From Ureibacillus acetophenoni (lineage in GTDB: Bacteria > Bacillota > Bacilli > Bacillales_A > Planococcaceae): a DNA stretch of 64,000 nt. The notes below the pieces were generated by a model that saw only the letters and a program-made list of their open reading frames with translations, ran no database searches and was not told the DNA's origin. Location of the stretch: the NCBI RefSeq assembly GCF_900220965.1, contig NZ_OBQC01000002.1, positions 62,001-126,000 of the forward strand, read 5' to 3'. Numbering within the stretch: position 1 is the stretch's first letter; every line of letters starts with the position of its first letter. Shown here in pieces: positions 1 to 64,000 of this stretch. Both the position numbers and the translations under genes were made by a program.

Positions 1-1
1 G

Positions 2-787
2 CACCGTTTTAATCCTGAAACTCGTGCTGATTTTATTAGAGATATGCATGCAAGAAAATTAATTGCATCAATTAGCGTTGGAGTTAAGGAAGAGGAATAT
101 AAATTTATCGAACAACTTGCAATTGAAGATCTAGTGCCTGAATTTATCACTATCGACATTGCTCACGGACATTCAAATAATGTAATTGCGATGATTAAAC
201 ATATTAAAACTCACTTACCACAAAGCTTTGTTATTGCTGGTAACGTTGGAACACCAGAAGCAGTACGTGAACTAGAAAACGCTGGCGCAGATGCAACAAA
301 GGTTGGTATCGGACCAGGTAAAGTATGTATTACAAAAATTAAAACTGGATTTGGTACAGGTGGATGGCAACTAGCAGCCTTACGCTGGTGTGCAAAAGCT
401 GCTACAAAACCGATTATTGCTGATGGTGGCATTCGTACACACGGAGATATTGCAAAATCTGTACGTTTCGGAGCTTCAATGGTAATGATTGGTTCATTAT
501 TCGCAGGTCATGAAGAATCTCCAGGTCAAACTGTTGTAAAAGATGGTAAAATGTACAAAGAATACTTCGGTTCTGCATCTGAATTCCAAAAAGGTGAAAA
601 GAAAAACGTTGAAGGTAAAAAAATGTATGTTGAACATAAAGGTTCATTAAAAGATACATTAATTGAAATGGAGCAAGATTTACAATCTTCTATTTCTTAT
701 GCAGGGGGAAATAAATTAGAGGCAATTCGTACAGTTGACTACGTTATTGTAAAAAATTCTATTTTCAACGGCGATAAAGTCTATTAA
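2..787 (+). CDS. guaC: GMP reductase, 5' end cut by the window
   Basis: Converts GMP to IMP with NADPH in purine salvage. The reading frame is open from base 2, before the first ATG at base 44, so the gene begins outside the window. About 261 residues are visible of a family length near 326. The (beta/alpha)8 barrel core is clear: the active-site loop [11 protein letters not shown] carries the catalytic Cys, followed by a DGGIR phosphate-binding loop and a [12 protein letters not shown] segment. The Cys-loop sequence and overall length favour GMP reductase over IMP dehydrogenase, and no CBS domains are seen. It is followed at once by a strong terminator. Confidence 0.93.
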
Positions 788-790
788 TAA

Positions 791-829
791 AAATGAGGAA
801 CCCTTAAAGAGAGTTCCTCATTTTTTATT
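791..829. terminator. Bidirectional terminator between guaC and the SRPBCC gene
   Basis: An inverted repeat (AATGAGGAAC pairing with GTTCCTCATT) has T-rich tracts on both sides, so it can end guaC on the plus strand and the convergent minus-strand gene. Confidence 0.85.
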
Positions 830-1324
830 TATATTGTTCAACGAGTGACTTGTATTCTTCATACCACTTTTCCCACTCATTATCAGGAATTTCTATTGTT
901 GAATCATTTATAACATTACTTAAGTGCATCAAGCAAACTTGCCATCCAGCTAAATCTTTTGGTGTATGGTCCGTTAATTGATTTATGAATTCCTTCATTA
1001 TTAATTTTGATCCGTTATTCATAGGGAAAACTTCAAAACGGACTATACTTCTCCCCACTCGAACTCAATTACCGATTGATCTTCAAAATCAGTTATTTTC
1101 ATTTCTTCGAACTTATCAGAACCATCATTATAATGGAAAAGCATTTTACCATCTTTGCGCATATCGACTATTTCCAAATGCGCCATCCATTTTTTAAAAT
1201 GTTCATTATTAGTAATACTATCCCATACTTTTTCAGTTGGTTGATGAAATTCATTTACATATTCTGCAGTAAATTTCGTTCCATTTTTAGTTAATGTTGC
1301 AATTGTCAATTGTGTTTCCTCCAT
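825..1324 (-). pseudogene. SRPBCC (AHSA1-like) family gene with a frameshift
   Basis: Two overlapping minus-strand frames together give one SRPBCC-type protein of about 165 residues. The upstream part (1043-1324, 93 aa) begins with an ATG after a plausible ribosome site and has the features EYVNEFHQPTEKVWDSITN and KWMAHLEIVDMRKDGKM. The downstream part (825-1058, 77 aa) continues with IVRFEVFP, GWQVCLMHL and the C-terminal helix. The break lies at a GGGG run near 1048-1053, where the first frame ends in FEWGEV. SRPBCC domains bind hydrophobic ligands, but no substrate can be named. Either the gene is truly frameshifted or the homopolymer was miscounted; a single-base change restores the protein. 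Confidence 0.7.
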
Positions 1325-1554
1325 TGAATAATTATTTATTTCATTCTACCCTATTTTTTCATTAAACGATGAAAAGAAGAGTGTTTTGTTTGTAAATCAA
1401 GAAGTTTAGTGTCCTTTTTGGATCATTAAAAAATGACCATCAAGCGTAATCCAGATACGACATATTAAGAATTATGTGCATTTGCACTTAATTATTAATA
1501 TGTCCTATGATTATTTCGGATACTGATTAAAAGGAGTTTATAAAAATATCGATG
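1325..1554. other. Intergenic region with no recognisable gene
   Basis: This AT-rich stretch lies between the SRPBCC gene start and the livF terminator. Only very short frames are open. I see no RNA motif or repeat and could not assign a convincing promoter. Confidence 0.5.
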
Positions 1555-1590
1555 AAAAAAACGACTATGAAAAATCATTAGTCGTTTTCC
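1555..1590 (-). terminator. Terminator of the liv operon
   Basis: A hairpin with stem AACGACTA / TAGTCGTT is followed on the minus strand by a run of T, just downstream of the livF stop codon. Confidence 0.85.
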
Positions 1591-1593
1591 TTT

Positions 1594-2301
1594 TTAAGCT
1601 AAATAAGCTTCTTTTATTTGTTCATTTTCTATAAGTTCAGAGCCTGTTCCCGATAATACAATTGCACCGTTTTGAATTACATATCCACGATGTGCAATAC
1701 TTAATGCTTGATAAGCATTTTGTTCGATTAAAAGAATCGTTATTCCCATCGAATTTAATTGAAGAATGATTTCAAAAATTTGTTCAACGATTATTGGAGC
1801 TAATCCCATAGAAGGTTCGTCTAGCATTAGTACCTCAGGCTGCATCATTAACGCACGCCCGATTGCAAGCATTTGCTGTTCTCCACCACTCATTGTACCG
1901 CCTTTTTGATTCAACCTTTCTTTTAATCTTGGAAAATAGCTGAAAACCGTTTCCATACGTTCTTGAATAATATCTTTTCCTTTTACTGAATAGGCACCCA
2001 TTTGTAAGTTTTCCTTAACTGTTAGTTGGGCAAAAATTCTTCGGCCTTCAGGGACATGGGCAAGTCCTAAAAGCGTTGTTTCATGTGGTGGTCTATTTGT
2101 AATATCCTTATCTTTATAAATAATGGATCCATTTTTCACTTTCGCTAAACCGCTAATGGATTTTAATGTTGTTGATTTACCTGCTCCATTACTTCCGATT
2201 AGTGTAACAATTTCCCCTTTACCTACATCCATACTAATTCCTTTTAACGCTTGAATAGCTCCATAATATGTTTCAATGTTATTCAGTTGTAGTATTGGCA
2301 C
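1594..2301 (-). CDS. livF: BCAA ABC transporter, ATP-binding protein LivF
   Basis: One of two ATPases powering high-affinity uptake of leucine, isoleucine and valine. Visible motifs are Walker [10 protein letters not shown], signature MSGGEQQ, Walker [14 protein letters not shown] and the switch His in LLIEQNAY. The HVPEGRRIF segment is typical of LivF rather than LivG. I place the start at the GTG at 2301 (MPILQLNN...): it lies 8 bases after AAGGAG, while the upstream in-frame GTG at 2310 directly abuts that site. The protein is about 235 residues, usual for LivF. Its 5' end overlaps livG, so the two are translationally coupled. Confidence 0.95.
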
Positions 2302-3091
2302 TTGCCTCACTCCTTTGCCCTAATTGCACCGCACCTGAACCTAAATACGCTTCAATTACTTTTGGATTTGTTCGAATCTCATTTGGTGTACCTTCAGCAA
2401 TTTTTTCACCATGGTCAAGTACATAAATTTGTTCTGAAATTTCCATAACAAGCTTCATATCATGTTCAATCAGTAAAATTGATACGTCAAATTCCTCACC
2501 CATTTGTTTAATGATATCCGTTAGCTCTTTCGTTTCCTTTGGATTCATACCTGCTGCAGGTTCATCTAATAAAATTAATTTAGGCTTTGTAGCAAGGGCA
2601 CGGGCAATTTCTAGTTTCCGCTGGGCACCGTAACTTAAATTTTTCGCCTTTTCATTTAATAATGGTGCTAGATCAAAATATTCTAATAGTCGATACGCTT
2701 CCTTTTCTGCCTCTAGTTCTTCATTTCTAGTACTAGGCAAGTTAAGAATAATTCCTAACAAACCTGTTTTTAAATGTTTATGCATACCAACCAGAACATT
2801 TTCAAGCACTGTCATCTCTCCAAAAAGACGTATATTTTGAAACGTTCTAGAAATCCCTCTTTTAGCGACTTCATCCGGCTTTAATCCTACAACCGATTTA
2901 CCTTCTACTAAAATTTCACCAGATGTCGGCTGATAAACCCCAGTTACTAAGTTAAAAAACGTTGTTTTCCCTGCCCCGTTTGGACCAATTACCGCTGTAA
3001 TAGAACCTTTTTCCACACTCAACGTAATATCTTTATTTGCAATTAAACCACCGAATTCCTTCGTTACGTTAGTTACTTCTAATATTGGCAT
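2279..3091 (-). CDS. livG: BCAA ABC transporter, ATP-binding protein LivG
   Basis: Second ATPase of the importer, at the cytoplasmic face with LivH and LivM. The 270 residues carry Walker [10 protein letters not shown], the LivG-typical [20 protein letters not shown] segment, signature LSYGAQRK, Walker [14 protein letters not shown] and H-loop LLIEHDM. The C-terminal extension fits the LivG/BcaP_C type. It sits about 40 bases downstream of livM and overlaps the 5' part of livF by some 20 bases. Confidence 0.95.
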
Positions 3092-3133
3092 TTATACCCC
3101 TCCTACATTGAATAAAGTTAAATATGAATGAAG

Positions 3134-4420
3134 TTAAACATTATCTTTATCAATCGCTACAGAATTTTCTCGATCGATAGAAAGTGAATTGGAGCTTTTC
3201 AACTTACTTTCATCAAACTTTTTGTTTTTAGCAGGGATTAATCCAATAGGTCTGTACAATGCAAAGATTACTAGAAGTAACCCAAATAATAACTTTTGCA
3301 TTTTTGCCGGTGATAAGGCATCAGGTATCGTTATCATTCCGCTTAAATTTAACTGGTTTACCCAATTCGTAAGCTCAGTTAATACTTGTAAATTTAAAAT
3401 TGTTACTAAAGCAGCACCTAATATTACTCCAGGAACACTACCCATTCCACCAAGAACAACCATAACTAGAATTGTAAATGACTCTAACAACGTGAAGCTC
3501 GTTGGGTCAATAAATGCCTGTTTAGCTGCGAATACAACCCCCATCATCCCTGAAAATGTTGCCCCAAGAGCAAAAGCTAATAGTTTTGTTTTAACTAATG
3601 GAATTCCCATAGCTTGAGCTGCAATTTCATTTTCACGAACTGCTTTCCAAGACCTTCCAAGCTTTGAATGCTCAAATCGTAACACTGCAAAAATCGTAAA
3701 AGCTAAGATGAGCAAAGTTACAAAATAGAAATGATGTGGAAATACAAGATTAAATCCAAATATCGATGGAGGTGTAACAGAAGAAATACCCATTGCACCA
3801 TTTGTAAAGTTTATTGGACGGTCAAGATTGTTAAATACGATACGAATAATTTCACCAAAACCAAGGGTTACAATTGCTAAGTAATCCCCTTTAACACGGA
3901 GTACAGGTATTCCAATTAGCACTCCCGCAATAGCCGCACAAATACCGCCGATAATTAAAAAGATCCAAAAACTTTCTCCACCTAGCGGATATTGTCCGAA
4001 AGGCATAAAGTTTGAAGCTTGTGGTGTTGCAAAAATTGCATAAGAATAGGCACCTACAGCAAAGAATGCAACAAACCCTAAGTCAAGTAATCCTGCCAAA
4101 CCTACTACAATATTAAGTCCAAGTGCCATAGCTACATATATTCCGACCATCGTCGCTACTTCCATATACGACTGGAATGCTGGTCCTCCACTAGAGGCCA
4201 TAGGAAGTAATATGAATAAGATACCCGCACTAACAATCCACTTCGTTAAATTCTTTAACTTCATATAGTAAAGAACGAGTAACGAAGCTAATAACAATAG
4301 AAAGGCTACGACTGATTTTTGAGATAAATATAATGATAAGGAAGTGATGACAACAAATAATGTAAATAAAATAACTTGTGACCATTTATTTTGTAAAAAA
4401 CTCGTTAATTTTTCTTTCAT
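3134..4420 (-). CDS. livM: BCAA ABC transporter, permease LivM
   Basis: Integral membrane permease forming the translocation pore with LivH. About 428 residues contain several hydrophobic helices and the family core GLNIVVGLAGLLDLGFVAFFAVGAY and YLAIVTLGFGEIIRI. The EAA-like coupling loop GRSWKAVRENEIAAQAMGI contacts the ATPases. I chose the ATG at 4420, with AGGTGA five bases upstream, over the in-frame GTG at 4429, which overlaps that site. The first 80 or so residues form an extra hydrophobic region, and the C-terminal tail is polar. Confidence 0.94.
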   Translation of the reverse strand: MKEKLTSFLQNKWSQVILFTLFVVITSLSLYLSQKSVVAFLLLLASLLVLYYMKLKNLTKWIVSAGILFILLPMASSGGPAFQSYMEVATMVGIYVAMALGLNIVVGLAGLLDLGFVAFFAVGAYSYAIFATPQASNFMPFGQYPLGGESFWIFLIIGGICAAIAGVLIGIPVLRVKGDYLAIVTLGFGEIIRIVFNNLDRPINFTNGAMGISSVTPPSIFGFNLVFPHHFYFVTLLILAFTIFAVLRFEHSKLGRSWKAVRENEIAAQAMGIPLVKTKLLAFALGATFSGMMGVVFAAKQAFIDPTSFTLLESFTILVMVVLGGMGSVPGVILGAALVTILNLQVLTELTNWVNQLNLSGMITIPDALSPAKMQKLLFGLLLVIFALYRPIGLIPAKNKKFDESKLKSSNSLSIDRENSVAIDKDNV

Positions 4421-4429
4421 GATAGTCAC

Positions 4430-5416
4430 CTACACTTTCTCTGCAGTCGGTTTGCCTAATAATCCTTCTGGCCTGAAAATAAGCACAATGATTAAGATAG
4501 CAAACGCGAATACATCTTTATATTCTGCACCGAAGATTCCACCTGTTAAAATAGAAAGATTTGCAGCAGCAAACATCTCCATTAAACCAAGGATTACACC
4601 TCCGAGCATAGCTCCACGAATATTGCCAATCCCACCTAATACGGCAGCAATAAACGCCTTTAATCCAAGGATAAACCCGATATAAGGGTCAATTGTTCCA
4701 TATTGCATAGCAAATAACACACCCGTAGCTCCACCAAGTGCAGATCCTACAAAAAATGTAGTTGAAATTACTTTATTCACATTAATAGACATTAATGAAG
4801 CAGTCTCACGGTCTAAAGAAACAGCTCGAATCGCCGTTCCCCACTTTGTCCTATTAACAAAGTAATCTAGTGCAACCATTAATAAGATTGCTGTAATTAA
4901 TACAATTAGAAATGATGTTTTAAAACTAGCATTATTAAACCAACTGGAAATAGAGGAGAAATTAATCGTTATTTGATTAGAAAATAATGAAGGACCCGTT
5001 AAGATGTAACGACCAGTCGCAAGCTCTGCGATAAAACGAATTACATCTTGTAGGATAAATGAAATACCAATTGCCGTAATTAAAGGTATTAACCTTGGTG
5101 CACTTCTTAATGGTCGATAGGCAACCCTTTCCATTCCGACTCCTATTAAACCTGTAAATGAAGCTGTTATTACAATGACTATAATGAATAAAAGTAATTG
5201 CGGGATCGCTGTAGTCCAACTCATTCCCATAAGCATTATAAAGAAACCCGTCCCAATAAAAGCACCTGTCATAAAGATTTCTCCATGTGCAAAGTTAATA
5301 AGTTGTAAAATACCATATACCATAGTGTAACCAAGCGCTACAACTGCATAAATAGCACCTAATGCAAGTCCATCAATTAAAACTTGTGGCAAACTGAACA
5401 ACAATTCCTGAAGCAT
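4430..5416 (-). CDS. livH: BCAA ABC transporter, permease LivH
   Basis: Partner permease of LivM. At 328 residues it is a little longer than many LivH proteins because of a loop around residues 140-170. The family motifs GAIYAVVALGYTMVYGILQLINFAHGEIFM (a discontinuous summary of the N-terminal helix region), RPLRSAPRL and GTAIRAVSLDRETASLM, the coupling helix, are clear. The ATG follows a GGGAGGG ribosome site. Its stop abuts the livM start, so livHMGF behaves as one unit separated from livK by a terminator and a palindromic repeat. Confidence 0.94.
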   Translation of the reverse strand: MLQELLFSLPQVLIDGLALGAIYAVVALGYTMVYGILQLINFAHGEIFMTGAFIGTGFFIMLMGMSWTTAIPQLLLFIIVIVITASFTGLIGVGMERVAYRPLRSAPRLIPLITAIGISFILQDVIRFIAELATGRYILTGPSLFSNQITINFSSISSWFNNASFKTSFLIVLITAILLMVALDYFVNRTKWGTAIRAVSLDRETASLMSINVNKVISTTFFVGSALGGATGVLFAMQYGTIDPYIGFILGLKAFIAAVLGGIGNIRGAMLGGVILGLMEMFAAANLSILTGGIFGAEYKDVFAFAILIIVLIFRPEGLLGKPTAEKV

Positions 5417-5543
5417 CCTAAACCCTCCCTAAATCAACTTTTTCCTATATGCGAACAATATTCAAATGCGTATTTCCATCACGATTATTTCAATAATTGC
5501 ATTCGGATAACGTTTTACGAAGTTGTCCCAATCTTATATGCAG

Positions 5544-5576
5544 AAAAAGTGTTGAGAGTAGCCCCAACACCTTTTT
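5544..5576. terminator. Intercistronic hairpin between livK and livH
   Basis: Stem GTGTTG / CAACAC is flanked by A5 and T5 tracts, so it looks like a factor-independent terminator in both directions. On the minus strand it lies after livK and before livH, where it could reduce transcription of the transporter genes relative to the binding protein. Confidence 0.7.
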
Positions 5577-5599
5577 ACACATGAAGAATGTGGATTATT

Positions 5600-5720
5600 G
5601 TCTAGCTGCGAATGCTAGCTCCGCGAAAACTTCAGAACTGCCATCAAGGGCAAAGGGCGCGCCCTTAATGTAAGTTCTTCCTGTTTTTTCGGAGATGAGC
5701 GAGCATTCTCCGCTTTTCTA
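5600..5720. repeat. Dispersed-type imperfect palindrome between livK and livH
   Basis: About 120 bases, clearly more GC-rich than the surroundings, fold back on themselves. The outer arms GCGAATGCTAGCTCCG and CGGAGATGAGCGAGCATTC pair, and an inner GGGCGCGCCC core sits in the middle. The left end begins near GTCTAGCTGCG and the right end is CGCTTTTCTA, running into the livK stop codon. From memory it resembles a class of intergenic palindromes common in Bacillus-type genomes. Only one copy is present here, so its repeat nature is inferred. Confidence 0.65.
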
Positions 5721-6923
5721 TTGACCTACTTCACCAACTTGAACTGGAGGATATGAAGCTTCTTCGAACTCATAAATGAACACTTTCGAATTTACGTTAT
5801 CACCTTTATCATCAAATGTTACAGTAGTCAGTGCACCTTCATAATTTTCAATTGCACGAACTGCTGTAGCTACATCTTCTCTAGATGGAAGCTTTCCACC
5901 ATTTGAATTAATGGCGTCTTCTAAACCTTTTAAGAATACACCCATTGAATCGTAAGCATATACAGAGAATGATTCAGGATCTTTGTTAAATTTCGCCTTG
6001 TAATCAGCTACGAACTTTTTACCTTCTTCTGTTGCATTACTATCCCCAGCGATTGATGTTATAAATGTGTTTATAATTGCATCTCCAGCAATGTCAACTA
6101 GACCAGAAGAGTCCATTCCGTCTCCACCCATGAATGGTACTGTAATTCCCTTATCACGAGCTTGTTTGATTAAAATTCCACCTTCAGAATATAAACCACC
6201 GAAGTAAACTAAATCAGGTGATGCAGTTAAAACTTGGTTTATAACACCATTGAAATCTTTTTCACCAATAGTGATAGAACCTTCACCAACGATTTCAGCA
6301 CCTAAATCTTTCGCTTCCTTCGTAAATGTATCTGCAATACCTACACCATATGCAGTTTTGTCAGTTATCACAAAGATTTTCTTTGCACCTAACTCATTAA
6401 CTGCATAAGCTGCACCTGCAGGACCTTGTAAGTCGTCACGAGCTACAATACGGTTTACAGTTTTTAATCCGCGCTCTGTCACTTCAACTGCAGTATTCGC
6501 AGGTGAAACCATTACAAGATTGTATTTTTCATAAACTTCAGATGAAGGAATCGCTACCCCAGAGTTGTAGTGTCCAATTACTCCATAAATTGATTCATCA
6601 GCACCAATTACGTTTGCATTGGATACACCTTTTTTCGGGTCACCTTGATCATCATAAGGCTCTAATTGAAGAACAAAGCCCATTTCTTCAAACTTTGCTT
6701 TTTCTTCATCTAATTTCATTTGAGCTCCAGACTTAATAGCATCTCCAATTACTGAAGATCCCCCTGAAAGTGGTGATTGTGTAGCTATTTTAATAACTGT
6801 TTTACCACCACTCGTCTCAGTACCTTCACTTGAGTTGGAAGTCTCACCTGACGAACAGGCAGCTAATATCCCAATCGTCAAAATACTTGAGAGTAGTAAT
6901 GTTAGTGACTTTTTCAATTTCAT
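5718..6923 (-). CDS. livK: BCAA ABC transporter, substrate-binding lipoprotein LivK
   Basis: Extracytoplasmic receptor that captures branched-chain amino acids and delivers them to LivHM. The 401-residue protein has a lipoprotein signal peptide with lipobox LAAC near residues 20-23, then a Ser/Thr/Gly-rich linker. The periplasmic-binding-protein fold includes KIATQSPLSGGSSVIGDA, GVIGHYNSGVAIPSSEVY and FVITDKTAYGVG, typical of the Leu/Ile/Val-binding family. It is the first gene of the liv operon and has a long leader region shared with divergent tnrA. Ligand specificity is inferred from family and context. Confidence 0.94.
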   Translation of the reverse strand: MKLKKSLTLLLSSILTIGILAACSSGETSNSSEGTETSGGKTVIKIATQSPLSGGSSVIGDAIKSGAQMKLDEEKAKFEEMGFVLQLEPYDDQGDPKKGVSNANVIGADESIYGVIGHYNSGVAIPSSEVYEKYNLVMVSPANTAVEVTERGLKTVNRIVARDDLQGPAGAAYAVNELGAKKIFVITDKTAYGVGIADTFTKEAKDLGAEIVGEGSITIGEKDFNGVINQVLTASPDLVYFGGLYSEGGILIKQARDKGITVPFMGGDGMDSSGLVDIAGDAIINTFITSIAGDSNATEEGKKFVADYKAKFNKDPESFSVYAYDSMGVFLKGLEDAINSNGGKLPSREDVATAVRAIENYEGALTTVTFDDKGDNVNSKVFIYEFEEASYPPVQVGEVGQ

Positions 6924-6952
6924 AGCAAACCCCCTAATTCTATTTTTTGTTT

Positions 6953-6971
6953 ACTAGTGTTTGACACTAGT
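6953..6971. promoter_or_regulatory. Perfect inverted repeat in the livK leader
   Basis: ACTAGTG and CACTAGT, seven-base arms around a five-base loop, lie about 30 bases upstream of the livK start and close to its predicted transcription start. It may be an operator or an mRNA hairpin; no regulator is recognised. Confidence 0.5.
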
Positions 6972-6979
6972 TCTTTCTA

Positions 6980-6985
6980 AGTATA
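6980..6985 (-). promoter_or_regulatory. Candidate -10 element of the livK promoter
   Basis: TATACT on the minus strand, with only a weak -35 match 17 bases further upstream. The transcription start it predicts (near 6973) would put the 7015-7031 TnrA box about 50 bases upstream, the spacing known for TnrA-activated promoters. Confidence 0.4.
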
Positions 6986-7014
6986 AAGATGAAACTATAA
7001 ATTCACATTAACCT

Positions 7015-7031
7015 TGTCAGATGTTCTAACA
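7015..7031. promoter_or_regulatory. TnrA/GlnR box upstream of livK
   Basis: TGTCAGATGTTCTAACA matches the TnrA/GlnR consensus TGTNAN7TNACA at every defined position. It lies about 50 bases upstream of the predicted livK transcription start. Confidence 0.7.
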
Positions 7032-7120
7032 CACTTTTTATTAATTAATATAATTCAACTCATTAATTTTTTTCATTCCTTTCAAATTTGTTGAAATATG
7101 TCTAACATTAGCTGAATTTG

Positions 7121-7137
7121 TGTTAATTTTTCTAACA
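7121..7137. promoter_or_regulatory. TnrA/GlnR box upstream of tnrA
   Basis: TGTTAATTTTTCTAACA matches TGTNAN7TNACA exactly and has the A/T-rich centre preferred by TnrA. It lies about 100 bases before the tnrA start codon, which fits autoregulation. A degenerate half-site ending in TAACA is seen at 7091-7107. Confidence 0.75.
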
Positions 7138-7198
7138 TCTACGACAAATTACTTGTTGTAATCATTTTGTGAAAAAAGTAAAATGATTAATATTAATC

Positions 7199-7213
7199 TT
7201 TTTTCTGAAAATT
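7199..7213. promoter_or_regulatory. CodY-like box in the tnrA leader
   Basis: The 15 bases TTTTTTCTGAAAATT match the CodY consensus AATTTTCWGAAAATT at 13 of 15 positions. The site lies 20 bases before the tnrA start codon, downstream of any likely promoter, so bound CodY could act as a roadblock. Confidence 0.55.
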
Positions 7214-7232
7214 TAGAAAGAGAGGTTTTGCA

Positions 7233-7553
7233 ATGCCTTTAACCGATGGATCATTTAAAAATAAAAAAGTAATTTCGATTGGAACGGTAAGTGAATTAAC
7301 TGGTTTATCTGAAAGACAAATTCGATATTACGAATCTAGAAAACTAATTTTTCCCGAACGGTCCAAAACTGGACTCCGTAAGTATTCCTTTCAAGACATT
7401 GAAACATTAATAGAAATTGCTAATCGACTAGAAGATGGAGTATGGACAAACGAAATACGCAAGGAACTGAAAGGACGGAAACAATTAGCAAAGGATCCAG
7501 GTTTTACAAATCAGCTAATAAAAGGACAGCTTAATGCTCAAATTAAAATGTAA
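7233..7553 (+). CDS. tnrA: Nitrogen regulator TnrA (MerR family)
   Basis: Global nitrogen transcription factor whose activity is controlled by feedback-inhibited glutamine synthetase. The 106-residue protein has a winged-helix MerR DNA-binding domain (VSELTGLSERQIRYYESRKLIFPERS) and a short C-terminal tail ending QLNAQIKM, the part that contacts glutamine synthetase in TnrA. The KKVISIG start and the tail separate it from GlnR. The ATG follows an AGAGAGG ribosome site. It is divergent from livK, with two TnrA boxes between them. No glnA or glnR is in the window. Confidence 0.9.
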   Translation: MPLTDGSFKNKKVISIGTVSELTGLSERQIRYYESRKLIFPERSKTGLRKYSFQDIETLIEIANRLEDGVWTNEIRKELKGRKQLAKDPGFTNQLIKGQLNAQIKM

Positions 7554-7590
7554 GTCACTAAATCTTATGTGCTCTCAAATTAAATATGAT

Positions 7591-7655
7591 AAAAAAAGAC
7601 TAATTTGAAAATCACCAAAGTTCGTTGGTATCATTTCAACATTAGTCTTTTTTAC
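7591..7655. terminator. Bidirectional terminator between tnrA and the ABC ATPase gene
   Basis: Arms AAAAAAGACTAAT and ATTAGTCTTTTTT enclose a long loop. T tracts on both strands serve the two convergent genes. Confidence 0.8.
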
Positions 7656-7721
7656 TATTAAAATTAATTGAGCTTATATGTCTAACACAATCTTTCAATA
7701 CAAAACATACGAAAGTAAAAC

Positions 7722-8492
7722 TTAAATAAGCGCTAACCATTTTCGATTTTGCTCAATTTGTACAGAAATTCTTCTATCAAAAAATGTAGATAAAGTATCC
7801 TCATTTAATAAATCACTTGATTTACCCTTCGCAAATACAGTACCTTGTTTTAATAATAATGAATGTGTAAAACATGGTAAAACTTCTTCAATGTAATGGG
7901 TTACATAGATTAAAGTAGGACCATCTTCTAGTTTTGCAATTTTTTCTATAAACTTCAGAAGCTCTTCTCTAGCAATAATATCGAGTCCATTACACGGCTC
8001 ATCTAATACTAAAATTTTTGGTTCTGCCATTAAAGCTCTAGCAATTAGTACCCTTTGTTTCTCTCCTTGCGAAAGTACGCCATAATCTTCATTTTCTAAA
8101 TGTAAACAATTTAAAAATTCCAACAATTTTTGAGCTGTTTCTACATCCTTCTTTTCCACTGCTTCATATAATCCAATTGATGCGAATTTACCGCTTAAAA
8201 CAACACCTAGTACACTTTCATTTCTTTGAAATTCATGTTTTATCGAAGAACTTACTAATCCAATTTCTTTTCGTAATTCTTGTAAATTAGTTTTTCCAAA
8301 CTCTTTACCTAATATCTTTACTCCACCTTTATAAGGATAAACATAACCGTTCACTACGTTTAATAATGTCGTCTTCCCTGATCCATTTAGCCCGATAATG
8401 CACCAATGTTCACCACTTTTAACAGTCCATGAAACATCTTTTAAAATATATTTTTTATTTCTTAATACATCTATTCTATCGATTTCAATCAT
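7722..8492 (-). CDS. ABC transporter ATP-binding protein (YlmA-like)
   Basis: A 256-residue stand-alone ABC ATPase with Walker A GLNGSGKTT, signature LSQGEKQR, Walker B ILVLDEPCNGLD and H-loop YVTHY. The LRKEIGLVSS and VLSGKFASIGLY segments resemble the B. subtilis YlmA group. No permease gene is adjacent, so transport function is uncertain; the 67-residue protein encoded just upstream has only two membrane helices. It overlaps that upstream gene by four bases, so both are likely co-translated in a four-gene set beginning with the signal peptidase. Confidence 0.85.
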   Translation of the reverse strand: MIEIDRIDVLRNKKYILKDVSWTVKSGEHWCIIGLNGSGKTTLLNVVNGYVYPYKGGVKILGKEFGKTNLQELRKEIGLVSSSIKHEFQRNESVLGVVLSGKFASIGLYEAVEKKDVETAQKLLEFLNCLHLENEDYGVLSQGEKQRVLIARALMAEPKILVLDEPCNGLDIIAREELLKFIEKIAKLEDGPTLIYVTHYIEEVLPCFTHSLLLKQGTVFAKGKSSDLLNEDTLSTFFDRRISVQIEQNRKWLALI

Positions 8493-8692
8493 TTAGAATC
8501 GCCTCTACTTTTACTTAGTTTCCTATCCTTTTTGTTTAAAGAAATTAGAATGGTAAGTATAACAATAGCACAGAGTATATTAAAATATGATAATACCCTT
8601 TCCTCATTCCAGAAGAAATAGCTTTGAATAGAGAAAATGATAATAAGCCCTATACCATAGAATTTCATGCAGTTGTTTAATGGTCTTTTCAT
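8489..8692 (-). CDS. Small membrane protein of unknown function
   Basis: I do not recognise this 67-residue protein. It has two hydrophobic segments (about residues 10-27 and 33-50) joined by a short charged turn and a basic C-terminus rich in K and R, so a hairpin in the membrane is likely. Its start ATG overlaps the stop of the hydrolase gene (ATGA) and its end overlaps the ABC ATPase start. This tight coupling on both sides makes it a real gene and suggests a role linked to its neighbours. Confidence 0.7.
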   Translation of the reverse strand: MKRPLNNCMKFYGIGLIIIFSIQSYFFWNEERVLSYFNILCAIVILTILISLNKKDRKLSKSRGDSK

Positions 8693-9423
8693 TTTGCTTG
8701 TACCTCAATTAGCCATTTTTCTAATATTTGGTTAAATTGTGCCGATGCTTTAAAAGGTGAATTATGTGCTACCTTCTCAAATATAAATCCATTAGCATTT
8801 AATGAATTATTTTTTAACCGTTCAAAGGACTGTTTTACTATTTTTTGTTCCTTACTACCGATTGTATATAGTAACGGTATCTTCGTTTCATAAAAGGAAT
8901 TTGGTACTTCAAAACACATGTTTTCCTTCATCATGTTTAGAAAAGCATCTTTAGATAGTAGCAATGACTCTTCAAAATATGTATTAAATAAATGTTCAGG
9001 TATGCCCATACTACTAGCTTGTAGCTTTGCGAACAGTCGACTTCTTGTCAAAGGATATGAGTATTTTAATGATATATCCATCAATCGATTGTTTATTGGA
9101 ACAACTAATGGGCTATTAATCATTGCAGCTTGTATTTTACTTAGACTGTTGCCAATCATCGAAATACATATTTGTGCACCAATACTAAAACCGACTAAGA
9201 TTATTTTTCTATTTTCTAAATTTTCATCTATGAATTTGTTCAGCTCAATTGCTGTATGTTGAATTTTAAAATGAGAATTCGAAAGTGGGAGTTCGGGTAT
9301 TAATAAAAAATAGTCCCGTTGAAAATATCGAACCTGTTCCTCCCACATCCAACCCCCTACTCCTCCTCCATGAAGAAATAAGATGGTTGGATTTTTCTCA
9401 TCCCCAAAAGTATTAATTTTCAT
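8689..9423 (-). CDS. Alpha/beta hydrolase
   Basis: A 244-residue single-domain alpha/beta hydrolase. The oxyanion-hole region is LFLHGGGVGGWMW near residues 14-26, the nucleophile elbow is GFSIG near residue 98, and a late His in KVAHNSP completes the likely triad. There is no signal peptide, so it is cytoplasmic. The substrate cannot be told; small esters or lactones are typical of the family. It follows the signal peptidase gene after about 15 bases and overlaps the next gene by four. Confidence 0.85.
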   Translation of the reverse strand: MKINTFGDEKNPTILFLHGGGVGGWMWEEQVRYFQRDYFLLIPELPLSNSHFKIQHTAIELNKFIDENLENRKIILVGFSIGAQICISMIGNSLSKIQAAMINSPLVVPINNRLMDISLKYSYPLTRSRLFAKLQASSMGIPEHLFNTYFEESLLLSKDAFLNMMKENMCFEVPNSFYETKIPLLYTIGSKEQKIVKQSFERLKNNSLNANGFIFEKVAHNSPFKASAQFNQILEKWLIEVQAK

Positions 9424-9438
9424 CCGTTTTTTTCCCCT

Positions 9439-9993
9439 TTACCAAAAAAGTTTTATACTTTGAAAAGGGAAAACTCTTAGTTTTGACTCGCCTAAAATAG
9501 CTTCCATAGAAATTAACCCGTAATGTCGACTATCAGCACTCTTCAATCGATTATCTCCTAAAACAAATATAAATCCTTCAGGCACTTTATCTTCCCCAAT
9601 AATTTCTTGGAGAGTGAAGTTTTCAGTTATTCGATTTTGTAGAGGGTCAGCAGCTTCCCGATTTACATATGGTTCTTCATATTCTTCACCATTAACAATT
9701 AATACATCATCTTTCATTTCGACTGTATCACCAGGTAGTCCAATTACACGTTTAATATAATATTCATCTTCGTATGGTGCTTTAAAAACAACATGATCAA
9801 ATCGATTAATTTTACTAATTTTACTAACAATGATTACATCTTTATTTTCATATGTTGGGACCATTGAAGCACCTTTTACTACAACTGGTGAAAAAATGTA
9901 TTCACGACAAACAAATGCAACTACAATTCCAAAAACAATTGCAAACACCCATGAAATAATCTCTTTTTTTGTTGAAGCTTTTTTTTCAGTCAT
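9439..9993 (-). CDS. lepB: Signal peptidase I
   Basis: Membrane-anchored serine protease that removes signal peptides from exported proteins. At 184 residues it is of the Gram-positive SipS/SipT type. One N-terminal transmembrane helix (about residues 12-32) is followed by the catalytic Ser motif GASMVPT, the catalytic Lys motif YYIKRVIGLPGD and the box E segment GDNRLKSADSRHYG. It is the first gene of a four-gene run, although its products have no obvious shared role with the hydrolase or ABC ATPase. Bacilli usually have several Sip paralogues, so a particular sip letter cannot be assigned. Confidence 0.94.
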   Translation of the reverse strand: MTEKKASTKKEIISWVFAIVFGIVVAFVCREYIFSPVVVKGASMVPTYENKDVIIVSKISKINRFDHVVFKAPYEDEYYIKRVIGLPGDTVEMKDDVLIVNGEEYEEPYVNREAADPLQNRITENFTLQEIIGEDKVPEGFIFVLGDNRLKSADSRHYGLISMEAILGESKLRVFPFQSIKLFW

Positions 9994-10118
9994 GCACCCG
10001 ACTCCTCATATCATTCAATACTATCTCCATATTACATTATTTGGCGTTATTTAGGAAATCAATGACTACCATTTTAATATAGTATTAACAATTTAAATGT
10101 ATATAAAGGACGATAAAA

Positions 10119-10153
10119 TAAAAAAGACTTAAAAGGTAGTCACCTTCTAAGTC
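10119..10153 (-). terminator. Terminator of the flavin reductase gene
   Basis: Stem GACTT-A-AAGGT / ACCTT-C-TAAGTC with a four-base loop, followed on the minus strand by TTTTTTATTTTAT. Confidence 0.8.
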
Positions 10154-10167
10154 ATATGTTTTGTCTA

Positions 10168-10773
10168 TTAACGAATTGTTTTTAATGCTGTGCTCCAAGA
10201 AATTACTTGGTCAAGCATATCATTAACTGATTGAGTTTGAACGTCTGCTGGTTTTAATACATTTCCGTTTTCAAAATCAGTGAATAAAGATAAAGCTGGG
10301 TGTACGCGAACGTCAGCAACTAATAATTCACCAAGAATTCCACGTAAATGTTCAGCTGCACGAGCTCCTCCTACAGAACCGTATGATACGATACCAGCAG
10401 CTTTGTTATTCCATTCTTCACGTAAGAAGTCTAATGCATTCTTTAAAGCTCCTGAAATACTATGGTTATATTCAGAAACGATGAAAACAAATCCATCACA
10501 ACCAGCTACTCTTTGAGACCAAGCTGCTACACCTGAAGCATCGCCTCCTGGTTCACCTAATAGAGGTAATTTAAATTCTGCAATATCAATAATTTCGTAA
10601 GAAGCATCGCCACGCTTGTCTGCAATACCTTTAACCCATTCACCAACTTGTGGGCTTACGCGACCTTCACGAGTACTACCTAAAATGATACCAATTTTTA
10701 GCATTTCTTTTCCTCCGTCTTGTTGTTGAGTTACTTCTTGTTTTTTACCAAATAATTTACTAAAAAATCCCAT
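10168..10773 (-). CDS. NADPH-dependent FMN reductase / azoreductase-like flavoprotein
   Basis: A flavodoxin-like oxidoreductase that reduces FMN, quinones or azo compounds with NAD(P)H. Key parts are GIILGSTREGRVSPQVGEWV (FMN phosphate loop), PLLGEPGG, VSEYNHSISGALKNALDFL and SYGSVGGARAAEHLR. The first 23 residues (MGFFSKLFGKK...) precede the usual family start and look like a short amphipathic basic helix. Both the ATG at 10773 and the internal ATG at 10704 have good GGAGG sites. An operator-like palindrome lies about 200 bases upstream, next to the mhqR-like gene, which supports a role in quinone or electrophile defence. Confidence 0.88.
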   Translation of the reverse strand: MGFFSKLFGKKQEVTQQQDGGKEMLKIGIILGSTREGRVSPQVGEWVKGIADKRGDASYEIIDIAEFKLPLLGEPGGDASGVAAWSQRVAGCDGFVFIVSEYNHSISGALKNALDFLREEWNNKAAGIVSYGSVGGARAAEHLRGILGELLVADVRVHPALSLFTDFENGNVLKPADVQTQSVNDMLDQVISWSTALKTIR

Positions 10774-10975
10774 GTTTACTCCTCCAATAATTCCACCTTA
10801 ATGTTCTGAACGACAAGATGTTTTTCATATTTGTTAGTTTGTCTTTGCTGCTATACATCAATCCTTCGTGCTACATTAATAAATGGAAATTGGGAAATAA
10901 TTAAACATTATTAATTTCACCATTACTTTCTCAATTTATTCATATTCACAACTGGATAATGTTAGCGTAATAAAA

Positions 10976-10993
10976 AATTTCGAATTCAAGATA
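10976..10993. promoter_or_regulatory. MhqR-like operator upstream of the flavin reductase gene
   Basis: On the minus strand TATCTTGAATTCGAAATT resembles the MhqR box TATCT-CGAATTCG-AGATA at 15 of 18 positions. It lies between the mhqR-like stop codon and the flavin reductase start. Confidence 0.5.
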
Positions 10994-11005
10994 TTTGTTA
11001 AAAAA

Positions 11006-11440
11006 TTATTGGTTTCGAGCGTTCAAACCAACCTTTTTGAGTGAATCGATTAAGTTGATAACTTCTTCATCTGTTAATACACTAAAAATCTCTTCAATCT
11101 TTTTGACATGTAAAGGAAAAATATTGTCCATTAGATTTTTCCCTTCTTCCGTAATTACTGCATAAGTTACACGGCGATCCGTCGGGCATGCACTACGTTG
11201 AACTAAATTTTTCTCCACTAATTTGTCAACTACATAAGTGATACTACTACTCGCAATTAAGATTCTTTTACCGATTGCTTGTATCGGTTGATCGCCTTTA
11301 TGATATAGCAATTCAAGAACTGCAAATTCAGTCGGATTTAAACCTTGTTTCACATGATCTTTTTTAGAAGCGTCTTGAACAGTTTGACTAGCTTTTAATA
11401 GTACAGTAAATGCTTTTAATCTATTATTTTGTTGGTCCAA
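11006..11440 (-). CDS. mhqR: MarR-family repressor, MhqR type
   Basis: Winged-helix repressor of 144 residues. The segment GLNPTEFAVLELLYHKGDQPIQ and the recognition region IASSSITYVVDKLVEKNLV, then the wing DRRVTYAVITEEG, are close to what I recall of B. subtilis MhqR (YkvE). That protein represses quinone- and diamide-inducible oxidoreductases. An MhqR-like palindrome lies 42 bases before its start, so autoregulation is likely. A second site precedes the flavin reductase gene downstream. The assignment to MhqR rather than another MarR group rests on sequence resemblance and on these sites. Confidence 0.75.
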   Translation of the reverse strand: MDQQNNRLKAFTVLLKASQTVQDASKKDHVKQGLNPTEFAVLELLYHKGDQPIQAIGKRILIASSSITYVVDKLVEKNLVQRSACPTDRRVTYAVITEEGKNLMDNIFPLHVKKIEEIFSVLTDEEVINLIDSLKKVGLNARNQ

Positions 11441-11481
11441 AGGTATTCCCTCCTTCTACCAGCAACTCTTTCGAAGTTAAA

Positions 11482-11499
11482 TATCTTTAATTCGAGATA
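11482..11499. promoter_or_regulatory. MhqR-like operator upstream of mhqR
   Basis: TATCTTTAATTCGAGATA forms an inverted repeat with TATCT/AGATA arms and matches the MhqR consensus TATCT-CGAATTCG-AGATA at 16 of 18 positions when read on the minus strand. Confidence 0.6.
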
Positions 11500-11576
11500 A
11501 ATATATCATTATTATTTCCCAATGTCAACAAACTAAACTTAGTATCGTCAATCTTCGAAAAACTATGTTTTATATA

Positions 11577-11606
11577 ATAAAACTCGTGATTAATCTCACG
11601 AGTTTT
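11577..11606 (-). terminator. Terminator of the FUSC-family gene
   Basis: Perfect stem ACTCGTGA / TCACGAGT flanked by A and T runs, overlapping the stop region of the exporter gene. Confidence 0.85.
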
Positions 11607-13536
11607 AAATCGTTTTTTCATATTGTTTAATATATTTCTGTAATTCTTCTAGCGCATCATGAATACTTTGGAACCCTGGTATATTAGGAATGTTTTTCTC
11701 TTGTGCACTCAACTTTCGTTCAATCGCATTTGCCATTGATTCAAACAGAAGGAGAAAATGAGCTATTTCTTTATCATTTAACAAGGTTCTAGTATTAACT
11801 CTAGAACATTGTTCCAATAAATAGGTTAACTGTTCCACAGTAAATACAATCGGCCAATAATATTCCAATGCTTGTTTATCTTTTGGTATCTCACCAGAAG
11901 CAGTATCATAAACCATCTTTAAGTTTGACATGTTTGTTTTCATTTTATTGAAGTTAATATTTTCACCTGTGCTAGATTTATTACTTTGGGACGAAAATAA
12001 AACATAAAAGCTTTGAGATTGGCTTCGAATCGTTTTCGAAATTAGATGTGGCAACCTGCTTGATGCAGACTTTCTTCCAACTAACCAAACCCCAACTAAG
12101 CCAATTAAAATACCAATTGCTACATCAATTAACCTTGCAGTTGCAAAAAATTGAAACGAATAGACACCTGGGTTTCCACTTTCGGCCATTATTAGTGCAT
12201 TTGGTGTAAAAAATAAAGCTGCAAGTCCATAGTTTTTCACGATAAATAATTCAGTAATAAAGGTTAAAAGAAAAACAAAAAACGCTACAACTATTCCTGA
12301 TGGATGTAGTGCCAATATTACACTTGCAATTATAATTCCAAAAATTGTTCCAAAACTTCTCTGGATCGCTCGGTGAAATGTCGCTACCGCGGTAGAACCT
12401 GCTATTACTGCCACACATGACAATGGCACCCAGAAAGAACGTTCAAATTCTAATTCATAAGCAATAATTGCAGCGAGTGTAGTAATTGCTCCAAATCTTA
12501 AAGCATTGATAAAAATAATTGAGTTTTTATCAAGTGCACCTAATATTACACTGCTTGCAGAAGGTTGATTGACTTTCACTTGATCTTTAACACTTTTACT
12601 GGATAGAAGTAGGCTTTCCTTTGCAGACTCAATTTCAATGAAAAGTATTGCACTTTTTTCTTCCACAGTTTCAGGATGTGGTAATTGGACTGTAGCTTCA
12701 TCTTGAATATTTTTTGAATCGAGTAAATTTGCAATAACTCTTAATGATTGACCGAATTCTTTCGGTAATGGTTTAGGCGAGTTTTGAAAACTTTCAACAA
12801 CATATAGGAATATTTTATTAGCAAAATTGTTTAATACAAATAACCGATTGTATAGATCATTTCTTCTCCACGGAATATAACCCGACACTAAAATATTACT
12901 AGCTTCTTTTAAGGTAGACATTACTTGATGTTGTCGTTCATTTTCATTTTCAGACCCAATCGAATCTAAATAATCTGCTAATACTTTATACGTTCTTTTC
13001 ACAATATTTTTCTCTGGCCCATAGGGGTTAAAAAACCATCCACTCATTGCGATGATAAAGGATATAACGCCACCTGAAAATGCTAATCCTGCTCTCAGAA
13101 ATGCTTCCTCAGGATTAATTGGCATACCGGTTGTCATAGCAAATACTAAAACAAAGAATATCGCGGAGGGTCCAATAAGTCGAAATGCACCAAAAATAAA
13201 TATCGCAGTTGCACCAATGAGTCCCATCACGATAGCTGTTGCAAAGGGATGCGGAGCTAAAACCGTACCTAAAAAGACACATGAAGTAATTGAAAGTACG
13301 ACCCAGAATAACTTTTTAGCTAACTGTGCATATGGGATCGGAAACACATATAAATATGTAAAGCCTCCTAACCCTGCAATTAGCCCATATTGAAGTTTTC
13401 CAAATAACAGTCCAAATATTATGATTGGAAGTCCCGCTGCTACACCTGCTAGAAATGCCTTAAGCCAAGGAAATGGTTTATTATTGACTTGAAGTGCTTG
13501 TCTAAAAATGGAAGGCGTTTTTTTACTTTCTTTCAC
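11605..13536 (-). CDS. FUSC-family membrane protein (aromatic acid exporter-like)
   Basis: A 643-residue integral membrane protein with two clusters of about five or six helices (residues 25-170 and 340-480), separated and followed by cytoplasmic domains. The second cluster begins with the FUSC signature region INALRFGAITTLAAIIAYELEFERSFWVPLS. Relatives export aromatic acids such as p-hydroxybenzoate or fusaric acid; the substrate here is unknown. The GTG start at 13536 lies 8 bases after GGAG. It is directly upstream of mhqR but separated by a terminator. Its role in the efflux of quinone-like compounds would be speculative. Confidence 0.85.
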   Translation of the reverse strand: MKESKKTPSIFRQALQVNNKPFPWLKAFLAGVAAGLPIIIFGLLFGKLQYGLIAGLGGFTYLYVFPIPYAQLAKKLFWVVLSITSCVFLGTVLAPHPFATAIVMGLIGATAIFIFGAFRLIGPSAIFFVLVFAMTTGMPINPEEAFLRAGLAFSGGVISFIIAMSGWFFNPYGPEKNIVKRTYKVLADYLDSIGSENENERQHQVMSTLKEASNILVSGYIPWRRNDLYNRLFVLNNFANKIFLYVVESFQNSPKPLPKEFGQSLRVIANLLDSKNIQDEATVQLPHPETVEEKSAILFIEIESAKESLLLSSKSVKDQVKVNQPSASSVILGALDKNSIIFINALRFGAITTLAAIIAYELEFERSFWVPLSCVAVIAGSTAVATFHRAIQRSFGTIFGIIIASVILALHPSGIVVAFFVFLLTFITELFIVKNYGLAALFFTPNALIMAESGNPGVYSFQFFATARLIDVAIGILIGLVGVWLVGRKSASSRLPHLISKTIRSQSQSFYVLFSSQSNKSSTGENINFNKMKTNMSNLKMVYDTASGEIPKDKQALEYYWPIVFTVEQLTYLLEQCSRVNTRTLLNDKEIAHFLLLFESMANAIERKLSAQEKNIPNIPGFQSIHDALEELQKYIKQYEKTI

Positions 13537-13755
13537 ATAGCTGTCTCCTTACGAATTAATAACACAATTACTATAATAATCCCCTTTTATAAAGGGATTC
13601 ATCCTATGATTGCAAAAATCGTTCTAGCCCATAATTGAACTGAACGATTTTGTATACATTATAACATACGACTTTTACATGAAATTCTATATGAGGAAAA
13701 TATGTTAAAAGAAAATAAAATCATGATAGAATGTAGAAAATGGAGGAATTTAAAT

Positions 13756-14277
13756 ATGAAACAAAACGAATTAATATACTATACATTATTTAACTACAAG
13801 GGATGGTCTATGTATATCGCAGCTACAGAAAAAGGGTTATGTTACGTTGGTTCACAAAACGAACCCATCGATGAGTTAGAAAAATGGGTACAAAAAAAAT
13901 TCAAACATGGAAAGCTTATTGGCAATAATGAACAGCTAACTCCATATATTCAAGAGTTGATGGATTATATAGATGGCAAGATTAAAGATTTTACGTATGC
14001 ATTTGATTTAAAGGGTACCGATTTTCAAAAGAAAGTCTGGCAACAATTATGTACGATTCCTTATGGTGAAACTGTGTGCTATTCAGATGTGGCAAAAAAA
14101 ATCGGAAACCCAAAAGCAGTACGTGCTGTTGGGACAGCAATTGGAGCAAATCCAATTGCAGTAATAATACCTTGCCATCGTGTTCTTGGTAAAGACGGTT
14201 CATTAACAGGTTACAGTGGTGGCCTTCCAATAAAAGAAAAACTACTTCAACTTGAAGGAATCCCTTATAAGAAATAG
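13756..14277 (+). CDS. ogt: Methylated-DNA--protein-cysteine methyltransferase
   Basis: Repairs O6-alkylguanine by suicidal transfer of the alkyl group to its own Cys. The active-site motif IPCHRVLG is present near residue 140 of 173, preceded by the helix-turn-helix arginine-finger segment YSDVAKKIGNPKAVRAVGTAIGANP. I chose the ATG at 13756, nine bases after TGGAGG, over an in-frame upstream TTG-type start at 13702 with no ribosome site. It faces the AlkD-like gene, with only two bases between the stop codons. Confidence 0.93.
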   Translation: MKQNELIYYTLFNYKGWSMYIAATEKGLCYVGSQNEPIDELEKWVQKKFKHGKLIGNNEQLTPYIQELMDYIDGKIKDFTYAFDLKGTDFQKKVWQQLCTIPYGETVCYSDVAKKIGNPKAVRAVGTAIGANPIAVIIPCHRVLGKDGSLTGYSGGLPIKEKLLQLEGIPYKK

Positions 14278-14279
14278 TT

Positions 14280-14969
14280 TTATTTCATTTTACGCTTCAT
14301 ATTTCGTAATTCATCTTTTGTTTCCTGATCAATACGACTCGATTCTATAATTTTTTGAATCGATTTATTATAAGTAAAATCATCCAAGTCGTTATTGTTT
14401 AGAAATTCAATCGTCCTTTGAGGATAATGTATAAAGCAGACTGAAATTGCCCAAGCAAGTGCCATTTTTACGTAATATCCTTCATGTTTTATAAAATTAA
14501 ATAATGTAAGAATCATCACTATATATTCTTTTTCGATAAAATAGTTTAATAACATAACAATACCAAAGCGCACTTCATATTCATCTGATGAATTTAAGTA
14601 TGGCATTAAAAAATCCCATACTATTTTTCTATCTTTTTCTGTCACTTTTATTCCCGAACAAAAGCTATCGCAGATCGACCAATTCGATATTTTTGGAACA
14701 AACCATTCAACCCACTCTAGTTTTTCTTCCAAATTAACTTTTAGATAGCCGATGACTAGCCCTTTTAACATTACTTCTTCAAAATAGTCTTCAGGATCAT
14801 GAACTAAAAATTGTTCCCACTCACCTTTAGCAATTTCTTTTGCTATTTTCCTGAGAACTGGAAGGCGTACACCTAGTAGATTTGTAGTATCAGGTATTAA
14901 TTTGGATTGAAATTCTTGATATTTTTCATCCACGTGTTCAAGTAATTGATTTCTAATAATAGTTTCCAT
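14280..14969 (-). CDS. DNA alkylation repair protein, AlkD-like
   Basis: HEAT-repeat-type DNA glycosylase family of 229 residues that removes N3/N7-alkylated purines. Family features are LLGVRLPVLRKIAKEI near the N-terminus, EEVMLKGLVIGYLK, and the W-S-I-C-D-S-F segment (about residue 97), followed by VRFGIVMLLNYF and KMALAWAISVCFIHYP. The convergent neighbour is ogt, so two different alkylation repair activities lie side by side. Whether the key catalytic Asp is conserved would need an alignment. Confidence 0.88.
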   Translation of the reverse strand: METIIRNQLLEHVDEKYQEFQSKLIPDTTNLLGVRLPVLRKIAKEIAKGEWEQFLVHDPEDYFEEVMLKGLVIGYLKVNLEEKLEWVEWFVPKISNWSICDSFCSGIKVTEKDRKIVWDFLMPYLNSSDEYEVRFGIVMLLNYFIEKEYIVMILTLFNFIKHEGYYVKMALAWAISVCFIHYPQRTIEFLNNNDLDDFTYNKSIQKIIESSRIDQETKDELRNMKRKMK

Positions 14970-15057
14970 GTCAACCTCTAGTAATATCGTTTTTTATTAA
15001 TTATAAGTATTATTGTATTGTATTTTACCAATTTCATCAAAGGAAAGGAAATTTTAC

Positions 15058-15426
15058 ATGAAAGTGAACAAATGGATTCTACTATGTTTATTAATATTGT
15101 CGATTTTCCTATCCTTTACAATGGGCTTTTACGTTGGGAAACATAGTAACAATGAAAACTACTATGAATCATTTTATGCAAATATAATTCGTAATGAAAA
15201 TGGGACTCTGCATATTACTGGTATTCCAGAAAATGATATTAATCACCGTGGAGAGTTTACAATAGCACATAACAACATTGACCATGTATATAATGTAACT
15301 TCTAAGAAAATAAACATAGTAGAATTGTCTGTAGGATCCCAAATACGCGTTATTTATGATGGAATGGTGTTGGAATCATATCCAGCACAAATTACGCATG
15401 TTCTTAAAATCGAGCAAGTTGAATAA
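15058..15426 (+). CDS. Secreted or membrane-anchored DUF3221-like protein
   Basis: A 122-residue protein with a basic N-terminus and a hydrophobic helix at about residues 6-28, probably an uncleaved anchor or signal peptide. The outer part resembles the small beta domain DUF3221, including the VGSQIRVIYDG segment and the ESYPAQ signature near the C-terminus. Function is unknown. The ATG at 15058 follows AAAGGAAAGG; the upstream in-frame non-ATG extension has no support. It converges on the LLM oxidoreductase gene and shares a terminator with it. Confidence 0.75.
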   Translation: MKVNKWILLCLLILSIFLSFTMGFYVGKHSNNENYYESFYANIIRNENGTLHITGIPENDINHRGEFTIAHNNIDHVYNVTSKKINIVELSVGSQIRVIYDGMVLESYPAQITHVLKIEQVE

Positions 15427-15429
15427 ATA

Positions 15430-15466
15430 AAAATGAAGGTAACCTCATTTTGAAGTTACCTTCTTT
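15430..15466. terminator. Bidirectional terminator
   Basis: Stem GAAGGTAAC / GTTACCTTC lies between the DUF3221-like gene and the convergent LLM gene, with A- and T-rich flanks. Confidence 0.75.
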
Positions 15467-15468
15467 AA

Positions 15469-16515
15469 TTATTTATTTATTGCTTTTTTTACAACAGGTG
15501 CAACTTTTGTAGCTAATAATTCAATGGATCTTTCTATATCTCGAAACGGCACTCCACCAATATCTACTTGTGCCATAAATCTCGTATGACCGAATAGTTC
15601 ATATTGATGTAGAATTTTTTCGACGATTTCATTGGGACCCCCAACAAATAGAGCACTATTTGGAGCTGTCATCCCTTTAAATCCTTCTTCAGTTATTCTA
15701 AAGCCCATTCCCCTCTGTTTATTTACATACGTCCAATAGTTTGCGTAATATGGGAAAAATTCCTCTCTTGCTTGGTCAATTGTATCGGCAATATAAGTAT
15801 GGCCTGTTACTCCAATTTTCAATTTATCATTTGGATGACCAGCCTCATGAGCAGCTTCAAAGTAACCATCTACTAAATATTTAAAGCGGATTGGATCCCC
15901 GCCTAATATAGCGAGTGCCATACCAACACCTAAACGACCAGCACGCAAAGCACTTTCATAAGTACCACCTACACCAATCCATAATGGGATTTCTTTTTGA
16001 ACTGGGCGTGGTGCTATTTGTGCATTATTTAGCGCAGAGCGGAACTTCCCTTCCCATGTAACAAATTCATTTTCATTTAATAATTGAAACAACTCAAGAT
16101 GCTCTTCAAATAACTCATTATAGTCATTAAGGTCATAACCAAACAGCGGAAATGATTCGATAAAAGCACCTCTACCCGCTAATACTTCTGCCCTACCTCC
16201 TGATATTAAATCTAGTTGGGCAAAATCTTCAAATAACCGGACAGGATCTAATGTACTTAAAACGGAAGTCGTACTAGTTAAGCGAATATTTTTCGTAACC
16301 ATTGCAATTGCTGCTAAGATGACTGCTGGAGAGGAAACTGCATAGTCAAGTCGATGATGTTCCCCTACTCCAAATATATCAAGACCTGCTTCATCTGCAA
16401 GCTTTGCCATTTCAATGATTTCTTTCACTCTTTCTTCAGCACTGATGGTAGTTCCAGTTAATGGATTTGGCCCAATGTCTGCTAATGTATAAACGCCAAT
16501 TTCGAACTTCGACAC
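15469..16515 (-). CDS. LLM-class flavin-dependent oxidoreductase
   Basis: Luciferase-like monooxygenase fold of 348 residues using reduced FMN. Visible are GVYTLADIGPNPLTG, GVGEHHRLDYAVSSPAVILAA (discontinuous family core), TSTTSVLSTLDPVRLFEDFAQLDLISGGRAE and the flavin-site segment PLWIGVGGTYESALRAG. The substrate cannot be inferred. The GTG start at 16515 follows AGGAGG by eight bases. It is transcribed alone, with the crcB terminator just upstream. Confidence 0.87.
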   Translation of the reverse strand: MSKFEIGVYTLADIGPNPLTGTTISAEERVKEIIEMAKLADEAGLDIFGVGEHHRLDYAVSSPAVILAAIAMVTKNIRLTSTTSVLSTLDPVRLFEDFAQLDLISGGRAEVLAGRGAFIESFPLFGYDLNDYNELFEEHLELFQLLNENEFVTWEGKFRSALNNAQIAPRPVQKEIPLWIGVGGTYESALRAGRLGVGMALAILGGDPIRFKYLVDGYFEAAHEAGHPNDKLKIGVTGHTYIADTIDQAREEFFPYYANYWTYVNKQRGMGFRITEEGFKGMTAPNSALFVGGPNEIVEKILHQYELFGHTRFMAQVDIGGVPFRDIERSIELLATKVAPVVKKAINK

Positions 16516-16597
16516 AAAATTATCCTCCTATACACCTCTATAGTTACATTTTGTAACCAAGTATATTTTAGTAATTTGTTAAAGTCAAATTTACAAT

Positions 16598-16632
16598 ACA
16601 AAAAACAGTGCACACTTACTACGCACTGTCCT
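16598..16632 (-). terminator. Terminator of the crcB pair
   Basis: Stem ACAGTGC / GCACTGT followed by TTTTTTG on the minus strand. Confidence 0.85.
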
Positions 16633-16977
16633 TTAAATATAGAATCCTAATGCGAACATAGCTAACCCACCGACCAAGGTTATAGATAAATAAATTATTG
16701 TCTTTGTTACATATTTTTCATTAAATAATTTTACAAGATCAAAAGCAAAAGTTGAAAAGGTAGTAAAAGCTCCTAAAACACCTATTGCTAAAAATGTAAG
16801 TATGAGTTCGCTATTTAGTTTTTGTATTACGAGACCAAGTAGAAATGACCCGATTAAGTTAACTATTACTGTTGCATAATTTACTGGGTAATTCAGTTTA
16901 GTTATAAATACCGTCACAGCATATCTAAGCGATGCACCAACTCCACCACCTAATGCAATCATAATCCATTCCATCAT
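16633..16977 (-). CDS. crcB: Fluoride channel CrcB (second copy)
   Basis: Small Fluc-type fluoride exporter channel of 114 residues with four membrane helices. The family features GGGVGASLRY near the start, NLIGSFLLG and GAFTTFSTF (Phe-box and pore region) are all present. It overlaps the upstream crcB copy by four bases (ATGA). Paired copies in Bacillales are thought to form heterodimers in opposite orientation. No fluoride riboswitch was seen upstream of the pair. Confidence 0.93.
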   Translation of the reverse strand: MMEWIMIALGGGVGASLRYAVTVFITKLNYPVNYATVIVNLIGSFLLGLVIQKLNSELILTFLAIGVLGAFTTFSTFAFDLVKLFNEKYVTKTIIYLSITLVGGLAMFALGFYI

Positions 16978-17324
16978 CGCTCACCTTGAACTATTCGATA
17001 GCCTAAAAATGAAACAACAAAACAACTAACAGTCATAATTGTACCGAATAAAATCCCGACCATTACATTTTCCCTAAGTTGGAAAAACCACTCTTCAGAG
17101 AATGTTGAAAATGTAGTAAACGCACCTAACATACCTGTTGTAAGAAATAATTTCAACGTTTCATTTTCCTTCTTATTAAAAACACCATTTAAAGTACCTA
17201 AAAGGAAACTCCCTATTAAATTTGCAATCCAAAGCATTAGATAAGTATTTGTAAGTGATTGTACTAGGAAACGTAAAGTAGCTCCTACCATTCCACCTAT
17301 AAATACAATAGTGTAATTTTTCAA
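16974..17324 (-). CDS. crcB: Fluoride channel CrcB (first copy)
   Basis: Partner fluoride channel subunit, about 116 residues, with GGMVGATLRFLVQSL, NLIGSFLLGTLNG and GAFTTFSTFSEEWF. Three in-frame starts lie together (17333 GTG, 17327 GTG, 17324 TTG). The GGAG ribosome site overlaps the first, so I favour the TTG at 17324, with the GTG at 17327 as the alternative. It lies just after the DUF1648 gene and may share its transcript. Confidence 0.9.
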   Translation of the reverse strand: MKNYTIVFIGGMVGATLRFLVQSLTNTYLMLWIANLIGSFLLGTLNGVFNKKENETLKLFLTTGMLGAFTTFSTFSEEWFFQLRENVMVGILFGTIMTVSCFVVSFLGYRIVQGER

Positions 17325-17348
17325 CACAATCACTCCAAATAAATGCGT

Positions 17349-17853
17349 TTATTTTATTTTTGAACTTCTATATAAACCTAAAATTAACGGAATAAATACT
17401 AGTAAAAGGAACATTGGAAGAAACCCATCCACCAAGAGACTCTATCTCACCTTTTGCAACTCTAATAACTTGGACAATCAGTAATCCAAAAATAATAAGA
17501 CAACTATTTTTTGTCATATTAAGGATCATTCTACTATTTAAATAGAATTGTTCTACATTACTTTCATTTAATCGTTTAGGGTAATTATGCATATGAGGTG
17601 CCTTTTCAAAAAACGTCATCAAAGTAAAAATAAATAATCCTATGATCGGCAAAATAATAATTTCATATTTCGAACCCCATCTATCAACCTCACCAAGTGC
17701 ATTAAAATGCCCCGGAATTTTGTCTGGTAGTTGCGGCCAATTTATCAATGCGAAAATTAATGATAATAAAAAAACACCTATACCAACTAAGTCAAAAATT
17801 CTTTCAAGTTTCGTTTTAGACAACTTTAATTCCGGACGATATGGGTTACTCAT
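17349..17853 (-). pseudogene. DUF1648 membrane protein gene with a late frameshift
   Basis: The product starts MSNPYRPELKLSKTKLERIF at 17853, after GAGGTGATAG. The DUF1648 signature WPQLPDKIPGHFNALGEVDRWGS is intact, and three or four membrane helices are expected. After IESLGGW near 17420 the open frame runs into an unrelated tail (VSSNVPFTS...) and stops at 17368. Removing one G from the GGG at that point restores a hydrophobic final helix, FLPMFLLLVFIPLILGLY, and a basic tail ending at a TAA at 17349. It is therefore either a natural frameshift or a base-count error. Function is unknown; relatives include SdpI-type membrane proteins. Confidence 0.7.
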
Positions 17854-17878
17854 AACTATCACCTCAATTATAAAAGAA

Positions 17879-17918
17879 TAGCTAGAAATCACCAACTAAT
17901 GTTGGTAACTTCTAGCCA
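17879..17918 (-). terminator. Hairpin downstream of cheW
   Basis: A long stem (GCTAGAA-TTACCAAC against GTTGGT-ATTTCTAGC) lies just after the cheW stop. The T tract on the minus strand is short, so termination may be partial. Confidence 0.6.
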
Positions 17919-17926
17919 AAAGACCA

Positions 17927-18412
17927 TTATTCATTGTGCTCTTTTTCATTTTCAAGCATACTTTGTAAATTCTCAATAATTTCACGGATACCTTCTAATG
18001 AATTCACTAATATTTTTGGTTCCACACAAGTAATCATTCGATTTTCTAAATTGGCAATGGCTGTGAAATATTGTGTCTTTGCATAGTTTACTAATCCCAT
18101 TTGAGTCAATTCATTGTTACTAAATTGTAGAATTTCTTTTGCCTCATCTACGACTAATCCATAGTTTACAACGTCTGTGTTTAACACAATCATTTTTGCT
18201 GTGTTCGGTGAACTAGGTGTATTATATAAAATAATTCCAAAATCCAATACAGGAACTAATTCCCCCCGCACTCGAGTAAAACCTAATAAATAATTAGGTA
18301 AATGAGGTACTGGAGTTATTTTTTCTATTTTCTCGATTGAAACAACTTGGTCAACAGGTACCGCATATTCTTCAGTTCGAGAGCGAAAGACGATTGCTTT
18401 TTTAAATGACAT
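17927..18412 (-). CDS. cheW: Chemotaxis coupling protein CheW
   Basis: Scaffold that couples chemoreceptors to the CheA kinase. The 161-residue protein is a single CheW domain with AIVFRSRTEEYAVPVDQVVSIEK, PHLPNYLLGFTRVRGELVPVLDF (family core) and LVVDEAKEIL. I selected the ATG at 18412, nine bases after AGGTG, rather than a GTG four codons upstream that overlaps it. No receptor or other che gene is nearby. The gene follows the peptidase gene after about 20 bases and is probably co-transcribed with it. Confidence 0.87.
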   Translation of the reverse strand: MSFKKAIVFRSRTEEYAVPVDQVVSIEKIEKITPVPHLPNYLLGFTRVRGELVPVLDFGIILYNTPSSPNTAKMIVLNTDVVNYGLVVDEAKEILQFSNNELTQMGLVNYAKTQYFTAIANLENRMITCVEPKILVNSLEGIREIIENLQSMLENEKEHNE

Positions 18413-18432
18413 GTTATAACACACCTCTAGTT

Positions 18433-19545
18433 TTATTTAGCAGAGCATTTTACAATTTCAACTAATAGATCTGCTAACTTTTCTAATTCTTCGATTGGCA
18501 TACGTTCATTTGTCGTATGGATTTCTTCATAACCAACAGAAAGGTTAACTGTTGGAATACCAAATCCAGAAATAATATTTGCATCACTTCCGCCACCAGA
18601 AACACCTAAATTAGGTTCTCTTCCTATATTATTTACTGCTTCCATCGCAATTTGAACCACTTTATCTGCTTCTGTTACAGAAAAACCTGGATACATGACT
18701 TTCACTTCAATTTCAGCCTGTCCACCATTTTCCAATGCTACAGATTCAAAAGTTTCTTTCATATGTTTTGTTTGGGCATGTAGTTTCTCTTCATTAATCG
18801 AACGAGCTTCCGCTAAAATAAATACTTCATCACAAACAATATTCGTTGCTTTTCCACCTTCAAATCGTCCGATATTCGCAGTAGTTTCGTAATCTATTCT
18901 TCCTAATTTCATTTTCGCAATTGCTTTCGAAGCTAAAGTAATTGCTGAAATACCTTTTTCCGGTGCAACACCAGCATGGGCAGTTTTACCGATAATTTTT
19001 GCATTCACTTTTGCTTGGAAAGGTGCACCCGTTATAATTCCTCCAACTTTTCCATCACTATCAACAGCAAATCCGTATTTTGCAATAATTTTATCTCGTT
19101 CAAGCTCTTTTGCACCAACTAAACCAGACTCTTCTCCCGCTGTTATTATTAATTGGATTGTGCCGTGCTCTATATTTTGTTCTTTTAATCGTCTTGCCAT
19201 TTCAAATAAGGCAGCGATTCCTGCTTTATCGTCAGCACCTAAAATAGTTGTACCATCTGAGTAAATGTAACCATCTTCTCTAATTTCAGGTTTAATGCCA
19301 TTACCTGGAACAACCGTATCCATATGTACTGTAAAATAGATAGGATCTACTTCAATGCTACCTTTTAATGTAGCAATGATATTCCCTGCTGCATGTCCAG
19401 TTTTTGTATGCGAATCGTCTTGGTAAACTTCAAAACCCATTTCTTCTAATTTATTCATAAGTACTGGCGCGATTTTGTCTTCGTGCTTCGTCTCAGAATC
19501 TATTTGTACCAATTCTAAAAATTCATCTACTAATCGACTGTTCAA
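18433..19545 (-). CDS. M20-family peptidase, tripeptidase T-like (YqjE type)
   Basis: Zinc-dependent di/tripeptidase of 370 residues. Metal-binding motifs are the HMDTV segment near residue 75, ILGADDKAGIAAL near 105 and TAGEESGLVGAKEL near 140. A dimerisation lid domain includes KTAHAGVAPEKG, and GVSGGGSDANI precedes the C-terminal HTTNER. The length and the closeness to pccB/mce/yqjA match YqjE of B. subtilis rather than the longer PepT. The TTG start at 19545 follows AAAGGAG by eight bases. Confidence 0.88.
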   Translation of the reverse strand: MNSRLVDEFLELVQIDSETKHEDKIAPVLMNKLEEMGFEVYQDDSHTKTGHAAGNIIATLKGSIEVDPIYFTVHMDTVVPGNGIKPEIREDGYIYSDGTTILGADDKAGIAALFEMARRLKEQNIEHGTIQLIITAGEESGLVGAKELERDKIIAKYGFAVDSDGKVGGIITGAPFQAKVNAKIIGKTAHAGVAPEKGISAITLASKAIAKMKLGRIDYETTANIGRFEGGKATNIVCDEVFILAEARSINEEKLHAQTKHMKETFESVALENGGQAEIEVKVMYPGFSVTEADKVVQIAMEAVNNIGREPNLGVSGGGSDANIISGFGIPTVNLSVGYEEIHTTNERMPIEELEKLADLLVEIVKCSAK

Positions 19546-19802
19546 TGGAAAAACTCCTTTTTTTACTATTTTCTTTATATTTTACGCTTGAAATTACATA
19601 AAAACAACAGTTCTACCTATAACATTCAATCGTATCAATAATAAGAAAAGAGTTATTTTTGAATCGGTTAAAATACAGTAGGATAATCATGAAGTTTAAG
19701 GACATTTGCTATTCAAAAACAATTAATTAATAAAATTTTCGTAAATAAATTGGCACTATTTTATGCGTATATAATTAAAGATTAATAGACTAAACTAAAG
19801 TA

Positions 19803-20543
19803 TTATTTACTTACTAATTGACCGCCAGTTTCCATGTATTTCGAAATTCCTTCTGCAGCACGGTAAGCTAATGCGCCTACTGTACCTGTTGGGTTATATC
19901 CTGCGTTTTGAGGGAATGCATAAGCACCAACAACAAATAAGTTATCACAATCCCACATTTGTAGGTAGTTATTAACCGCAGATGTTTCAGGGTCAGCACC
20001 CATAATTACGCCACCTGTATTATGTGTAGATTGATATTCTGCAACATTATATGGTCCAAGCTCTCTACTTGTGTCAACGTGGTCTGCTCCCATTTCTAAT
20101 AGAATCTGTTCACATTTTTCAGCTAAGAATTTCGTCAATTGACGATCTTGTTCTTCGATGTCAAATGTAATACGAGCTAGCGGATCACCGAAATCGTCAG
20201 TGTAGGTAGGGTCAAGGTCAATGTAATGTTGACGGTAAGCCATTGATGCACCTTCACCTTTAACTGATAAATAAGCGTTAGAATATTTAATAGATGCTTC
20301 TTTAAACTCAGCACCCCATGATTTAGTACCTGATGGAACAGCATTATTCGCAATTGGTCGTAATCCAGTTTGACCTAAGATAATCATACCACCGTGGATA
20401 AAGTCTAAATCAGTGTGGTCGAAGTTATCACCGTTGAAATCATCAATGATCATACCTAAACCAACTGAACCTGCAAAGTTATTGAATTTTTTACTCTCAA
20501 AGAATCCAGTTGCTGCATTTAATCTTATAGAATGAAAAACCAA
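19803..20543 (-). pseudogene. C-terminal remnant of a GMC-family oxidoreductase
   Basis: About 245 residues match only the C-terminal half of a GMC flavoprotein of the gluconate 2-dehydrogenase type. They include a GMC_oxred_C-like ending with THNTGGVIMGADP, CDNLFVVGAYAFPQNAGYNPTGTVGALAYRAAEGI. The N-terminal FAD-binding Rossmann part is absent. The frame opens (TTG at 20543, no ribosome site) inside the pccB terminator hairpin, so the 5' part was probably lost by a deletion joined at about 20530. Codons are otherwise well preserved with no internal stops, so the loss may be recent. Confidence 0.8.
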
Positions 20544-20568
20544 GAATGGTGAACATTCTTGGTTTTTT
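20533..20568 (-). terminator. Terminator downstream of pccB
   Basis: Perfect arms AAAAACCAAGAATG and CATTCTTGGTTTTT around a five-base loop. It overlaps the broken 5' edge of the GMC remnant. Confidence 0.85.
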
Positions 20569-20581
20569 CATTATCATTTTT

Positions 20582-22135
20582 TTACAGTGGAATATTACCA
20601 TGCTTTTTAGCAGGTCTTGTTTCCTCTTTATTAGACAACATATCTAATGCTTGTACTAGCTTAATTCGTGTATCACGTGGATCAATTACATCATCAACCA
20701 TCCCTCGTGAAGCTGCTACATAAGGATTTGCGAACTTTTTCTTATATTCTTCAATTTTTGCAGCGCGCGTCGCTTCTGGGTCTGGAGAATTTGCAATTTC
20801 ATTGGCAAAAATAATATTAGCCGCGCCAGCTGCACCCATAACAGCAATTTCAGCATTTGGCCAAGCGAATACTAAATCGGCGCCAATGGATTTTGAGTTT
20901 AATGCAACATACGCTCCACCATATGCTTTACGTAAAATAACTGTAATTTTTGGAACAGTTGCTTCCGAATATGCATATAAGATTTTTGCGCCATGACGAA
21001 TAATACCACCATGTTCTTGTTTTACCCCTGGGAAGAACCCAGATACATCCTCAAATGTAATAATTGGAATGTTAAATGCATCACAAGTTCTGATAAAACG
21101 AGCCGCTTTATCGGAAGAATCGATATCTAATCCACCTGCTAAAGCTTTTGGTTGATTACATACTAATCCAACAGATTCCCCAGCAATTCTAGCAAAACCT
21201 ACAACGATATTTTTAGCAAATTCTGAATGGACTTCCATAAATGATCCTTCATCTACTACTTGTTCAACTACTTTACGAACATCATATGGTTTAGTCGGTT
21301 CAATTGGTACATAATCAATAATATCTGGACGATAGTCGTCACCTTCTGGACGTGGTAATTTAGGAGCCTTTTCCTTATTGTTTTGTGGTAAATAACTTAG
21401 TAATCTTTGAATCTGTTTAATAGATTCTTCTTCGTTAGGCGCTCGGAAATGTGCATTACCACTAATCGTATTATGAACTTTTGACCCACCTAAATCCTCA
21501 GATGAAATTTTCTCACCCGTCACTGTTTCAATAACTTTTGGTCCTGTAATAAACATTTGTGATGTTTTATCAACCATTAGAATGAAGTCAGTTATTGCAG
21601 GTGAGTAAACTGCTCCACCAGCTGATGGTCCCATAATGACAGAAATTTGAGGGATTACACCAGAGTAGATTGAATTTCGATAGAAAATATGACCATAACC
21701 ATCTAATGACAGTACCCCTTCTTGAATACGAGCTCCACCTGAATCGTTAATACCGATAAATGGTGTACCGTTTTTAGCCGCTAAATCCATAACTGCTGCA
21801 ATTTTCTTCGCATGCATTTCACCAAGGGCACCACCAAAAACAGTGAAATCTTGAGCAAATAAGTAAACGTTACGTCCATTAATTTTTCCAAATCCTGTTA
21901 CAACACCATCACCAGGTCCTTTTTGCTTGTCCATTCCAAAATCACTTGTTCTATGTGTAATAAATGGATTAACCTCAACAAATGTTCCTTCATCAAGTAA
22001 TAAGTCAATTCGTTCTCTAGCAGTTAACTTTCCTTTTTCGTGTTGCTTTTCAATTCTTTTATCTCCACCGCCAAGTTCGATTTCACGTTTCTTATCATAT
22101 AATTCATTAATTTTATCATACATATCCATAGCCAT
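20582..22135 (-). CDS. pccB: Propionyl-CoA carboxylase beta chain (carboxyltransferase)
   Basis: Carboxyltransferase subunit, 517 residues, that moves CO2 from biotin to propionyl-CoA to give methylmalonyl-CoA. Typical features are GGGDKRIEKQHEKGKLTARER, KGPGDGVVTGFGKING, GGARIQEGV, GPSAGGAVYSPA and the second-half GGLDIDSSDKAARFIR and GAKILYAYSEATVPKITVI. It equals YqjD/MmdA of B. subtilis. Its start overlaps the epimerase stop (TAATG), confirming the pathway link. No alpha chain with its own biotin carboxylase is adjacent; accB-accC at 54-56 kb are the only such genes in the window. Confidence 0.92.
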   Translation of the reverse strand: MAMDMYDKINELYDKKREIELGGGDKRIEKQHEKGKLTARERIDLLLDEGTFVEVNPFITHRTSDFGMDKQKGPGDGVVTGFGKINGRNVYLFAQDFTVFGGALGEMHAKKIAAVMDLAAKNGTPFIGINDSGGARIQEGVLSLDGYGHIFYRNSIYSGVIPQISVIMGPSAGGAVYSPAITDFILMVDKTSQMFITGPKVIETVTGEKISSEDLGGSKVHNTISGNAHFRAPNEEESIKQIQRLLSYLPQNNKEKAPKLPRPEGDDYRPDIIDYVPIEPTKPYDVRKVVEQVVDEGSFMEVHSEFAKNIVVGFARIAGESVGLVCNQPKALAGGLDIDSSDKAARFIRTCDAFNIPIITFEDVSGFFPGVKQEHGGIIRHGAKILYAYSEATVPKITVILRKAYGGAYVALNSKSIGADLVFAWPNAEIAVMGAAGAANIIFANEIANSPDPEATRAAKIEEYKKKFANPYVAASRGMVDDVIDPRDTRIKLVQALDMLSNKEETRPAKKHGNIPL

Positions 22136-22545
22136 TATTCCCCTTTGTCTGTTTTTTCATATAATTCATATAAAACACCAAAAGAATCTTTTGGATGTAA
22201 AAATGCCGCTTTTGAACCACCAGCTCCTGGAACAGGTTCTTCCGAAAGTATACGAACTCCCTTTTCACGCAATTCTGACATTTTTTGATATATGTCATTA
22301 ACCTTAAAGGCAACGTGTTGAATACCTTCTCCACGTTTTTGAATATGATTATAAATAGCTCCCTCATCACTTAATGGCTCTAATAGTTCAATATGAACAT
22401 TCCCTGCGTCAATAAAGGCTACTCGCACATTTTGTGATGGTACTTCTTCGACTCTTAAAAGTTTTAAACCTAGTATTTCAGTATAATATGTAATTTTTTC
22501 TTCTAGATTAGTTACTGCAATTCCAATGTGATCGATTTTTTCCAT
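22135..22545 (-). CDS. mce: Methylmalonyl-CoA epimerase
   Basis: Interconverts (S)- and (R)-methylmalonyl-CoA between the carboxylase and the mutase. The 136-residue protein is a vicinal oxygen chelate (glyoxalase-like) domain. It has the metal His in DHIGIAV, a Glu in HIELLEPL, the His in GIQHVAFKV and a late Glu in LYELYEK. The ATG follows AAGGGGAG. It is directly coupled to pccB downstream. Confidence 0.93.
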   Translation of the reverse strand: MEKIDHIGIAVTNLEEKITYYTEILGLKLLRVEEVPSQNVRVAFIDAGNVHIELLEPLSDEGAIYNHIQKRGEGIQHVAFKVNDIYQKMSELREKGVRILSEEPVPGAGGSKAAFLHPKDSFGVLYELYEKTDKGE

Positions 22546-22601
22546 ATAAACACTCCCCTTATCCCCTATTTTACATAATTTAAAAGATTCGCGCTACGTA
22601 C

Positions 22602-22629
22602 TTGAGAATTTTTTCATATTTGATAAACT
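22602..22629 (+). promoter_or_regulatory. Sigma-A-type promoter of prli42
   Basis: TTGAGA (22602-22607) and TAAACT (22624-22629) are separated by 16 bases and lie about 30 bases before the prli42 start codon. Confidence 0.55.
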
Positions 22630-22660
22630 ACTAATAGAACAAAAAGGAGCGATTATTTAT

Positions 22661-22756
22661 ATGAGTAATAAAAAGATTCAAAAAACAGTAGTTTATATTA
22701 TGATAGCTATTATGATTATTTCAACATTTGCATTTGGACTAGCTATGTTTAATTAA
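22661..22756 (+). CDS. prli42: Stressosome-associated miniprotein Prli42
   Basis: A 31-residue membrane miniprotein: a short basic head (MSNKKIQK), one hydrophobic helix and an end at AMFN. Length, head and helix match the Prli42 family, which in Listeria anchors the stressosome to the membrane. It has a clear AAAAAGGAGC ribosome site, a promoter and a following hairpin, and lies alone on the plus strand between mce and yqjA. It is too short for most gene finders. No stressosome gene (rsbR, rsbS, rsbT) is in the window. Confidence 0.8.
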   Translation: MSNKKIQKTVVYIMIAIMIISTFAFGLAMFN

Positions 22757-22761
22757 AGAGA

Positions 22762-22800
22762 GCAGGGTGCCTCTTAATAAACATTTTGAATGCACCCTAT
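22762..22800 (+). terminator. Hairpin after prli42
   Basis: Arms AGGGTGC and GCACCCT enclose a long loop. The T-rich tail is weak, so it may be an mRNA-stabilising hairpin or a weak terminator. Confidence 0.5.
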
Positions 22801-22830
22801 TCGTTGGATCCTAATCTACATTTAACTCAT

Positions 22831-23796
22831 TCACTTCTTACCTTTTAACCCCTTAAAGGTTTGCTTTATTTCCAAATATTCATCCATTTCCTCAATAAAT
22901 TGATACAAGGATGCCATTGCGAGAAATTTTTCATGTGTTTCAGGCAATGGTAACTCTGCGAATTCTTTTTTCACTATATCTAGCTTATCTCTAAAAGTAC
23001 GTGCAGTATTACCTGAATGGACATTTTCGCTTAATTCTTTCATAAAAGAAGCAACTAATTGTGCCTGTTGTACTATTACAGGTAGTGTTGTAATTTTTGG
23101 TAATACCCTTTCGATAATTTCAAGCTGTCTTTCCCTCATATCAAAGTAAAGGTAGTATTCATTTTCTCTACGTGTTAAGTGATTCTCAACGTCTATATAG
23201 GCAAGAGATTTTGCCTTATTTAAAAGCTTTTCAGCTTCAATTAACTCTCGGCCATCCCAATCTGTGTCTCCGACTTCTAAATATTTATAAATTTCAGAAA
23301 AAATAGTTTTGTATAATTCCTCTATCTCTATTCGATATTTGTCTAATCGCTTTTGAATATCTCCCATATATAAGTTCACTAATAGAGCAACACCAAAACC
23401 GACTGTCATTAATCCTAATTCATTATAAAATAAGGATAATGTAAAATTTGCTTCGGAATATATATGCATCATAATAACCGCACTTGAAATAAATCCAGCA
23501 GTAACACCGATCGATACAATAGAAGGAATAAATAGTAAAATCATTATTACAAGAACATACGGATTGTATCCAAATGTTTCAAACGCAATAAATGAATAGA
23601 GCATTCCTAGTAAACTTGCGACAAACCGTGTATAGACAGCATGTAATGATTTCTTTTTCGTAGTTTGTATACAGAGAATCGTAAGTATTGCTGCAGAGGT
23701 GAAAAACTGCAAACCGAGAGATTGTGCTATTGCTATTGATAATGCAGCACCTATTGCAGTTTTAACCGTCCGGTAGCCGATTCGAAATGGTTTTAT
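22831..23796 (-). CDS. Aromatic acid exporter-family membrane protein (YqjA-like), probable AUA start
   Basis: Membrane protein with about four N-terminal helices and a long cytoplasmic helical domain (residues 150 on), as in the YqjA/DUF939 group. The first conventional start (TTG, 23712) has no ribosome site and would cut off the family's N-terminus. The frame stays open upstream and encodes FRIGYRTVKTAIGAALSI, which looks like the family start. No ATG, GTG or TTG precedes it before a stop. An ATA at 23794-23796 lies eight bases after AGGGGG and gives a 321-residue protein, close to what I recall for YqjA. Either AUA is used or an ATG was lost or misread. Confidence 0.75.
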   Translation of the reverse strand: MKPFRIGYRTVKTAIGAALSIAIAQSLGLQFFTSAAILTILCIQTTKKKSLHAVYTRFVASLLGMLYSFIAFETFGYNPYVLVIMILLFIPSIVSIGVTAGFISSAVIMMHIYSEANFTLSLFYNELGLMTVGFGVALLVNLYMGDIQKRLDKYRIEIEELYKTIFSEIYKYLEVGDTDWDGRELIEAEKLLNKAKSLAYIDVENHLTRRENEYYLYFDMRERQLEIIERVLPKITTLPVIVQQAQLVASFMKELSENVHSGNTARTFRDKLDIVKKEFAELPLPETHEKFLAMASLYQFIEEMDEYLEIKQTFKGLKGKK

Positions 23797-23846
23797 ACGG
23801 ATTGCCCCCTATCTACAATCAAAATAAATGAACTCTTAAAGAAGAA

Positions 23847-23881
23847 ATGTCCTTAAGTGAGCTCACTTAAGGACATATTTT
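23847..23881 (-). terminator. Terminator of brxB
   Basis: A perfect 30-base palindrome (ATGTCCTTAAGTGAG and its complement) follows the brxB stop, with a pyrimidine-rich tail on the minus strand. Confidence 0.75.
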
Positions 23882-23887
23882 TAGTTA

Positions 23888-24328
23888 TTAAACTTCTTCA
23901 CAATGTTCTTCGAAGTTAGCTTGTAAGTTTGTTATAACTGACATTGGATCGTGACCTTCAATTTCATGTCGACCAATTTCAGCCACAACTTTCCCATCTC
24001 TTAATAAGACAAATGATGGTGATGATGGAAGATGGTCTTCACCAAACATGTATCGAGCAGCTGCTGTCGCTTCTTTGTCTTGTCCAGCAAATACTGTTAC
24101 TAGGTGATCTGGTCTTTTGTCGTAGTGTATAGCATTTGTTGCTGCAGGACGTGCAATACCTCCAGCGCAACCACAGACAGAGTTAACCATAACTAATGTA
24201 GTACCTGTACGAGCAAATGCTGATTCTACTTCCTCAGGTGTACGTAACTGTTCGTAGCCAGCTGCTTCCATTTCAGAACGTGCTGTTCTAGTAATTTCTT
24301 GCATAAATAAATCGTAATCCATATTCAT
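23888..24328 (-). CDS. brxB: Bacilliredoxin (BrxA/BrxB family)
   Basis: Thioredoxin-fold protein of 146 residues that removes bacillithiol from S-bacillithiolated proteins. The active site is the C-G-C motif in [13 protein letters not shown] near residue 53, as in YqiW/BrxB and YphP/BrxA; the location between yqjA and the mut/bkd genes points to BrxB. The ATG at 24328 (MNMDYDLFM) lies eight bases after AAAAGGAG, so the nine extra residues upstream are not needed. It implies that the organism makes bacillithiol. Confidence 0.9.
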
Positions 24329-24417
24329 AATTTCCACTCCTTTTACGTTCATATTTTAACACATTTATAAACTATATTAAGTATAAAAGACTTATTATAG
24401 TATAGGAATTTGTTCAT

Positions 24418-25497
24418 CTACTCAAATAATCTTTTCACACCTTGCGTTACTGTGATATCACCATGTAAAATTGATTTTTCCAAATCATTTATTAAATTTT
24501 TATTGTCCTTATTGTTATAAAAACTTTCTATTAAATGATCTGTAATCATATTATGGAACCAATCTTTCGTTTGCTGAGATCTTCGCAAATCCCAAAATGA
24601 TGATGATTTTACAGTTTCCTCAAATTTGCATATCATTTCCCATGTTTCTTTCAGCCCTGTTTTAGCTATAGATGAAACAGCAAGTGATGTACTCATCCAA
24701 CCAGGTGTAGCCGGTTGTAAAAAATGAAGAATTTGTTTATATTCTCGTACAGTTTTTCTTGCACGATTCACATTATCACCATCGCTTTTATGAACAATGA
24801 TGCCATCAGCTAATTCCATTATTCCTTTTTTCATTCCTTGTAACTCGTCTCCAGCGCCAGTAAGTACAAGTAGTAGGAAAAAATCAACCATTCCTCTAAC
24901 ATAAGTTTCACTTTGACCAACACCGACTGTTTCAATTAAGATAACGTCAAAACCAGCTGCTTCACACAGTAACATAGTTTCTCGTGTTTTTTTATGGACT
25001 CCACCTAGCGTTCCGGCACTCGGAGATGGTCTAACAAAAGCATTTGAGGTACGACTTAACTTTTCCATTCGCGTTTTATCGCCTAAAATACTTCCACCAG
25101 AAAGTGTTGAACTAGGATCTATTGCAAGAACTGCCACTTTTTTTCCCTTGTCACATAGCATCGTGCCAAAACTTTCGATAAAAGTACTTTTCCCTGCGCC
25201 AGGAACACCAGTTATACCGATTCGTATACTATTTCCTGTATAGGGTAACAACTCTTGTAATAGTTTTTGTGCCTGCTCCTTATGCTCACTATTTGAACTT
25301 TCAACTAGTGTAATCGCTCGAGACAAAGCGATTCGATTACCAGAGCGAATGTCAGCCGCCAACTTTTGAAGATCGAACTTATCGTCTTTCTTCTTTCGAA
25401 ACTTTTTAGGCGAAATTTTAGATAATCCATCATGTCCACCCTTTACACCATCCATGACAAAAAGTGCACTCTCTTCAGTCCCCTTTTGCTCTTTCAT
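24418..25497 (-). CDS. meaB: MeaB/ArgK-type GTPase, methylmalonyl-CoA mutase chaperone
   Basis: G3E-family GTPase of 359 residues that loads and protects adenosylcobalamin in methylmalonyl-CoA mutase. Motifs are Walker A GVPGAGKST, DPSST (switch I), ETVGVGQSE (switch II) and base-specificity HKSDGDN. Residues 1-60 form the usual N-terminal extension and the last 90 a dimerisation arm. Its start overlaps the mutB stop (TAATG), fixing its role with the mutase. Confidence 0.93.
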   Translation of the reverse strand: MKEQKGTEESALFVMDGVKGGHDGLSKISPKKFRKKKDDKFDLQKLAADIRSGNRIALSRAITLVESSNSEHKEQAQKLLQELLPYTGNSIRIGITGVPGAGKSTFIESFGTMLCDKGKKVAVLAIDPSSTLSGGSILGDKTRMEKLSRTSNAFVRPSPSAGTLGGVHKKTRETMLLCEAAGFDVILIETVGVGQSETYVRGMVDFFLLLVLTGAGDELQGMKKGIMELADGIIVHKSDGDNVNRARKTVREYKQILHFLQPATPGWMSTSLAVSSIAKTGLKETWEMICKFEETVKSSSFWDLRRSQQTKDWFHNMITDHLIESFYNNKDNKNLINDLEKSILHGDITVTQGVKRLFE

Positions 25498-27644
25498 TAT
25501 TCAGACACTTCCTCGTAGCCTAAACGTTTATAAATTTCTTCAATAATTTTCATCGCAGAAATTGGAATTACGCTACCTGGTCCAAAAATTGCTACAGCAC
25601 CAGCTTCATAAAGGAATTCATAATCTTGTGCTGGGATGACTCCCCCTACAATGACAATAATGTCTTCACGTCCTAATTTTTTCAGTTCTTCTATTAATTC
25701 AGGTACTAATGTTTTATGTCCTGCAGCTAAAGAAGATACTCCTACACAATGAACATCATTTTCTACAGCCATAATTGCAGCTTCTTCTGGAGTCATGAAC
25801 AATGGTGAGATATCAACATCAAATCCTAAATCTGCATAACCAGTTGCTACAACTTTTGCACCGCGGTCATGCCCATCTTGACCCATTTTTGCAACTAAAA
25901 TACGTGGACGTCTTCCTTCATTTTCTAAAAATTCATTTGTCATTTGTTTTACTTCTGCAATTAATTCCTCGTCAGAGAAGTTAGATGAGTAAATTCCTGA
26001 AATTGAACGAATGATTGCTTTATGTCGGCCAGAAACTTTTTCAATAGCATCTGAAATTTCTCCTAAGGATGCGCGAGCTCTTGCAGCATCCACTGCCACT
26101 GCAAGCAAATTCTCTTCACCAGTTTCAGCAGCACGTGTTAAACGGGCTAAATGCTTTTGTACTTCTTCTTCATTTCTCTCAGCTTTCATTTTTTCAAGTC
26201 TTTCAATTTGTTTTTGTCTTACAATTGTATTATCGATATTAAGAATATCAATAGGTTCTTCTACATCAAGGCGGTATTTATTCACCCCGATAATTGTTTC
26301 TGTTTTCGAATCGATCTTTGCCTGACGTTTTGCAGCAGCTTCCTCTACTTTCATTTTTGGAAGTCCTGTTTCAATGGCTTTTGCCATGCCACCTAATTCT
26401 TCAATTTCATCAATTAAATCCCATGCTTTTTCAGTCAGTTCTTCTGTTAATTTTTCTACGTAATATGACCCACCCCAGGGATCAATCACTTTCGTCATTC
26501 CTGTTTCTTCTTGTAGGAACAATTGTGTGTTACGAGCAATACGAGCAGAGAAATCTGTAGGTAATGCAATCGCTTCATCTAATGCATTTGTATGAAGTGA
26601 TTGAGTGTGCCCCATGCTAGCCGCATTAGCTTCGATAAGCGTACGCGTAACATTATTAAACGGATCTTGTTCTGTCAAAGACCAACCAGAAGTTTGTGAG
26701 TGTGTACGTAATGCAAGTGATTTTGGATTTTTCGGATTAAATGTACTCATCATTTGAGCCCAAATTCTTCGTGCTGCACGCATCTTTGCAACTTCCATGT
26801 AGTAATTCATTCCAATACCCCAGAAGAATGATAACCTAGGTGCGAATGAATCAATATCGATTCCTGCTTTAAGACCAGTACGAACATACTCTAATCCGTC
26901 TGCAAGTGTATATGCTAATTCAATATCCGCTGTCGCTCCTGCTTCTTGAATATGATAGCCAGAAATCGAAATGGAATTGAATTTAGGCATAAATTTACTT
27001 GTAAATTCAAATATATCTGCAATGATTTTCATTGACATAGCCGGTGGATAAATATATGTGTTCCTTACCATATATTCTTTTAAAATGTCATTTTGAATTG
27101 TACCTGCAAGTTTTTCTGGTGTTACACCTTGCTCTTCAGCAGCTACAATATAGAATGCCATAATTGGTAATACAGCACCGTTCATCGTCATTGATACTGA
27201 CATTTGATCGAGTGGGATTCCATCGAACAATATTTTCATATCTTCAATTGAATCAATGGCAACCCCTGCTTTACCTACATCTCCTTTTACGCGAGGGTGA
27301 TCAGAATCATAGCCGCGGTGAGTCGCTAAGTCAAAGGCAACTGACAACCCTTTTTGCCCCATTGCTAAATTCCGACGGTAAAATGCATTCGATTCTTCTG
27401 CAGTAGAAAACCCTGCATATTGACGAACAGTCCAAGGGCGTGCTACATACATCGTTGGATATGGACCCCGCGTATTTGGAGCAATACCAGCACTATCGTT
27501 TAAATGTTTTGCGTCTTGAACATCTTCTTTTACATAAAGATCTTTTACTTCAATACCTTCATTCGTTAAAAATGAGTTTGAAGATGTTAAATTTTCATCA
27601 ATTAAAACTTGCTCAATATTTACTGCCTTGAAATTTGCACTCAT
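25497..27644 (-). CDS. mutB: Methylmalonyl-CoA mutase large (catalytic) subunit
   Basis: Adenosylcobalamin-dependent isomerase converting (R)-methylmalonyl-CoA to succinyl-CoA. The 715-residue protein has the substrate barrel ([48 protein letters not shown]) and a C-terminal B12 domain. That domain holds the cobalt-ligand motif D-G-H-D-R-G in [16 protein letters not shown], near residue 600. It overlaps mutA by four bases and meaB by one, giving a tight mutA-mutB-meaB operon. Confidence 0.95.
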
Positions 27645-29338
27645 GCTTGTACCCCCCTCAAACTAAGAGCTACTGAATTCAGTTTTTCAATAATGTTTTG
27701 ACCAGCATAAATAAAACCGTTTAACCCATTTGCTAACCATTTTTCTTCTTCATCTTTAAAGCGCCCAGCTACATCAAGTAATAACTTTTGTGGCTTATTA
27801 GCTAATAGTTCTGGTACAATCGCTTTTGTATCTTCATCTGTTGTTGCAATAACAACATAATCATATTTACTATTAGTTAGCCATTCTTTAGCAGCTTCTA
27901 TCGATTTTAATTCACCTGATTGCTCACTAATTATCCCTGCAGTTGATAACAATCCTGAAACAAAGTCTGCACGAGCTTTAAAATTTTTAAGTTCGCCATA
28001 TGTTAAAATAGCCACTTTTGGTTGAATTGACTGGTAAGTTGCCCGTAATTCCTCAAATGGTATTGCAAAACGTTTTACCTTCTCAAATAGGGGGTTTGTA
28101 TCATTTGATAGCTCATCCACTGGATTAGCATAAATATTTGTTCCTATTAGCGATTGTTTTCTAGTTGCTAAAGCATTCTGTCTAATTGTATTCACTTCTT
28201 CTAAATATTTAGCAAGTTTTCCATTTTGAATAAATGAATCAATTCCGCCATCTTCTTCTATTTCTAAAAATAGCTCCCAAGCCTTTTCAACATATTCTGC
28301 CGTTAAAGTTTCGATGAAATACGAACCACCCGATGGATCGATTACGTTTTGAACAAGAGACTCTTCTTTCAATACTAGAACGACATTTCGGGCAATTCGG
28401 ATAGATTGATCTGTTGGATTAGTTAGTACATCGTGAGGATGGACAGTAATTAAATCAGCACCACCTATGAGTGCTGAAAATGCTTCGTTTCCTCCACGCA
28501 GTAAATTTACATAAAGATCCAAGTTCGAGTAACTTCTTAATGATGTTTCCACAACAATCGGTAATGGAATTGTTTCAGAAATTCCATATGCAGATGAAAA
28601 TGCCTTCCACAAAACTTTAATAGCTCGTAACTTCGCTATTTCTGAGAAAAATTGTGTATCAATTGCAAAGTTAACAAAAAATTTGTTAGCGAACGACTCA
28701 AAATTATTTTCACCAATATATTTGCGTGCAATTGCTAAAGTTAACGCTAACTCTTGAACTGCATTTGCACCTTCATAGTGAAATGGAATAGTATTCGCAC
28801 AAAAAGTGCGCACATTTGGATAACTATTTAGATTGATTGGTTCTTCTGAAATGATATATCCTTTTACATATTCACGTTTTTTTTCTTCAATTCTATCAAA
28901 TAATCTTAACAGATTATCAGATGAATCTTGAACAATAAGTTTAAATTCATTGTTTGAAATGATATCAGCAAGTCTATTTAATGAATTTTCAGACCATTTA
29001 AAAGAAAAACGACTATCGATTGTTAATACAGAATTCCCTCGCTCTAAGCTATCTGTTAAATTAGCAAAAAATTCTTCTTCAGTATTTCCGAAAATTTGTT
29101 GAGCACAAGAGAAACCCTCTGATGCTTTTACCTTTCGAACAGTCGTGATTTGTTTTTCTAAATGTTCCCCTAGCTTGTCTATTAATGTTTCTTGTGTGTA
29201 TAAAGGTTGAAGCGTAACTCCTTCTGTTGTTTTAGTGAAAAGAGATTCAAATGGTTTACCCTTCAGTGCATTTATTGCTTGTTCTTTCCATTGTTCATAA
29301 CTAACAGATTCAAATTGGATATCTTTCATTTTTGACAT
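27641..29338 (-). CDS. mutA: Methylmalonyl-CoA mutase small subunit
   Basis: Non-catalytic partner of MutB, 565 residues. It keeps the barrel architecture (for example [19 protein letters not shown] and [24 protein letters not shown] summarised as a region) and a degenerate C-terminal B12-like domain. The cobalt-ligand motif DxHxxG is absent, as is usual for the small chain. The ATG has only a distant GGGGGC ribosome site. It is the first gene of the mut operon and is separated from bkdB by a terminator. Confidence 0.92.
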
Positions 29339-29419
29339 ACTTTCGCTAAATAGCTGCCCCCTTTATGATGTCTTAATAATATTTTACAATAGAAAGACTT
29401 TCCATTAAAGTATAAAAAA

Positions 29420-29450
29420 ATAATGGAAGCCTATAATTAATGGCTTCCAC
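29420..29450 (-). terminator. Terminator of the bkd operon
   Basis: Arms TGGAAGCC and GGCTTCCA around a ten-base loop, followed on the minus strand by TTATTTTTTTATA. It divides the bkd genes from mutA. Confidence 0.85.
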
Positions 29451-29460
29451 TACAATATTT

Positions 29461-30753
29461 TTAATATATAGACATATTACTAGCATCCGTACTTTCTAGA
29501 ATTGATTTAACTCGATTTAAAAATCTTCCAGCTACTAAACCATCTAGTACTCGATGATCAATAGATAAACATAAATTTACCATATCTCTAGCAGCAAACA
29601 TTCCACCATTCAAAATGACTGGTTTTTTCACAATCGATTCAACTTGTAAAATTGCAGCTTGTGGATAATTAATAATTCCCATAGATTGTACAGAACCGAA
29701 GGAACCTGTATTATTTACCGTAAATGTTCCACCTTCGATATGTTCTGAACGTAACTTACCTGCTCTAACAATTTTGGATAATTCATTAATTTCCTTTGCA
29801 ATTCCTTTAATAGACTTGTCATCTGCGTTCTTTATAACCGGCACAAAAAGAGAGTCTTCTGTTGCAACTGCAATAGATACATTAATTGCTTTTTTCTGAA
29901 TAATTTTATCCCCGGCCCATACTGAGTTCATGATTGGGTATTCTTTCAAAGCAATAGCAACGGCCTTAATGAAGAATGCAAAATATGTTAAATTAAACCC
30001 TTCTTTTTCCTTAAACTCAGTTTTGATACTTTCACGATAATTAACTAAGTTAGTAACATCGACTTCCATCATCATCCAAGCATGGGGAATCTCCGTTTTA
30101 CTACGCACCATGTTATTAGCTATAGCTCTTCGAATTGATGTTACTGGAATTTCTATATCACCATGTGCTGTTACTTGAACAGGTTCAGTTTTTTGTTTGA
30201 CAGGCTCTACTTGAGAAACAGAAATTGATGTTTCTGAAGTTGATGTATTATTTGAATCATTTGAAACTAGTTGATCGACTCCACCTGATTCAATTAATTT
30301 TAATAAATCCTTACGCGTAATTCTTCCATCTAACCCAGAGCCATTCACTAAATCGAGGTTAATATTATGTTCCTGTGCAATTTTCAAAACCGCTGGAGAA
30401 TATCTTGCTTTTTTATTGGACACGTTCTTATTCTCTGGAGCTGATTTTTGAATTTCAGTTGTTTCCGGTTTAACAATTTCAACTGTTGTTTTAGACTTCT
30501 GTCCCGAACTATCTCCTACCTGTAATGTACACACAACAGTACCTACAGCTAAAGTTTCGCCTTCTTTTGCAATTAGTTCATGTACAACACCAGAAAAGGA
30601 TGAAGGAATTTCTGCGTTTACCTTATCTGTTACTACTTCAGCAAGGGGATCGTATTTGTTAACAACATCACCCGGTTTTACTAACCATTTTTCAATGGTA
30701 CCTTCTGTTACACTTTCACCTAACTGGGGCATTAATATATTTTCAATTGGCAT
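29461..30753 (-). CDS. bkdB: Branched-chain 2-oxoacid dehydrogenase E2 (dihydrolipoyl acyltransferase)
   Basis: Core acyltransferase of the branched-chain 2-oxoacid dehydrogenase complex, about 430 residues. One lipoyl domain carries the lipoylated Lys in VVTDKVNAEIPS near residue 44. A peripheral subunit-binding domain follows (RYSPAVLKIAQEH...GSGLDGRITRKD, about residues 115-155), joined by flexible Ser/Thr/Gln-rich linkers to the catalytic domain ending IDHRVLDGLVAGRFL. I prefer the ATG at 30753, six bases after GGAGGT, to the adjoining GTG. Confidence 0.94.
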   Translation of the reverse strand: MPIENILMPQLGESVTEGTIEKWLVKPGDVVNKYDPLAEVVTDKVNAEIPSSFSGVVHELIAKEGETLAVGTVVCTLQVGDSSGQKSKTTVEIVKPETTEIQKSAPENKNVSNKKARYSPAVLKIAQEHNINLDLVNGSGLDGRITRKDLLKLIESGGVDQLVSNDSNNTSTSETSISVSQVEPVKQKTEPVQVTAHGDIEIPVTSIRRAIANNMVRSKTEIPHAWMMMEVDVTNLVNYRESIKTEFKEKEGFNLTYFAFFIKAVAIALKEYPIMNSVWAGDKIIQKKAINVSIAVATEDSLFVPVIKNADDKSIKGIAKEINELSKIVRAGKLRSEHIEGGTFTVNNTGSFGSVQSMGIINYPQAAILQVESIVKKPVILNGGMFAARDMVNLCLSIDHRVLDGLVAGRFLNRVKSILESTDASNMSIY

Positions 30754-30766
30754 CACTACACCTCCA

Positions 30767-31750
30767 TTAAAAAGCAGCTAATTCACGCATTGCCTGCTCA
30801 ATTTTTTCAGGATTTATCATAAAGAATTTTTCCATAGTTGGTGAATAAGGCATTGCAGGAACATCTGGTCCAGCTAAACGTTTAATTGGCGCATCAAGTT
30901 CAAATAAACATTCCTCTGCAATGATGGCAGATACTTCACTCATAATACTGCCTTCTTTGTTATCCTCCGTAACTAATAGAACTTTACCTGTTTTACTTGC
31001 TGCTTCAACGATTGCCTCTTTATCCAGTGGATAAACCGTTCTTAAATCAAGAATGTGAGCTTCTATTCCATCAGCAGCGAGTCTTTCTGCAGCTTGCAAT
31101 GCAAAATGGACAGCTAAACCGTAAGTAATGACTGTAATATCATCACCTTCACGTTTTACATCAGCTTTCCCAATAGGCAATACATAATCATCAGTTGGTA
31201 CTTCACCTTTAATTAAACGGTAGGCACGCTTATGTTCGAAGAATAATACTGGGTCCTCATCGCGGATTGCTGCTTTTAGCAATCCTTTTGCTTCATAAGG
31301 AGTAGAAGGAATAACAATTTTTAATCCTGGTGTACCTGCAAATAGTGCTTCCACTGATTGAGAATGATATAATGCCCCATGTACTCCACCACCAAATGGA
31401 GCACGTATAACTAGTGGACAGTTCCAATCATTATTAGATCGATATCTAATTTTTGCAGCTTCTGAAACTATTTGGTTAACAGCAGGCATGATAAAGTCTG
31501 CAAATTGCATTTCTGCAATCGGCCTCATTCCTACCATTGCAGCACCAATCGCAACTCCTGCGATTGCACTTTCAGCTAACGGTGTGTCTAGAACTCGATA
31601 TTCACCAAATTGGTTATAAAGTCCTTGAGTTGCTTTAAACACTCCACCTTTTAGCCCTACATCTTCACCTAAAATAAAAACACTTTCGTCTCGTTCCATT
31701 TCTTCTTTCATTGCTAAATTAATAGCTTCTATAAAAGACAGTACAGCCAT
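30767..31750 (-). CDS. bkdAB: Branched-chain 2-oxoacid dehydrogenase E1 beta
   Basis: Beta chain of the thiamine-diphosphate decarboxylase of the complex, 327 residues. It has GEDVGLKGGVFKATQGL, the segment DTPLAESAIAGVAIGAAMVG, MQFADFIMPAVNQI, APFGGGVHGALYHSQSVEA and the transketolase C-terminal region LDLRTVYPLDKEAIVEA. The GALYHSQ segment with two His is typical of branched-chain rather than pyruvate enzymes. The start overlaps the bkdAA stop (TAATG). Confidence 0.94.
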   Translation of the reverse strand: MAVLSFIEAINLAMKEEMERDESVFILGEDVGLKGGVFKATQGLYNQFGEYRVLDTPLAESAIAGVAIGAAMVGMRPIAEMQFADFIMPAVNQIVSEAAKIRYRSNNDWNCPLVIRAPFGGGVHGALYHSQSVEALFAGTPGLKIVIPSTPYEAKGLLKAAIRDEDPVLFFEHKRAYRLIKGEVPTDDYVLPIGKADVKREGDDITVITYGLAVHFALQAAERLAADGIEAHILDLRTVYPLDKEAIVEAASKTGKVLLVTEDNKEGSIMSEVSAIIAEECLFELDAPIKRLAGPDVPAMPYSPTMEKFFMINPEKIEQAMRELAAF

Positions 31751-32760
31751 TATTCACCAGCCCCTTCCGCATAGACATGTTTAAGCGCATGTTCAGGTGG
31801 AGAGTAAGGAGCTTCTTCTGCATAATCTGTTGCTTCATTGACAACATTCATGACTCGTACATTCATTTCATTCAACAAATCGTCAGATGCAACTCCAGTA
31901 TCTTTCAAGTAATTTTCAAAACGATTTATAGGATCATTTGCTCTACCCTGAGCAATATCATCGGCTGAACGATATTGTCTGTCATCATCATCTGATGAGT
32001 GGGCTGTCAGTCGATAAGTAATCGCTTCTATAAGAGTTGGACCTTCTCCAGCTCTCGCCCGATCAGCAGCTTCTTTTACTGCTTGATAAACCGCTAAGGG
32101 GTTCATTCCATCAACAGTAACACCAGGCATACCATAGCCAATTGCTCGATCAGATACTTTTTCATTACCTAATTGTTTTTCAATTGGAACACTAATGGCA
32201 TACTTATTATTTTCAACCATCGTAATAACAGGTAATTTATGAACACCTGCAAAATTAAGCCCTTCATGAAAATCCCCCTGGTTAGTGGAACCTTCACCTA
32301 ATGTAACGAAAGATACATAGTCTTTGTTTTGCATTTTAGCTACTAGAGCTACACCTACCGCATGTGGTATCTGTGTTGCAACCGGAGATGATCCAGTTAA
32401 TATTCGATTTTTCTTCTGTCCAAAGTGACCAGGCATCTGACGACCACCTGAGTTTGGGTCTTCTGCTTTTGCAAAGGCAGATAGCATTAAATCTTTTGCT
32501 GTCATACCAAAATGTAATACAACTCCCATATCACGATAATACGGGGCAATATAATCTTTTGTTTTATCCAACGCGTAAGCGGCACCTACTTGCGCAGCTT
32601 CTTGACCCTGACAAGAGATAACAAAGGCTATTTTACCTGCACGATTTAATAGCCACATACGCTCATCAATTCTTCTTGCCATTAGCATAGTTTCATACAT
32701 ATTTAATACATCTTCGTCTGTTAACCCTAACTTTTTATGATGTAAATTCCCATTAGTCAA
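31750..32760 (-). CDS. bkdAA: Branched-chain 2-oxoacid dehydrogenase E1 alpha
   Basis: Alpha chain holding the thiamine diphosphate motif (GDG-type, seen as GEGSTNQGDFHEGLNFAGVHKLPVI...NN). Also visible are RRIDERMWLLNRAGK, SCQGQEAAQVGAAYAL and the phosphorylation-loop-like YRLTAHSSDDDDRQYR region. The frame also allows an ATG at 32769, but that codon abuts the AAAGGGG site. The TTG at 32760 has nine bases of spacing and is my choice (about 336 residues). It is coupled to bkdAB. Confidence 0.92.
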   Translation of the reverse strand: MTNGNLHHKKLGLTDEDVLNMYETMLMARRIDERMWLLNRAGKIAFVISCQGQEAAQVGAAYALDKTKDYIAPYYRDMGVVLHFGMTAKDLMLSAFAKAEDPNSGGRQMPGHFGQKKNRILTGSSPVATQIPHAVGVALVAKMQNKDYVSFVTLGEGSTNQGDFHEGLNFAGVHKLPVITMVENNKYAISVPIEKQLGNEKVSDRAIGYGMPGVTVDGMNPLAVYQAVKEAADRARAGEGPTLIEAITYRLTAHSSDDDDRQYRSADDIAQGRANDPINRFENYLKDTGVASDDLLNEMNVRVMNVVNEATDYAEEAPYSPPEHALKHVYAEGAGE

Positions 32761-32794
32761 ACAAATCATCCCCTTTCTATTAAATTAACCATGT

Positions 32795-34216
32795 TTAGTA
32801 ATGGATTGCCCTTCCATCAACACTTAAAGCTGCTTCCCCAATCACTTCACTTAATGTAGGATGCGGATGTATAGTTTCACCTATTTCCCATGGTGTTGCA
32901 TCTAATAACATTGCTAAAGATGCTTCGGAAATTAAATCCGTTACATGTGGACCAATCATATGAACTCCTAGTAAATCATTCGTATCTTGATCGGCAATTA
33001 TTTTTACGAACCCTTCCATATCTCCATAAACTAAAGCTTTACCAATCGCTTTAAATGGAAATCTTCCTACTTTGATGTTCATCCCTAGATTTTTTGCTTT
33101 TTCTTCAGTTATACCAATACTCGCTGCTTCTGGGTTTGAATAAATACATCTTGCAATATTTTCATAGCGAATATTTTTAATAGTTCCATTTACTATATGT
33201 TCTACAGCAGCGATTCCTTCATGTGAAGCAACATGTGCCAATTGTAATCCACCAATACAGTCACCTATTGCATAAATATGTTTTTCTTTCGTTTGGTACG
33301 CTTCATTTACTTTAATAAAGCTAGATTCTAACTCTATTTCAGTATTATCCAGACCAATATCAGAAATATTCCCTTTTCGACCTACGGATACTAACATTTT
33401 TTCTGCTTCAATTCGTTTTTCTTCATCATCAATTAAAATAGTAGCTTTTATATTCTTATCTGAAAGATTAAGTTTATCTGTTTGAAGGAATGCATTTGTA
33501 TAGATTTCAATTCCACGTTTTTTTAGCATTTTCGCCATTTCATTTGCGATATCACTATCTTCAGAAGGCAGTATTTGTTTACTAGTCTCAATAATCGTTA
33601 CTTTCACGCCAAAATCTGTAAGCATAGAAGCCCATTCTATACCAATTACTCCTCCACCAATAATGAGCATAGACTTTGGAAGTTCCGACATTTCCAGTGC
33701 GTGATCTGAGTTTAATACCTTTTTACCATCTGGTATTAGTCCTTCGAGATTTCTCGGGGTAGAACCAGTTGCTATTATAATATTTTTTGGAATGAGCATT
33801 TCATTTTCTTCGCCTTCTTTTTCAACAGAAATAGTTCCTGCCATAGGTGAAAAAATAGAAGGCCCTAGAATTCTTCCCGTTCCATAATAGACATCAATTT
33901 TCCCTTTTTTTATAAGGCCTTTCACTCCGTTATGGAGTTGCTCGACAATATTATTTTTTCTTTTTTGCACTGCATTAAAATTCACTCGAACTGCAGCTAC
34001 TTCGATTCCAAAATCACTTGCATTTTTTGATTGCTGGTATACTTCCGCGCTTCGGAGTAATGCTTTACTTGGAATACATCCCTTATGCAAGCAAGTACCT
34101 CCAAGTTTTTCTTTCTCAACAATAGCAGTGGACAAACCAAGCTGGCTTGCTCTTATCGCAGCTACATAGCCACCTGTTCCACCACCAAGAATGACTAAAT
34201 CATATTCACGAGACAT
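32795..34216 (-). CDS. lpdV: Dihydrolipoyl dehydrogenase (E3) of the bkd complex
   Basis: Flavoprotein that reoxidises the lipoyl groups of BkdB, 473 residues. The FAD motif is GGGTGGYVAAIRASQLG, the redox-active disulfide is in GGTCLHKGCIPSKALL, the NAD motif is GGGVIGIEWASML, and the C-terminal catalytic His-Glu pair is in HPHPTLSEVIGEA. Position within the bkd operon marks it as the branched-chain-specific E3 (LpdV). A hairpin lies between it and bcd upstream. Confidence 0.95.
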   Translation of the reverse strand: MSREYDLVILGGGTGGYVAAIRASQLGLSTAIVEKEKLGGTCLHKGCIPSKALLRSAEVYQQSKNASDFGIEVAAVRVNFNAVQKRKNNIVEQLHNGVKGLIKKGKIDVYYGTGRILGPSIFSPMAGTISVEKEGEENEMLIPKNIIIATGSTPRNLEGLIPDGKKVLNSDHALEMSELPKSMLIIGGGVIGIEWASMLTDFGVKVTIIETSKQILPSEDSDIANEMAKMLKKRGIEIYTNAFLQTDKLNLSDKNIKATILIDDEEKRIEAEKMLVSVGRKGNISDIGLDNTEIELESSFIKVNEAYQTKEKHIYAIGDCIGGLQLAHVASHEGIAAVEHIVNGTIKNIRYENIARCIYSNPEAASIGITEEKAKNLGMNIKVGRFPFKAIGKALVYGDMEGFVKIIADQDTNDLLGVHMIGPHVTDLISEASLAMLLDATPWEIGETIHPHPTLSEVIGEAALSVDGRAIHY

Positions 34217-34237
34217 AAAGAATCCCCCTTGAAAAAT

Positions 34238-34270
34238 TTGAGAATGAAGGCACCTCGGCTTCCATTCTCA
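34238..34270 (-). terminator. Attenuator-like hairpin between bcd and lpdV
   Basis: Arms GAGAATG-GAAG and CTTC-ATTCTC are followed on the minus strand by AAATTTTT, between the bcd stop and the lpdV ribosome site. It could reduce read-through from bcd into the bkd genes. Confidence 0.6.
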
Positions 34271-34278
34271 TATTTCGA

Positions 34279-35373
34279 CTATCTACCGTTCAGTATATTT
34301 TTTTCACTAGGTAAAAATTGCTTACGTGATTTTGCTATACGAGCAATTCGGTCTTCCGCTAATTTGTTTGCTGCTAAATAAGTTGGAATATTTTGTTCCT
34401 TTGAAATAGCGTAAATTTTCGAAAGACTATCATAAATCGTTTCTACACGTTTCATTGCACGTTCACGGTTATAACCATATAATTCATCAGCGACATTAAT
34501 TACTCCACCAGCATTGATAACATAATCTGGTGCATAAATAATTCCCATTTCGTGAAGTACATTTCCATGTCTAGATTCCTTTAACTGATTATTTGCGGAA
34601 CCTGCAATCACCTTAGCTTTTAGTTGTGGAATTGTTTCATCATTAATAATTGCCCCTAAAGCACATGGGGAAAATACTTCAACTTCTTGTGTGTAAATAT
34701 CATTTGGTTGGACTGCTTTCGCTCCAAAATCTTTTACAACACGTTCAACAGCCTTTTTATTTATATCAGTGACGATTAATTCTGCACCTTCTTGGTTTAG
34801 ATATTCGCATAATGAGTATGCTACATTTCCTAAACCTTGTACAGCAACTTTAATTCCTTTTAACGAATCAGATCCAAATGCTTCTTTAACAGATGCTTTC
34901 ATTCCTATATAAACACCATAAGCAGTTACAGGTGACGGATTTCCAGACGAGCCAAACGTTGGTGAAATGCCAGTTACATAATTCGTTTCTTCATGTATTA
35001 AGTCCATATCAGATTCTGTAGTACCAACATCCTCTGCAGTAATGTAACGTCCATTTAAACCTTGTATAAAACGACCTAAAGCTCTAAACATTTCTTCATT
35101 TTTGTCTTTCGAAGGATCACCAATAATAACCGTTTTTCCTCCACCAAGATTTAAACCAGCTGCGGCATTTTTGTAGGTCATCCCACGAGCTAAACGCAAT
35201 GCATCTTCCACTGCTTGATCTTCAGTTTCATATGGCCACATGCGAACCCCGCCTAGTGCAGGCCCTAATGTAGTATCATGTATAGCGATGATTGCTTTTA
35301 GACCTGATGTTCGATCTTGACAAAATACCAATTGCTCATAATCGTACTTTTCCATATACTTGAAAATTTCCAT
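34279..35373 (-). CDS. bcd: Leucine (branched-chain amino acid) dehydrogenase
   Basis: NAD-dependent oxidative deamination of Leu, Ile and Val to their 2-oxoacids, feeding the Bkd complex. The 364 residues show the substrate region [14 protein letters not shown], the catalytic Lys in [24 protein letters not shown] and the NAD-binding motif [11 protein letters not shown]. It is the promoter-proximal gene of the bcd-lpdV-bkdAA-bkdAB-bkdB operon, with a GGGGAGG ribosome site. A cre-like element sits just upstream. The ptb and buk genes that flank bcd in B. subtilis are absent. Confidence 0.94.
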
Positions 35374-35389
35374 TATTAAATCCTCCCCT

Positions 35390-35406
35390 TGCGAAAGCGC
35401 TTTCTT
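35390..35406. promoter_or_regulatory. CcpA cre-like site in the bcd leader
   Basis: The palindromic core GAAAGCGCTTTC (35393-35404) matches 12 of 14 positions of the strong cre form TGAAAGCGCTTTCA. It lies immediately upstream of the bcd ribosome site, a position expected to block transcription by roadblock. Confidence 0.6.
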
Positions 35407-35428
35407 TTAAAAAAGCATTTTTCTCTAT

Positions 35429-35443
35429 AATATTCAAAATAAT
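35429..35443. promoter_or_regulatory. Weak CodY-like box upstream of bcd
   Basis: AATATTCAAAATAAT matches the CodY consensus AATTTTCWGAAAATT at 11 of 15 positions, about 60 bases before the bcd start. With four mismatches it could easily be chance in AT-rich DNA. Confidence 0.25.
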
Positions 35444-35564
35444 TCTCGGTAAAATACCCTTATTTCTACAATACTTTTAAATCAATTATGAATCAAGATA
35501 TTAATTTCCAAATAATAATTTTCGTTCAATAGTATGAATTCCCTAGAAAGACAAATGTCGTTCC

Positions 35565-35592
35565 TTGACAATCATTTTCTCCATTGTAAAAT
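35565..35592 (+). promoter_or_regulatory. Sigma-A-type promoter of the DUF2627 gene
   Basis: A perfect TTGACA and a TAAAAT with 16 bases between them, about 27 bases before the start codon. Confidence 0.7.
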
Positions 35593-35618
35593 GAAGATAG
35601 TTGTAAGGAGGACTTTAT

Positions 35619-35861
35619 ATGGCTCGAATGGCAGCGTTTATCGTGTTATTAATACCTGCACTCATGGCTGGAGCCGGTATTAAATTTTTACGTGATACTT
35701 TATATGGCAAGTTAATCTCACCATTTCCATGGTTATGGTTACAATTTATAATTGGTATCGTTTTTTTAGTAATTGGTCTAGGTTTCTTTGCGGGATATTT
35801 ACTAAATCGAGATCGAAAAAATGGTCGGGTTGCCCCTAAATTTGAAAAGCAATCAAAATAA
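35619..35861 (+). CDS. DUF2627 membrane protein (YqzF-like)
   Basis: An 80-residue protein with two hydrophobic helices (about residues 3-22 and 40-64) and a basic C-terminal tail, placed at the edge of the bkd region as YqzF is in B. subtilis. Function is unknown. It has a strong promoter, a TAAGGAGG ribosome site and a bidirectional terminator, so it is a transcription unit of its own. Confidence 0.8.
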   Translation: MARMAAFIVLLIPALMAGAGIKFLRDTLYGKLISPFPWLWLQFIIGIVFLVIGLGFFAGYLLNRDRKNGRVAPKFEKQSK

Positions 35862-35862
35862 T

Positions 35863-35907
35863 AAAGAGACTCAAAAAGTCAACATTACTTTTTTGAGTCT
35901 CTTTTTT
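35863..35907. terminator. Bidirectional terminator, DUF2627 gene and GDPD gene
   Basis: Arms AAAGAGACTCAAAAA and TTTTTGAGTCTCTTT; the right arm overlaps the 3' end of the convergent GDPD gene. Confidence 0.85.
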
Positions 35908-36625
35908 CTTTTTGAATTTTTAACACTCTATCTGGATAGTCTGTAATCCATCCGATGACGGATGGGTCAGGATTAACTAAAAATGTTTCACTTCCGATAA
36001 TTGAATAAAACCGCATCTTCTTATTAGCTTCCTTGACATAATTTAAATAACTCGGTTTGTAAAATCTTTTGTGAGCATGGATTGTATCTATATAGGACAT
36101 GGTTTTCAACTGTTCCCAATTAAATTTTTTTGTTACAATAAACGCCGTTTCAATATCTGGTCTTTGCATTTTTACAATCCTCATTAAATCTTCATGGAAA
36201 GATGAAAAATGACTTCCTTTAGGTAAACTTAGTCTTTGTAATTCATCAATCAAAATGTCTGTATTTGTTAATACAGATTCTTTCAATTCGACGTTAAGTG
36301 GTATTTGATGTTCATTTGCCCAAACGACGACATTGTTAAAACTCGGAATATGATGATTAGTAAACTTTCTAATAAATCGTTTTCCAATTTTCACTTTTGA
36401 TAGCTCATCGAATGTACAATCTGAAATAAGTTTATTTAACCCAGCTAGTCTGGACAAATTTAGATCGTGAAAAACTACAAGTACATTGTCCCTCGTTAGT
36501 TGAAGATCAATCTCAATGCCATTTGCCCCTAATTTCATTGCCTTATCAAAAGCTGACATAGTGTTTTCTATTTCGTAACCTGAAGCACCTCTATGTGCAT
36601 AAATGAGAATATTATTCTTATACAT
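35885..36625 (-). CDS. Glycerophosphodiester phosphodiesterase
   Basis: Hydrolyses glycerophosphodiesters to glycerol-3-phosphate and an alcohol. The 246-residue TIM-barrel protein has the GDPD signature AHRGASGYEIENTMSAF near residue 10, the metal-binding GIEIDLQLT and the second catalytic His in VVFHDLNLSRL. It corresponds in position to YqiK of B. subtilis. No signal peptide is seen, so it is cytoplasmic. It overlaps the FapA-like gene by eight bases. Confidence 0.9.
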   Translation of the reverse strand: MYKNNILIYAHRGASGYEIENTMSAFDKAMKLGANGIEIDLQLTRDNVLVVFHDLNLSRLAGLNKLISDCTFDELSKVKIGKRFIRKFTNHHIPSFNNVVVWANEHQIPLNVELKESVLTNTDILIDELQRLSLPKGSHFSSFHEDLMRIVKMQRPDIETAFIVTKKFNWEQLKTMSYIDTIHAHKRFYKPSYLNYVKEANKKMRFYSIIGSETFLVNPDPSVIGWITDYPDRVLKIQKEKRDSKK

Positions 36626-38189
36626 TTAACTCTCCATTCTCAATTCGAAATGTACCATTCGTTCCTTTTGTAAGTAGGCATGATTTTCGACCAATTTGTA
36701 TGAACGTGCCAGGATATGCTTCTTTTCGTACTACAACTTCTTCTTTTGTTGTTTTCCTAAATTGACTCATCATTTCTTTGATTTTGACATCGATTTTTTC
36801 AGCTTCTATTTTTTTATCTTCCACTAATTGTTTTAATTGATGAAATGCACTTAACTGCTTTTCATTCATTTTTTCAGTATATTGCTGTGTATTATTTAAT
36901 TGTGAAGTAATTTGAATAATTTCCTCATGTAATGCTTTTAAAATTTGGGCTTTTTCTTGCATTAAGTCTAACTGTTCCTGCCTAGTAATACTTTCAATAA
37001 TTAATTCCGTTCTACGTTCCATTTTATTCCCTGAAATGGCTGTTATAATTGTGTCCTTAGCTACTGCTTTTCCACCTATTATTTTTCCTTTTCTTTCATC
37101 GACAATAATTTTATTTCCAGTTATATTTGAGCCAAGAGCGTAGGAACCAATCACAATTTCATTTCCCGCAATTAAATTCGCTTCGTTTACATGTTTTACG
37201 AAAATATTTTTTCCTGCTTCTACAATTGTTTTTCCAAGCCCAAAAATGCCTCCTCGTATAAAAATATCACCATTTGTCGAATGAATTAATTTTGCTCCAT
37301 TTACACCCTCTATATCTTCAATTGCAATATCGCCTGTGGCTAAAACACTGAAGCCGTTTTGAACTGTTCCACGTATGGAAATAGATCCATCGAATTGTAT
37401 GTTTCCAGTATCATAACCAACATCACCATCGATAGGTAGGTGACGACTAACTGATACTAACCCTTGGCTTTGCTCAAAAACCCCGTTACTTGTTGCACGA
37501 AGTATGATTTTGCCATCTTCCTGAACCTCTTTTGCAGTTTTACGATCATATTTAAATGGTATATCATTACCTGGTGGGGCTGGTATATCCTCCCCATAAA
37601 TATTCTTACCAGGTATACCGGGCTCTGCTGCAATTTTCTCTCCCAACAGATCGCCTTCTTTAATTTCAAATATAAAATTCATCTCAAAATAATCCGCTCG
37701 TCCATCTTCTCGTATAACAGGTTTTCTTTCCGGTATTTCAATATAAGTAACTTTTGCATCGTTACCCTTGATTGGATCAGTTCCTTTTGCTATTAGAAAT
37801 GCTTTACTGGTTTCAATTTTGCTAAAATCAATAGGCAGCAATCCATGTACTATCCCTTTTTCTCTTATTTGAGAGTGTATTTCATTTAAAATTTCGTCTT
37901 TTTTTGTATTAATGGATTGTTTAGTTTCATTTATGTATATAGATGCTGACATCTTATTATTTGCAATTTCAATTTCTATTAGAGGAAGATATTTACCAAC
38001 TTCAATAGGTTGTGTGGTTACTGTTGATAATACATTCTTTAATAAAGCAAAATTAGTTAGTTTTATACGAGGATGTATGTTAATAATTTCTTGAAAATTT
38101 TTGAGTGGAAATCCAACTTTATTAGTTTGAATGAATAACTTTCCGTTTTCCTCTAGAATTTTGAAATATTCATTTTCAAAAATTTTCAA
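36618..38189 (-). CDS. FapA (DUF342)-family protein
   Basis: A 523-residue protein of the flagellar assembly protein A family. The middle (about residues 160-360) is a right-handed beta-helix-like region with repeated G-D/G-N turns, for example GDVGYDTGNIQFDGSISIRG and IFGLGKTIVEAGKNIFV. A coiled coil occupies about residues 395-475. The exact role in Bacillales is not established; some members affect polar protein placement or surface structures. The TTG start at 38189 lies nine bases after GGAGG. Confidence 0.8.
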   Translation of the reverse strand: MKIFENEYFKILEENGKLFIQTNKVGFPLKNFQEIINIHPRIKLTNFALLKNVLSTVTTQPIEVGKYLPLIEIEIANNKMSASIYINETKQSINTKKDEILNEIHSQIREKGIVHGLLPIDFSKIETSKAFLIAKGTDPIKGNDAKVTYIEIPERKPVIREDGRADYFEMNFIFEIKEGDLLGEKIAAEPGIPGKNIYGEDIPAPPGNDIPFKYDRKTAKEVQEDGKIILRATSNGVFEQSQGLVSVSRHLPIDGDVGYDTGNIQFDGSISIRGTVQNGFSVLATGDIAIEDIEGVNGAKLIHSTNGDIFIRGGIFGLGKTIVEAGKNIFVKHVNEANLIAGNEIVIGSYALGSNITGNKIIVDERKGKIIGGKAVAKDTIITAISGNKMERRTELIIESITRQEQLDLMQEKAQILKALHEEIIQITSQLNNTQQYTEKMNEKQLSAFHQLKQLVEDKKIEAEKIDVKIKEMMSQFRKTTKEEVVVRKEAYPGTFIQIGRKSCLLTKGTNGTFRIENGELNV

Positions 38190-38372
38190 TGCTAACTACC
38201 TCCAAAAATATTATTAATTAATAGTATATACAACATTTTTAAGATTGTTTAGATTTTTTATTGTCAACAACAGAAAAACCCCACTTGTTGATGTTTTTGA
38301 AATCAGAATGGGGTAAATTATATTAAAAAGGTATATTTTTATTGGAATGATTTCTGCTATTAATGAGTTACA
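38190..38372. other. Intergenic region with a weak hairpin
   Basis: A loose inverted repeat (ACCCCA...TGGGGT, about 38279-38314) lies between the FapA-like gene and the holin-like gene. It may serve as the terminator of the latter, but the T tract is poor. I see no gene. Confidence 0.35.
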
Positions 38373-38630
38373 TTATCCCTTTTTCTTTGGAGTGGTATAG
38401 GTCAATGCCTGATCACTATCCTTTATACCATGCGTAGTTGGATCGACGATAACTCCTAAAAATACTAAGATCATTAATATCGTTTCAGCTAATTCAGTAA
38501 ATTGGGCATTGAACAAAGTAACATCTATATTAAAAATTGAAGCGACTTGATTTAGAAAAATTGAAATTAACGCAATAAGTGAAATCCAAAATGATCTATG
38601 TTTAAATCGAACTTTCCAGTTAATCCCCAT
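38373..38630 (-). CDS. Small phage-holin-like membrane protein (phi LC3 type)
   Basis: An 85-residue protein with the layout of phi LC3-type holins: start MGINWKVRFKHRSFWISL, two hydrophobic helices (about residues 12-30 and 46-66), then VDPTTHGIKDSDQALTYTTP, the conserved tail. Holins make pores that release endolysins. No endolysin or other phage gene is nearby, so it is a lone gene between spo0A and the FapA-like gene. The ATG at 38630 follows AAAGGAGGTGAT. It may be a domesticated protein. Confidence 0.8.
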   Translation of the reverse strand: MGINWKVRFKHRSFWISLIALISIFLNQVASIFNIDVTLFNAQFTELAETILMILVFLGVIVDPTTHGIKDSDQALTYTTPKKKG

Positions 38631-38734
38631 TATGTCTATCACCTCCTTTAAATAAGAGACCAATGAAAATAAAACCATTATTTTACTTCTATTGTATTTT
38701 TTAAATTAATAACTGAAACTACATATGCCTATAA

Positions 38735-38780
38735 AAAAACACTCAAATAGTATTCATAGGAGAATACTATTTGAGTGTTA
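38735..38780 (-). terminator. First terminator downstream of spo0A region
   Basis: Long perfect arms AACACTCAAATAGTATTC and their complement, with TTTTTTT following on the minus strand. Confidence 0.8.
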
Positions 38781-38788
38781 AAATAAAA

Positions 38789-38822
38789 ATAAAAAACCCC
38801 AGGAATTAGCGACCCGGGGTTC
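38789..38822 (-). terminator. Second, tandem terminator downstream of spo0A
   Basis: Arms AACCCC and GGGGTT followed on the minus strand by TTTTTTATTTTTA. It is met first by transcripts leaving spo0A and backed by the hairpin at 38735-38780. Confidence 0.75.
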
Positions 38823-38976
38823 TTAATGGCAAAGCAAAACAAAAATTGTTTTGTAAAATAATTTTATATTGAAAACATTATATTATCAACAAGTAAGTTA
38901 TACCAAAGTAACCAAATTGCTTAAAAAGTAAATAAAGGGTAAATATTATAAATTATTTACCCTCTATATATATTAT

Positions 38977-39768
38977 TTATGATGCAACTAATTCAATACG
39001 AATTTTGTCCGCAATCATGGCGATGAATTCTGAATTTGTTGGCTTTGATTTTAAATGGTGAACTGTGTAACCAAACATTTGTGAAATGGACTCATAATTA
39101 CCGCGATTCCATGCTACTTCAATGGCATGACGAATTGCACGTTCTACACGTGATGGTGTCGTACCAAATTTTTTAGCGATTTCCGGATATAAGATTTTAG
39201 TAACAGAACCAAGTAACTCAATATCATAATAGACCATTTGAATTGCTTCTCTTAAGTAAGAATACCCTTTAATGTGAGCTGGAACCCCAATTTCTTTAAT
39301 AATTGAAGTAATTGTCGTATCTAGTTGACGTTGATTTACTTTACCTGTCGTTTCAGGTTGTAAAATGCTTTGACGTTTTACTGTCTCTGTTTTTTGACCA
39401 GCACAATGTAATATTTTTTGTACCAGTTGGTCAAATTCAAATGGTTTTAACATGAAGTAAGATGCACCGTAAGTTACAGCTTGTTTCATCACATCTTCTT
39501 GTCCAAATGCCGTTAACATTATAACTTGTGTATTAGTAAAACGATTATCACCGTACATTGCTTCTAATACAGCTAGTCCATCTAAATGTGGCATGATAAT
39601 ATCTAAAAGTAGAACTTCTGGTTGAAAATCTTCTAACATTTTTAAACATAATTTTCCATTTGGTGCCGTTGCAACAATTTCAATTTCGGGATGATTCTCA
39701 AAAAACTGTTCCAATGTTCTTACTAAATCTCTGTTATCGTCAGCAATCGCAACTCTTACTTTCGCCAA
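38977..39768 (-). CDS. spo0A: Sporulation master regulator Spo0A
   Basis: Response regulator that, when phosphorylated by the phosphorelay, starts sporulation. The 263-residue protein has the receiver acidic pair (IADDN), the phosphorylated Asp in [12 protein letters not shown] near residue 56, the Thr/Ala switch and Lys in MLKPFE. The DNA-binding domain includes the Spo0A-specific recognition helix region [19 protein letters not shown]. The TTG start at 39768 follows AGGGGG. It lies downstream of spoIVB, as in B. subtilis, with its own terminator and probable Spo0A boxes in the leader. Confidence 0.97.
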
Positions 39769-39850
39769 AATAATTCCCCCTAGTGTTTAATTCTACTTAA
39801 TAGTTCCCCTTTATTTAAGAAGTCACAGTTTTTTACTTGACGATTTTAAT

Positions 39851-39857
39851 TTCGACA
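39851..39857 (-). promoter_or_regulatory. Spo0A box upstream of spo0A
   Basis: TGTCGAA on the minus strand, an exact core 0A box, about 85 bases before the start codon. It is consistent with the known autoregulation of spo0A. Confidence 0.55.
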
Positions 39858-39920
39858 TTTGCCCTAGAATACCCTTCCAAAAATAGAAAATGATATACAA
39901 GTCGTACAAATTCATTACTC

Positions 39921-39929
39921 ATCGACAAA
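39921..39929 (-). promoter_or_regulatory. Second, near-consensus Spo0A box
   Basis: TTTGTCGAT on the minus strand differs from the TTTGTCGAA form only in the last base. It lies about 70 bases further upstream than the first box. I could not assign the sigma-H or sigma-A promoters with confidence. Confidence 0.4.
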
Positions 39930-39999
39930 TTAATCGGGACTAAAACAATAAAACACAAATCAACCATTTCAATTTATCGTATAATTATCATTAATATAA

Positions 40000-40037
40000 A
40001 AAAAAGACTACACATCAACTAATGTGCAGTCTTTTTT
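40000..40037 (-). terminator. Terminator of spoIVB
   Basis: Arms AAAAAAGACTGCACAT and ATGTGTAGTCTTTTTT with a seven- to eight-base loop between spoIVB and the spo0A promoter region. Confidence 0.85.
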
Positions 40038-40042
40038 ACTCA

Positions 40043-40981
40043 TCATGGCTTTTTCTTTAGCATTTCAACAACTGATATTGCTGCCCCTTTTTGTGGTTGT
40101 TCGACAAACATATGGGTTACAGCACCTACAAATTTACCATTCTGAATTATAGGACTTCCACTCATGCCTTGTAAAATGCCACCTGTTTTATCTAATAATT
40201 TCTTATCTGTAACAATAAATTGTAAAAAACTATCTTCTGTCTTAATTATTTCAATTTCAAATTTCTCAACAGTTGAACCTTCAATAGCAGTGTAAAGTTC
40301 TGCTTTTCCTAATTTAATATCCTTCTCGTGCATAATTTCTATAGGTTGTCGTAAACTTTGATTATTGGTCTCCCACTGACCAAATATACCGTATATATCA
40401 TTTGACTTAATATTTCCTAAACGAATGTTATTATTTTCAATAACAGAAATTTTATATCCTGGATGACCTGGACTACTCTTTTTGATTTGCTCGATTGATG
40501 CTAAAAAAATAGATCCTTCAATAAATTTAGGCGGTGCATTAAGGACTCCATCAATAATTTGGTGACCTAGTGCACCGTATTGTTTAGAATCAGGATCAAT
40601 GTATGTTAAGGTTCCGATACCATCTGTTTCATCTTTTAAAAAAGGTAAAATATTGCTTGCTTCTTCTTTTGTTAAGGATACTTGTCGTTTTTCATCCTTT
40701 TTTTGAACCGAAATAGTTAAGTTACTCTCGTCTAACTCTTCCTTAAGTGATCTAACAGAATTTACTTCACGTCCATTTAATTCTGTTATAAAGTCACCCT
40801 TTTTGAGCCATTCCCCATTCGGTAATAATACGTCATGAGCAACATAGACAAATGGTAATTGTAACTGTATTCCAATAGATTCACCCATCGGAATTAGCTT
40901 TTTCGCTTCCGCTAATACCGTTTGAGTAAAGAACAAAGTGATGAGTAAAGTTATTGTAAACAGTATACGCAAATGTCTCAT
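40043..40981 (-). CDS. spoIVB: SpoIVB serine peptidase
   Basis: Forespore-secreted S55 peptidase that triggers pro-sigma-K processing in the mother cell. An N-terminal membrane anchor (about residues 6-24) leads into a PDZ-like domain (about 50-100) and the peptidase domain with the catalytic His in YGALGHQI and the nucleophile Ser in GMSGSPI. It is 312 residues, clearly shorter than B. subtilis SpoIVB (about 425 residues), mostly in the N-terminal half. It sits between recN and spo0A, the conserved order. Confidence 0.92.
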   Translation of the reverse strand: MRHLRILFTITLLITLFFTQTVLAEAKKLIPMGESIGIQLQLPFVYVAHDVLLPNGEWLKKGDFITELNGREVNSVRSLKEELDESNLTISVQKKDEKRQVSLTKEEASNILPFLKDETDGIGTLTYIDPDSKQYGALGHQIIDGVLNAPPKFIEGSIFLASIEQIKKSSPGHPGYKISVIENNNIRLGNIKSNDIYGIFGQWETNNQSLRQPIEIMHEKDIKLGKAELYTAIEGSTVEKFEIEIIKTEDSFLQFIVTDKKLLDKTGGILQGMSGSPIIQNGKFVGAVTHMFVEQPQKGAAISVVEMLKKKP

Positions 40982-41139
40982 AGTCCACCTCCTCTAAAGT
41001 TTGTAACATTACTATGTGTCAGAAACCATTCATTAATGAGAGGTAAATATTTGTCGTGAAATACGAAAAAAATATTAGAAAACTTAGCTAAACGTCATTT
41101 CTTTTGACAATTTGACTTAGTTGTTCTTTTTCTGTAAAT

Positions 41140-41184
41140 AAAAAATTGCCGACATATACATAATTATATTGTCGACAATTTTTC
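41140..41184 (-). terminator. Terminator of recN
   Basis: Arms AAAATTG-CGACA and TGTCG-CAATTTT with a loop of about 15 bases, directly after the recN stop. Confidence 0.75.
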
Positions 41185-41188
41185 GGAT

Positions 41189-42889
41189 TTATATTTTCAC
41201 TTTTGTTTCTTTTTTTCGATCTTCCGCTAAATTTAACAATTCTTTTGCATGTTGTAATGTTAAATCAGTAATTTCAGCACCACTCATCATACGACTAATT
41301 TCTTCAGCACGTTGTTCAATATTTATGTTAGAAACAGTCGTAAATGTTCGATTGTCCTCTACATTTTTACGAATTAAATAATGTTGGTCAGCCATAGCAG
41401 CCACTTGTGGTAAATGTGTGATACAAAGTACTTGCGAATGATGTGAAATTGCAGATATCTTTTCTGCAATTGCTTGTGCAACTCGTCCACTTACGCCAGT
41501 ATCGACTTCATCAAATATAATAGAAGTAACTCCTTCATTTGAAGAGAAAATGGTTTTAAGCGCTAACATAATTCGTGACAACTCTCCACCAGATGCAATC
41601 TTAGGTAATGACTTTGGTGGTTCCCCAACATTTGTCGAAATGTAAAATGTTATTTCATCTTTACCATTAATATCAAAATGGTTTAATGAATCAAAATTAA
41701 CAATGAATTTTGCTTTTTCCATATGTAAGTCACGAAGTTGGTCCATTATTGCGTTACTTAATTTTTCAGCGCATTCTCTTCTAATTTTTGACAAATCCTC
41801 AGCGTAAATTTCAAGACTTTGTTCAAGTTCAAGTAGTCTCTGCTCTTTATGGCGTAATGTTTCATCACGATTTAATAACTGGTCTAACTCATCTTTTATT
41901 TTTTCAAGGTAAATTAAAATTTCTTCAACTGTTGAACCATATTTTCGCTTCAATGTTTGGTATTGTGTAAGTCGATGTTCTACCTCATTTAATCTTTCAG
42001 GATTAAATTCAAGGTCGTCTAGAATATTTTTAATTTGGTATGACGCATCTTGTAGAGAATAAAATGATGAAGCTACTATTTCCTGAACTTCCTTAAACTG
42101 AATATCAAGGTCAACGATATCATCAAGGGCACCCATTGACTTCCCAATTAGATCTAATCCATTCATATCTCCAGAAATTGCTTCATAAGCAATACTTGCA
42201 CGTTCAAATATTTTATTGAAGTTGATAAGACGACTACGTTCTTCTAATAATTGATCTTCTTCATCAAGTTGTAATTTAGCATCTTCAATTTCCTTGATTT
42301 GAAATTGATATAAATCGATTTTTTGGATTGAGCGTTTTTCATCATTACTCAATTGAGTTATTTCTCGATTCAAATCTCGATAGGTTTGAAATGCTTCTAC
42401 ATATTTTTCTTTAATTGAAGAGATTTCTTGGGATGCAAAGTAATCAAGCAAATGAATATGTTGTTTTTCATCCATTAGTTCTTGATTTTCATGTTGACCA
42501 TGAATATCGACTAATCTACTACCAATTTCACGTAAAATAGATAATGGAACTAGTTTTCCATTAATTCGACAGACACTTTTACCTTTCCCGTTGATTTCAC
42601 GATGTAAGATTACTGAATCCTCTTCAATTTCTATGCCAACTTCTTGTAATTTTTCATAAATTGCATGATGATTATTTGTAATTTGAAATAAGCCAGAAAG
42701 CTCAGCTTTCGGAGCCCCATGTCTTACAAATTCATGCGAAGCTCGTCCACCTGCTAATTGATGAACCGCATCAATAATAATTGATTTTCCAGCTCCTGTT
42801 TCACCAGTTAAAACGGTTAAACCTTCTACGAAGCTTACGGTAAGGTCATCAATGATTGCAAAATTACGTATATTTAGCTCTCTTAACAA
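41189..42889 (-). CDS. recN: DNA repair protein RecN
   Basis: SMC-like ATPase that gathers broken DNA ends in double-strand break repair. The Walker A is TGETGAGKSIIIDA near residue 35. Two long coiled-coil arms occupy about residues 160-370, and the signature and Walker B are LPKIASGGELSRIMLALK and SIIFDEVDTGVSG. The TTG at 42889 (MLRELNIRNFAII) matches the family start and follows AGAGGTG by six bases. The upstream GTG at 42898 overlaps that site. It lies about 20 bases after argR, so the two may be co-transcribed. Confidence 0.95.
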   Translation of the reverse strand: MLRELNIRNFAIIDDLTVSFVEGLTVLTGETGAGKSIIIDAVHQLAGGRASHEFVRHGAPKAELSGLFQITNNHHAIYEKLQEVGIEIEEDSVILHREINGKGKSVCRINGKLVPLSILREIGSRLVDIHGQHENQELMDEKQHIHLLDYFASQEISSIKEKYVEAFQTYRDLNREITQLSNDEKRSIQKIDLYQFQIKEIEDAKLQLDEEDQLLEERSRLINFNKIFERASIAYEAISGDMNGLDLIGKSMGALDDIVDLDIQFKEVQEIVASSFYSLQDASYQIKNILDDLEFNPERLNEVEHRLTQYQTLKRKYGSTVEEILIYLEKIKDELDQLLNRDETLRHKEQRLLELEQSLEIYAEDLSKIRRECAEKLSNAIMDQLRDLHMEKAKFIVNFDSLNHFDINGKDEITFYISTNVGEPPKSLPKIASGGELSRIMLALKTIFSSNEGVTSIIFDEVDTGVSGRVAQAIAEKISAISHHSQVLCITHLPQVAAMADQHYLIRKNVEDNRTFTTVSNINIEQRAEEISRMMSGAEITDLTLQHAKELLNLAEDRKKETKVKI

Positions 42890-42911
42890 ACATTTCACCT
42901 CTAGTATGAAT

Positions 42912-43361
42912 TTATAGCATTTCTAATAAACGTGCTTTTATAGTTTCTCGATCATCTTCTGTTCGGCAAATAATTAGAATTGTATCATCACCAGAAATCG
43001 TACCTAATATTTCGTTCCAATCTAATTGGTCAATGAGTACTGCAATTGCGTTTCCATTCCCTGGTAAGGCTTTTAATACTAATAAATGCGAAGCTCCCTC
43101 AATACTTATGAAAGCATCCGCAAGTGAGCGTTGTAATTTCTGCAATGGATTAAATCTTTGATCTGCAGGTAAGCTATATTTATACCGGCCATCTTGCATT
43201 GGCACTTTTACTAAACTTAACTCTTTAATATCTCTTGAAACTGTTGCTTGAGTAATGTTGTAGCCTGCTTCTCTTAACCTTTCAACGATTTCGTCCTGTG
43301 TTTCAATATTTTCATTTGTTATTATTTCGCGAATTCTAAGATGACGTTGTCCTTTGTTCAT
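42912..43361 (-). CDS. argR: Arginine repressor ArgR/AhrC
   Basis: Hexameric arginine-dependent regulator of arginine synthesis and breakdown. The 149 residues consist of an N-terminal winged helix ([23 protein letters not shown]..., recognition helix [13 protein letters not shown]) and a C-terminal oligomerisation and arginine-binding domain with [16 protein letters not shown] and [14 protein letters not shown]. An ATTCATA half-site between promoter and gene hints at autoregulation. The ahrC-recN pair is conserved in Bacillales. Confidence 0.94.
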
Positions 43362-43454
43362 TTACACACCTCTTATGAATATATATGTATAATTATACTA
43401 ACATTTTGTGTTAAATTTTCAAGCGACATAAAGCAACAAATATTTTTAACACAC

Positions 43455-43504
43455 AAAAAAGAATGTCCCAATAGTTTGCTGTTGCATAACTTTGGGACTT
43501 TTTA
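43455..43504. terminator. Terminator between tlyA and argR
   Basis: Outer arms AAAAAAG-TGTCCCA and TGGGAC-TTTTT, with an inner AGTT/AACT pair. It ends the upstream dxs-tlyA transcription unit. Confidence 0.7.
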
Positions 43505-43562
43505 ATGAAGAATATAAAGTAACCGAATCATTTAAAGTTGCATAAACACTTTAATATGTTAA

Positions 43563-44381
43563 TCATTTTAGTTCATTATGTGCTAATTCGACGACCGATT
43601 TAAAATCTGTAAAAGCTTCAAAGTGATCATTATCATCTGGATTCACTAAATGGAATAAAAACTCAATATTCCCTTCGCCACCTGTAATTGGGGAAAAGGA
43701 AGCATTTTTTAAAATAAAACCTTGTTCTGAAGCCATTTTTGCAGTATTTTCTAATACTTCAAGATGTACTTTTGGATCCCTAACAATTCCTTTTTTGCCT
43801 ACATTTTCTTTTCCGGCTTCAAATTGTGGTTTTACTAATGCCATAACATCTCCACCAGGAATTAATATAGCCTTCAAGACAGGTAATATTAAGGATAGAG
43901 AAATAAAAGATACGTCGATTGTCGCAAAATTAGGTAATCCTTCAGTAAAATCTTCAGGTTTTGAATACCTAAAATTAGTCTTTTCCATAACCGTTACACG
44001 TTCATCAGACCGTATTTTCCAGGCAAGCTGATTAGTGCCTACATCAAGTGCATAACAGTGTTTTGCTCCATTTTGTAATGCACAATCTGTAAATCCACCT
44101 GTTGAAGATCCGATATCTAACATAATTTTACCTTCAACCGACATATCAAATATTTCTAAGGCTTTTTCTAGCTTTAAGCCTCCACGACTTACATATTTCA
44201 ATTGGTTTCCTTTTACTTGAAGAGGTGCATCTACGGGTATTTTTTCACCAGCTTTATCTATTCGAGTTTCATTAGAATAGACTAGACCTGCCATAATAGA
44301 TCGTTTTGCTTTTTCCCGTGTTTCACACAATCCTCGTTCAACTAAAAGAACGTCCACACGCTCTTTCATTTGTTTCGTCAT
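43563..44381 (-). CDS. tlyA: TlyA-family rRNA 2'-O-methyltransferase (YqxC)
   Basis: An S4 RNA-binding domain ([27 protein letters not shown] region) is followed by an FtsJ-type methyltransferase domain with the AdoMet site [16 protein letters not shown] and the catalytic Lys in LVKPQFE. The 272-residue length fits TlyA. Mycobacterial homologues methylate 16S and 23S rRNA; Bacillales members are less studied. The start overlaps the dxs stop by four bases. Confidence 0.92.
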
Positions 44382-46279
44382 ACTGTCTTCGTTCCCAAAC
44401 GATCATTTGTGCTTACTAAAATTTCAATACGTTTTATAATTTCTTCTTTTGTAATATCAATCTCATTAAGTAATAAGTCAACGCTACCTTGTTCAACAAA
44501 TAGATCTGGAATACCAATTCTTTCGATTGAATTATAATAATTATTGTCACTCGCAAATTCTAATACAGCGCTACCAAAGCCACCTTGTAAGACAGCTTCT
44601 TCTACTGTTAAAATAGGCATTTTTGATGACATAATTTCATGAAGCATGCCTTCATCCATAGGTTTAATAAATCTAGCATTAACGACTTGCACATGAATAC
44701 CTTTTTCCGATAATTCCTCTGCTGCTTCCATCACCATTGGTATTGTTGTGCCAAATGTTAATATCGATGCACTTTGACCTTCTCTTAATACTTCCCAGCT
44801 ACCAATTGGAATCGTCGTCATTTCTTCATCTAACGGTACACCATATCCATTACCACGTGGATAACGCATAGCAATCGGTCCATCATTATATTCGACAGCA
44901 GTTTTCACCATATGTTGACCTTCGTTTTCATCTTTAGGCATCATTAAAACAATGTTTGGAATATGTCTTAAAAATGCAATATCATAGACACCTTGATGTG
45001 TTTCTCCATCTGCTCCAACTAGTCCTGCGCGATCGATACCAATAAACACATTTAAATTTTGGCGAGCTACATCATGTAGAACTTGGTCATATGCTCTTTG
45101 TAAAAATGTAGAGTAAATAGCTAAATACGGCTTCATTCCTTGTGTTGCTAAACCAGCAGCCATCGTAACCGCATGTTGTTCAGCAATTCCTACATCAAAG
45201 AATCGATGAGGGAAATCTCTTTGGATCCCTTCCATTTTCGATCCAACTGGCATCGCTGGTGTAATAGCAACAATTCTCTCATCTGTTTCCATTAGTTTAC
45301 GTACAGACTCTGAAACTAAACTACTCCATCCCGGACCTTTCGTTTTGCTTTTAACAAAATCCCCAGTTTCCATTTTATATGGACCCGTTCCATGCCAAGT
45401 ACCAATTGTATCTTCTTCAGCAGGCTTATATCCTTTTCCTTTTTTCGTAATAACGTGTACAAGGACAGGACCTTTTGCTTTTTTTGCATAGTCTAATGTT
45501 TTTTCAAGCGAGTCAATATCATGCCCATCGATGGGTCCTAAATATTTAAAGCCCATTTCCTCAAAAAAGACACCAGAAACAACTAAATATTTCAAACTAT
45601 CTTTCACTCGCTCGGCAGTACTTGCCATTTTGCCGCCTAGTACAGGAATTTTCTTCATTAAAGATTCTAGTTCTTCTTTAGCTTTTGAATATTCCTTAGC
45701 CGTACGAAGTCTTCCTAAAATATTGTGTAATGCACCGACATTTGGCGCAATTGACATTTCATTATCATTTAAAATGACAATCATTCTCGTTTTTTCATGA
45801 CCGATATGATTTAATGCTTCTAGCGCCATACCACCAGTTAAAGCACCATCACCAATAATCGGCACAACATAAGAATCATCCTTTTTTAAATCTCTAGCTA
45901 CCGCCATACCCATAGCAGCGGAAAGAGAAGTTGAACTGTGTCCAGTTTCCCATTCGTCATGTTCACTTTCATTTCTTTTTGGAAAGCCACTTAGCCCTTT
46001 ATATTGACGTAAACTGTCAAATTGACTAGCACGTCCAGTTAAAATTTTATGAACGTATGATTGGTGACCGACATCCCAAATAAATTTATCTTTCGGGGTG
46101 CTAAACGCTCTGTGTAATGCAATTGTTAGTTCTACTACACCAAGATTCGGACCAATATGCCCACCAGTTATTGAACATTTATTTATAAGAAAAGATCGGA
46201 TATCGTTTGCTAAAGTATCCAATTCTTTTTTATTCAACTTTTTTAAAAAGGATGGACTAGTAATATTGTTTAAATCCAT
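44378..46279 (-). CDS. dxs: 1-Deoxy-D-xylulose-5-phosphate synthase
   Basis: First enzyme of the methylerythritol phosphate isoprenoid pathway, thiamine-diphosphate dependent, 633 residues. It shows the [17 protein letters not shown] start, [15 protein letters not shown], the thiamine diphosphate motif [18 protein letters not shown]...NDNEMSI and the catalytic [15 protein letters not shown], then the C-terminal GWGS-type domain [13 protein letters not shown]. Downstream of ispA, so precursors and prenyl chain synthesis are linked. Confidence 0.96.
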
Positions 46280-46370
46280 CTCTCACACACCTTTTCATCA
46301 AATATTTATCATCAAATTGTTTTTCTTATTATAACAGTGTTCGAGATTAAGAAAAAGCAATACATTTCGA

Positions 46371-47255
46371 TTATTTGTTACGACGCACAATATACTCTGT
46401 AAGTTCTTTTAATACAGTAGTATCACCTTTTAATTGTTCTAAAAGAGAAATCGCTACTTCATAGTGTTCGTTTAATTTATTTTTTGCACCATCTATTGTT
46501 AATAAAGATGGGTATGTACTTTTATTGCTAGCAACATCTTTTCCAGCAGTTTTACCCAATTCTTCAGATGTACCTTCAATATCTAAAATATCATCTTGAA
46601 TTTGAAAAGCTAATCCAATATGGTGAGCAAAATCAACTAAAATACTTCTTTCCTCTTCAGAAGCTTCTGATAAGACTGCTCCTGCTTCTATACTAAATCT
46701 TAATAATGCGCCAGTTTTATTGATATGAACTTGTTCAAGTTCCTCAAGGTTTAATAAGCGTGTTTCTCCATCAATATCAAGTACTTGTCCACCTACCATA
46801 CCTTCAGCTCCGGCAGCGATACTTAATAAATTGATAAGTTGTACTTTAATATTAGCAGGTACATTTTCCATCCTTGCTAGAATTCCAAAACTTAGTGTAT
46901 TTAAAGCATCTCCAGCTAATGTAGCAAGTGCTTCTCCATAAACAACATGGTTTGTAGGTTTTCCTCTTCTTAATTCATCATTATCCATACTTGGTAAATC
47001 ATCATGAATTAAAGAATAAGTATGAATCATCTCTACAGCAGAAGCAACTGTATAAGCTTCTTTTTGTTTATAATTAAACAACTGACAAACCGCAAGGACA
47101 AATAATGGTCTTATTCTTTTACCGCCTGCTTTTAATGAGTATAGCATGGATTCTTTTAACGTTTTTGGTGCAACAATCTTTTCAACTAATGAGTATAATT
47201 CATCATCAACTAATAGTAGATGTTCTTCCATAAATCTATTTAATGTATTTGTCAT
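46371..47255 (-). CDS. ispA: Farnesyl diphosphate synthase
   Basis: Condenses isopentenyl diphosphate to farnesyl diphosphate. At 294 residues it has the first Asp-rich motif in YSLIHDDLPSMDNDELRRG and the second in FQIQDDILDIEG, with KAGGKRIRP upstream for diphosphate binding. The start overlaps xseB by four bases. It is part of the xseA-xseB-ispA-dxs-tlyA run typical of Bacillales. Confidence 0.95.
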   Translation of the reverse strand: MTNTLNRFMEEHLLLVDDELYSLVEKIVAPKTLKESMLYSLKAGGKRIRPLFVLAVCQLFNYKQKEAYTVASAVEMIHTYSLIHDDLPSMDNDELRRGKPTNHVVYGEALATLAGDALNTLSFGILARMENVPANIKVQLINLLSIAAGAEGMVGGQVLDIDGETRLLNLEELEQVHINKTGALLRFSIEAGAVLSEASEEERSILVDFAHHIGLAFQIQDDILDIEGTSEELGKTAGKDVASNKSTYPSLLTIDGAKNKLNEHYEVAISLLEQLKGDTTVLKELTEYIVRRNK

Positions 47256-47491
47256 TCTGTTAGCCCTCTATCACCTATTTGATCAAATGGTTGTTTTTCA
47301 CCATTTTCATTTACTACTGATATTAACTGTTCTTCCGCATTTTGTAATTTCACATGACAAAATTGGGATAATTCCATACCTTTTTTATATAAATCAATTG
47401 CCTCTTCTAAAGGAACTTCGCCTTGTTCCAATTTTTGTACGATTTCTTCTAATTCTGCCATTGCTTCTGCAAACGTTTGCTGTTTCGTCAT
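47252..47491 (-). CDS. xseB: Exodeoxyribonuclease VII small subunit
   Basis: A 79-residue helical protein with the family core FAEAMAELEEIVQKLEQGEVPLEEAIDLYKKGMEL, shown here as a region. It binds XseA in the single-strand nuclease complex. It lies between xseA (one-base gap) and ispA (four-base overlap). Confidence 0.95.
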   Translation of the reverse strand: MTKQQTFAEAMAELEEIVQKLEQGEVPLEEAIDLYKKGMELSQFCHVKLQNAEEQLISVVNENGEKQPFDQIGDRGLTE

Positions 47492-47492
47492 A

Positions 47493-48848
47493 TTATTTGC
47501 TACCTCCTTCGTTCACTTGGGTATCTATAATCTTAGCCCTCGCCTTACCATCTTGGAGTTGTACTGTAATTTCGTCATTTACAGACAGTTGAGAGACAGA
47601 TTTTATGACTTTATCCTCTTTAAAAGTAACACTAAATCCTCGATTCATAATCGTTAACGGATTTAAAGCTTCTAAAGTTCTTATTGTAGATGAAAAAGAT
47701 TCTTTTTTATTCGATAATAACTTTAATATTGATCGTGTCAGTAAATTTGTCGTTTGATCTAATTGTTTACCATAATACTGAATTGCATTTTTAGGTGAAT
47801 ACATTTTAATTGCACCATCTAATCTTTGTAATTCACTATTCTTTTTCATTAAAAATACTTGTCCTGAACGAGATAAACGCATATCAAGATGAATCATTTT
47901 TTCAGTAAATGGGCGATATAATCTTTCTGGAGTTGCTAAAGGATAAGAATTTTGCAACTTTTTTAATCGATTTCGTTCTATCGCCAATTTCGAGGACATG
48001 ACCTGATGCAAATAGGATTTACTTCCAAGGATTCGTTGATACAATTCTTTTTGGTGCGGTACAGAAAGCTCTGCAGCTGCAGTTGGCGTCGGTGCTCTTA
48101 AATCAGCTACATAATCTGCGATTGTAGTATCTGTTTCATGTCCAACAGCGCTAATGATAGGTATTTTACTCTCAAAGATTGCACGAGCAACTATTTCTTC
48201 ATTAAACGCCCATAGATCTTCAATTGAACCGCCACCACGTCCCATTATAAGAACATCACATAGATTTTGTTCATTAGCTAACTTTATATTTTTCACAATA
48301 TTTGGTGCTGCTTGAGCGCCTTGTACAATTGTTGGATAGATGACAATTTCACAAAGAGGATATCTTCTTGAAATCGTTGTGCAAATATCTCGAATAGCTG
48401 CACCCGTAGTTGCTGTTAATACTCCAACTGTATTTGGAAATTTTGGAATTGGCTGTTTAAAATTTGGGTTGAAAAGTCCTTCTTTATGTAACTTTTCTTT
48501 TAATTGATTGAACGCAATAAACAAACCGCCGATACCATCTGGTTCCATACTTTGTGCATATAATTGATAACTACCCGAAGATTCGTATACAGAAACATCA
48601 CCACGAATAAAAACTTGCATACCTTCTTCTGGCTTAAATTTTAACTTACTTGCTTGAGTCCGAAACATCGTAGCAGATATACGTGTTTCATCATCCTTTA
48701 ACGTGAAATAAATATGTCCCGATGTATGTATTTTTACATTTGAAAGTTCACCTTTGACATAGACATCACGTAAGTGGGGGTCTGCATCGAACTTTCTCTT
48801 AATATATTTTGTTAATGCTTTAACGGTTAAATAAGAAGACGCTGTCAT
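47493..48848 (-). CDS. xseA: Exodeoxyribonuclease VII large subunit
   Basis: Catalytic subunit, 451 residues. It begins with an OB-fold (VKGELSNVKIHTSGHIYFTLKD) and continues with the nuclease core GVLTATTGAAIRDICTTISRRYP, IMGRGGGSIEDLWAFN and SAVGHETDTTIADYVADLRAPTPTAAAEL. A coiled-coil C-terminal region (about residues 265-400) ends in NRGFSVTF. It heads the run toward xseB. Confidence 0.96.
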   Translation of the reverse strand: MTASSYLTVKALTKYIKRKFDADPHLRDVYVKGELSNVKIHTSGHIYFTLKDDETRISATMFRTQASKLKFKPEEGMQVFIRGDVSVYESSGSYQLYAQSMEPDGIGGLFIAFNQLKEKLHKEGLFNPNFKQPIPKFPNTVGVLTATTGAAIRDICTTISRRYPLCEIVIYPTIVQGAQAAPNIVKNIKLANEQNLCDVLIMGRGGGSIEDLWAFNEEIVARAIFESKIPIISAVGHETDTTIADYVADLRAPTPTAAAELSVPHQKELYQRILGSKSYLHQVMSSKLAIERNRLKKLQNSYPLATPERLYRPFTEKMIHLDMRLSRSGQVFLMKKNSELQRLDGAIKMYSPKNAIQYYGKQLDQTTNLLTRSILKLLSNKKESFSSTIRTLEALNPLTIMNRGFSVTFKEDKVIKSVSQLSVNDEITVQLQDGKARAKIIDTQVNEGGSK

Positions 48849-48896
48849 TTACATACGAATCCTTTTCTATAAATTCTTTAATTAGTGTATAAATTA

Positions 48897-48926
48897 AAAG
48901 CTGTTTCTCATCAGAAAAACAGCTTT
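48897..48926 (-). terminator. Terminator between folD and xseA
   Basis: Arms AAAGCTGTTT and AAACAGCTTT flanked by A/T runs, downstream of folD. Confidence 0.85.
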
Positions 48927-48954
48927 CTGCACATCTATTTTACATGTTTTAAGA

Positions 48955-49812
48955 CTATTTGTCCTGTTGTAATGTATTTTCTGCAGATTGAACAGTATTG
49001 TATAGCAACATTGTAATCGTCATTGGACCTACTCCGCCTGGTACAGGAGTAATGTGAGATGCAATAGGCTCGACATCAGTAAAATCGACATCTCCAACTA
49101 ATTTATTATTCTCGTCGCGGTTGATGCCAACATCGATTACAACGGCATCCGGTTTAACATGTTCGCTTGTAATGAAGTTAGCTCGACCAACCGCTGCAAT
49201 TAAAATATCAGCTTGCTTTGTAAATGATGGTAAATCTTTCGTTTTTGAATGTGTATATGTAACGGTTGCATCCTTTTGAAGTAACAATTGACCCATCGGT
49301 TTACCAACAATATGACTTCTACCCACAATTACTGCATGTTTACCTGCTAGTTCTACACCAGAAAATTCTAACAACTTCATAACACCAAATGGAGTACATG
49401 GTAGGAATGTATCTTGCCCAAGCATCATTTTCCCTACACTGATCGGTGAAAATCCATCAACGTCTTTGTCAGGAGAAATCGTTGCAATTACATTATCTTC
49501 ATTAATATGTTTTGGTAGAGGTAGCTGAACTAGGATTCCATGAATATCTTGACGGTTATTTAATGTTTTGATGTGTTCTAACAATTCTTCTTCTTTCGTT
49601 TCTTCAGGTAGTTTAATTAGTTCTGAATAGATACCTATCGCTTCACAAGATTTTTGTTTATTTCTTACATAGGTTTGTGATGCTGGATTATCTCCTACTA
49701 AAATTACTGCTAATCCTGCAGTAACACCTTGTTCTTTTAACTTTACTACACGATCAGCAATAGATTGTCTAATTTGTTGTCCAATTTCTTTACCGTTAAT
49801 AATGCTAGCCAT
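48955..49812 (-). CDS. folD: Bifunctional methylenetetrahydrofolate dehydrogenase/cyclohydrolase
   Basis: Interconverts 5,10-methylene- and 10-formyl-tetrahydrofolate for purine and formyl-Met synthesis. The 285 residues show GDNPASQTYVRNKQKSCEAIG with the catalytic Lys, ILVQLPLPKHI, DVDGFSPISVG, the NADP site VGRSHIVGKPM and the C-terminal PVPGGVGPMTITML. It follows nusB, as in B. subtilis. Confidence 0.96.
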   Translation of the reverse strand: MASIINGKEIGQQIRQSIADRVVKLKEQGVTAGLAVILVGDNPASQTYVRNKQKSCEAIGIYSELIKLPEETKEEELLEHIKTLNNRQDIHGILVQLPLPKHINEDNVIATISPDKDVDGFSPISVGKMMLGQDTFLPCTPFGVMKLLEFSGVELAGKHAVIVGRSHIVGKPMGQLLLQKDATVTYTHSKTKDLPSFTKQADILIAAVGRANFITSEHVKPDAVVIDVGINRDENNKLVGDVDFTDVEPIASHITPVPGGVGPMTITMLLYNTVQSAENTLQQDK

Positions 49813-49861
49813 ATTTCTTATACTCCTTCAAAAAAGAATTTCCGTAAAAAATATTATTTAA

Positions 49862-50248
49862 TTATTCCACGAATTTAGAAAGTACTCCATTTACAAATTT
49901 GCTTGATTTTTCATCGCCATATGTTTTACACAGTTCAATCGCTTCGTTTAATACAACGTTATTTGGTGTATCATCCATAAACAATAATTCATAAACCGCT
50001 AAACGTAATACCGTTCTCTCAATTTTGGGTAATCGGTATAATGACCAATTTTCTAATTTTTCTTCAAGCGCTGCATCAATTTCTTGTTTCTTATTTATTG
50101 TCCCGCGAACTAATGACTCAAAGAATGAATCAGTTTCTGATTCTTCAAGTACATGGCTAATTGCCTCATCTACTGTTAGTTCTAACTCGGTATTATCTAA
50201 CTGAAACAATACTTGCATAGCTTTACTACGCGCTTCATGTCGTTTCAT
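49862..50248 (-). CDS. nusB: Transcription antitermination factor NusB
   Basis: All-helical RNA-binding factor for rRNA antitermination, 128 residues, with KRHEARSKAMQVLFQLD at the start, the central WSLYRLPKIERTVLRLAVYELLF and the C-terminal NEAIELCKTYGDEKSSKFVNGVLSKF, described here as regions. In B. subtilis yqhY precedes nusB directly; here about 3.6 kb of other genes lie between. Confidence 0.95.
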   Translation of the reverse strand: MKRHEARSKAMQVLFQLDNTELELTVDEAISHVLEESETDSFFESLVRGTINKKQEIDAALEEKLENWSLYRLPKIERTVLRLAVYELLFMDDTPNNVVLNEAIELCKTYGDEKSSKFVNGVLSKFVE

Positions 50249-50434
50249 GTATAAATCTCCTTCTTTAGTAACATTAAGACCTATAATAACATATTTTAGC
50301 TAATCATATACAGCTTCAAACAAGTTTCATTATTCTAAAAATAGCATTTGAAATTTTACGAAAATTAAAAGAAACCCATTGACGTTATATTAAATGTTCT
50401 TTAGCATAAGCCGTAGAAATTGGAGGTGTGTATT

Positions 50435-51031
50435 ATGAAAATGTTTCTATACTACTTATTAATAGCATTTGTTGGATTTTGGATCGCATATTATTTTAGC
50501 TGGCCGAAATGGACAGTTTTTATTTTCATGGTAATCGCATGTATAGTAATGCTAGGTAGAATGCTTTATGTTTTGTACGGAACAAAAAATATAAAAAGTG
50601 TGGAAAAATTTTTAGCGAATAATAGAAAAGAGCCTATATATGCCTTTGTATACGAGCAGGCAAACGGCACAAAAGAAGAGCAATTAACGGCGATCGAACA
50701 AATACTTAAGAAATATCCTAAAGGTTACATATATCAGAATTATCGATTTGTCCGTGAAATGTTAAAAGAAAATTTTGATGTTGCTTTTGAAGAAGCTAAT
50801 TTAATCGAGAAAGAACCGTTTATGAGCTATAGTAAAGCATTAGTCTATGCAACTTATGGTAATCGTCACGATGCGCTTTCTTTTGAGTTATCTAAAGAAT
50901 GGATGAAAGAAGCTATTTTAGCAACTTTAGCTAAAAGGGAAAATGACAATATTTCTTATGAAGAACATAAGCAAAATGCTATACAGTCAGCTGGAGGAAT
51001 TCAACGATATGGTTTAATTCATTCATTATAA
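50435..51031 (+). CDS. Membrane protein of unknown function
   Basis: I do not recognise this 198-residue protein. Two hydrophobic helices at the N-terminus (about residues 3-20 and 25-48) are followed by a soluble helical domain of about 140 residues with no known motif. The pattern (ANGTKEEQLTAIEQILKKYPKGYIYQNYR) suggests helical repeats. The ATG at 50435 follows GGAGGTG; an upstream GTG lies inside that site. It converges on glpK with a shared terminator. Confidence 0.75.
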   Translation: MKMFLYYLLIAFVGFWIAYYFSWPKWTVFIFMVIACIVMLGRMLYVLYGTKNIKSVEKFLANNRKEPIYAFVYEQANGTKEEQLTAIEQILKKYPKGYIYQNYRFVREMLKENFDVAFEEANLIEKEPFMSYSKALVYATYGNRHDALSFELSKEWMKEAILATLAKRENDNISYEEHKQNAIQSAGGIQRYGLIHSL

Positions 51032-51036
51032 TTTTT

Positions 51037-51072
51037 AAGCACTGGAACTAAAGTAGATTTCCAGTGCTTTTC
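51037..51072. terminator. Bidirectional terminator before the glpK stop
   Basis: Arms AAGCACTGGAA and TTCCAGTGCTT with T runs on both strands. Confidence 0.85.
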
Positions 51073-51075
51073 ATT

Positions 51076-52587
<1,512 letters not shown>

Positions 52588-52690
52588 CTATTTATGGAAC
52601 TTGTTTACTACTTCGATTAATTATATTCATATTCCTACTATACATTTAAATGTTATTTTATTTTAATTTAAATCTTTTGATGGTAAAGTA

Positions 52691-52719
52691 TTGACATAGT
52701 AAATTTTACAATGTATAGT
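52691..52719 (+). promoter_or_regulatory. Sigma-A promoter of the csp gene
   Basis: Consensus TTGACA (52691-52696) and TATAGT (52714-52719) with 17 bases between. The predicted start near 52726 gives an mRNA leader of about 140 bases. Confidence 0.8.
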
Positions 52720-52753
52720 ATAGAGACTAGTTAATATCATTACTTATCCAAGG

Positions 52754-52817
52754 AATTCACATGTTACAAAAAGTATCGGTGAACGTTCGGTACTTTTTGT
52801 AATGTGTGAATTTTTTT
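52754..52817 (+). terminator. Long terminator-like hairpin inside the csp leader
   Basis: Outer arms AATTCACA / TGTGAATT and inner arms TTACAAAAAGTA / TACTTTTTGTAA form a nearly continuous stem, followed by seven T. It stands between the promoter and the csp ribosome site, so it may act as an attenuator or as the end of a short leader RNA of about 90 bases. Confidence 0.7.
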
Positions 52818-52864
52818 ACGATAACAGATCTTAACTATAATAAATTTTTTGGAGGTCTTCTCAA

Positions 52865-53065
52865 ATGACTCAAGGTACAGTAAAATGGTTTAACTCAGAA
52901 AAAGGTTTTGGATTTATCGAAGTTGAAGGTGGAAACGACGTATTCGTACACTTCTCTGCTATCCAAGGCGACGGATTCAAAACTTTAGAAGAAGGTCAAA
53001 AAGTTGAATTCTCAGTTGAAGAAGGAAACCGTGGACCACAAGCTACTAACGTAGTTAAACTTTAA
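52865..53065 (+). CDS. cspB: Cold-shock protein (CspB/CspD type)
   Basis: A 66-residue single-strand nucleic acid chaperone. RNP1 ([10 protein letters not shown]) and RNP2 (VFVHFSAI) are intact. The start follows a strong TTGGAGG site. Codon use is strongly biased, as in highly expressed genes. Which of the usual several Csp paralogues this is cannot be told; the symbol is by type. Confidence 0.93.
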
Positions 53066-53094
53066 TTCTTTGTAATACCAACATAGAATGTTTT

Positions 53095-53136
53095 AAAGCC
53101 GACAAATGTATTAAATACATTTAGTCGGCTTTTTTC
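53095..53136. terminator. Terminator of csp
   Basis: Arms AAGCCGAC-AAATGTA and TACATTT-GTCGGCTT, then TTTTTT. It abuts the convergent NlpC/P60 gene and can serve both. Confidence 0.9.
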
Positions 53137-53138
53137 AT

Positions 53139-53750
53139 TTAAAGTACACGTTGCGCCCATAAGAAATGTTTTTGTGTCCAACTTCCCCATGTACTTAAAA
53201 TTTCAACATCATCTTCCGTATTTAAATTACTAATCCAATAATCATTCCCCATATAAATTCCTACATGTGTAATTTCCTTATCTTCACGAGTACTGAAAAA
53301 CATTAAATCACCTTTTTTCATATCCTCAAATTTAACTGGTGTTCCAACTGTAGCTTGTTCTGCAGAAGTACGCGGAAGATTTATACCAAACATGTAATAT
53401 ATATGTTGTGTCCAACCACTACAGTCTGTATATAATGGTGGGTTGTAATTTTCTTGGCCTCCATAGACATATGTAGTTCGATCTTGTAGACTTCTCGCAT
53501 AGTCAACTAAATCCGTAGCAATATCACCACTTCTTACTACGACTTTATCTCCAATATCAATTGAGTTTGGATTTTCAAAATGCGGATTCAATTCAATAAT
53601 ATCAGTTAACGTCATATTATATTTTTTAGCAATTTTAAATAATGTATCCCCTTGTTTAGCTGTATATTGGGCATTTGCTATTTCAACGCCACTAAATAGA
53701 ATAGTAGTTGCAAATGCACCTACAACAGCTTTTCTGATGGAAAATTTCAA
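53139..53750 (-). CDS. Secreted LysM-NlpC/P60 peptidoglycan endopeptidase
   Basis: A 203-residue cell-wall hydrolase. A signal peptide (about residues 1-27) is followed by one LysM domain (YTAKQGDTLFKIAKKYNMTLTDI, about 28-72) and an NlpC/P60 domain. The catalytic Cys is in YTDCSGWTQ near residue 110, and a His in ITHVGIYMG completes the core. It probably cleaves D-Glu-diamino acid bonds during growth or separation. It belongs to the group inserted between nusB and yqhY. Confidence 0.9.
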   Translation of the reverse strand: MKFSIRKAVVGAFATTILFSGVEIANAQYTAKQGDTLFKIAKKYNMTLTDIIELNPHFENPNSIDIGDKVVVRSGDIATDLVDYARSLQDRTTYVYGGQENYNPPLYTDCSGWTQHIYYMFGINLPRTSAEQATVGTPVKFEDMKKGDLMFFSTREDKEITHVGIYMGNDYWISNLNTEDDVEILSTWGSWTQKHFLWAQRVL

Positions 53751-53863
53751 AGTGATGTCCCTCCAAATGTTAAATTACGACTATAGTTTGTTTCGGAAGA
53801 CAACATATATACTTTTATGAAAAAAAATTCTTCCTTCAAATAATGAAGGAAGAATTAGAAAAA

Positions 53864-54268
53864 TTATTCTTGTTCTTTTGTGGATTCAAATTGAATTGCT
53901 GTAATGTGGATATTTACTTCGTTTGTATCAATGGAAGTCATATTGAAAATTGCTTGTCTTATAGCTGTTTGGATATCTTTAGCAACTTTAGGTATGGAAT
54001 ATCCGTATTTCACCGAACAATAAACATCTATAATAATATCTCCATTATCAGATATAGTCGCTTTAACACCTTTCGAGTGTACTTTTTTACCAAATCGTTC
54101 AGCTACACCAGAAGCAAAATTTCCTCTAGTCGCTGCAACACCCTCAACCTCAGTAGTTGCGATCCCAGCAATTACTTCGATTACTTCAGGTGCTACTTCA
54201 ATAAGACCAAGTTCTTCTTTACCAAAAGGAGTTGGTTGTACAAAAGTTTGTGTTGCTTTGTCAGCCAT
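53864..54268 (-). CDS. yqhY: Asp23/Gls24-family protein YqhY
   Basis: A 134-residue Asp23/Gls24 protein. Core regions are GLIEVAPEVIEVIAGIATTEVEGVAA, FGKKVHSKGVKATI and VYCSVKYGYSIPKVAKDIQ, described as a summary. In B. subtilis, YqhY lies next to accBC and affects acetyl-CoA carboxylase. The same linkage to accB-accC holds here. The ATG at 54268 has a GAGGGTG site; 16 extra upstream residues in the open frame are not supported. Confidence 0.9.
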   Translation of the reverse strand: MADKATQTFVQPTPFGKEELGLIEVAPEVIEVIAGIATTEVEGVAATRGNFASGVAERFGKKVHSKGVKATISDNGDIIIDVYCSVKYGYSIPKVAKDIQTAIRQAIFNMTSIDTNEVNIHITAIQFESTKEQE

Positions 54269-54434
54269 CTTCTTCACCCTCTCTTTCTCAGGCATAAACA
54301 TAACTGTCATTGCCAAAGAGCCTTAATTAACTTAATTATACAATATTTTATACAGGGTTGCTCGAAATACACATAACATTAATGACTATATTTTATTTTA
54401 TTGATAGTTTTAAACCAAAACTAAAATAAAGTTA

Positions 54435-54478
54435 AAAATGTGTAGACGATTAGAAAATATCCAATGTCTACACATTTT
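54435..54478 (-). terminator. Terminator of accC
   Basis: Arms AAAATGTGTAGAC and GTCTACACATTTT. Its presence separates accC from yqhY. Confidence 0.85.
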
Positions 54479-54485
54479 ATAATAA

Positions 54486-55865
54486 TTATTTAGTTACAGA
54501 TTCTTTTTCCTTTTGGATATTTAATACATCATTTTCTTCTAAGAATTTCGTATTAAATTTACCTGATTGGAATACTTCGTTGTTCATTAACGCTTCGTGG
54601 AAAGGAATTGTTGTGTTAATACCAGGTCCTTCAACGACAAATTCGCTTAGCGCACGATTCATACGAGCGATTGCTTCGTCACGTGTATCTGCATGAACAA
54701 TTAGTTTTGCAACCATTGAATCATAGTATGGTGGAATTGTATAACCTGCGTAAACAGCAGAGTCAACACGAACTCCATATCCACCTGGCGTAATATAAGT
54801 ATCTACAGTACCAGCAGATGGCATAAAGTTTTTGTATGCATTTTCCGCGTTAATACGGCATTCAATTGACCAACCATTAATTTTAATATCTTCTTGAGCA
54901 AATGGTAACTTTTCACCCGAAGCGATTTTTAATTGTTGTTGAACTAAATCAACACCAGTAATCATTTCTGTAACTGGATGTTCTACTTGGATACGAGTAT
55001 TCATCTCCATGAAATAGAACTTGTCCTCTTTATAATCGTAAATAAATTCAATCGTACCTGCACCTTCATAATTACAAGCTTGTGCTGCTTTTACTGCAGC
55101 AGCCCCCATTTCTGCACGGCGCTCAGGTGAAAGCGCTGGAGATGGAGCCTCCTCAACAAGCTTTTGCATACGTCGTTGTACAGTACAATCACGTTCACCT
55201 AAGTGAACAACATTACCTTGTGAATCTGCCAACACTTGGATTTCACAATGACGGAAATATTCGATGAATTTTTCTAAATATACACCTGGATTACCAAATG
55301 CTGCAGCAGCTTCTTTTTGTGTAATTTCGATCCCTTTTACAAGGTCTTCTTCAGTACGGGCTACACGGATACCTTTTCCGCCGCCTCCAGCTGTTGCTTT
55401 AATAATTACTGGGTACCCGATTTTAGCAGCCCATTGTTTACCTGTTTCAATATCAGGAACAATGCCTGTACCAGGAACAAGAGGAACACCCGCTTCTTCC
55501 ATAGTACTTCTAGCTACGTCTTTCATACCCATAATTTTAATCGAATCTGATGATGGTCCGATGAACTTAATTCCCGCTTGTTCACAAGCTTCCGCGAAAT
55601 CAGCATTTTCTGCTAAGAAACCGTATCCAGGATGAATTCCATCAACACCCGTTTTTTCTGCAACACTTAAAACAGCTGGGAAACTTAAATAAGAATCTTT
55701 TGATAATTTAGGTCCTATACAGTACGCTTCATCTGCTAATTTTACATGAAGTGCATCTTTGTCTGCTTCCGAATAAACAGCAACACTTTGAATACCTAGT
55801 TCTTTACATGCACGAATAATTCGAACTGCAATTTCACCACGGTTAGCAATTAATACTTTTTTCAT
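54486..55865 (-). CDS. accC: Biotin carboxylase subunit of acetyl-CoA carboxylase
   Basis: ATP-grasp enzyme that carboxylates biotin on AccB. It starts [24 protein letters not shown], has the Gly-rich ATP loop [14 protein letters not shown], the catalytic segment [18 protein letters not shown] and CRINAEN. The ATG at 55865, eight bases after AAGGGG, gives about 459 residues; a GTG three codons upstream overlaps the ribosome site. It is twelve bases downstream of accB. It might also supply biotin carboxylase function to PccB, whose alpha partner is not in the window. Confidence 0.96.
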
Positions 55866-55877
55866 TTTGGTCACCCC

Positions 55878-56390
55878 TTACTCAGGTTTTACTAAAAATA
55901 GTGGTTGACCATATTCTACTAATTGGCCATCTTTTACGAGAATTTCTACAATTTCACCTTTAATTTCAGCTTCAATTTCATTGAATAACTTCATAGCTTC
56001 TACGATACAAACGATCGTTTCATCTGAAACTTTATCTCCAACTTTTACATATGGAGGAGCATCTGGTGATGGAGCTTGATAGAATGTTCCTACCATTGGA
56101 GAAGTGATTTTATGTAGTGACTCATCACTAGCAGCTGTTGCTTTTGGTGCGGCTTCAGTTACTGCTTTTGCAACCTCTACTGGTTGTGGAGCAGGTTGTT
56201 CTACCGGCTTTGCAACAGGTTGCTCTACGACTTGTGCTACAACTTCTGACTTAGGTTGAACGACTTCCGTTACAACACCATTTGATTTTTTTAATTTTAT
56301 TTTTGCCCCATCATTTTCATACACAAATTCTTCGATCGATGATGCGTCAACTAATTTAATAATTTCACGTAATTCTTGTACTTTGAACAC
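55878..56390 (-). CDS. accB: Biotin carboxyl carrier protein of acetyl-CoA carboxylase
   Basis: A 170-residue carrier. An N-terminal segment (about 1-45) leads into a Pro/Val/Ala/Glu-rich linker (about 45-90) and a biotinyl domain with the biotin-accepting Lys in [11 protein letters not shown] near residue 134. The GTG start follows AGGGGTG by about eight bases. It is the first gene of the accBC pair and lies downstream of spoIIIAH with a terminator between. Confidence 0.95.
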
Positions 56391-56483
56391 AATAACACCC
56401 CTTCATAAATAATAGATACATCTTTCATTTTATAATTTTTTGGTACAATTTGAAACTATTATTTATTATTTTCTACAAAACGT

Positions 56484-56525
56484 AAAAAAACAGTGCTTTT
56501 GCCATAGACAATGTCGCACTGTTTC
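56484..56525 (-). terminator. Terminator of the spoIIIA cluster
   Basis: Arms AAACAGTGC and GCACTGTTT followed by T7 on the minus strand, just after spoIIIAH. Confidence 0.85.
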
Positions 56526-56561
56526 TTCCTTAAATTATATTTTATTTTATAAAGTGCTTAA

Positions 56562-57107
56562 TCAATAGTAACTTGATTGAAAACCAACTGTTACGTTTGT
56601 GATATTCATATCTTCAACTTCTTTTCTAACTGTATAAATAATATCATTAGCCTGTTTTGTTGATAGTTCGTCTGATAGTACTTGTACTTGTACTTTGTCC
56701 TCTTCCACTCTTACAAACGCATCAGAATAGCCAAGTGATTTGATTAGCATCTCAAGCATTGCTTCAGAAGACTCTTGTTTAATAAGTTGATTCATTTGAT
56801 TGAATGCTTCATTTTTCTCTTCATTTGTAAATTCGTTCGATGCAATTTTATTTGTTAATTGAGTACGTATTTGACTACGCTCATTATCAACTTGAATTCT
56901 TAAATCATCGAATAAATAACTTTCCGTAGAAGTAGAAGTATTTGTTAATTGATCTACACCCGTTAAAGTTGTTTGTTCAAGTGGGTCGTCCGTGAAGACA
57001 GCCGATAAATTCACATCGCGATTACCTTCAAATAGGTAGTAAACTGAAATGACAGCCGCTAAGCTAAATAAAGTTAATAGCCATACTGTTCGTCTTTTTA
57101 CTTTCAT
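56562..57107 (-). CDS. spoIIIAH: Stage III sporulation protein AH
   Basis: Mother-cell membrane protein whose outer domain meets forespore SpoIIQ to form the feeding channel. One N-terminal helix (RRTVWLLTLFSLAAVISVYYLF) is followed by a short linker and the ring-building domain (about residues 65-181). The domain contains LRIQVDNERSQIRTQLTNKI and SLGYSDAFVRVEEDKVQVQVLS. At 181 residues it is shorter than the B. subtilis protein (about 218), mainly in the linker. It overlaps spoIIIAG by four bases. Confidence 0.9.
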   Translation of the reverse strand: MKVKRRTVWLLTLFSLAAVISVYYLFEGNRDVNLSAVFTDDPLEQTTLTGVDQLTNTSTSTESYLFDDLRIQVDNERSQIRTQLTNKIASNEFTNEEKNEAFNQMNQLIKQESSEAMLEMLIKSLGYSDAFVRVEEDKVQVQVLSDELSTKQANDIIYTVRKEVEDMNITNVTVGFQSSYY

Positions 57108-57553
57108 TCTACATCTCCTTTTCTCTCCATAGGTACAATCATGATTCTGTGAGTAGGCAATTGCATTACTCGACTAATGGTTTCCAATAGTTGACTTTTG
57201 ATGGAGGGGTTCGAAGCCCCTTCCGATACAATGAGCATACCTGATACTGTTTTTTGGGTTTTACCTGATGAAAAATATTCATCTAGCAAACTAGCTCCAT
57301 CTGGTACATGATCATCGTAATGTAAATACACTTTAACTTGTCCAACGCCTTGAATTTGCTTTAACGTTTGCTCTATTTTCCCCTCAAGTGTACTTGTATC
57401 ACTTTGCTCACTGTTTGGATCATTAAACGTTAAAGAAATGTACGCAATGAACGCAACTAGTGCTATTGGAATCAGTATTAGGTTAGTCTTTGTCCATTTT
57501 TTCTTTTCCACTTCACGTCCCTTTGCGGCCTCCTTTCTGTAACGTTTCAACAC
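57104..57553 (-). CDS. spoIIIAG: Stage III sporulation protein AG, short form
   Basis: Ring-forming component of the SpoIIIA channel. One membrane helix (about residues 24-43) precedes a ring-building domain with QIQGVGQVKVYLHYDD and, at the end, GMLIVSEGASNP...LLETISRVMQLPTHRIMIVPM. At 149 residues it is far shorter than the B. subtilis protein (about 229). The missing part lies between the two domain halves, where the beta-rich insertion normally is. The GTG at 57553 lacks a ribosome site; a second GTG at 57511 follows AAAGGGA and would give 135 residues. Confidence 0.85.
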   Translation of the reverse strand: MLKRYRKEAAKGREVEKKKWTKTNLILIPIALVAFIAYISLTFNDPNSEQSDTSTLEGKIEQTLKQIQGVGQVKVYLHYDDHVPDGASLLDEYFSSGKTQKTVSGMLIVSEGASNPSIKSQLLETISRVMQLPTHRIMIVPMERKGDVE

Positions 57554-57583
57554 ATTGTATGATGGTTGATGCTCGTCTATGCT

Positions 57584-57721
57584 TTATAGATTTAGGAAAT
57601 CTAACAAAGTTGTTAAAAAAATAATTAAGGTTGCTAGTTTAATATAAATAATGAGATCTGTTTCCTCGGCTAATAGTAGTAAACATTTGCCCACTAAAAT
57701 TATTACAACTAGTTTTATCAA
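57584..57721 (-). CDS. Possible minimal SpoIIIAF, 45-residue membrane peptide
   Basis: A TTG at 57721 overlaps the spoIIIAE stop (TTGA) and follows GGGGTGG by about ten bases. It opens a 45-codon frame ending with TAA at 57584. The peptide has two hydrophobic stretches (about residues 3-18 and 22-44) split by EETD. In position and layout it corresponds to only the N-terminal membrane part of SpoIIIAF, about 200 residues in B. subtilis. It may be a reduced gene, a remnant, or chance; coupling to spoIIIAE favours a real ORF. Confidence 0.45.
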   Translation of the reverse strand: MIKLVVIILVGKCLLLLAEETDLIIYIKLATLIIFLTTLLDFLNL

Positions 57722-58629
57722 AACGTTTTACCCACCCCTAGTTGAGTCATAACCATTAGAATTAGCCAAATGAAAACAAATGCGATTCCTAATAAAAACG
57801 CTACTGCACATAACACCAAAAGTGACTTTCCAACATCATCAACTAACCCACTGACAGTACTACTTGAAAACGGTTCGATGATAGCGGCTAGCAGCTTAAA
57901 TGTCATCGCATGTATTAATAATTTCCCGGCTGGATAAAAGGCAGCTACCCAAAATGCAGACATCGCACCTAGTCCCGCCACCGTCGTAGCCGTTGATTGA
58001 TATTTATTGAAGATTGAAAAGCCTTGTACAATTAAAGATCCAACGATGGGAATAGTCTGTTCAATAACTTTCTTCACTGGATCTGCAATCGCTTTATCGA
58101 TTGTAAAAAAGGCAACACCCGTGAATGATAAAATCGTCATGATTGCAATTACTGTTGCTGTAATAATCGTCATTACTGAACCTCTTATTAAATCTGAGGC
58201 TTTTCCAAAAGACATTTCTCCGATAAACCGTGTACAAAAATCAAAAATTAATGCAATTGTTACAGCAGGAATCAAAATTCTCTCACATAGCAAAATGAGT
58301 AGTTCAAATATAAAGAATATGATTGGACTCCAAGCGATAAAAGAAAAAACAGAATTTAAAATTACGAGTAGTGACATAATGATTGGGTACAATGCTAAGA
58401 AGAAATTAGAAAATATTCCTGCTAATTGTGCCATTAATGAAAATGCATCCATTACAGTTTGTCCCAAAGCTAAGACTAGAACGACGATAAATAACGTATC
58501 ACTCCACTTTTTAAACTTTGGAACATAGGCTTCAATTGCTAAAAATAGGACGGTATACGTGATGATTAACAAGATAGATTGTCCTGCGATCTTCAGCGGA
58601 TCCAAGAAAATATTTAGTATTTCATTCAT
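57718..58629 (-). CDS. spoIIIAE: Stage III sporulation protein AE, N-terminally short
   Basis: Polytopic membrane protein of the SpoIIIA channel with seven or eight helices. The 303 residues align with the C-terminal three quarters of the usual protein of about 400. The signal-peptide-like and extracytoplasmic N-terminus (roughly 80-90 residues) is absent. The ATG follows AAGGGGC and lies about 12 bases after spoIIIAD, so truncation by a wrong start is unlikely. The C-terminal half keeps the family pattern FITGNFIP-like TIPIVGSLIVQGF and the FYPAGKLLIHAMTFKLLAAIIEPF region. Confidence 0.85.
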   Translation of the reverse strand: MNEILNIFLDPLKIAGQSILLIITYTVLFLAIEAYVPKFKKWSDTLFIVVLVLALGQTVMDAFSLMAQLAGIFSNFFLALYPIIMSLLVILNSVFSFIAWSPIIFFIFELLILLCERILIPAVTIALIFDFCTRFIGEMSFGKASDLIRGSVMTIITATVIAIMTILSFTGVAFFTIDKAIADPVKKVIEQTIPIVGSLIVQGFSIFNKYQSTATTVAGLGAMSAFWVAAFYPAGKLLIHAMTFKLLAAIIEPFSSSTVSGLVDDVGKSLLVLCAVAFLLGIAFVFIWLILMVMTQLGVGKTF

Positions 58630-58641
58630 TGATCAAGCCCC

Positions 58642-59019
58642 TTATTGAAGCTTTTCTAATATTGAGGAAAACTTTGATAAAACTGTTGCAAATTCGGTTA
58701 GCCAATAAGTTAACAAAACGATTCTTACAGCAATCATGACTAATTCTCCAATGGATTCGTATTCCTGTTCTTCAAAAACTGAATGAATAAGAGACCCAAG
58801 TTGGTAGAATAATGCCGAATAGATTAGTTGAGCAACATATGGTACCGAGTGTACATAAGAAAGGAGCTTTTCTAAAAATGGAATCACAAGCATCGACAAA
58901 AGGAAATGTAGTAGTATGAAGAAAAATATGATTGCTATTAGAGTGTGTAGTTTTTGGAATGAATCTCTTATCAATAATAAGATTAAAAGTAAGATTACGG
59001 CATAAAAAATAAATATCAT
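58642..59019 (-). CDS. spoIIIAD: Stage III sporulation protein AD
   Basis: Small membrane protein, 125 residues, with about four helices, in the expected position between spoIIIAC and spoIIIAE. The C-terminal region with YESIGELVMIAVRIVLLTYWLTEFATVLSKFSSIL is the family-like part. Sequence similarity to B. subtilis SpoIIIAD looks low by eye, and the assignment rests partly on gene order and length. Confidence 0.8.
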   Translation of the reverse strand: MIFIFYAVILLLILLLIRDSFQKLHTLIAIIFFFILLHFLLSMLVIPFLEKLLSYVHSVPYVAQLIYSALFYQLGSLIHSVFEEQEYESIGELVMIAVRIVLLTYWLTEFATVLSKFSSILEKLQ

Positions 59020-59026
59020 AAGCTAC

Positions 59027-59233
59027 CTAATTTAAATTCAGCCATTGGAAGAATACTAAGATGTCTCCAAAAAATAGCCGTAAGAATCTTAAAAGTTCTG
59101 CAGTTAAATACAAATATGCAATAAAATATAAGAAAAATGAAAATTCCTTTTTGCCGAATTGCTCTAATAAGACATGAAGTAGAGCTAGAATCAACCCTAC
59201 CCCAGCTACTCGCAAAACGTCCTGTAACTCCAT
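59027..59233 (-). CDS. spoIIIAC: Stage III sporulation protein AC
   Basis: A 68-residue protein, the usual SpoIIIAC length, with two membrane helices and the family segment VLRVAGVGLILALLHVLLEQFGKKEF. The ATG at 59233 follows GAGGAGG. The frame remains open upstream to 59356 and could add about 41 residues with another hydrophobic helix and a basic TRRRRD end. It is the first recognisable gene of the cluster; spoIIIAA and spoIIIAB are not upstream. Confidence 0.88.
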   Translation of the reverse strand: MELQDVLRVAGVGLILALLHVLLEQFGKKEFSFFLYFIAYLYLTAELLRFLRLFFGDILVFFQWLNLN

Positions 59234-59382
59234 ATCTCGACGCCTCCTCGTGTAACGCAGTATATGAGCTTGTATCATTAAATAGACCAGCTCTAGAAAG
59301 AAAAATGGGACAACCATAATTGCAATCTTACGCTTATAAAATATTACCTTCATCAAAACACATTATATTTACATGCCTAAAT

Positions 59383-59422
59383 AAAAAATGACTCAAATCC
59401 CATAGAAATTTGAGTCATTTTT
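59383..59422 (-). terminator. Terminator of the downstream doxX copy
   Basis: Arms AAAAATGACTCAAAT and ATTTGAGTCATTTTT. Nearly the same hairpin follows the other doxX gene at 60145-60185. Confidence 0.85.
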
Positions 59423-59470
59423 AGTCGATATTTTATCTATATTATTTCTCAATAAGTTTATAGTTTGACT

Positions 59471-60013
59471 TTATTGTGCAACGCTTGTTTTAACATTTCC
59501 TTTTCCATTACCATTGTTATTTTTAGGTTCTTCAAACAGTGACTTTTTTAAGAAAGGAATTACAAATGGATCTAAACCAAATTTCCCTGCATTTGAACCA
59601 GCAAATAGAATCATTAAGCCAATTAATATATCAATAGGATTATGAGAGATTGCTCCAGCCATTAAGAAAGAGAAATTCATTATGATACCAAAGAATGCTG
59701 CCGTAGTTGTTAGACATCCAAGTATTAACCCGATACCAACTAAAAACTCTCCCCACGGTACTAAAATATTAAAGATTTCAACATTTGGTAACGCCACATT
59801 TTCTAAAAATGAATGATATAATCCAAACACATTCGAACCATCTGGGCCTTTTACCGGATTTTGAACGGCATTATTTAAGAACCCACTTGCATCAAATTGT
59901 CCGCCAGTTATTTTACCCCAACCAGCAATCATAAAGTTATACCCTAAATATATACGTAACAGCATCATAATTCCTGCTGCAATATTGTTATTTCTTAACC
60001 AGTTGTTAATCAT
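59471..60013 (-). CDS. DoxX-family membrane protein, copy A
   Basis: Four-helix membrane protein of 180 residues. The family start RIYLGYNFMIAGWGKITGG and the later LVPWGEFLVGIGLILG and AGAISHNPIDILIGL are plain. DoxX relatives take part in thiosulfate oxidation or redox-stress complexes, but no firm function is known for this Bacillales group. It is about 85 percent identical by eye to the neighbouring copy over the first 155 residues; the C-termini differ (a Asn/Gly/Lys-rich tail here). Both end in SVAQ. Confidence 0.88.
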   Translation of the reverse strand: MINNWLRNNNIAAGIMMLLRIYLGYNFMIAGWGKITGGQFDASGFLNNAVQNPVKGPDGSNVFGLYHSFLENVALPNVEIFNILVPWGEFLVGIGLILGCLTTTAAFFGIIMNFSFLMAGAISHNPIDILIGLMILFAGSNAGKFGLDPFVIPFLKKSLFEEPKNNNGNGKGNVKTSVAQ

Positions 60014-60144
60014 GTTAATCTCTCCTTGTTGTTTGTTTGTAAGGATATAGTAACATGTTATACAACAGAATAATACCTGTTATATGACAGTTCAAATTTT
60101 AGTAATATTTTTGTGAATAATTTATGAAATTATGACTTTCGAAT

Positions 60145-60185
60145 AAAAAATTACTCAAACTTCATAGAAATTTGAGTAATTTTTA
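60145..60185 (-). terminator. Terminator of the upstream doxX copy
   Basis: Arms AAAAATTACTCAAA and TTTGAGTAATTTTT, the counterpart of the hairpin at 59383-59422. Confidence 0.85.
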
Positions 60186-60194
60186 AATAATATT

Positions 60195-60722
60195 TTATTG
60201 TGCGACACTCGGTTTAACTTTATTTTCTTTATATTCGTTTTTGTGTAGCATTTTTCTAACGTATGGAAGGACAAAGTAATCTAAACCAATTTTACCAGCA
60301 TTTGCACCAGCAAATAAGATAAGTAAGCCGATTAGAATATCCGTTGGATTATGTGAGATCGCTCCAGCCATTAAGAATGAGAAGTTCATAATTACACCAA
60401 AGAAAGCAGCGGCAGTTGTAAGACATCCTAAAATTAACCCTAGTCCAACTAAAAATTCTCCCCAAGGTACCAAAATGTTAAATAGGTCGACATTTGGTAA
60501 TGCAACATTTTCTAAGAATATATTATATAAACCAAATACACTAGAGCCATCCGGACCCTTTACTGGATTTTGAACTGCATTATTCAAGAATCCACTCGCA
60601 TCAAATTGTCCACCAGTGATTTTACCCCAACCAGCGACCATAAAGTTATACCCTAAATATATACGTAGCAGCATCATAACAGCTGCAGCAATATTATTAT
60701 TTCTCCACCATTTGTTAATCAT
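60195..60722 (-). CDS. DoxX-family membrane protein, copy B
   Basis: Tandem paralogue of the gene at 59471-60013, 175 residues, with the same RIYLGYNFMVAGWGKITGG and LVPWGEFLVGLGLILG core and a different C-terminal tail (a Lys/Glu-rich stretch). It has its own terminator, and both genes have an ATCTCTCCTTG-type sequence over their starts (AAGGAGAGAT on the coding strand). A recent gene duplication that took the terminator with it is likely. It lies between efp and the spoIIIA cluster. Confidence 0.88.
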   Translation of the reverse strand: MINKWWRNNNIAAAVMMLLRIYLGYNFMVAGWGKITGGQFDASGFLNNAVQNPVKGPDGSSVFGLYNIFLENVALPNVDLFNILVPWGEFLVGLGLILGCLTTAAAFFGVIMNFSFLMAGAISHNPTDILIGLLILFAGANAGKIGLDYFVLPYVRKMLHKNEYKENKVKPSVAQ

Positions 60723-60937
60723 TTGAATCTCTCCTTGTCAAATATGATTTGTAATATGGTCATAGAATACCATGTTATACAACAGCGGAAAATATATTAC
60801 TAGTACAGTTCATAATTTATCAAAATCTTTGTGACAGTATCATGAATTCAATACTTTTTACCTTCCAATTTTCTTCTTACGAAACATTCTAAAGTACTAA
60901 TAATGTTAAATTACAACAAAAATCCTGTATAAAATAC

Positions 60938-60972
60938 AAAAAACCAGAAGAAATGATTTTCTTCTGGTTTTT
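60938..60972 (-). terminator. Terminator of efp
   Basis: Arms AAAAACCAGAAGAAA and TTTTCTTCTGGTTTTT with a short loop, just after the efp stop. Confidence 0.85.
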
Positions 60973-60983
60973 CAACTTATTCA

Positions 60984-61541
60984 TTATGCACGAGATACAT
61001 ACGAACCATCTGTTGTATTAATAACTAATTTATCGCCTTCATTTACAAAGAACGGTACGTTAACTACTAAACCTGTTTGTAATGTAGCTGGTTTAGATCC
61101 GCCTGTTGCAGTATCACCTTTAATACCTGGTTCAGTTGCAGTTACTTCTAATGTAACTGTATTTGGTAATTCAATACCTAACATTTCACCTTGGTAACTT
61201 TGAATATGAACTTCCATGTTTTCTAAAAGATACATTAATTCATCTTCAATTTGGCTAGCAGCAAGTTCAGTTTGCTCATAAGATTCCATATCCATAAACA
61301 CGTGAGAATCACCTTGAGCATATAAATATTGCATTTTACGGTTCTCAACCATTGCTTTTTCTACTTTTTCACCAGCACGGAACGTTTTTTCTTGCACGTT
61401 TCCATTACGTAGGTTACGTAATTTTGAACGTACGAATGCTGCACCTTTCCCTGGCTTAACGTGTTGGAAATCTAATACACGATATAGGTTACCGTCTACA
61501 ATAATTGTAAGACCAGTACGGAAATCGTTTACTGAAATCAT
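60984..61541 (-). CDS. efp: Translation elongation factor P
   Basis: Rescues ribosomes stalled at polyproline. The 185-residue, three-domain protein begins [12 protein letters not shown] and has the modified Lys in [14 protein letters not shown] at residue 32, then the C-terminal [23 protein letters not shown]. In B. subtilis that Lys carries 5-aminopentanol. It follows pepP by about 13 bases, so the two are co-transcribed. Confidence 0.97.
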
Positions 61542-61554
61542 GAATATTCCTCCA

Positions 61555-62616
61555 TTATAAAATAATTAGTTCTTTTTTCGAATGAGTTAGTACTTCATTA
61601 CCTGTTTCTGTTATTAGTATATCGTCTTCAATTCGTACGCCACCAATACCAGGTAAGTAAACACCAGGTTCAATTGTTACAACCATATTTGGTTCTAATA
61701 CTGTGTCAGAACGGAATGATAGTCCAGGTCCTTCATGAACTTCTAATCCAATTCCATGACCCGTTGAATGTCCAAATGCTTCGCCTAGACCTTTTGATTT
61801 TAAATAATCTCTTGCTACAGCATCTGCTTCAATCCCAGTCATATTAGGTCCTACTTTTTCTAAAGCAAGTAACTGTGATTCTAACACCGCATTATACATA
61901 TCGACTAATTGTTGGGAAGGATTACCTACAGCAATAGTACGAGTTATATCTGACACGTAGCCATTATAGTATGCACCAAAATCAAGTGTTACAAAATCGC
62001 CCTTTTCAATTACCTTGTTAGTTGCAACACCATGCGGTAATGCACTACGCAATCCACTTGCAACGATCGTATCAAAAGAGGATGATGTAGCCCCTTGTTT
62101 TCTCATGAAAAACTCTAATTCATTCGATACCTCAAGCTCAGTAATTCCTGGCTTGATGACATTAAGTATATGTGTAAATGCATTATCTGCAATTTCACAT
62201 GCAACCTTAATAATATTAATCTCTTCGTTTGTCTTAATCAAGCGAATTTTTTCAATTAAACCAGAAACAGGTATTAAATCTGCCTTAATTTTCGTTTTAT
62301 AATTTTCAAATGCAGAGTAAGTTACTGTATCTTTTTCAAAACCTAAAGATTTAATCCCCATTTGTTCCACTTGTGTAGCAACTTCATCGACGATTAGTTT
62401 CTCGTGTTGAACAATACGGAAGCCTTCAACTTGTTTCTTAGCTTGTTCTGTATATCTAAAATCAGTAATAAAAACAGCGTCATTTTGTGATACAATCGCC
62501 ACACCCGCTGTTCCAGTGAATCCTGTAATATAACGGCGATTAAATTCACTTGTAACTAGTAATGCATCTATATTTTGTTCAACTAAAGCTTTTCTTAACT
62601 TTTCCAATTTTGCCAT
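61555..62616 (-). CDS. pepP: M24-family Xaa-Pro aminopeptidase (YqhT type)
   Basis: Metal-dependent aminopeptidase of 353 residues cleaving N-terminal residues before proline. A creatinase-like N-domain (1-125) is followed by the pita-bread fold. Metal ligands are the Asp residues in [19 protein letters not shown], the His in [10 protein letters not shown], and Glu in TIEPGVY and RIEDDIL. The aroQ-pepP-efp order matches B. subtilis. Confidence 0.94.
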
Positions 62617-62628
62617 CTTCAGTTCCCC

Positions 62629-63060
62629 CTACTTTTTCTCTAAAAAACTTCTTAAAGCTAGATCGTATCCAACTGTTCCTAAACCACATATCTGGCCAAC
62701 ACATTCAGGTGCTAGTAGCGATGTATGACGGAAAGATTCCCGCTTATGTATATTTGATATGTGTACTTCAATAACTGGAACTTTAACTCCAGCAATTGCA
62801 TCACGAAGAGCGATACTTGTATGTGTGTACGCACCAGGATTAAATACAATACCTTCTACACCAGTATCTTCTGCTTCGTGAATCCAATCTATTAGTTCAC
62901 CTTCGTGGTTAGATTGTCTAAAATCAACCATCGAATTAAACTCTTTTGAAAGGTTTTCCAATCTTTCTTTAATATCCTCTAATGTTTCACGGCCATAAAT
63001 TTCAGGCTCTCTTTTCCCTAATCGGTTTAAATTAGGTCCATTTAACACTAAAATTTTCAT
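62629..63060 (-). CDS. aroQ: Type II 3-dehydroquinate dehydratase
   Basis: Shikimate pathway enzyme of 143 residues converting dehydroquinate to dehydroshikimate. It shows LNGPNLNRLGKREPEIYG with the catalytic Tyr, QSNHEGELIDWIHEA, FNPGAYTHTSIALRDAI with the catalytic His region, and VEVHISNIHKRESFRH. It begins the aroQ-pepP-efp run. Confidence 0.96.
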   Translation of the reverse strand: MKILVLNGPNLNRLGKREPEIYGRETLEDIKERLENLSKEFNSMVDFRQSNHEGELIDWIHEAEDTGVEGIVFNPGAYTHTSIALRDAIAGVKVPVIEVHISNIHKRESFRHTSLLAPECVGQICGLGTVGYDLALRSFLEKK

Positions 63061-63136
63061 TCCATTTCCCCCAATAAAACTAGATCCCTATTTTTTCCGC
63101 TGTATAGTAAAGATACGGAACCTAGTAACTAAATTA

Positions 63137-63178
63137 CCTTCCATCAATGGCTTTGGAGAAAAAATCCACTGATGGAAG
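63137..63178. other. Inverted repeat between aroQ and yqhR
   Basis: Arms CTTCCATCA-TGG and CCA-TGATGGAAG enclose a loop of about 15 bases. It is followed by a T-rich tract only on the plus strand, where no gene ends, so its role is unclear. It may be a hairpin in the yqhR-aroQ transcript. Confidence 0.45.
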
Positions 63179-63185
63179 TTTTACT

Positions 63186-63644
63186 TTATTTTATCACAGT
63201 GTCTTCATACGGCAACTCATTTTGTTTTTCATTTGCGTTCGCTTGGAAGTGGAAGCTTGCAGTTTCAAAAACGAATCTTGCTGTAATAATAACCGTAATC
63301 ATAAACGGTATTGACAATTTCGTGAATGAATTCAATTCTGCAGGTAATTCAAAAATAAACCATTCGATGATTAATGCTACTAATCCCCCAATGAGTAACG
63401 ATGAAACAAAAGCAGGAACTAGAGCAACGTACTGCATAATCCAATAGAAAATAAAAATAATAATAAAAAGCACTAACCCTAAAAACACCCATTGAATGGA
63501 TCCATGACTATTTTGGAGTATATTAAATCGTTCAGTATAATCTAATGGATTCCATTGGATGAATTTAAATAAAGCTAACCCACTCAATGAAAGAGTTAAA
63601 AAGATAGATGCAGCAAGACTTGTGATTAATGCAATTCTAAACAT
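63186..63644 (-). CDS. yqhR: YqhR-family membrane protein
   Basis: A 152-residue protein with four predicted membrane helices (about residues 4-28, 48-70, 75-96 and 108-130) and a polar tail. Position between yqhQ and aroQ, and length, match YqhR of B. subtilis. Function is unknown. It is divergent from yqhQ. Confidence 0.85.
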   Translation of the reverse strand: MFRIALITSLAASIFLTLSLSGLALFKFIQWNPLDYTERFNILQNSHGSIQWVFLGLVLFIIIFIFYWIMQYVALVPAFVSSLLIGGLVALIIEWFIFELPAELNSFTKLSIPFMITVIITARFVFETASFHFQANANEKQNELPYEDTVIK

Positions 63645-63778
63645 AGAAACACCTCATTTTTTTCTTTTAGTTTCACCAAAAGGTTAAATTGATATGCTTA
63701 GACGTAGTGCTTTTTAAGAAAATTTAGTACAATATAATAGTTACTATTTTTAGATTCTAATAGAGAGTGGTGTACATA

Positions 63779-64000
63779 TTGAGCAAGCAAACACCTGCAT
63801 ATGGAGGACAAGCACTTTTAGAAGGTGTTATGTTCGGTGGTAAGGATCATACGGTTACAGCAATACGACGAACAGATGATTCTATCGAATATTTTTATGC
63901 GAAAAAGGAGAAGAAACCTTTATTTCAAAAACTAAAAAAAATCCCTTTCGTTAGAGGAAATATAGCAATTATTGAATCCGCTGGGATTGGTGCAAAACAT
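63779..64000 (+). CDS. yqhQ: DUF1385 membrane protein YqhQ, 3' end cut by the window
   Basis: The first 74 codons of a DUF1385 protein. The family start YGGQALLEGVMFGGKDHTVTAIRR and KKIPFVRGNIAIIESAG are plain. The TTG at 63779 follows GAGTGGTG by seven bases and gives MSKQTPAYGGQ, the same start pattern as B. subtilis YqhQ. The gene continues beyond the window, and its function is not established. Confidence 0.88.
   Translation, partial: MSKQTPAYGGQALLEGVMFGGKDHTVTAIRRTDDSIEYFYAKKEKKPLFQKLKKIPFVRGNIAIIESAGIGAKH

Follow-up and report, generated by a model that had tools for sequence, protein, structure and literature searches.

A likely minimal, domain-stripped SpoIIIA-SpoIIQ apparatus without its own ATPase in Ureibacillus acetophenoni and its family

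The spoIIIA locus of Ureibacillus acetophenoni, contained in a stretch of 64,000 nucleotides analyzed as a whole (the window), likely encodes an ancestral, selected, and minimal SpoIIIA-SpoIIQ apparatus which is domain-stripped and predicted from its sequence to work without an ATPase of its own. The operon is proposed to be complete but stripped of domains and to derive from the ancestor of the GTDB family (Planococcaceae/Caryophanaceae). The parts kept would be the membrane core (AC, AD, the membrane part of AE, and the AF hairpin), a nearly bare AG ring domain, AH, and SpoIIQ in the forespore. At the sensitivity of the profiles used, the ATPase AA and its partner AB are gone, AE has neither signal peptide nor N-terminal domain, AF has no ring domain, and AG has little of its insert left.

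On the minus strand, the order is pepP-efp-doxX-doxX-AC-AD-AE-AG-AH-accB-accC with a mini-spoIIIAF (mini-AF) between AE and AG (Table 1); pepP, efp, and accC are what we take these neighbors to be. The original prediction described a cluster of five genes (AC, AD, AE, AG, and AH). There are six, as mini-AF had been overlooked. AC had been regarded as open from 59356, but its real start is at 59233, and the in-frame stretch upstream of this start spans the promoter. An AC with a 41-residue N-terminal extension was ruled out because the printed relatives have the start, the ribosome-binding site, and the promoter in common, whereas the frame upstream is not shared. The two doxX genes were inserted locally, as 4 of the 90 loci counted (window included) have a DoxX match near AC. 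The good terminator described after the cluster needs a qualification: the inverted repeat 3′ of AH has a perfect 9-bp stem and a T run, but its loop is 19 nt long. It is absent from the automatic scan list because the scan takes loops of 3–8 nt.

Table 1 Features of the spoIIIA locus, in window positions
Feature	Position	Strand	Description
Sigma-E-like promoter	59259..59288	-	GGTCTATTT (59288-59280), 13-nt spacer, CATATACT (59266-59259); directly before AC
spoIIIAC	59027..59233	-	68 aa; ATG with AGGAGG upstream; PF06686 19.5 bits, below the cut-off of 24
spoIIIAD	58642..59019	-	125 aa; assigned by hhalign to outgroup AD and by position
spoIIIAE	57718..58629	-	303 aa; PF09546 84.7 bits; without signal peptide and N-terminal domain
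mini-spoIIIAF	57584..57721	-	45 aa, transmembrane hairpin; TTG start overlaps the AE stop (TTGA)
spoIIIAG	57104..57553	-	At most 149 aa; TIGR02830 52.1 bits, below cut-off; 5wc3 match
spoIIIAH	56562..57107	-	181 aa; PF12685 83.3 bits; ring-building domain retained
Terminator-like inverted repeat	56484..56524	-	AAACAGTGC...GCACTGTTT and T run; read from the sequence

The family sample consisted of 200 genomes, of which 151 matched AE. From 150 of these 151 genomes, 151 loci were obtained; a mixed bin (G053) gave two loci, and one genome (G126) was without printed coordinates. Of the first 91 loci, 56 are contained in one alignment (A1) and 52 in another (A2). AF is matched in 163 of 250 class genomes, and 20 operons selected from these genomes served to build the outgroup profiles. 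An outgroup search at the order level listed genomes of the same family only, so no outgroup was gained. The profiles recover all eight genes in 20/20 outgroup loci. Among the 150 family loci (window not counted), AC, AE, AG, and AH are each recovered in all. For hhalign, the outgroup sets were picked by eye from the 20 loci (AA 14, AB 13, AC 11, AD 12, AE 12, AF 17, AG 15, and AH 11), and four of the AF sequences were cut back to begin at the conserved start. The family profile of AC matches outgroup AC with a probability of 98.1, and that of AH matches 3uz0 and 3tuf at 1e-30. AD is weakly recognized: it has no match among the Pfam and NCBIfam profiles, the outgroup AD profile matches only 16/150 family loci, and tblastn detects it in 75 of 91 loci. 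Its family profile has outgroup AD as the top of the seven SpoIIIA profiles (hhalign probability 52.9, 117 columns).

Gene order and profiles confirm that the cluster begins at AC and that neither AA nor AB lies between efp and AC, and a profile search for the two genes elsewhere in the genome gave neither. PF09548 (AB) has 0 matches in the own genome and is over the cut-off in 0/200 family genomes. Three weak matches in the 200 genomes, considered as a hidden AB, were rejected, being below the cut-off and in frames of 340–2955 aa. For AA, PF19568 gives 0 matches in the 200 genomes, the own genome included. The only TIGR02858 match in the own genome (24.9 bits against a cut-off of 281.3 bits) was rejected as a hidden AA; it is an ORF resembling what we take to be the transcription factor Rho, downstream of a presumably glpX-like ORF. 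B. subtilis was matched as the named control in the PF09548, TIGR02858, and PF19568 searches. The AA and AB profiles built from the outgroup match 0/150 family loci each (window not counted). The AA/AB loss is family-wide and not new, two points missing from the original prediction; earlier papers have reported this clade to be without AA, AB, and AF (Galperin 2012; PLoS One 2021).

The original prediction also considered that the channel borrows another ATPase, which our data do not support. The own genome does contain four T2SSE-family proteins over the cut-off, namely PilB-like and PilT-like proteins on one contig (C11), a ComGA-like protein in a comG-like operon, and a Tad/CpaF-like protein, all named on our assumption. 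A channel still driven by ATP, through ComGA, PilB/PilT, the Tad ATPase, or an ATPase from some other family, is the rival reading, and we regard it as unlikely. In 16 of the 151 AE-positive genomes, there is a single T2SSE-family match (E 2e-87 to 1.6e-78), which is probably ComGA as judged by its likeness in E-value to the own ComGA-like protein (1.2e-86). With only this one secretion-type ATPase match in these genomes, a dedicated replacement is not evident among the T2SSE-family proteins. A single match also occurs in two AE-negative genomes. Moreover, AB, the expected docking partner, is missing too. In B. subtilis, the ATPase motifs of AA are reported to be needed (PMC2703783), and single deletion of AA, AB, AE, or AG is reported to reduce sporulation to 0.003–0.001% (PMC12720343). 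An ATPase-free version would thus be a real change of mechanism.

A second explanation is that the cluster is a decaying remnant of a channel which no longer matters, with spores forming without it. Compared with B. subtilis, loss or shrinkage affects two genes and three domains, and decay does occur in the family: in one genus (g2), 3 of the 4 sampled genomes have lost AE and retain only weak SpoIVA matches. The sequences speak against decay here and make this explanation very improbable. All six genes have dN/dS values of 0.03–0.30 (Nei-Gojobori) over unsaturated pairs of 26 loci, comprising 25 loci of genus g1 and one other (L091); the pairs number 14 for AE and 32 for AH and are not independent. 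The AE frames of the first 91 loci run over 262–363 codons without an inner stop, and in the three AG/AH spans that contain a stop, it is located outside the gene. AE is found in 13 of 19 genera, each of the 151 AE-positive genomes in the family sample has a SpoIVA match, and AE occurs in 0/46 genomes without SpoIVA, a co-occurrence that counts related genomes as independent. Purifying selection on all six genes and the co-occurrence with SpoIVA support the earlier proposal that a simpler yet working channel has been selected for. SpoIIQ, SpoIID, SpoIIID, SpoIVFA/FB, Spo0A, and SpoIVB are readable in the own genome, where some of these names are presumed from context; SpoIIQ was identified by an M23 match and the context spoIID-spoIIQ-spoIIID-mbl. 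From this gene content, we infer that the strain sporulates. GerM, SpoIIM, and SpoIIB have been published as absent in relatives.

Mini-AF corresponds, by profile and hydropathy, to the transmembrane hairpin of SpoIIIAF without the ring domain, and it is present at all 151 family loci read. In the first set, it was found at 91/91 loci by a lenient rule; a profile built on this set then found it at 60/60 unseen loci with scores of at least 36.1, where 2797 other frames score at most 10.5. The frames terminate 44–61 codons after about the AE stop, and the soluble ring-building domain is not found. Several loci of genus g5 have no clear ATG, GTG, or TTG start, and at one locus (L086), there is no start within the range tried. 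SpoIIIAF itself goes undetected: PF09581 has no match in the own genome, no family genome is among the matching genomes listed, and the outgroup AF profile matches 0/150 family loci. Single mini-AF sequences gave no significant match to the AF profile (best E 0.042), and therefore profile-profile comparison with controls was used. Mini-AF matches full AF by hhalign with 94.5% and a score of 44.5, covering AF residues 1–48; the other six SpoIIIA profiles score 11.2–16.1, the maximum of 100 column shuffles is 17.9, and the reversed profile scores 12.6. The frame has a pN/pS of 0.187, compared with 0.615 and 4.1 in the shifted frames, and a dN/dS of 0.249 between the window and one relative (L056) alone. 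That the frame encodes some other small membrane protein, new and without relation to SpoIIIAF, and sits in its place by chance is very improbable, as the match starts at AF residue 1 far above all controls, the position is the same, and a basic residue at one column is retained in 84/84 unique sequences (75 Lys and 9 Arg). Hence, AF is not lost but persists as a hairpin, which is new as far as could be checked.

AE and AG are shortened as well, a feature that the original prediction did not notice. The AE alignment with TIGR02829 (63.8 bits, below cut-off) begins only at profile position 125, and the N-terminal length in family and outgroup indicates that the signal peptide and the N-terminal domain are absent. 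AG retains the ring domain, in which a short loop replaces most of the insert (13–31 residues at 151 loci, 53–61 in 15 outgroups). We infer that the insert is equivalent to the beta-barrel; a canonical ring domain with the beta-barrel insert was not found. For AG, GTG at 57511 is the likelier start (135 aa) because in one relative (L055), the corresponding GTG comes after a stop codon. As far as could be checked, these truncations of AE and AG are new, and so are the sigma-E-like promoter directly before AC, the co-occurrence of AE with SpoIVA, and the finding of AE-positive genomes with a single secretion-type ATPase match.

The promoter before AC resembles the sigma-E consensus. A CATA element lies 18–48 nt upstream of AC in 145/151 loci. 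In the first set, it is present in 88 of 90 loci, a count that leaves out one locus in which a motif is missing (L078), whereas 200 mononucleotide shuffles averaged 9.7 and did not exceed 18. A sigma-70 promoter scan found 15 promoters, compared with 25.4 in shuffles. Sigma-E would transcribe the operon from directly before AC.

The eight-gene operon of the B. subtilis SpoIIIA-SpoIIQ system shares with this locus the location between efp and accB, the order AC-AD-AE-AF-AG-AH, the ring-building domains of AG and AH, the partner SpoIIQ, and a sigma-E-like promoter. AC, the weakly recognized AD, the AE membrane core, the AH ring-building domain, and SpoIIQ are canonical features found here, whereas AA and AB are not, AE has neither its signal peptide nor its N-terminal domain, AF is without its ring domain, AG lacks most of its insert, and the promoter is directly before AC. 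Reduced sets have been described for Planococcaceae and Lysinibacillus in two papers (PMC3533761, PMC7924749). They likewise concern spore-formers without AA and AB, and the Sporosarcina signature Spo0A-AC-AD-AE-AG-AH-SpoIIQ-DP is common ground with the present locus. AF is reported there as absent, AD too in some, and one sentence of the 2021 discussion lists AG as absent as well. Here, in contrast, every locus read contains the AF hairpin and AG, the recognition of AD is weak, and both AE and AG are shown to have lost domains. The ring-building motif of AG and AH is also common to FliF/SctJ of flagella and type III secretion (PMC8092281). B. subtilis AG shares a beta-strand collar with the FliF S-ring, whereas AG of the present family has no room for it.

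The mode of action of SpoIIIA-SpoIIQ is still debated, the candidates being a secretion machine driven by ATP, a feeding tube, and a scaffold (PMC12720343). In the proposed minimal apparatus, the products would still form a conduit between mother cell and forespore, mini-AF would be a membrane subunit that packs with AE, AC, and AD, and the conduit would run by diffusion or by the gradients of other transporters and not by a dedicated ATPase. The co-lost parts may be one dispensable module for powering and scaffolding. Tentatively, and at slightly below an even chance, we propose an ATPase-independent minimal conduit of an AC-AD-AE core-mini-AF assembly with nearly bare AG/AH rings on SpoIIQ, in which AA, AB, the AE N-terminal domain, the AF ring domain, and the AG insert are one co-lost module that works jointly in B. 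subtilis and is jointly dispensable.

In view of mini-AF, the published absence of AF from the clade has to be corrected, and stripped-down subunits are seen to escape profile searches. A family that keeps the core under strong selection, minus the ATPase, AB, and three soluble parts, indicates which parts are the core. Its reduced apparatus yields a testable prediction for B. subtilis and would be an example of a SpoIIIA machine brought to a minimum by natural selection.

We write AA to AH for SpoIIIAA to SpoIIIAH. The original prediction had described a spoIIIA cluster without AA and AB, and its gene order for the window is correct. The two genes are missing at the locus and, by profile search, in the organism's own genome (3.98 Mb in 39 contigs, rated 100% complete). 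Among 200 sampled genomes of the family (GTDB Planococcaceae/Caryophanaceae), the same kind of search gave 0 matches for AA, 0 over the cut-off for AB (3 weak matches) and AE in 151. Profiles of all eight genes were built from 20 class-level outgroup operons with AF and recover every gene in 20/20 of these. At family loci they find AC, AE, AG and AH each in 150/150, AD in 16/150, and AA, AB and AF in 0/150. Such weak recognition of AD would explain why surveys list it as missing in some species.

Gene-level loss in this family is already known. According to the available text of Galperin et al. 2012 (PMC3533761), L. sphaericus C3-41 is devoid of spoIIIAA, AB, AD, AF, gerM, spoIIB and spoIIM, and its genome was set aside as unreliable. 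In the accessible part of a PLoS One 2021 study (PMC7924749), AA, AB and AF are missing throughout the Planococcaceae/Lysinibacillus group, Jeotgalibacillus excepted, and AD in five species, the mechanism being left open.

AF, reported missing, is by profile comparison still present in the family. Directly 3' of AE, and overlapping its stop, lies a frame of 45 codons in which two hydrophobic stretches flank an acidic loop. We read it as the SpoIIIAF transmembrane hairpin without the ring domain (mini-AF). It was found at 151/151 family loci read. In the first 91 loci it was taken, by a lenient rule, as the most hydrophobic frame of 35-75 codons at this position; a stricter rule requiring a start codon missed locus L086 and left the starts unclear in loci of genus g5. 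In L006, L010-L012, other g5 loci and L086, the frame is conserved yet has no clear ATG, GTG or TTG near its start. The fair test is the profile from the first set applied to 60 new loci, where mini-AF scored at least 36.1 in 60/60 and the 2797 other frames at most 10.5. Against full-length AF (17 outgroup loci), hhalign scored the mini-AF profile at 44.5 and aligned AF residues 1-48. Control profiles of AB, AC, AD, AE, AG and AH scored 11.2-16.1, 100 column shuffles reached at most 17.9, and reversal gave 12.6. Single-sequence searches of mini-AF against AF gave no significant match, and profile surveys would have reported AF as absent for this reason. One column holds a basic residue in 84/84 unique sequences (75 K, 9 R), and pN/pS over 26 loci is 0.187 in frame versus 0.615 and 4.1 in the other two. 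In the window, the gap between the mini-AF stop and AG is 30 nt for the earliest possible AG start and 72 nt for the likely start; therefore, there is no room for an AF ring domain.

Coordinates of the features (window positions unless a locus or contig of the own genome, G000, is named)
Feature	Position	Strand
Window	G000:C28:62001-126000	
mini-AF frame	57584-57721	-
Likely AG start	57511	-
In-frame upstream extension of AC	59234-59356	-
Two DoxX-like genes	59471-60722	
SpoIIQ	L149:1132-1812	

AG and AE are shortened as well. Aligned by phmmer to the B. subtilis ring 5wc3, the window AG has 21 residues between two matched blocks, compared with 58 in the 5wc3 chain; the first block is weak (1.0 bit alone, 11.5 bits with the family profile). 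In the alignment this stretch spans 13-31 residues (median 26, 151 loci) versus 53-61 in 15 outgroups (median 60). The AG ring has a unique cylindrical beta-barrel, as stated in the accessible text of PMC8092281, and by its position the lost stretch would be this barrel. An L..YF-like motif replaces the long insert in 100/151 family loci and 0/15 outgroups (AG alignment A1, about window residue 94). The window AE aligns to TIGR02829 from profile position 125 onward and not before. Counted from the previous stop codon and thus as an upper bound, the residues before the conserved AE point number at most 0-88 (median 31) in 91 family loci versus 107-141 in 12 outgroups. AH is whole in the window by its profile matches. 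Among listed matches, from which the own genome may be omitted, the window AE shares 98% identity with Ureibacillus manganicus DSM 26584 and 95-74% with ten other Ureibacillus/Lysinibacillus records, so the strain belongs to Ureibacillus as GTDB defines the genus.

The dN/dS test suggested with the original prediction gave 0.034-0.301 for all six genes (pooled unsaturated pairs: AC 0.053, AD 0.126, AE 0.034, mini-AF 0.120, AG 0.301, AH 0.142).

About 30 nt upstream of AC lies CATATACT, and another 13 nt upstream GGTCTATTT; we take these elements to match the sigma-E consensus. A CATA element stands 18-48 nt upstream of AC in 145/151 loci. It is present in 88/90 of the first set, where 200 shuffles gave 9.7 on average and never more than 18. 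TCATATT is a frequent form of the upper element in other genera. The in-frame upstream extension of the AC frame overlaps this promoter and could wrongly be annotated as part of a longer AC. The efp-AC distance is 103-2692 nt (median 282, 83 loci) and falls below 1.4 kb, roughly the space of AA plus AB in outgroups, in 73/83. The DoxX-like genes between efp and AC resemble each other; a DoxX match near AC occurs in just three other loci (L048, L050, L053) of 90 counted.

The reduced operon appears to accompany sporulation across the family, as judged from AE and SpoIVA matches, and the strain itself presumably sporulates. SpoIVA is matched in 151/151 genomes with AE (150 over the cut-off, G099 partial); among those without AE, 46/49 give no match and 3/49 a weak one. 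These three (G001, G038, G054) belong to genus g2, in which G020 retains both genes, and are apparently losing sporulation. One genome with two spoIIIA loci resembling two different genera (G053; L091 and L092) is probably a mixed bin. The window carries Spo0A (355.7 bits) and SpoIVB (239 bits, below the equivalog cut-off of 305). A search for spoIIQ, likewise suggested earlier, found it in the own genome in the order spoIID-spoIIQ-spoIIID-mbl, the neighbours being presumably SpoIID, SpoIIID and Mbl. With 226 aa, this SpoIIQ is short; in its LytM domain, the place where we would expect the second HxH pair seems to read HLF. ORFs that we take to be SpoIVFA/FB-like follow a minD-like ORF. Endospore formation is described for some Ureibacillus species in the available part of PMC6971209.

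The ATPase survey covered the PF00437 (T2SS-type) family. Four proteins exceed the cut-off in the own genome; by length and neighbours we take them to be PilB, PilT, ComGA and a Tad-type ATPase. At least one match occurs in 198/200 family genomes. Exactly one, with a score similar to ComGA, is present in 16/151 genomes with AE; therefore, no second T2SS-type ATPase tracks the operon. In B. subtilis, AA motifs are required for sigma-G activity (PMC2703783), and a 2025 paper doubts a simple H-Q channel (PMC12720343), both as given in their accessible portions. In the accessible open-licence literature, neither a shortened AF nor domain loss in AG and AE was found described for the family, although this may be in print elsewhere. 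As far as could be checked, neither mini-AF nor the combined stripping of AE, AF and AG has been described before. In our reading, selection has maintained the operon as a minimal form of the known machine, one that would work without a dedicated ATPase.
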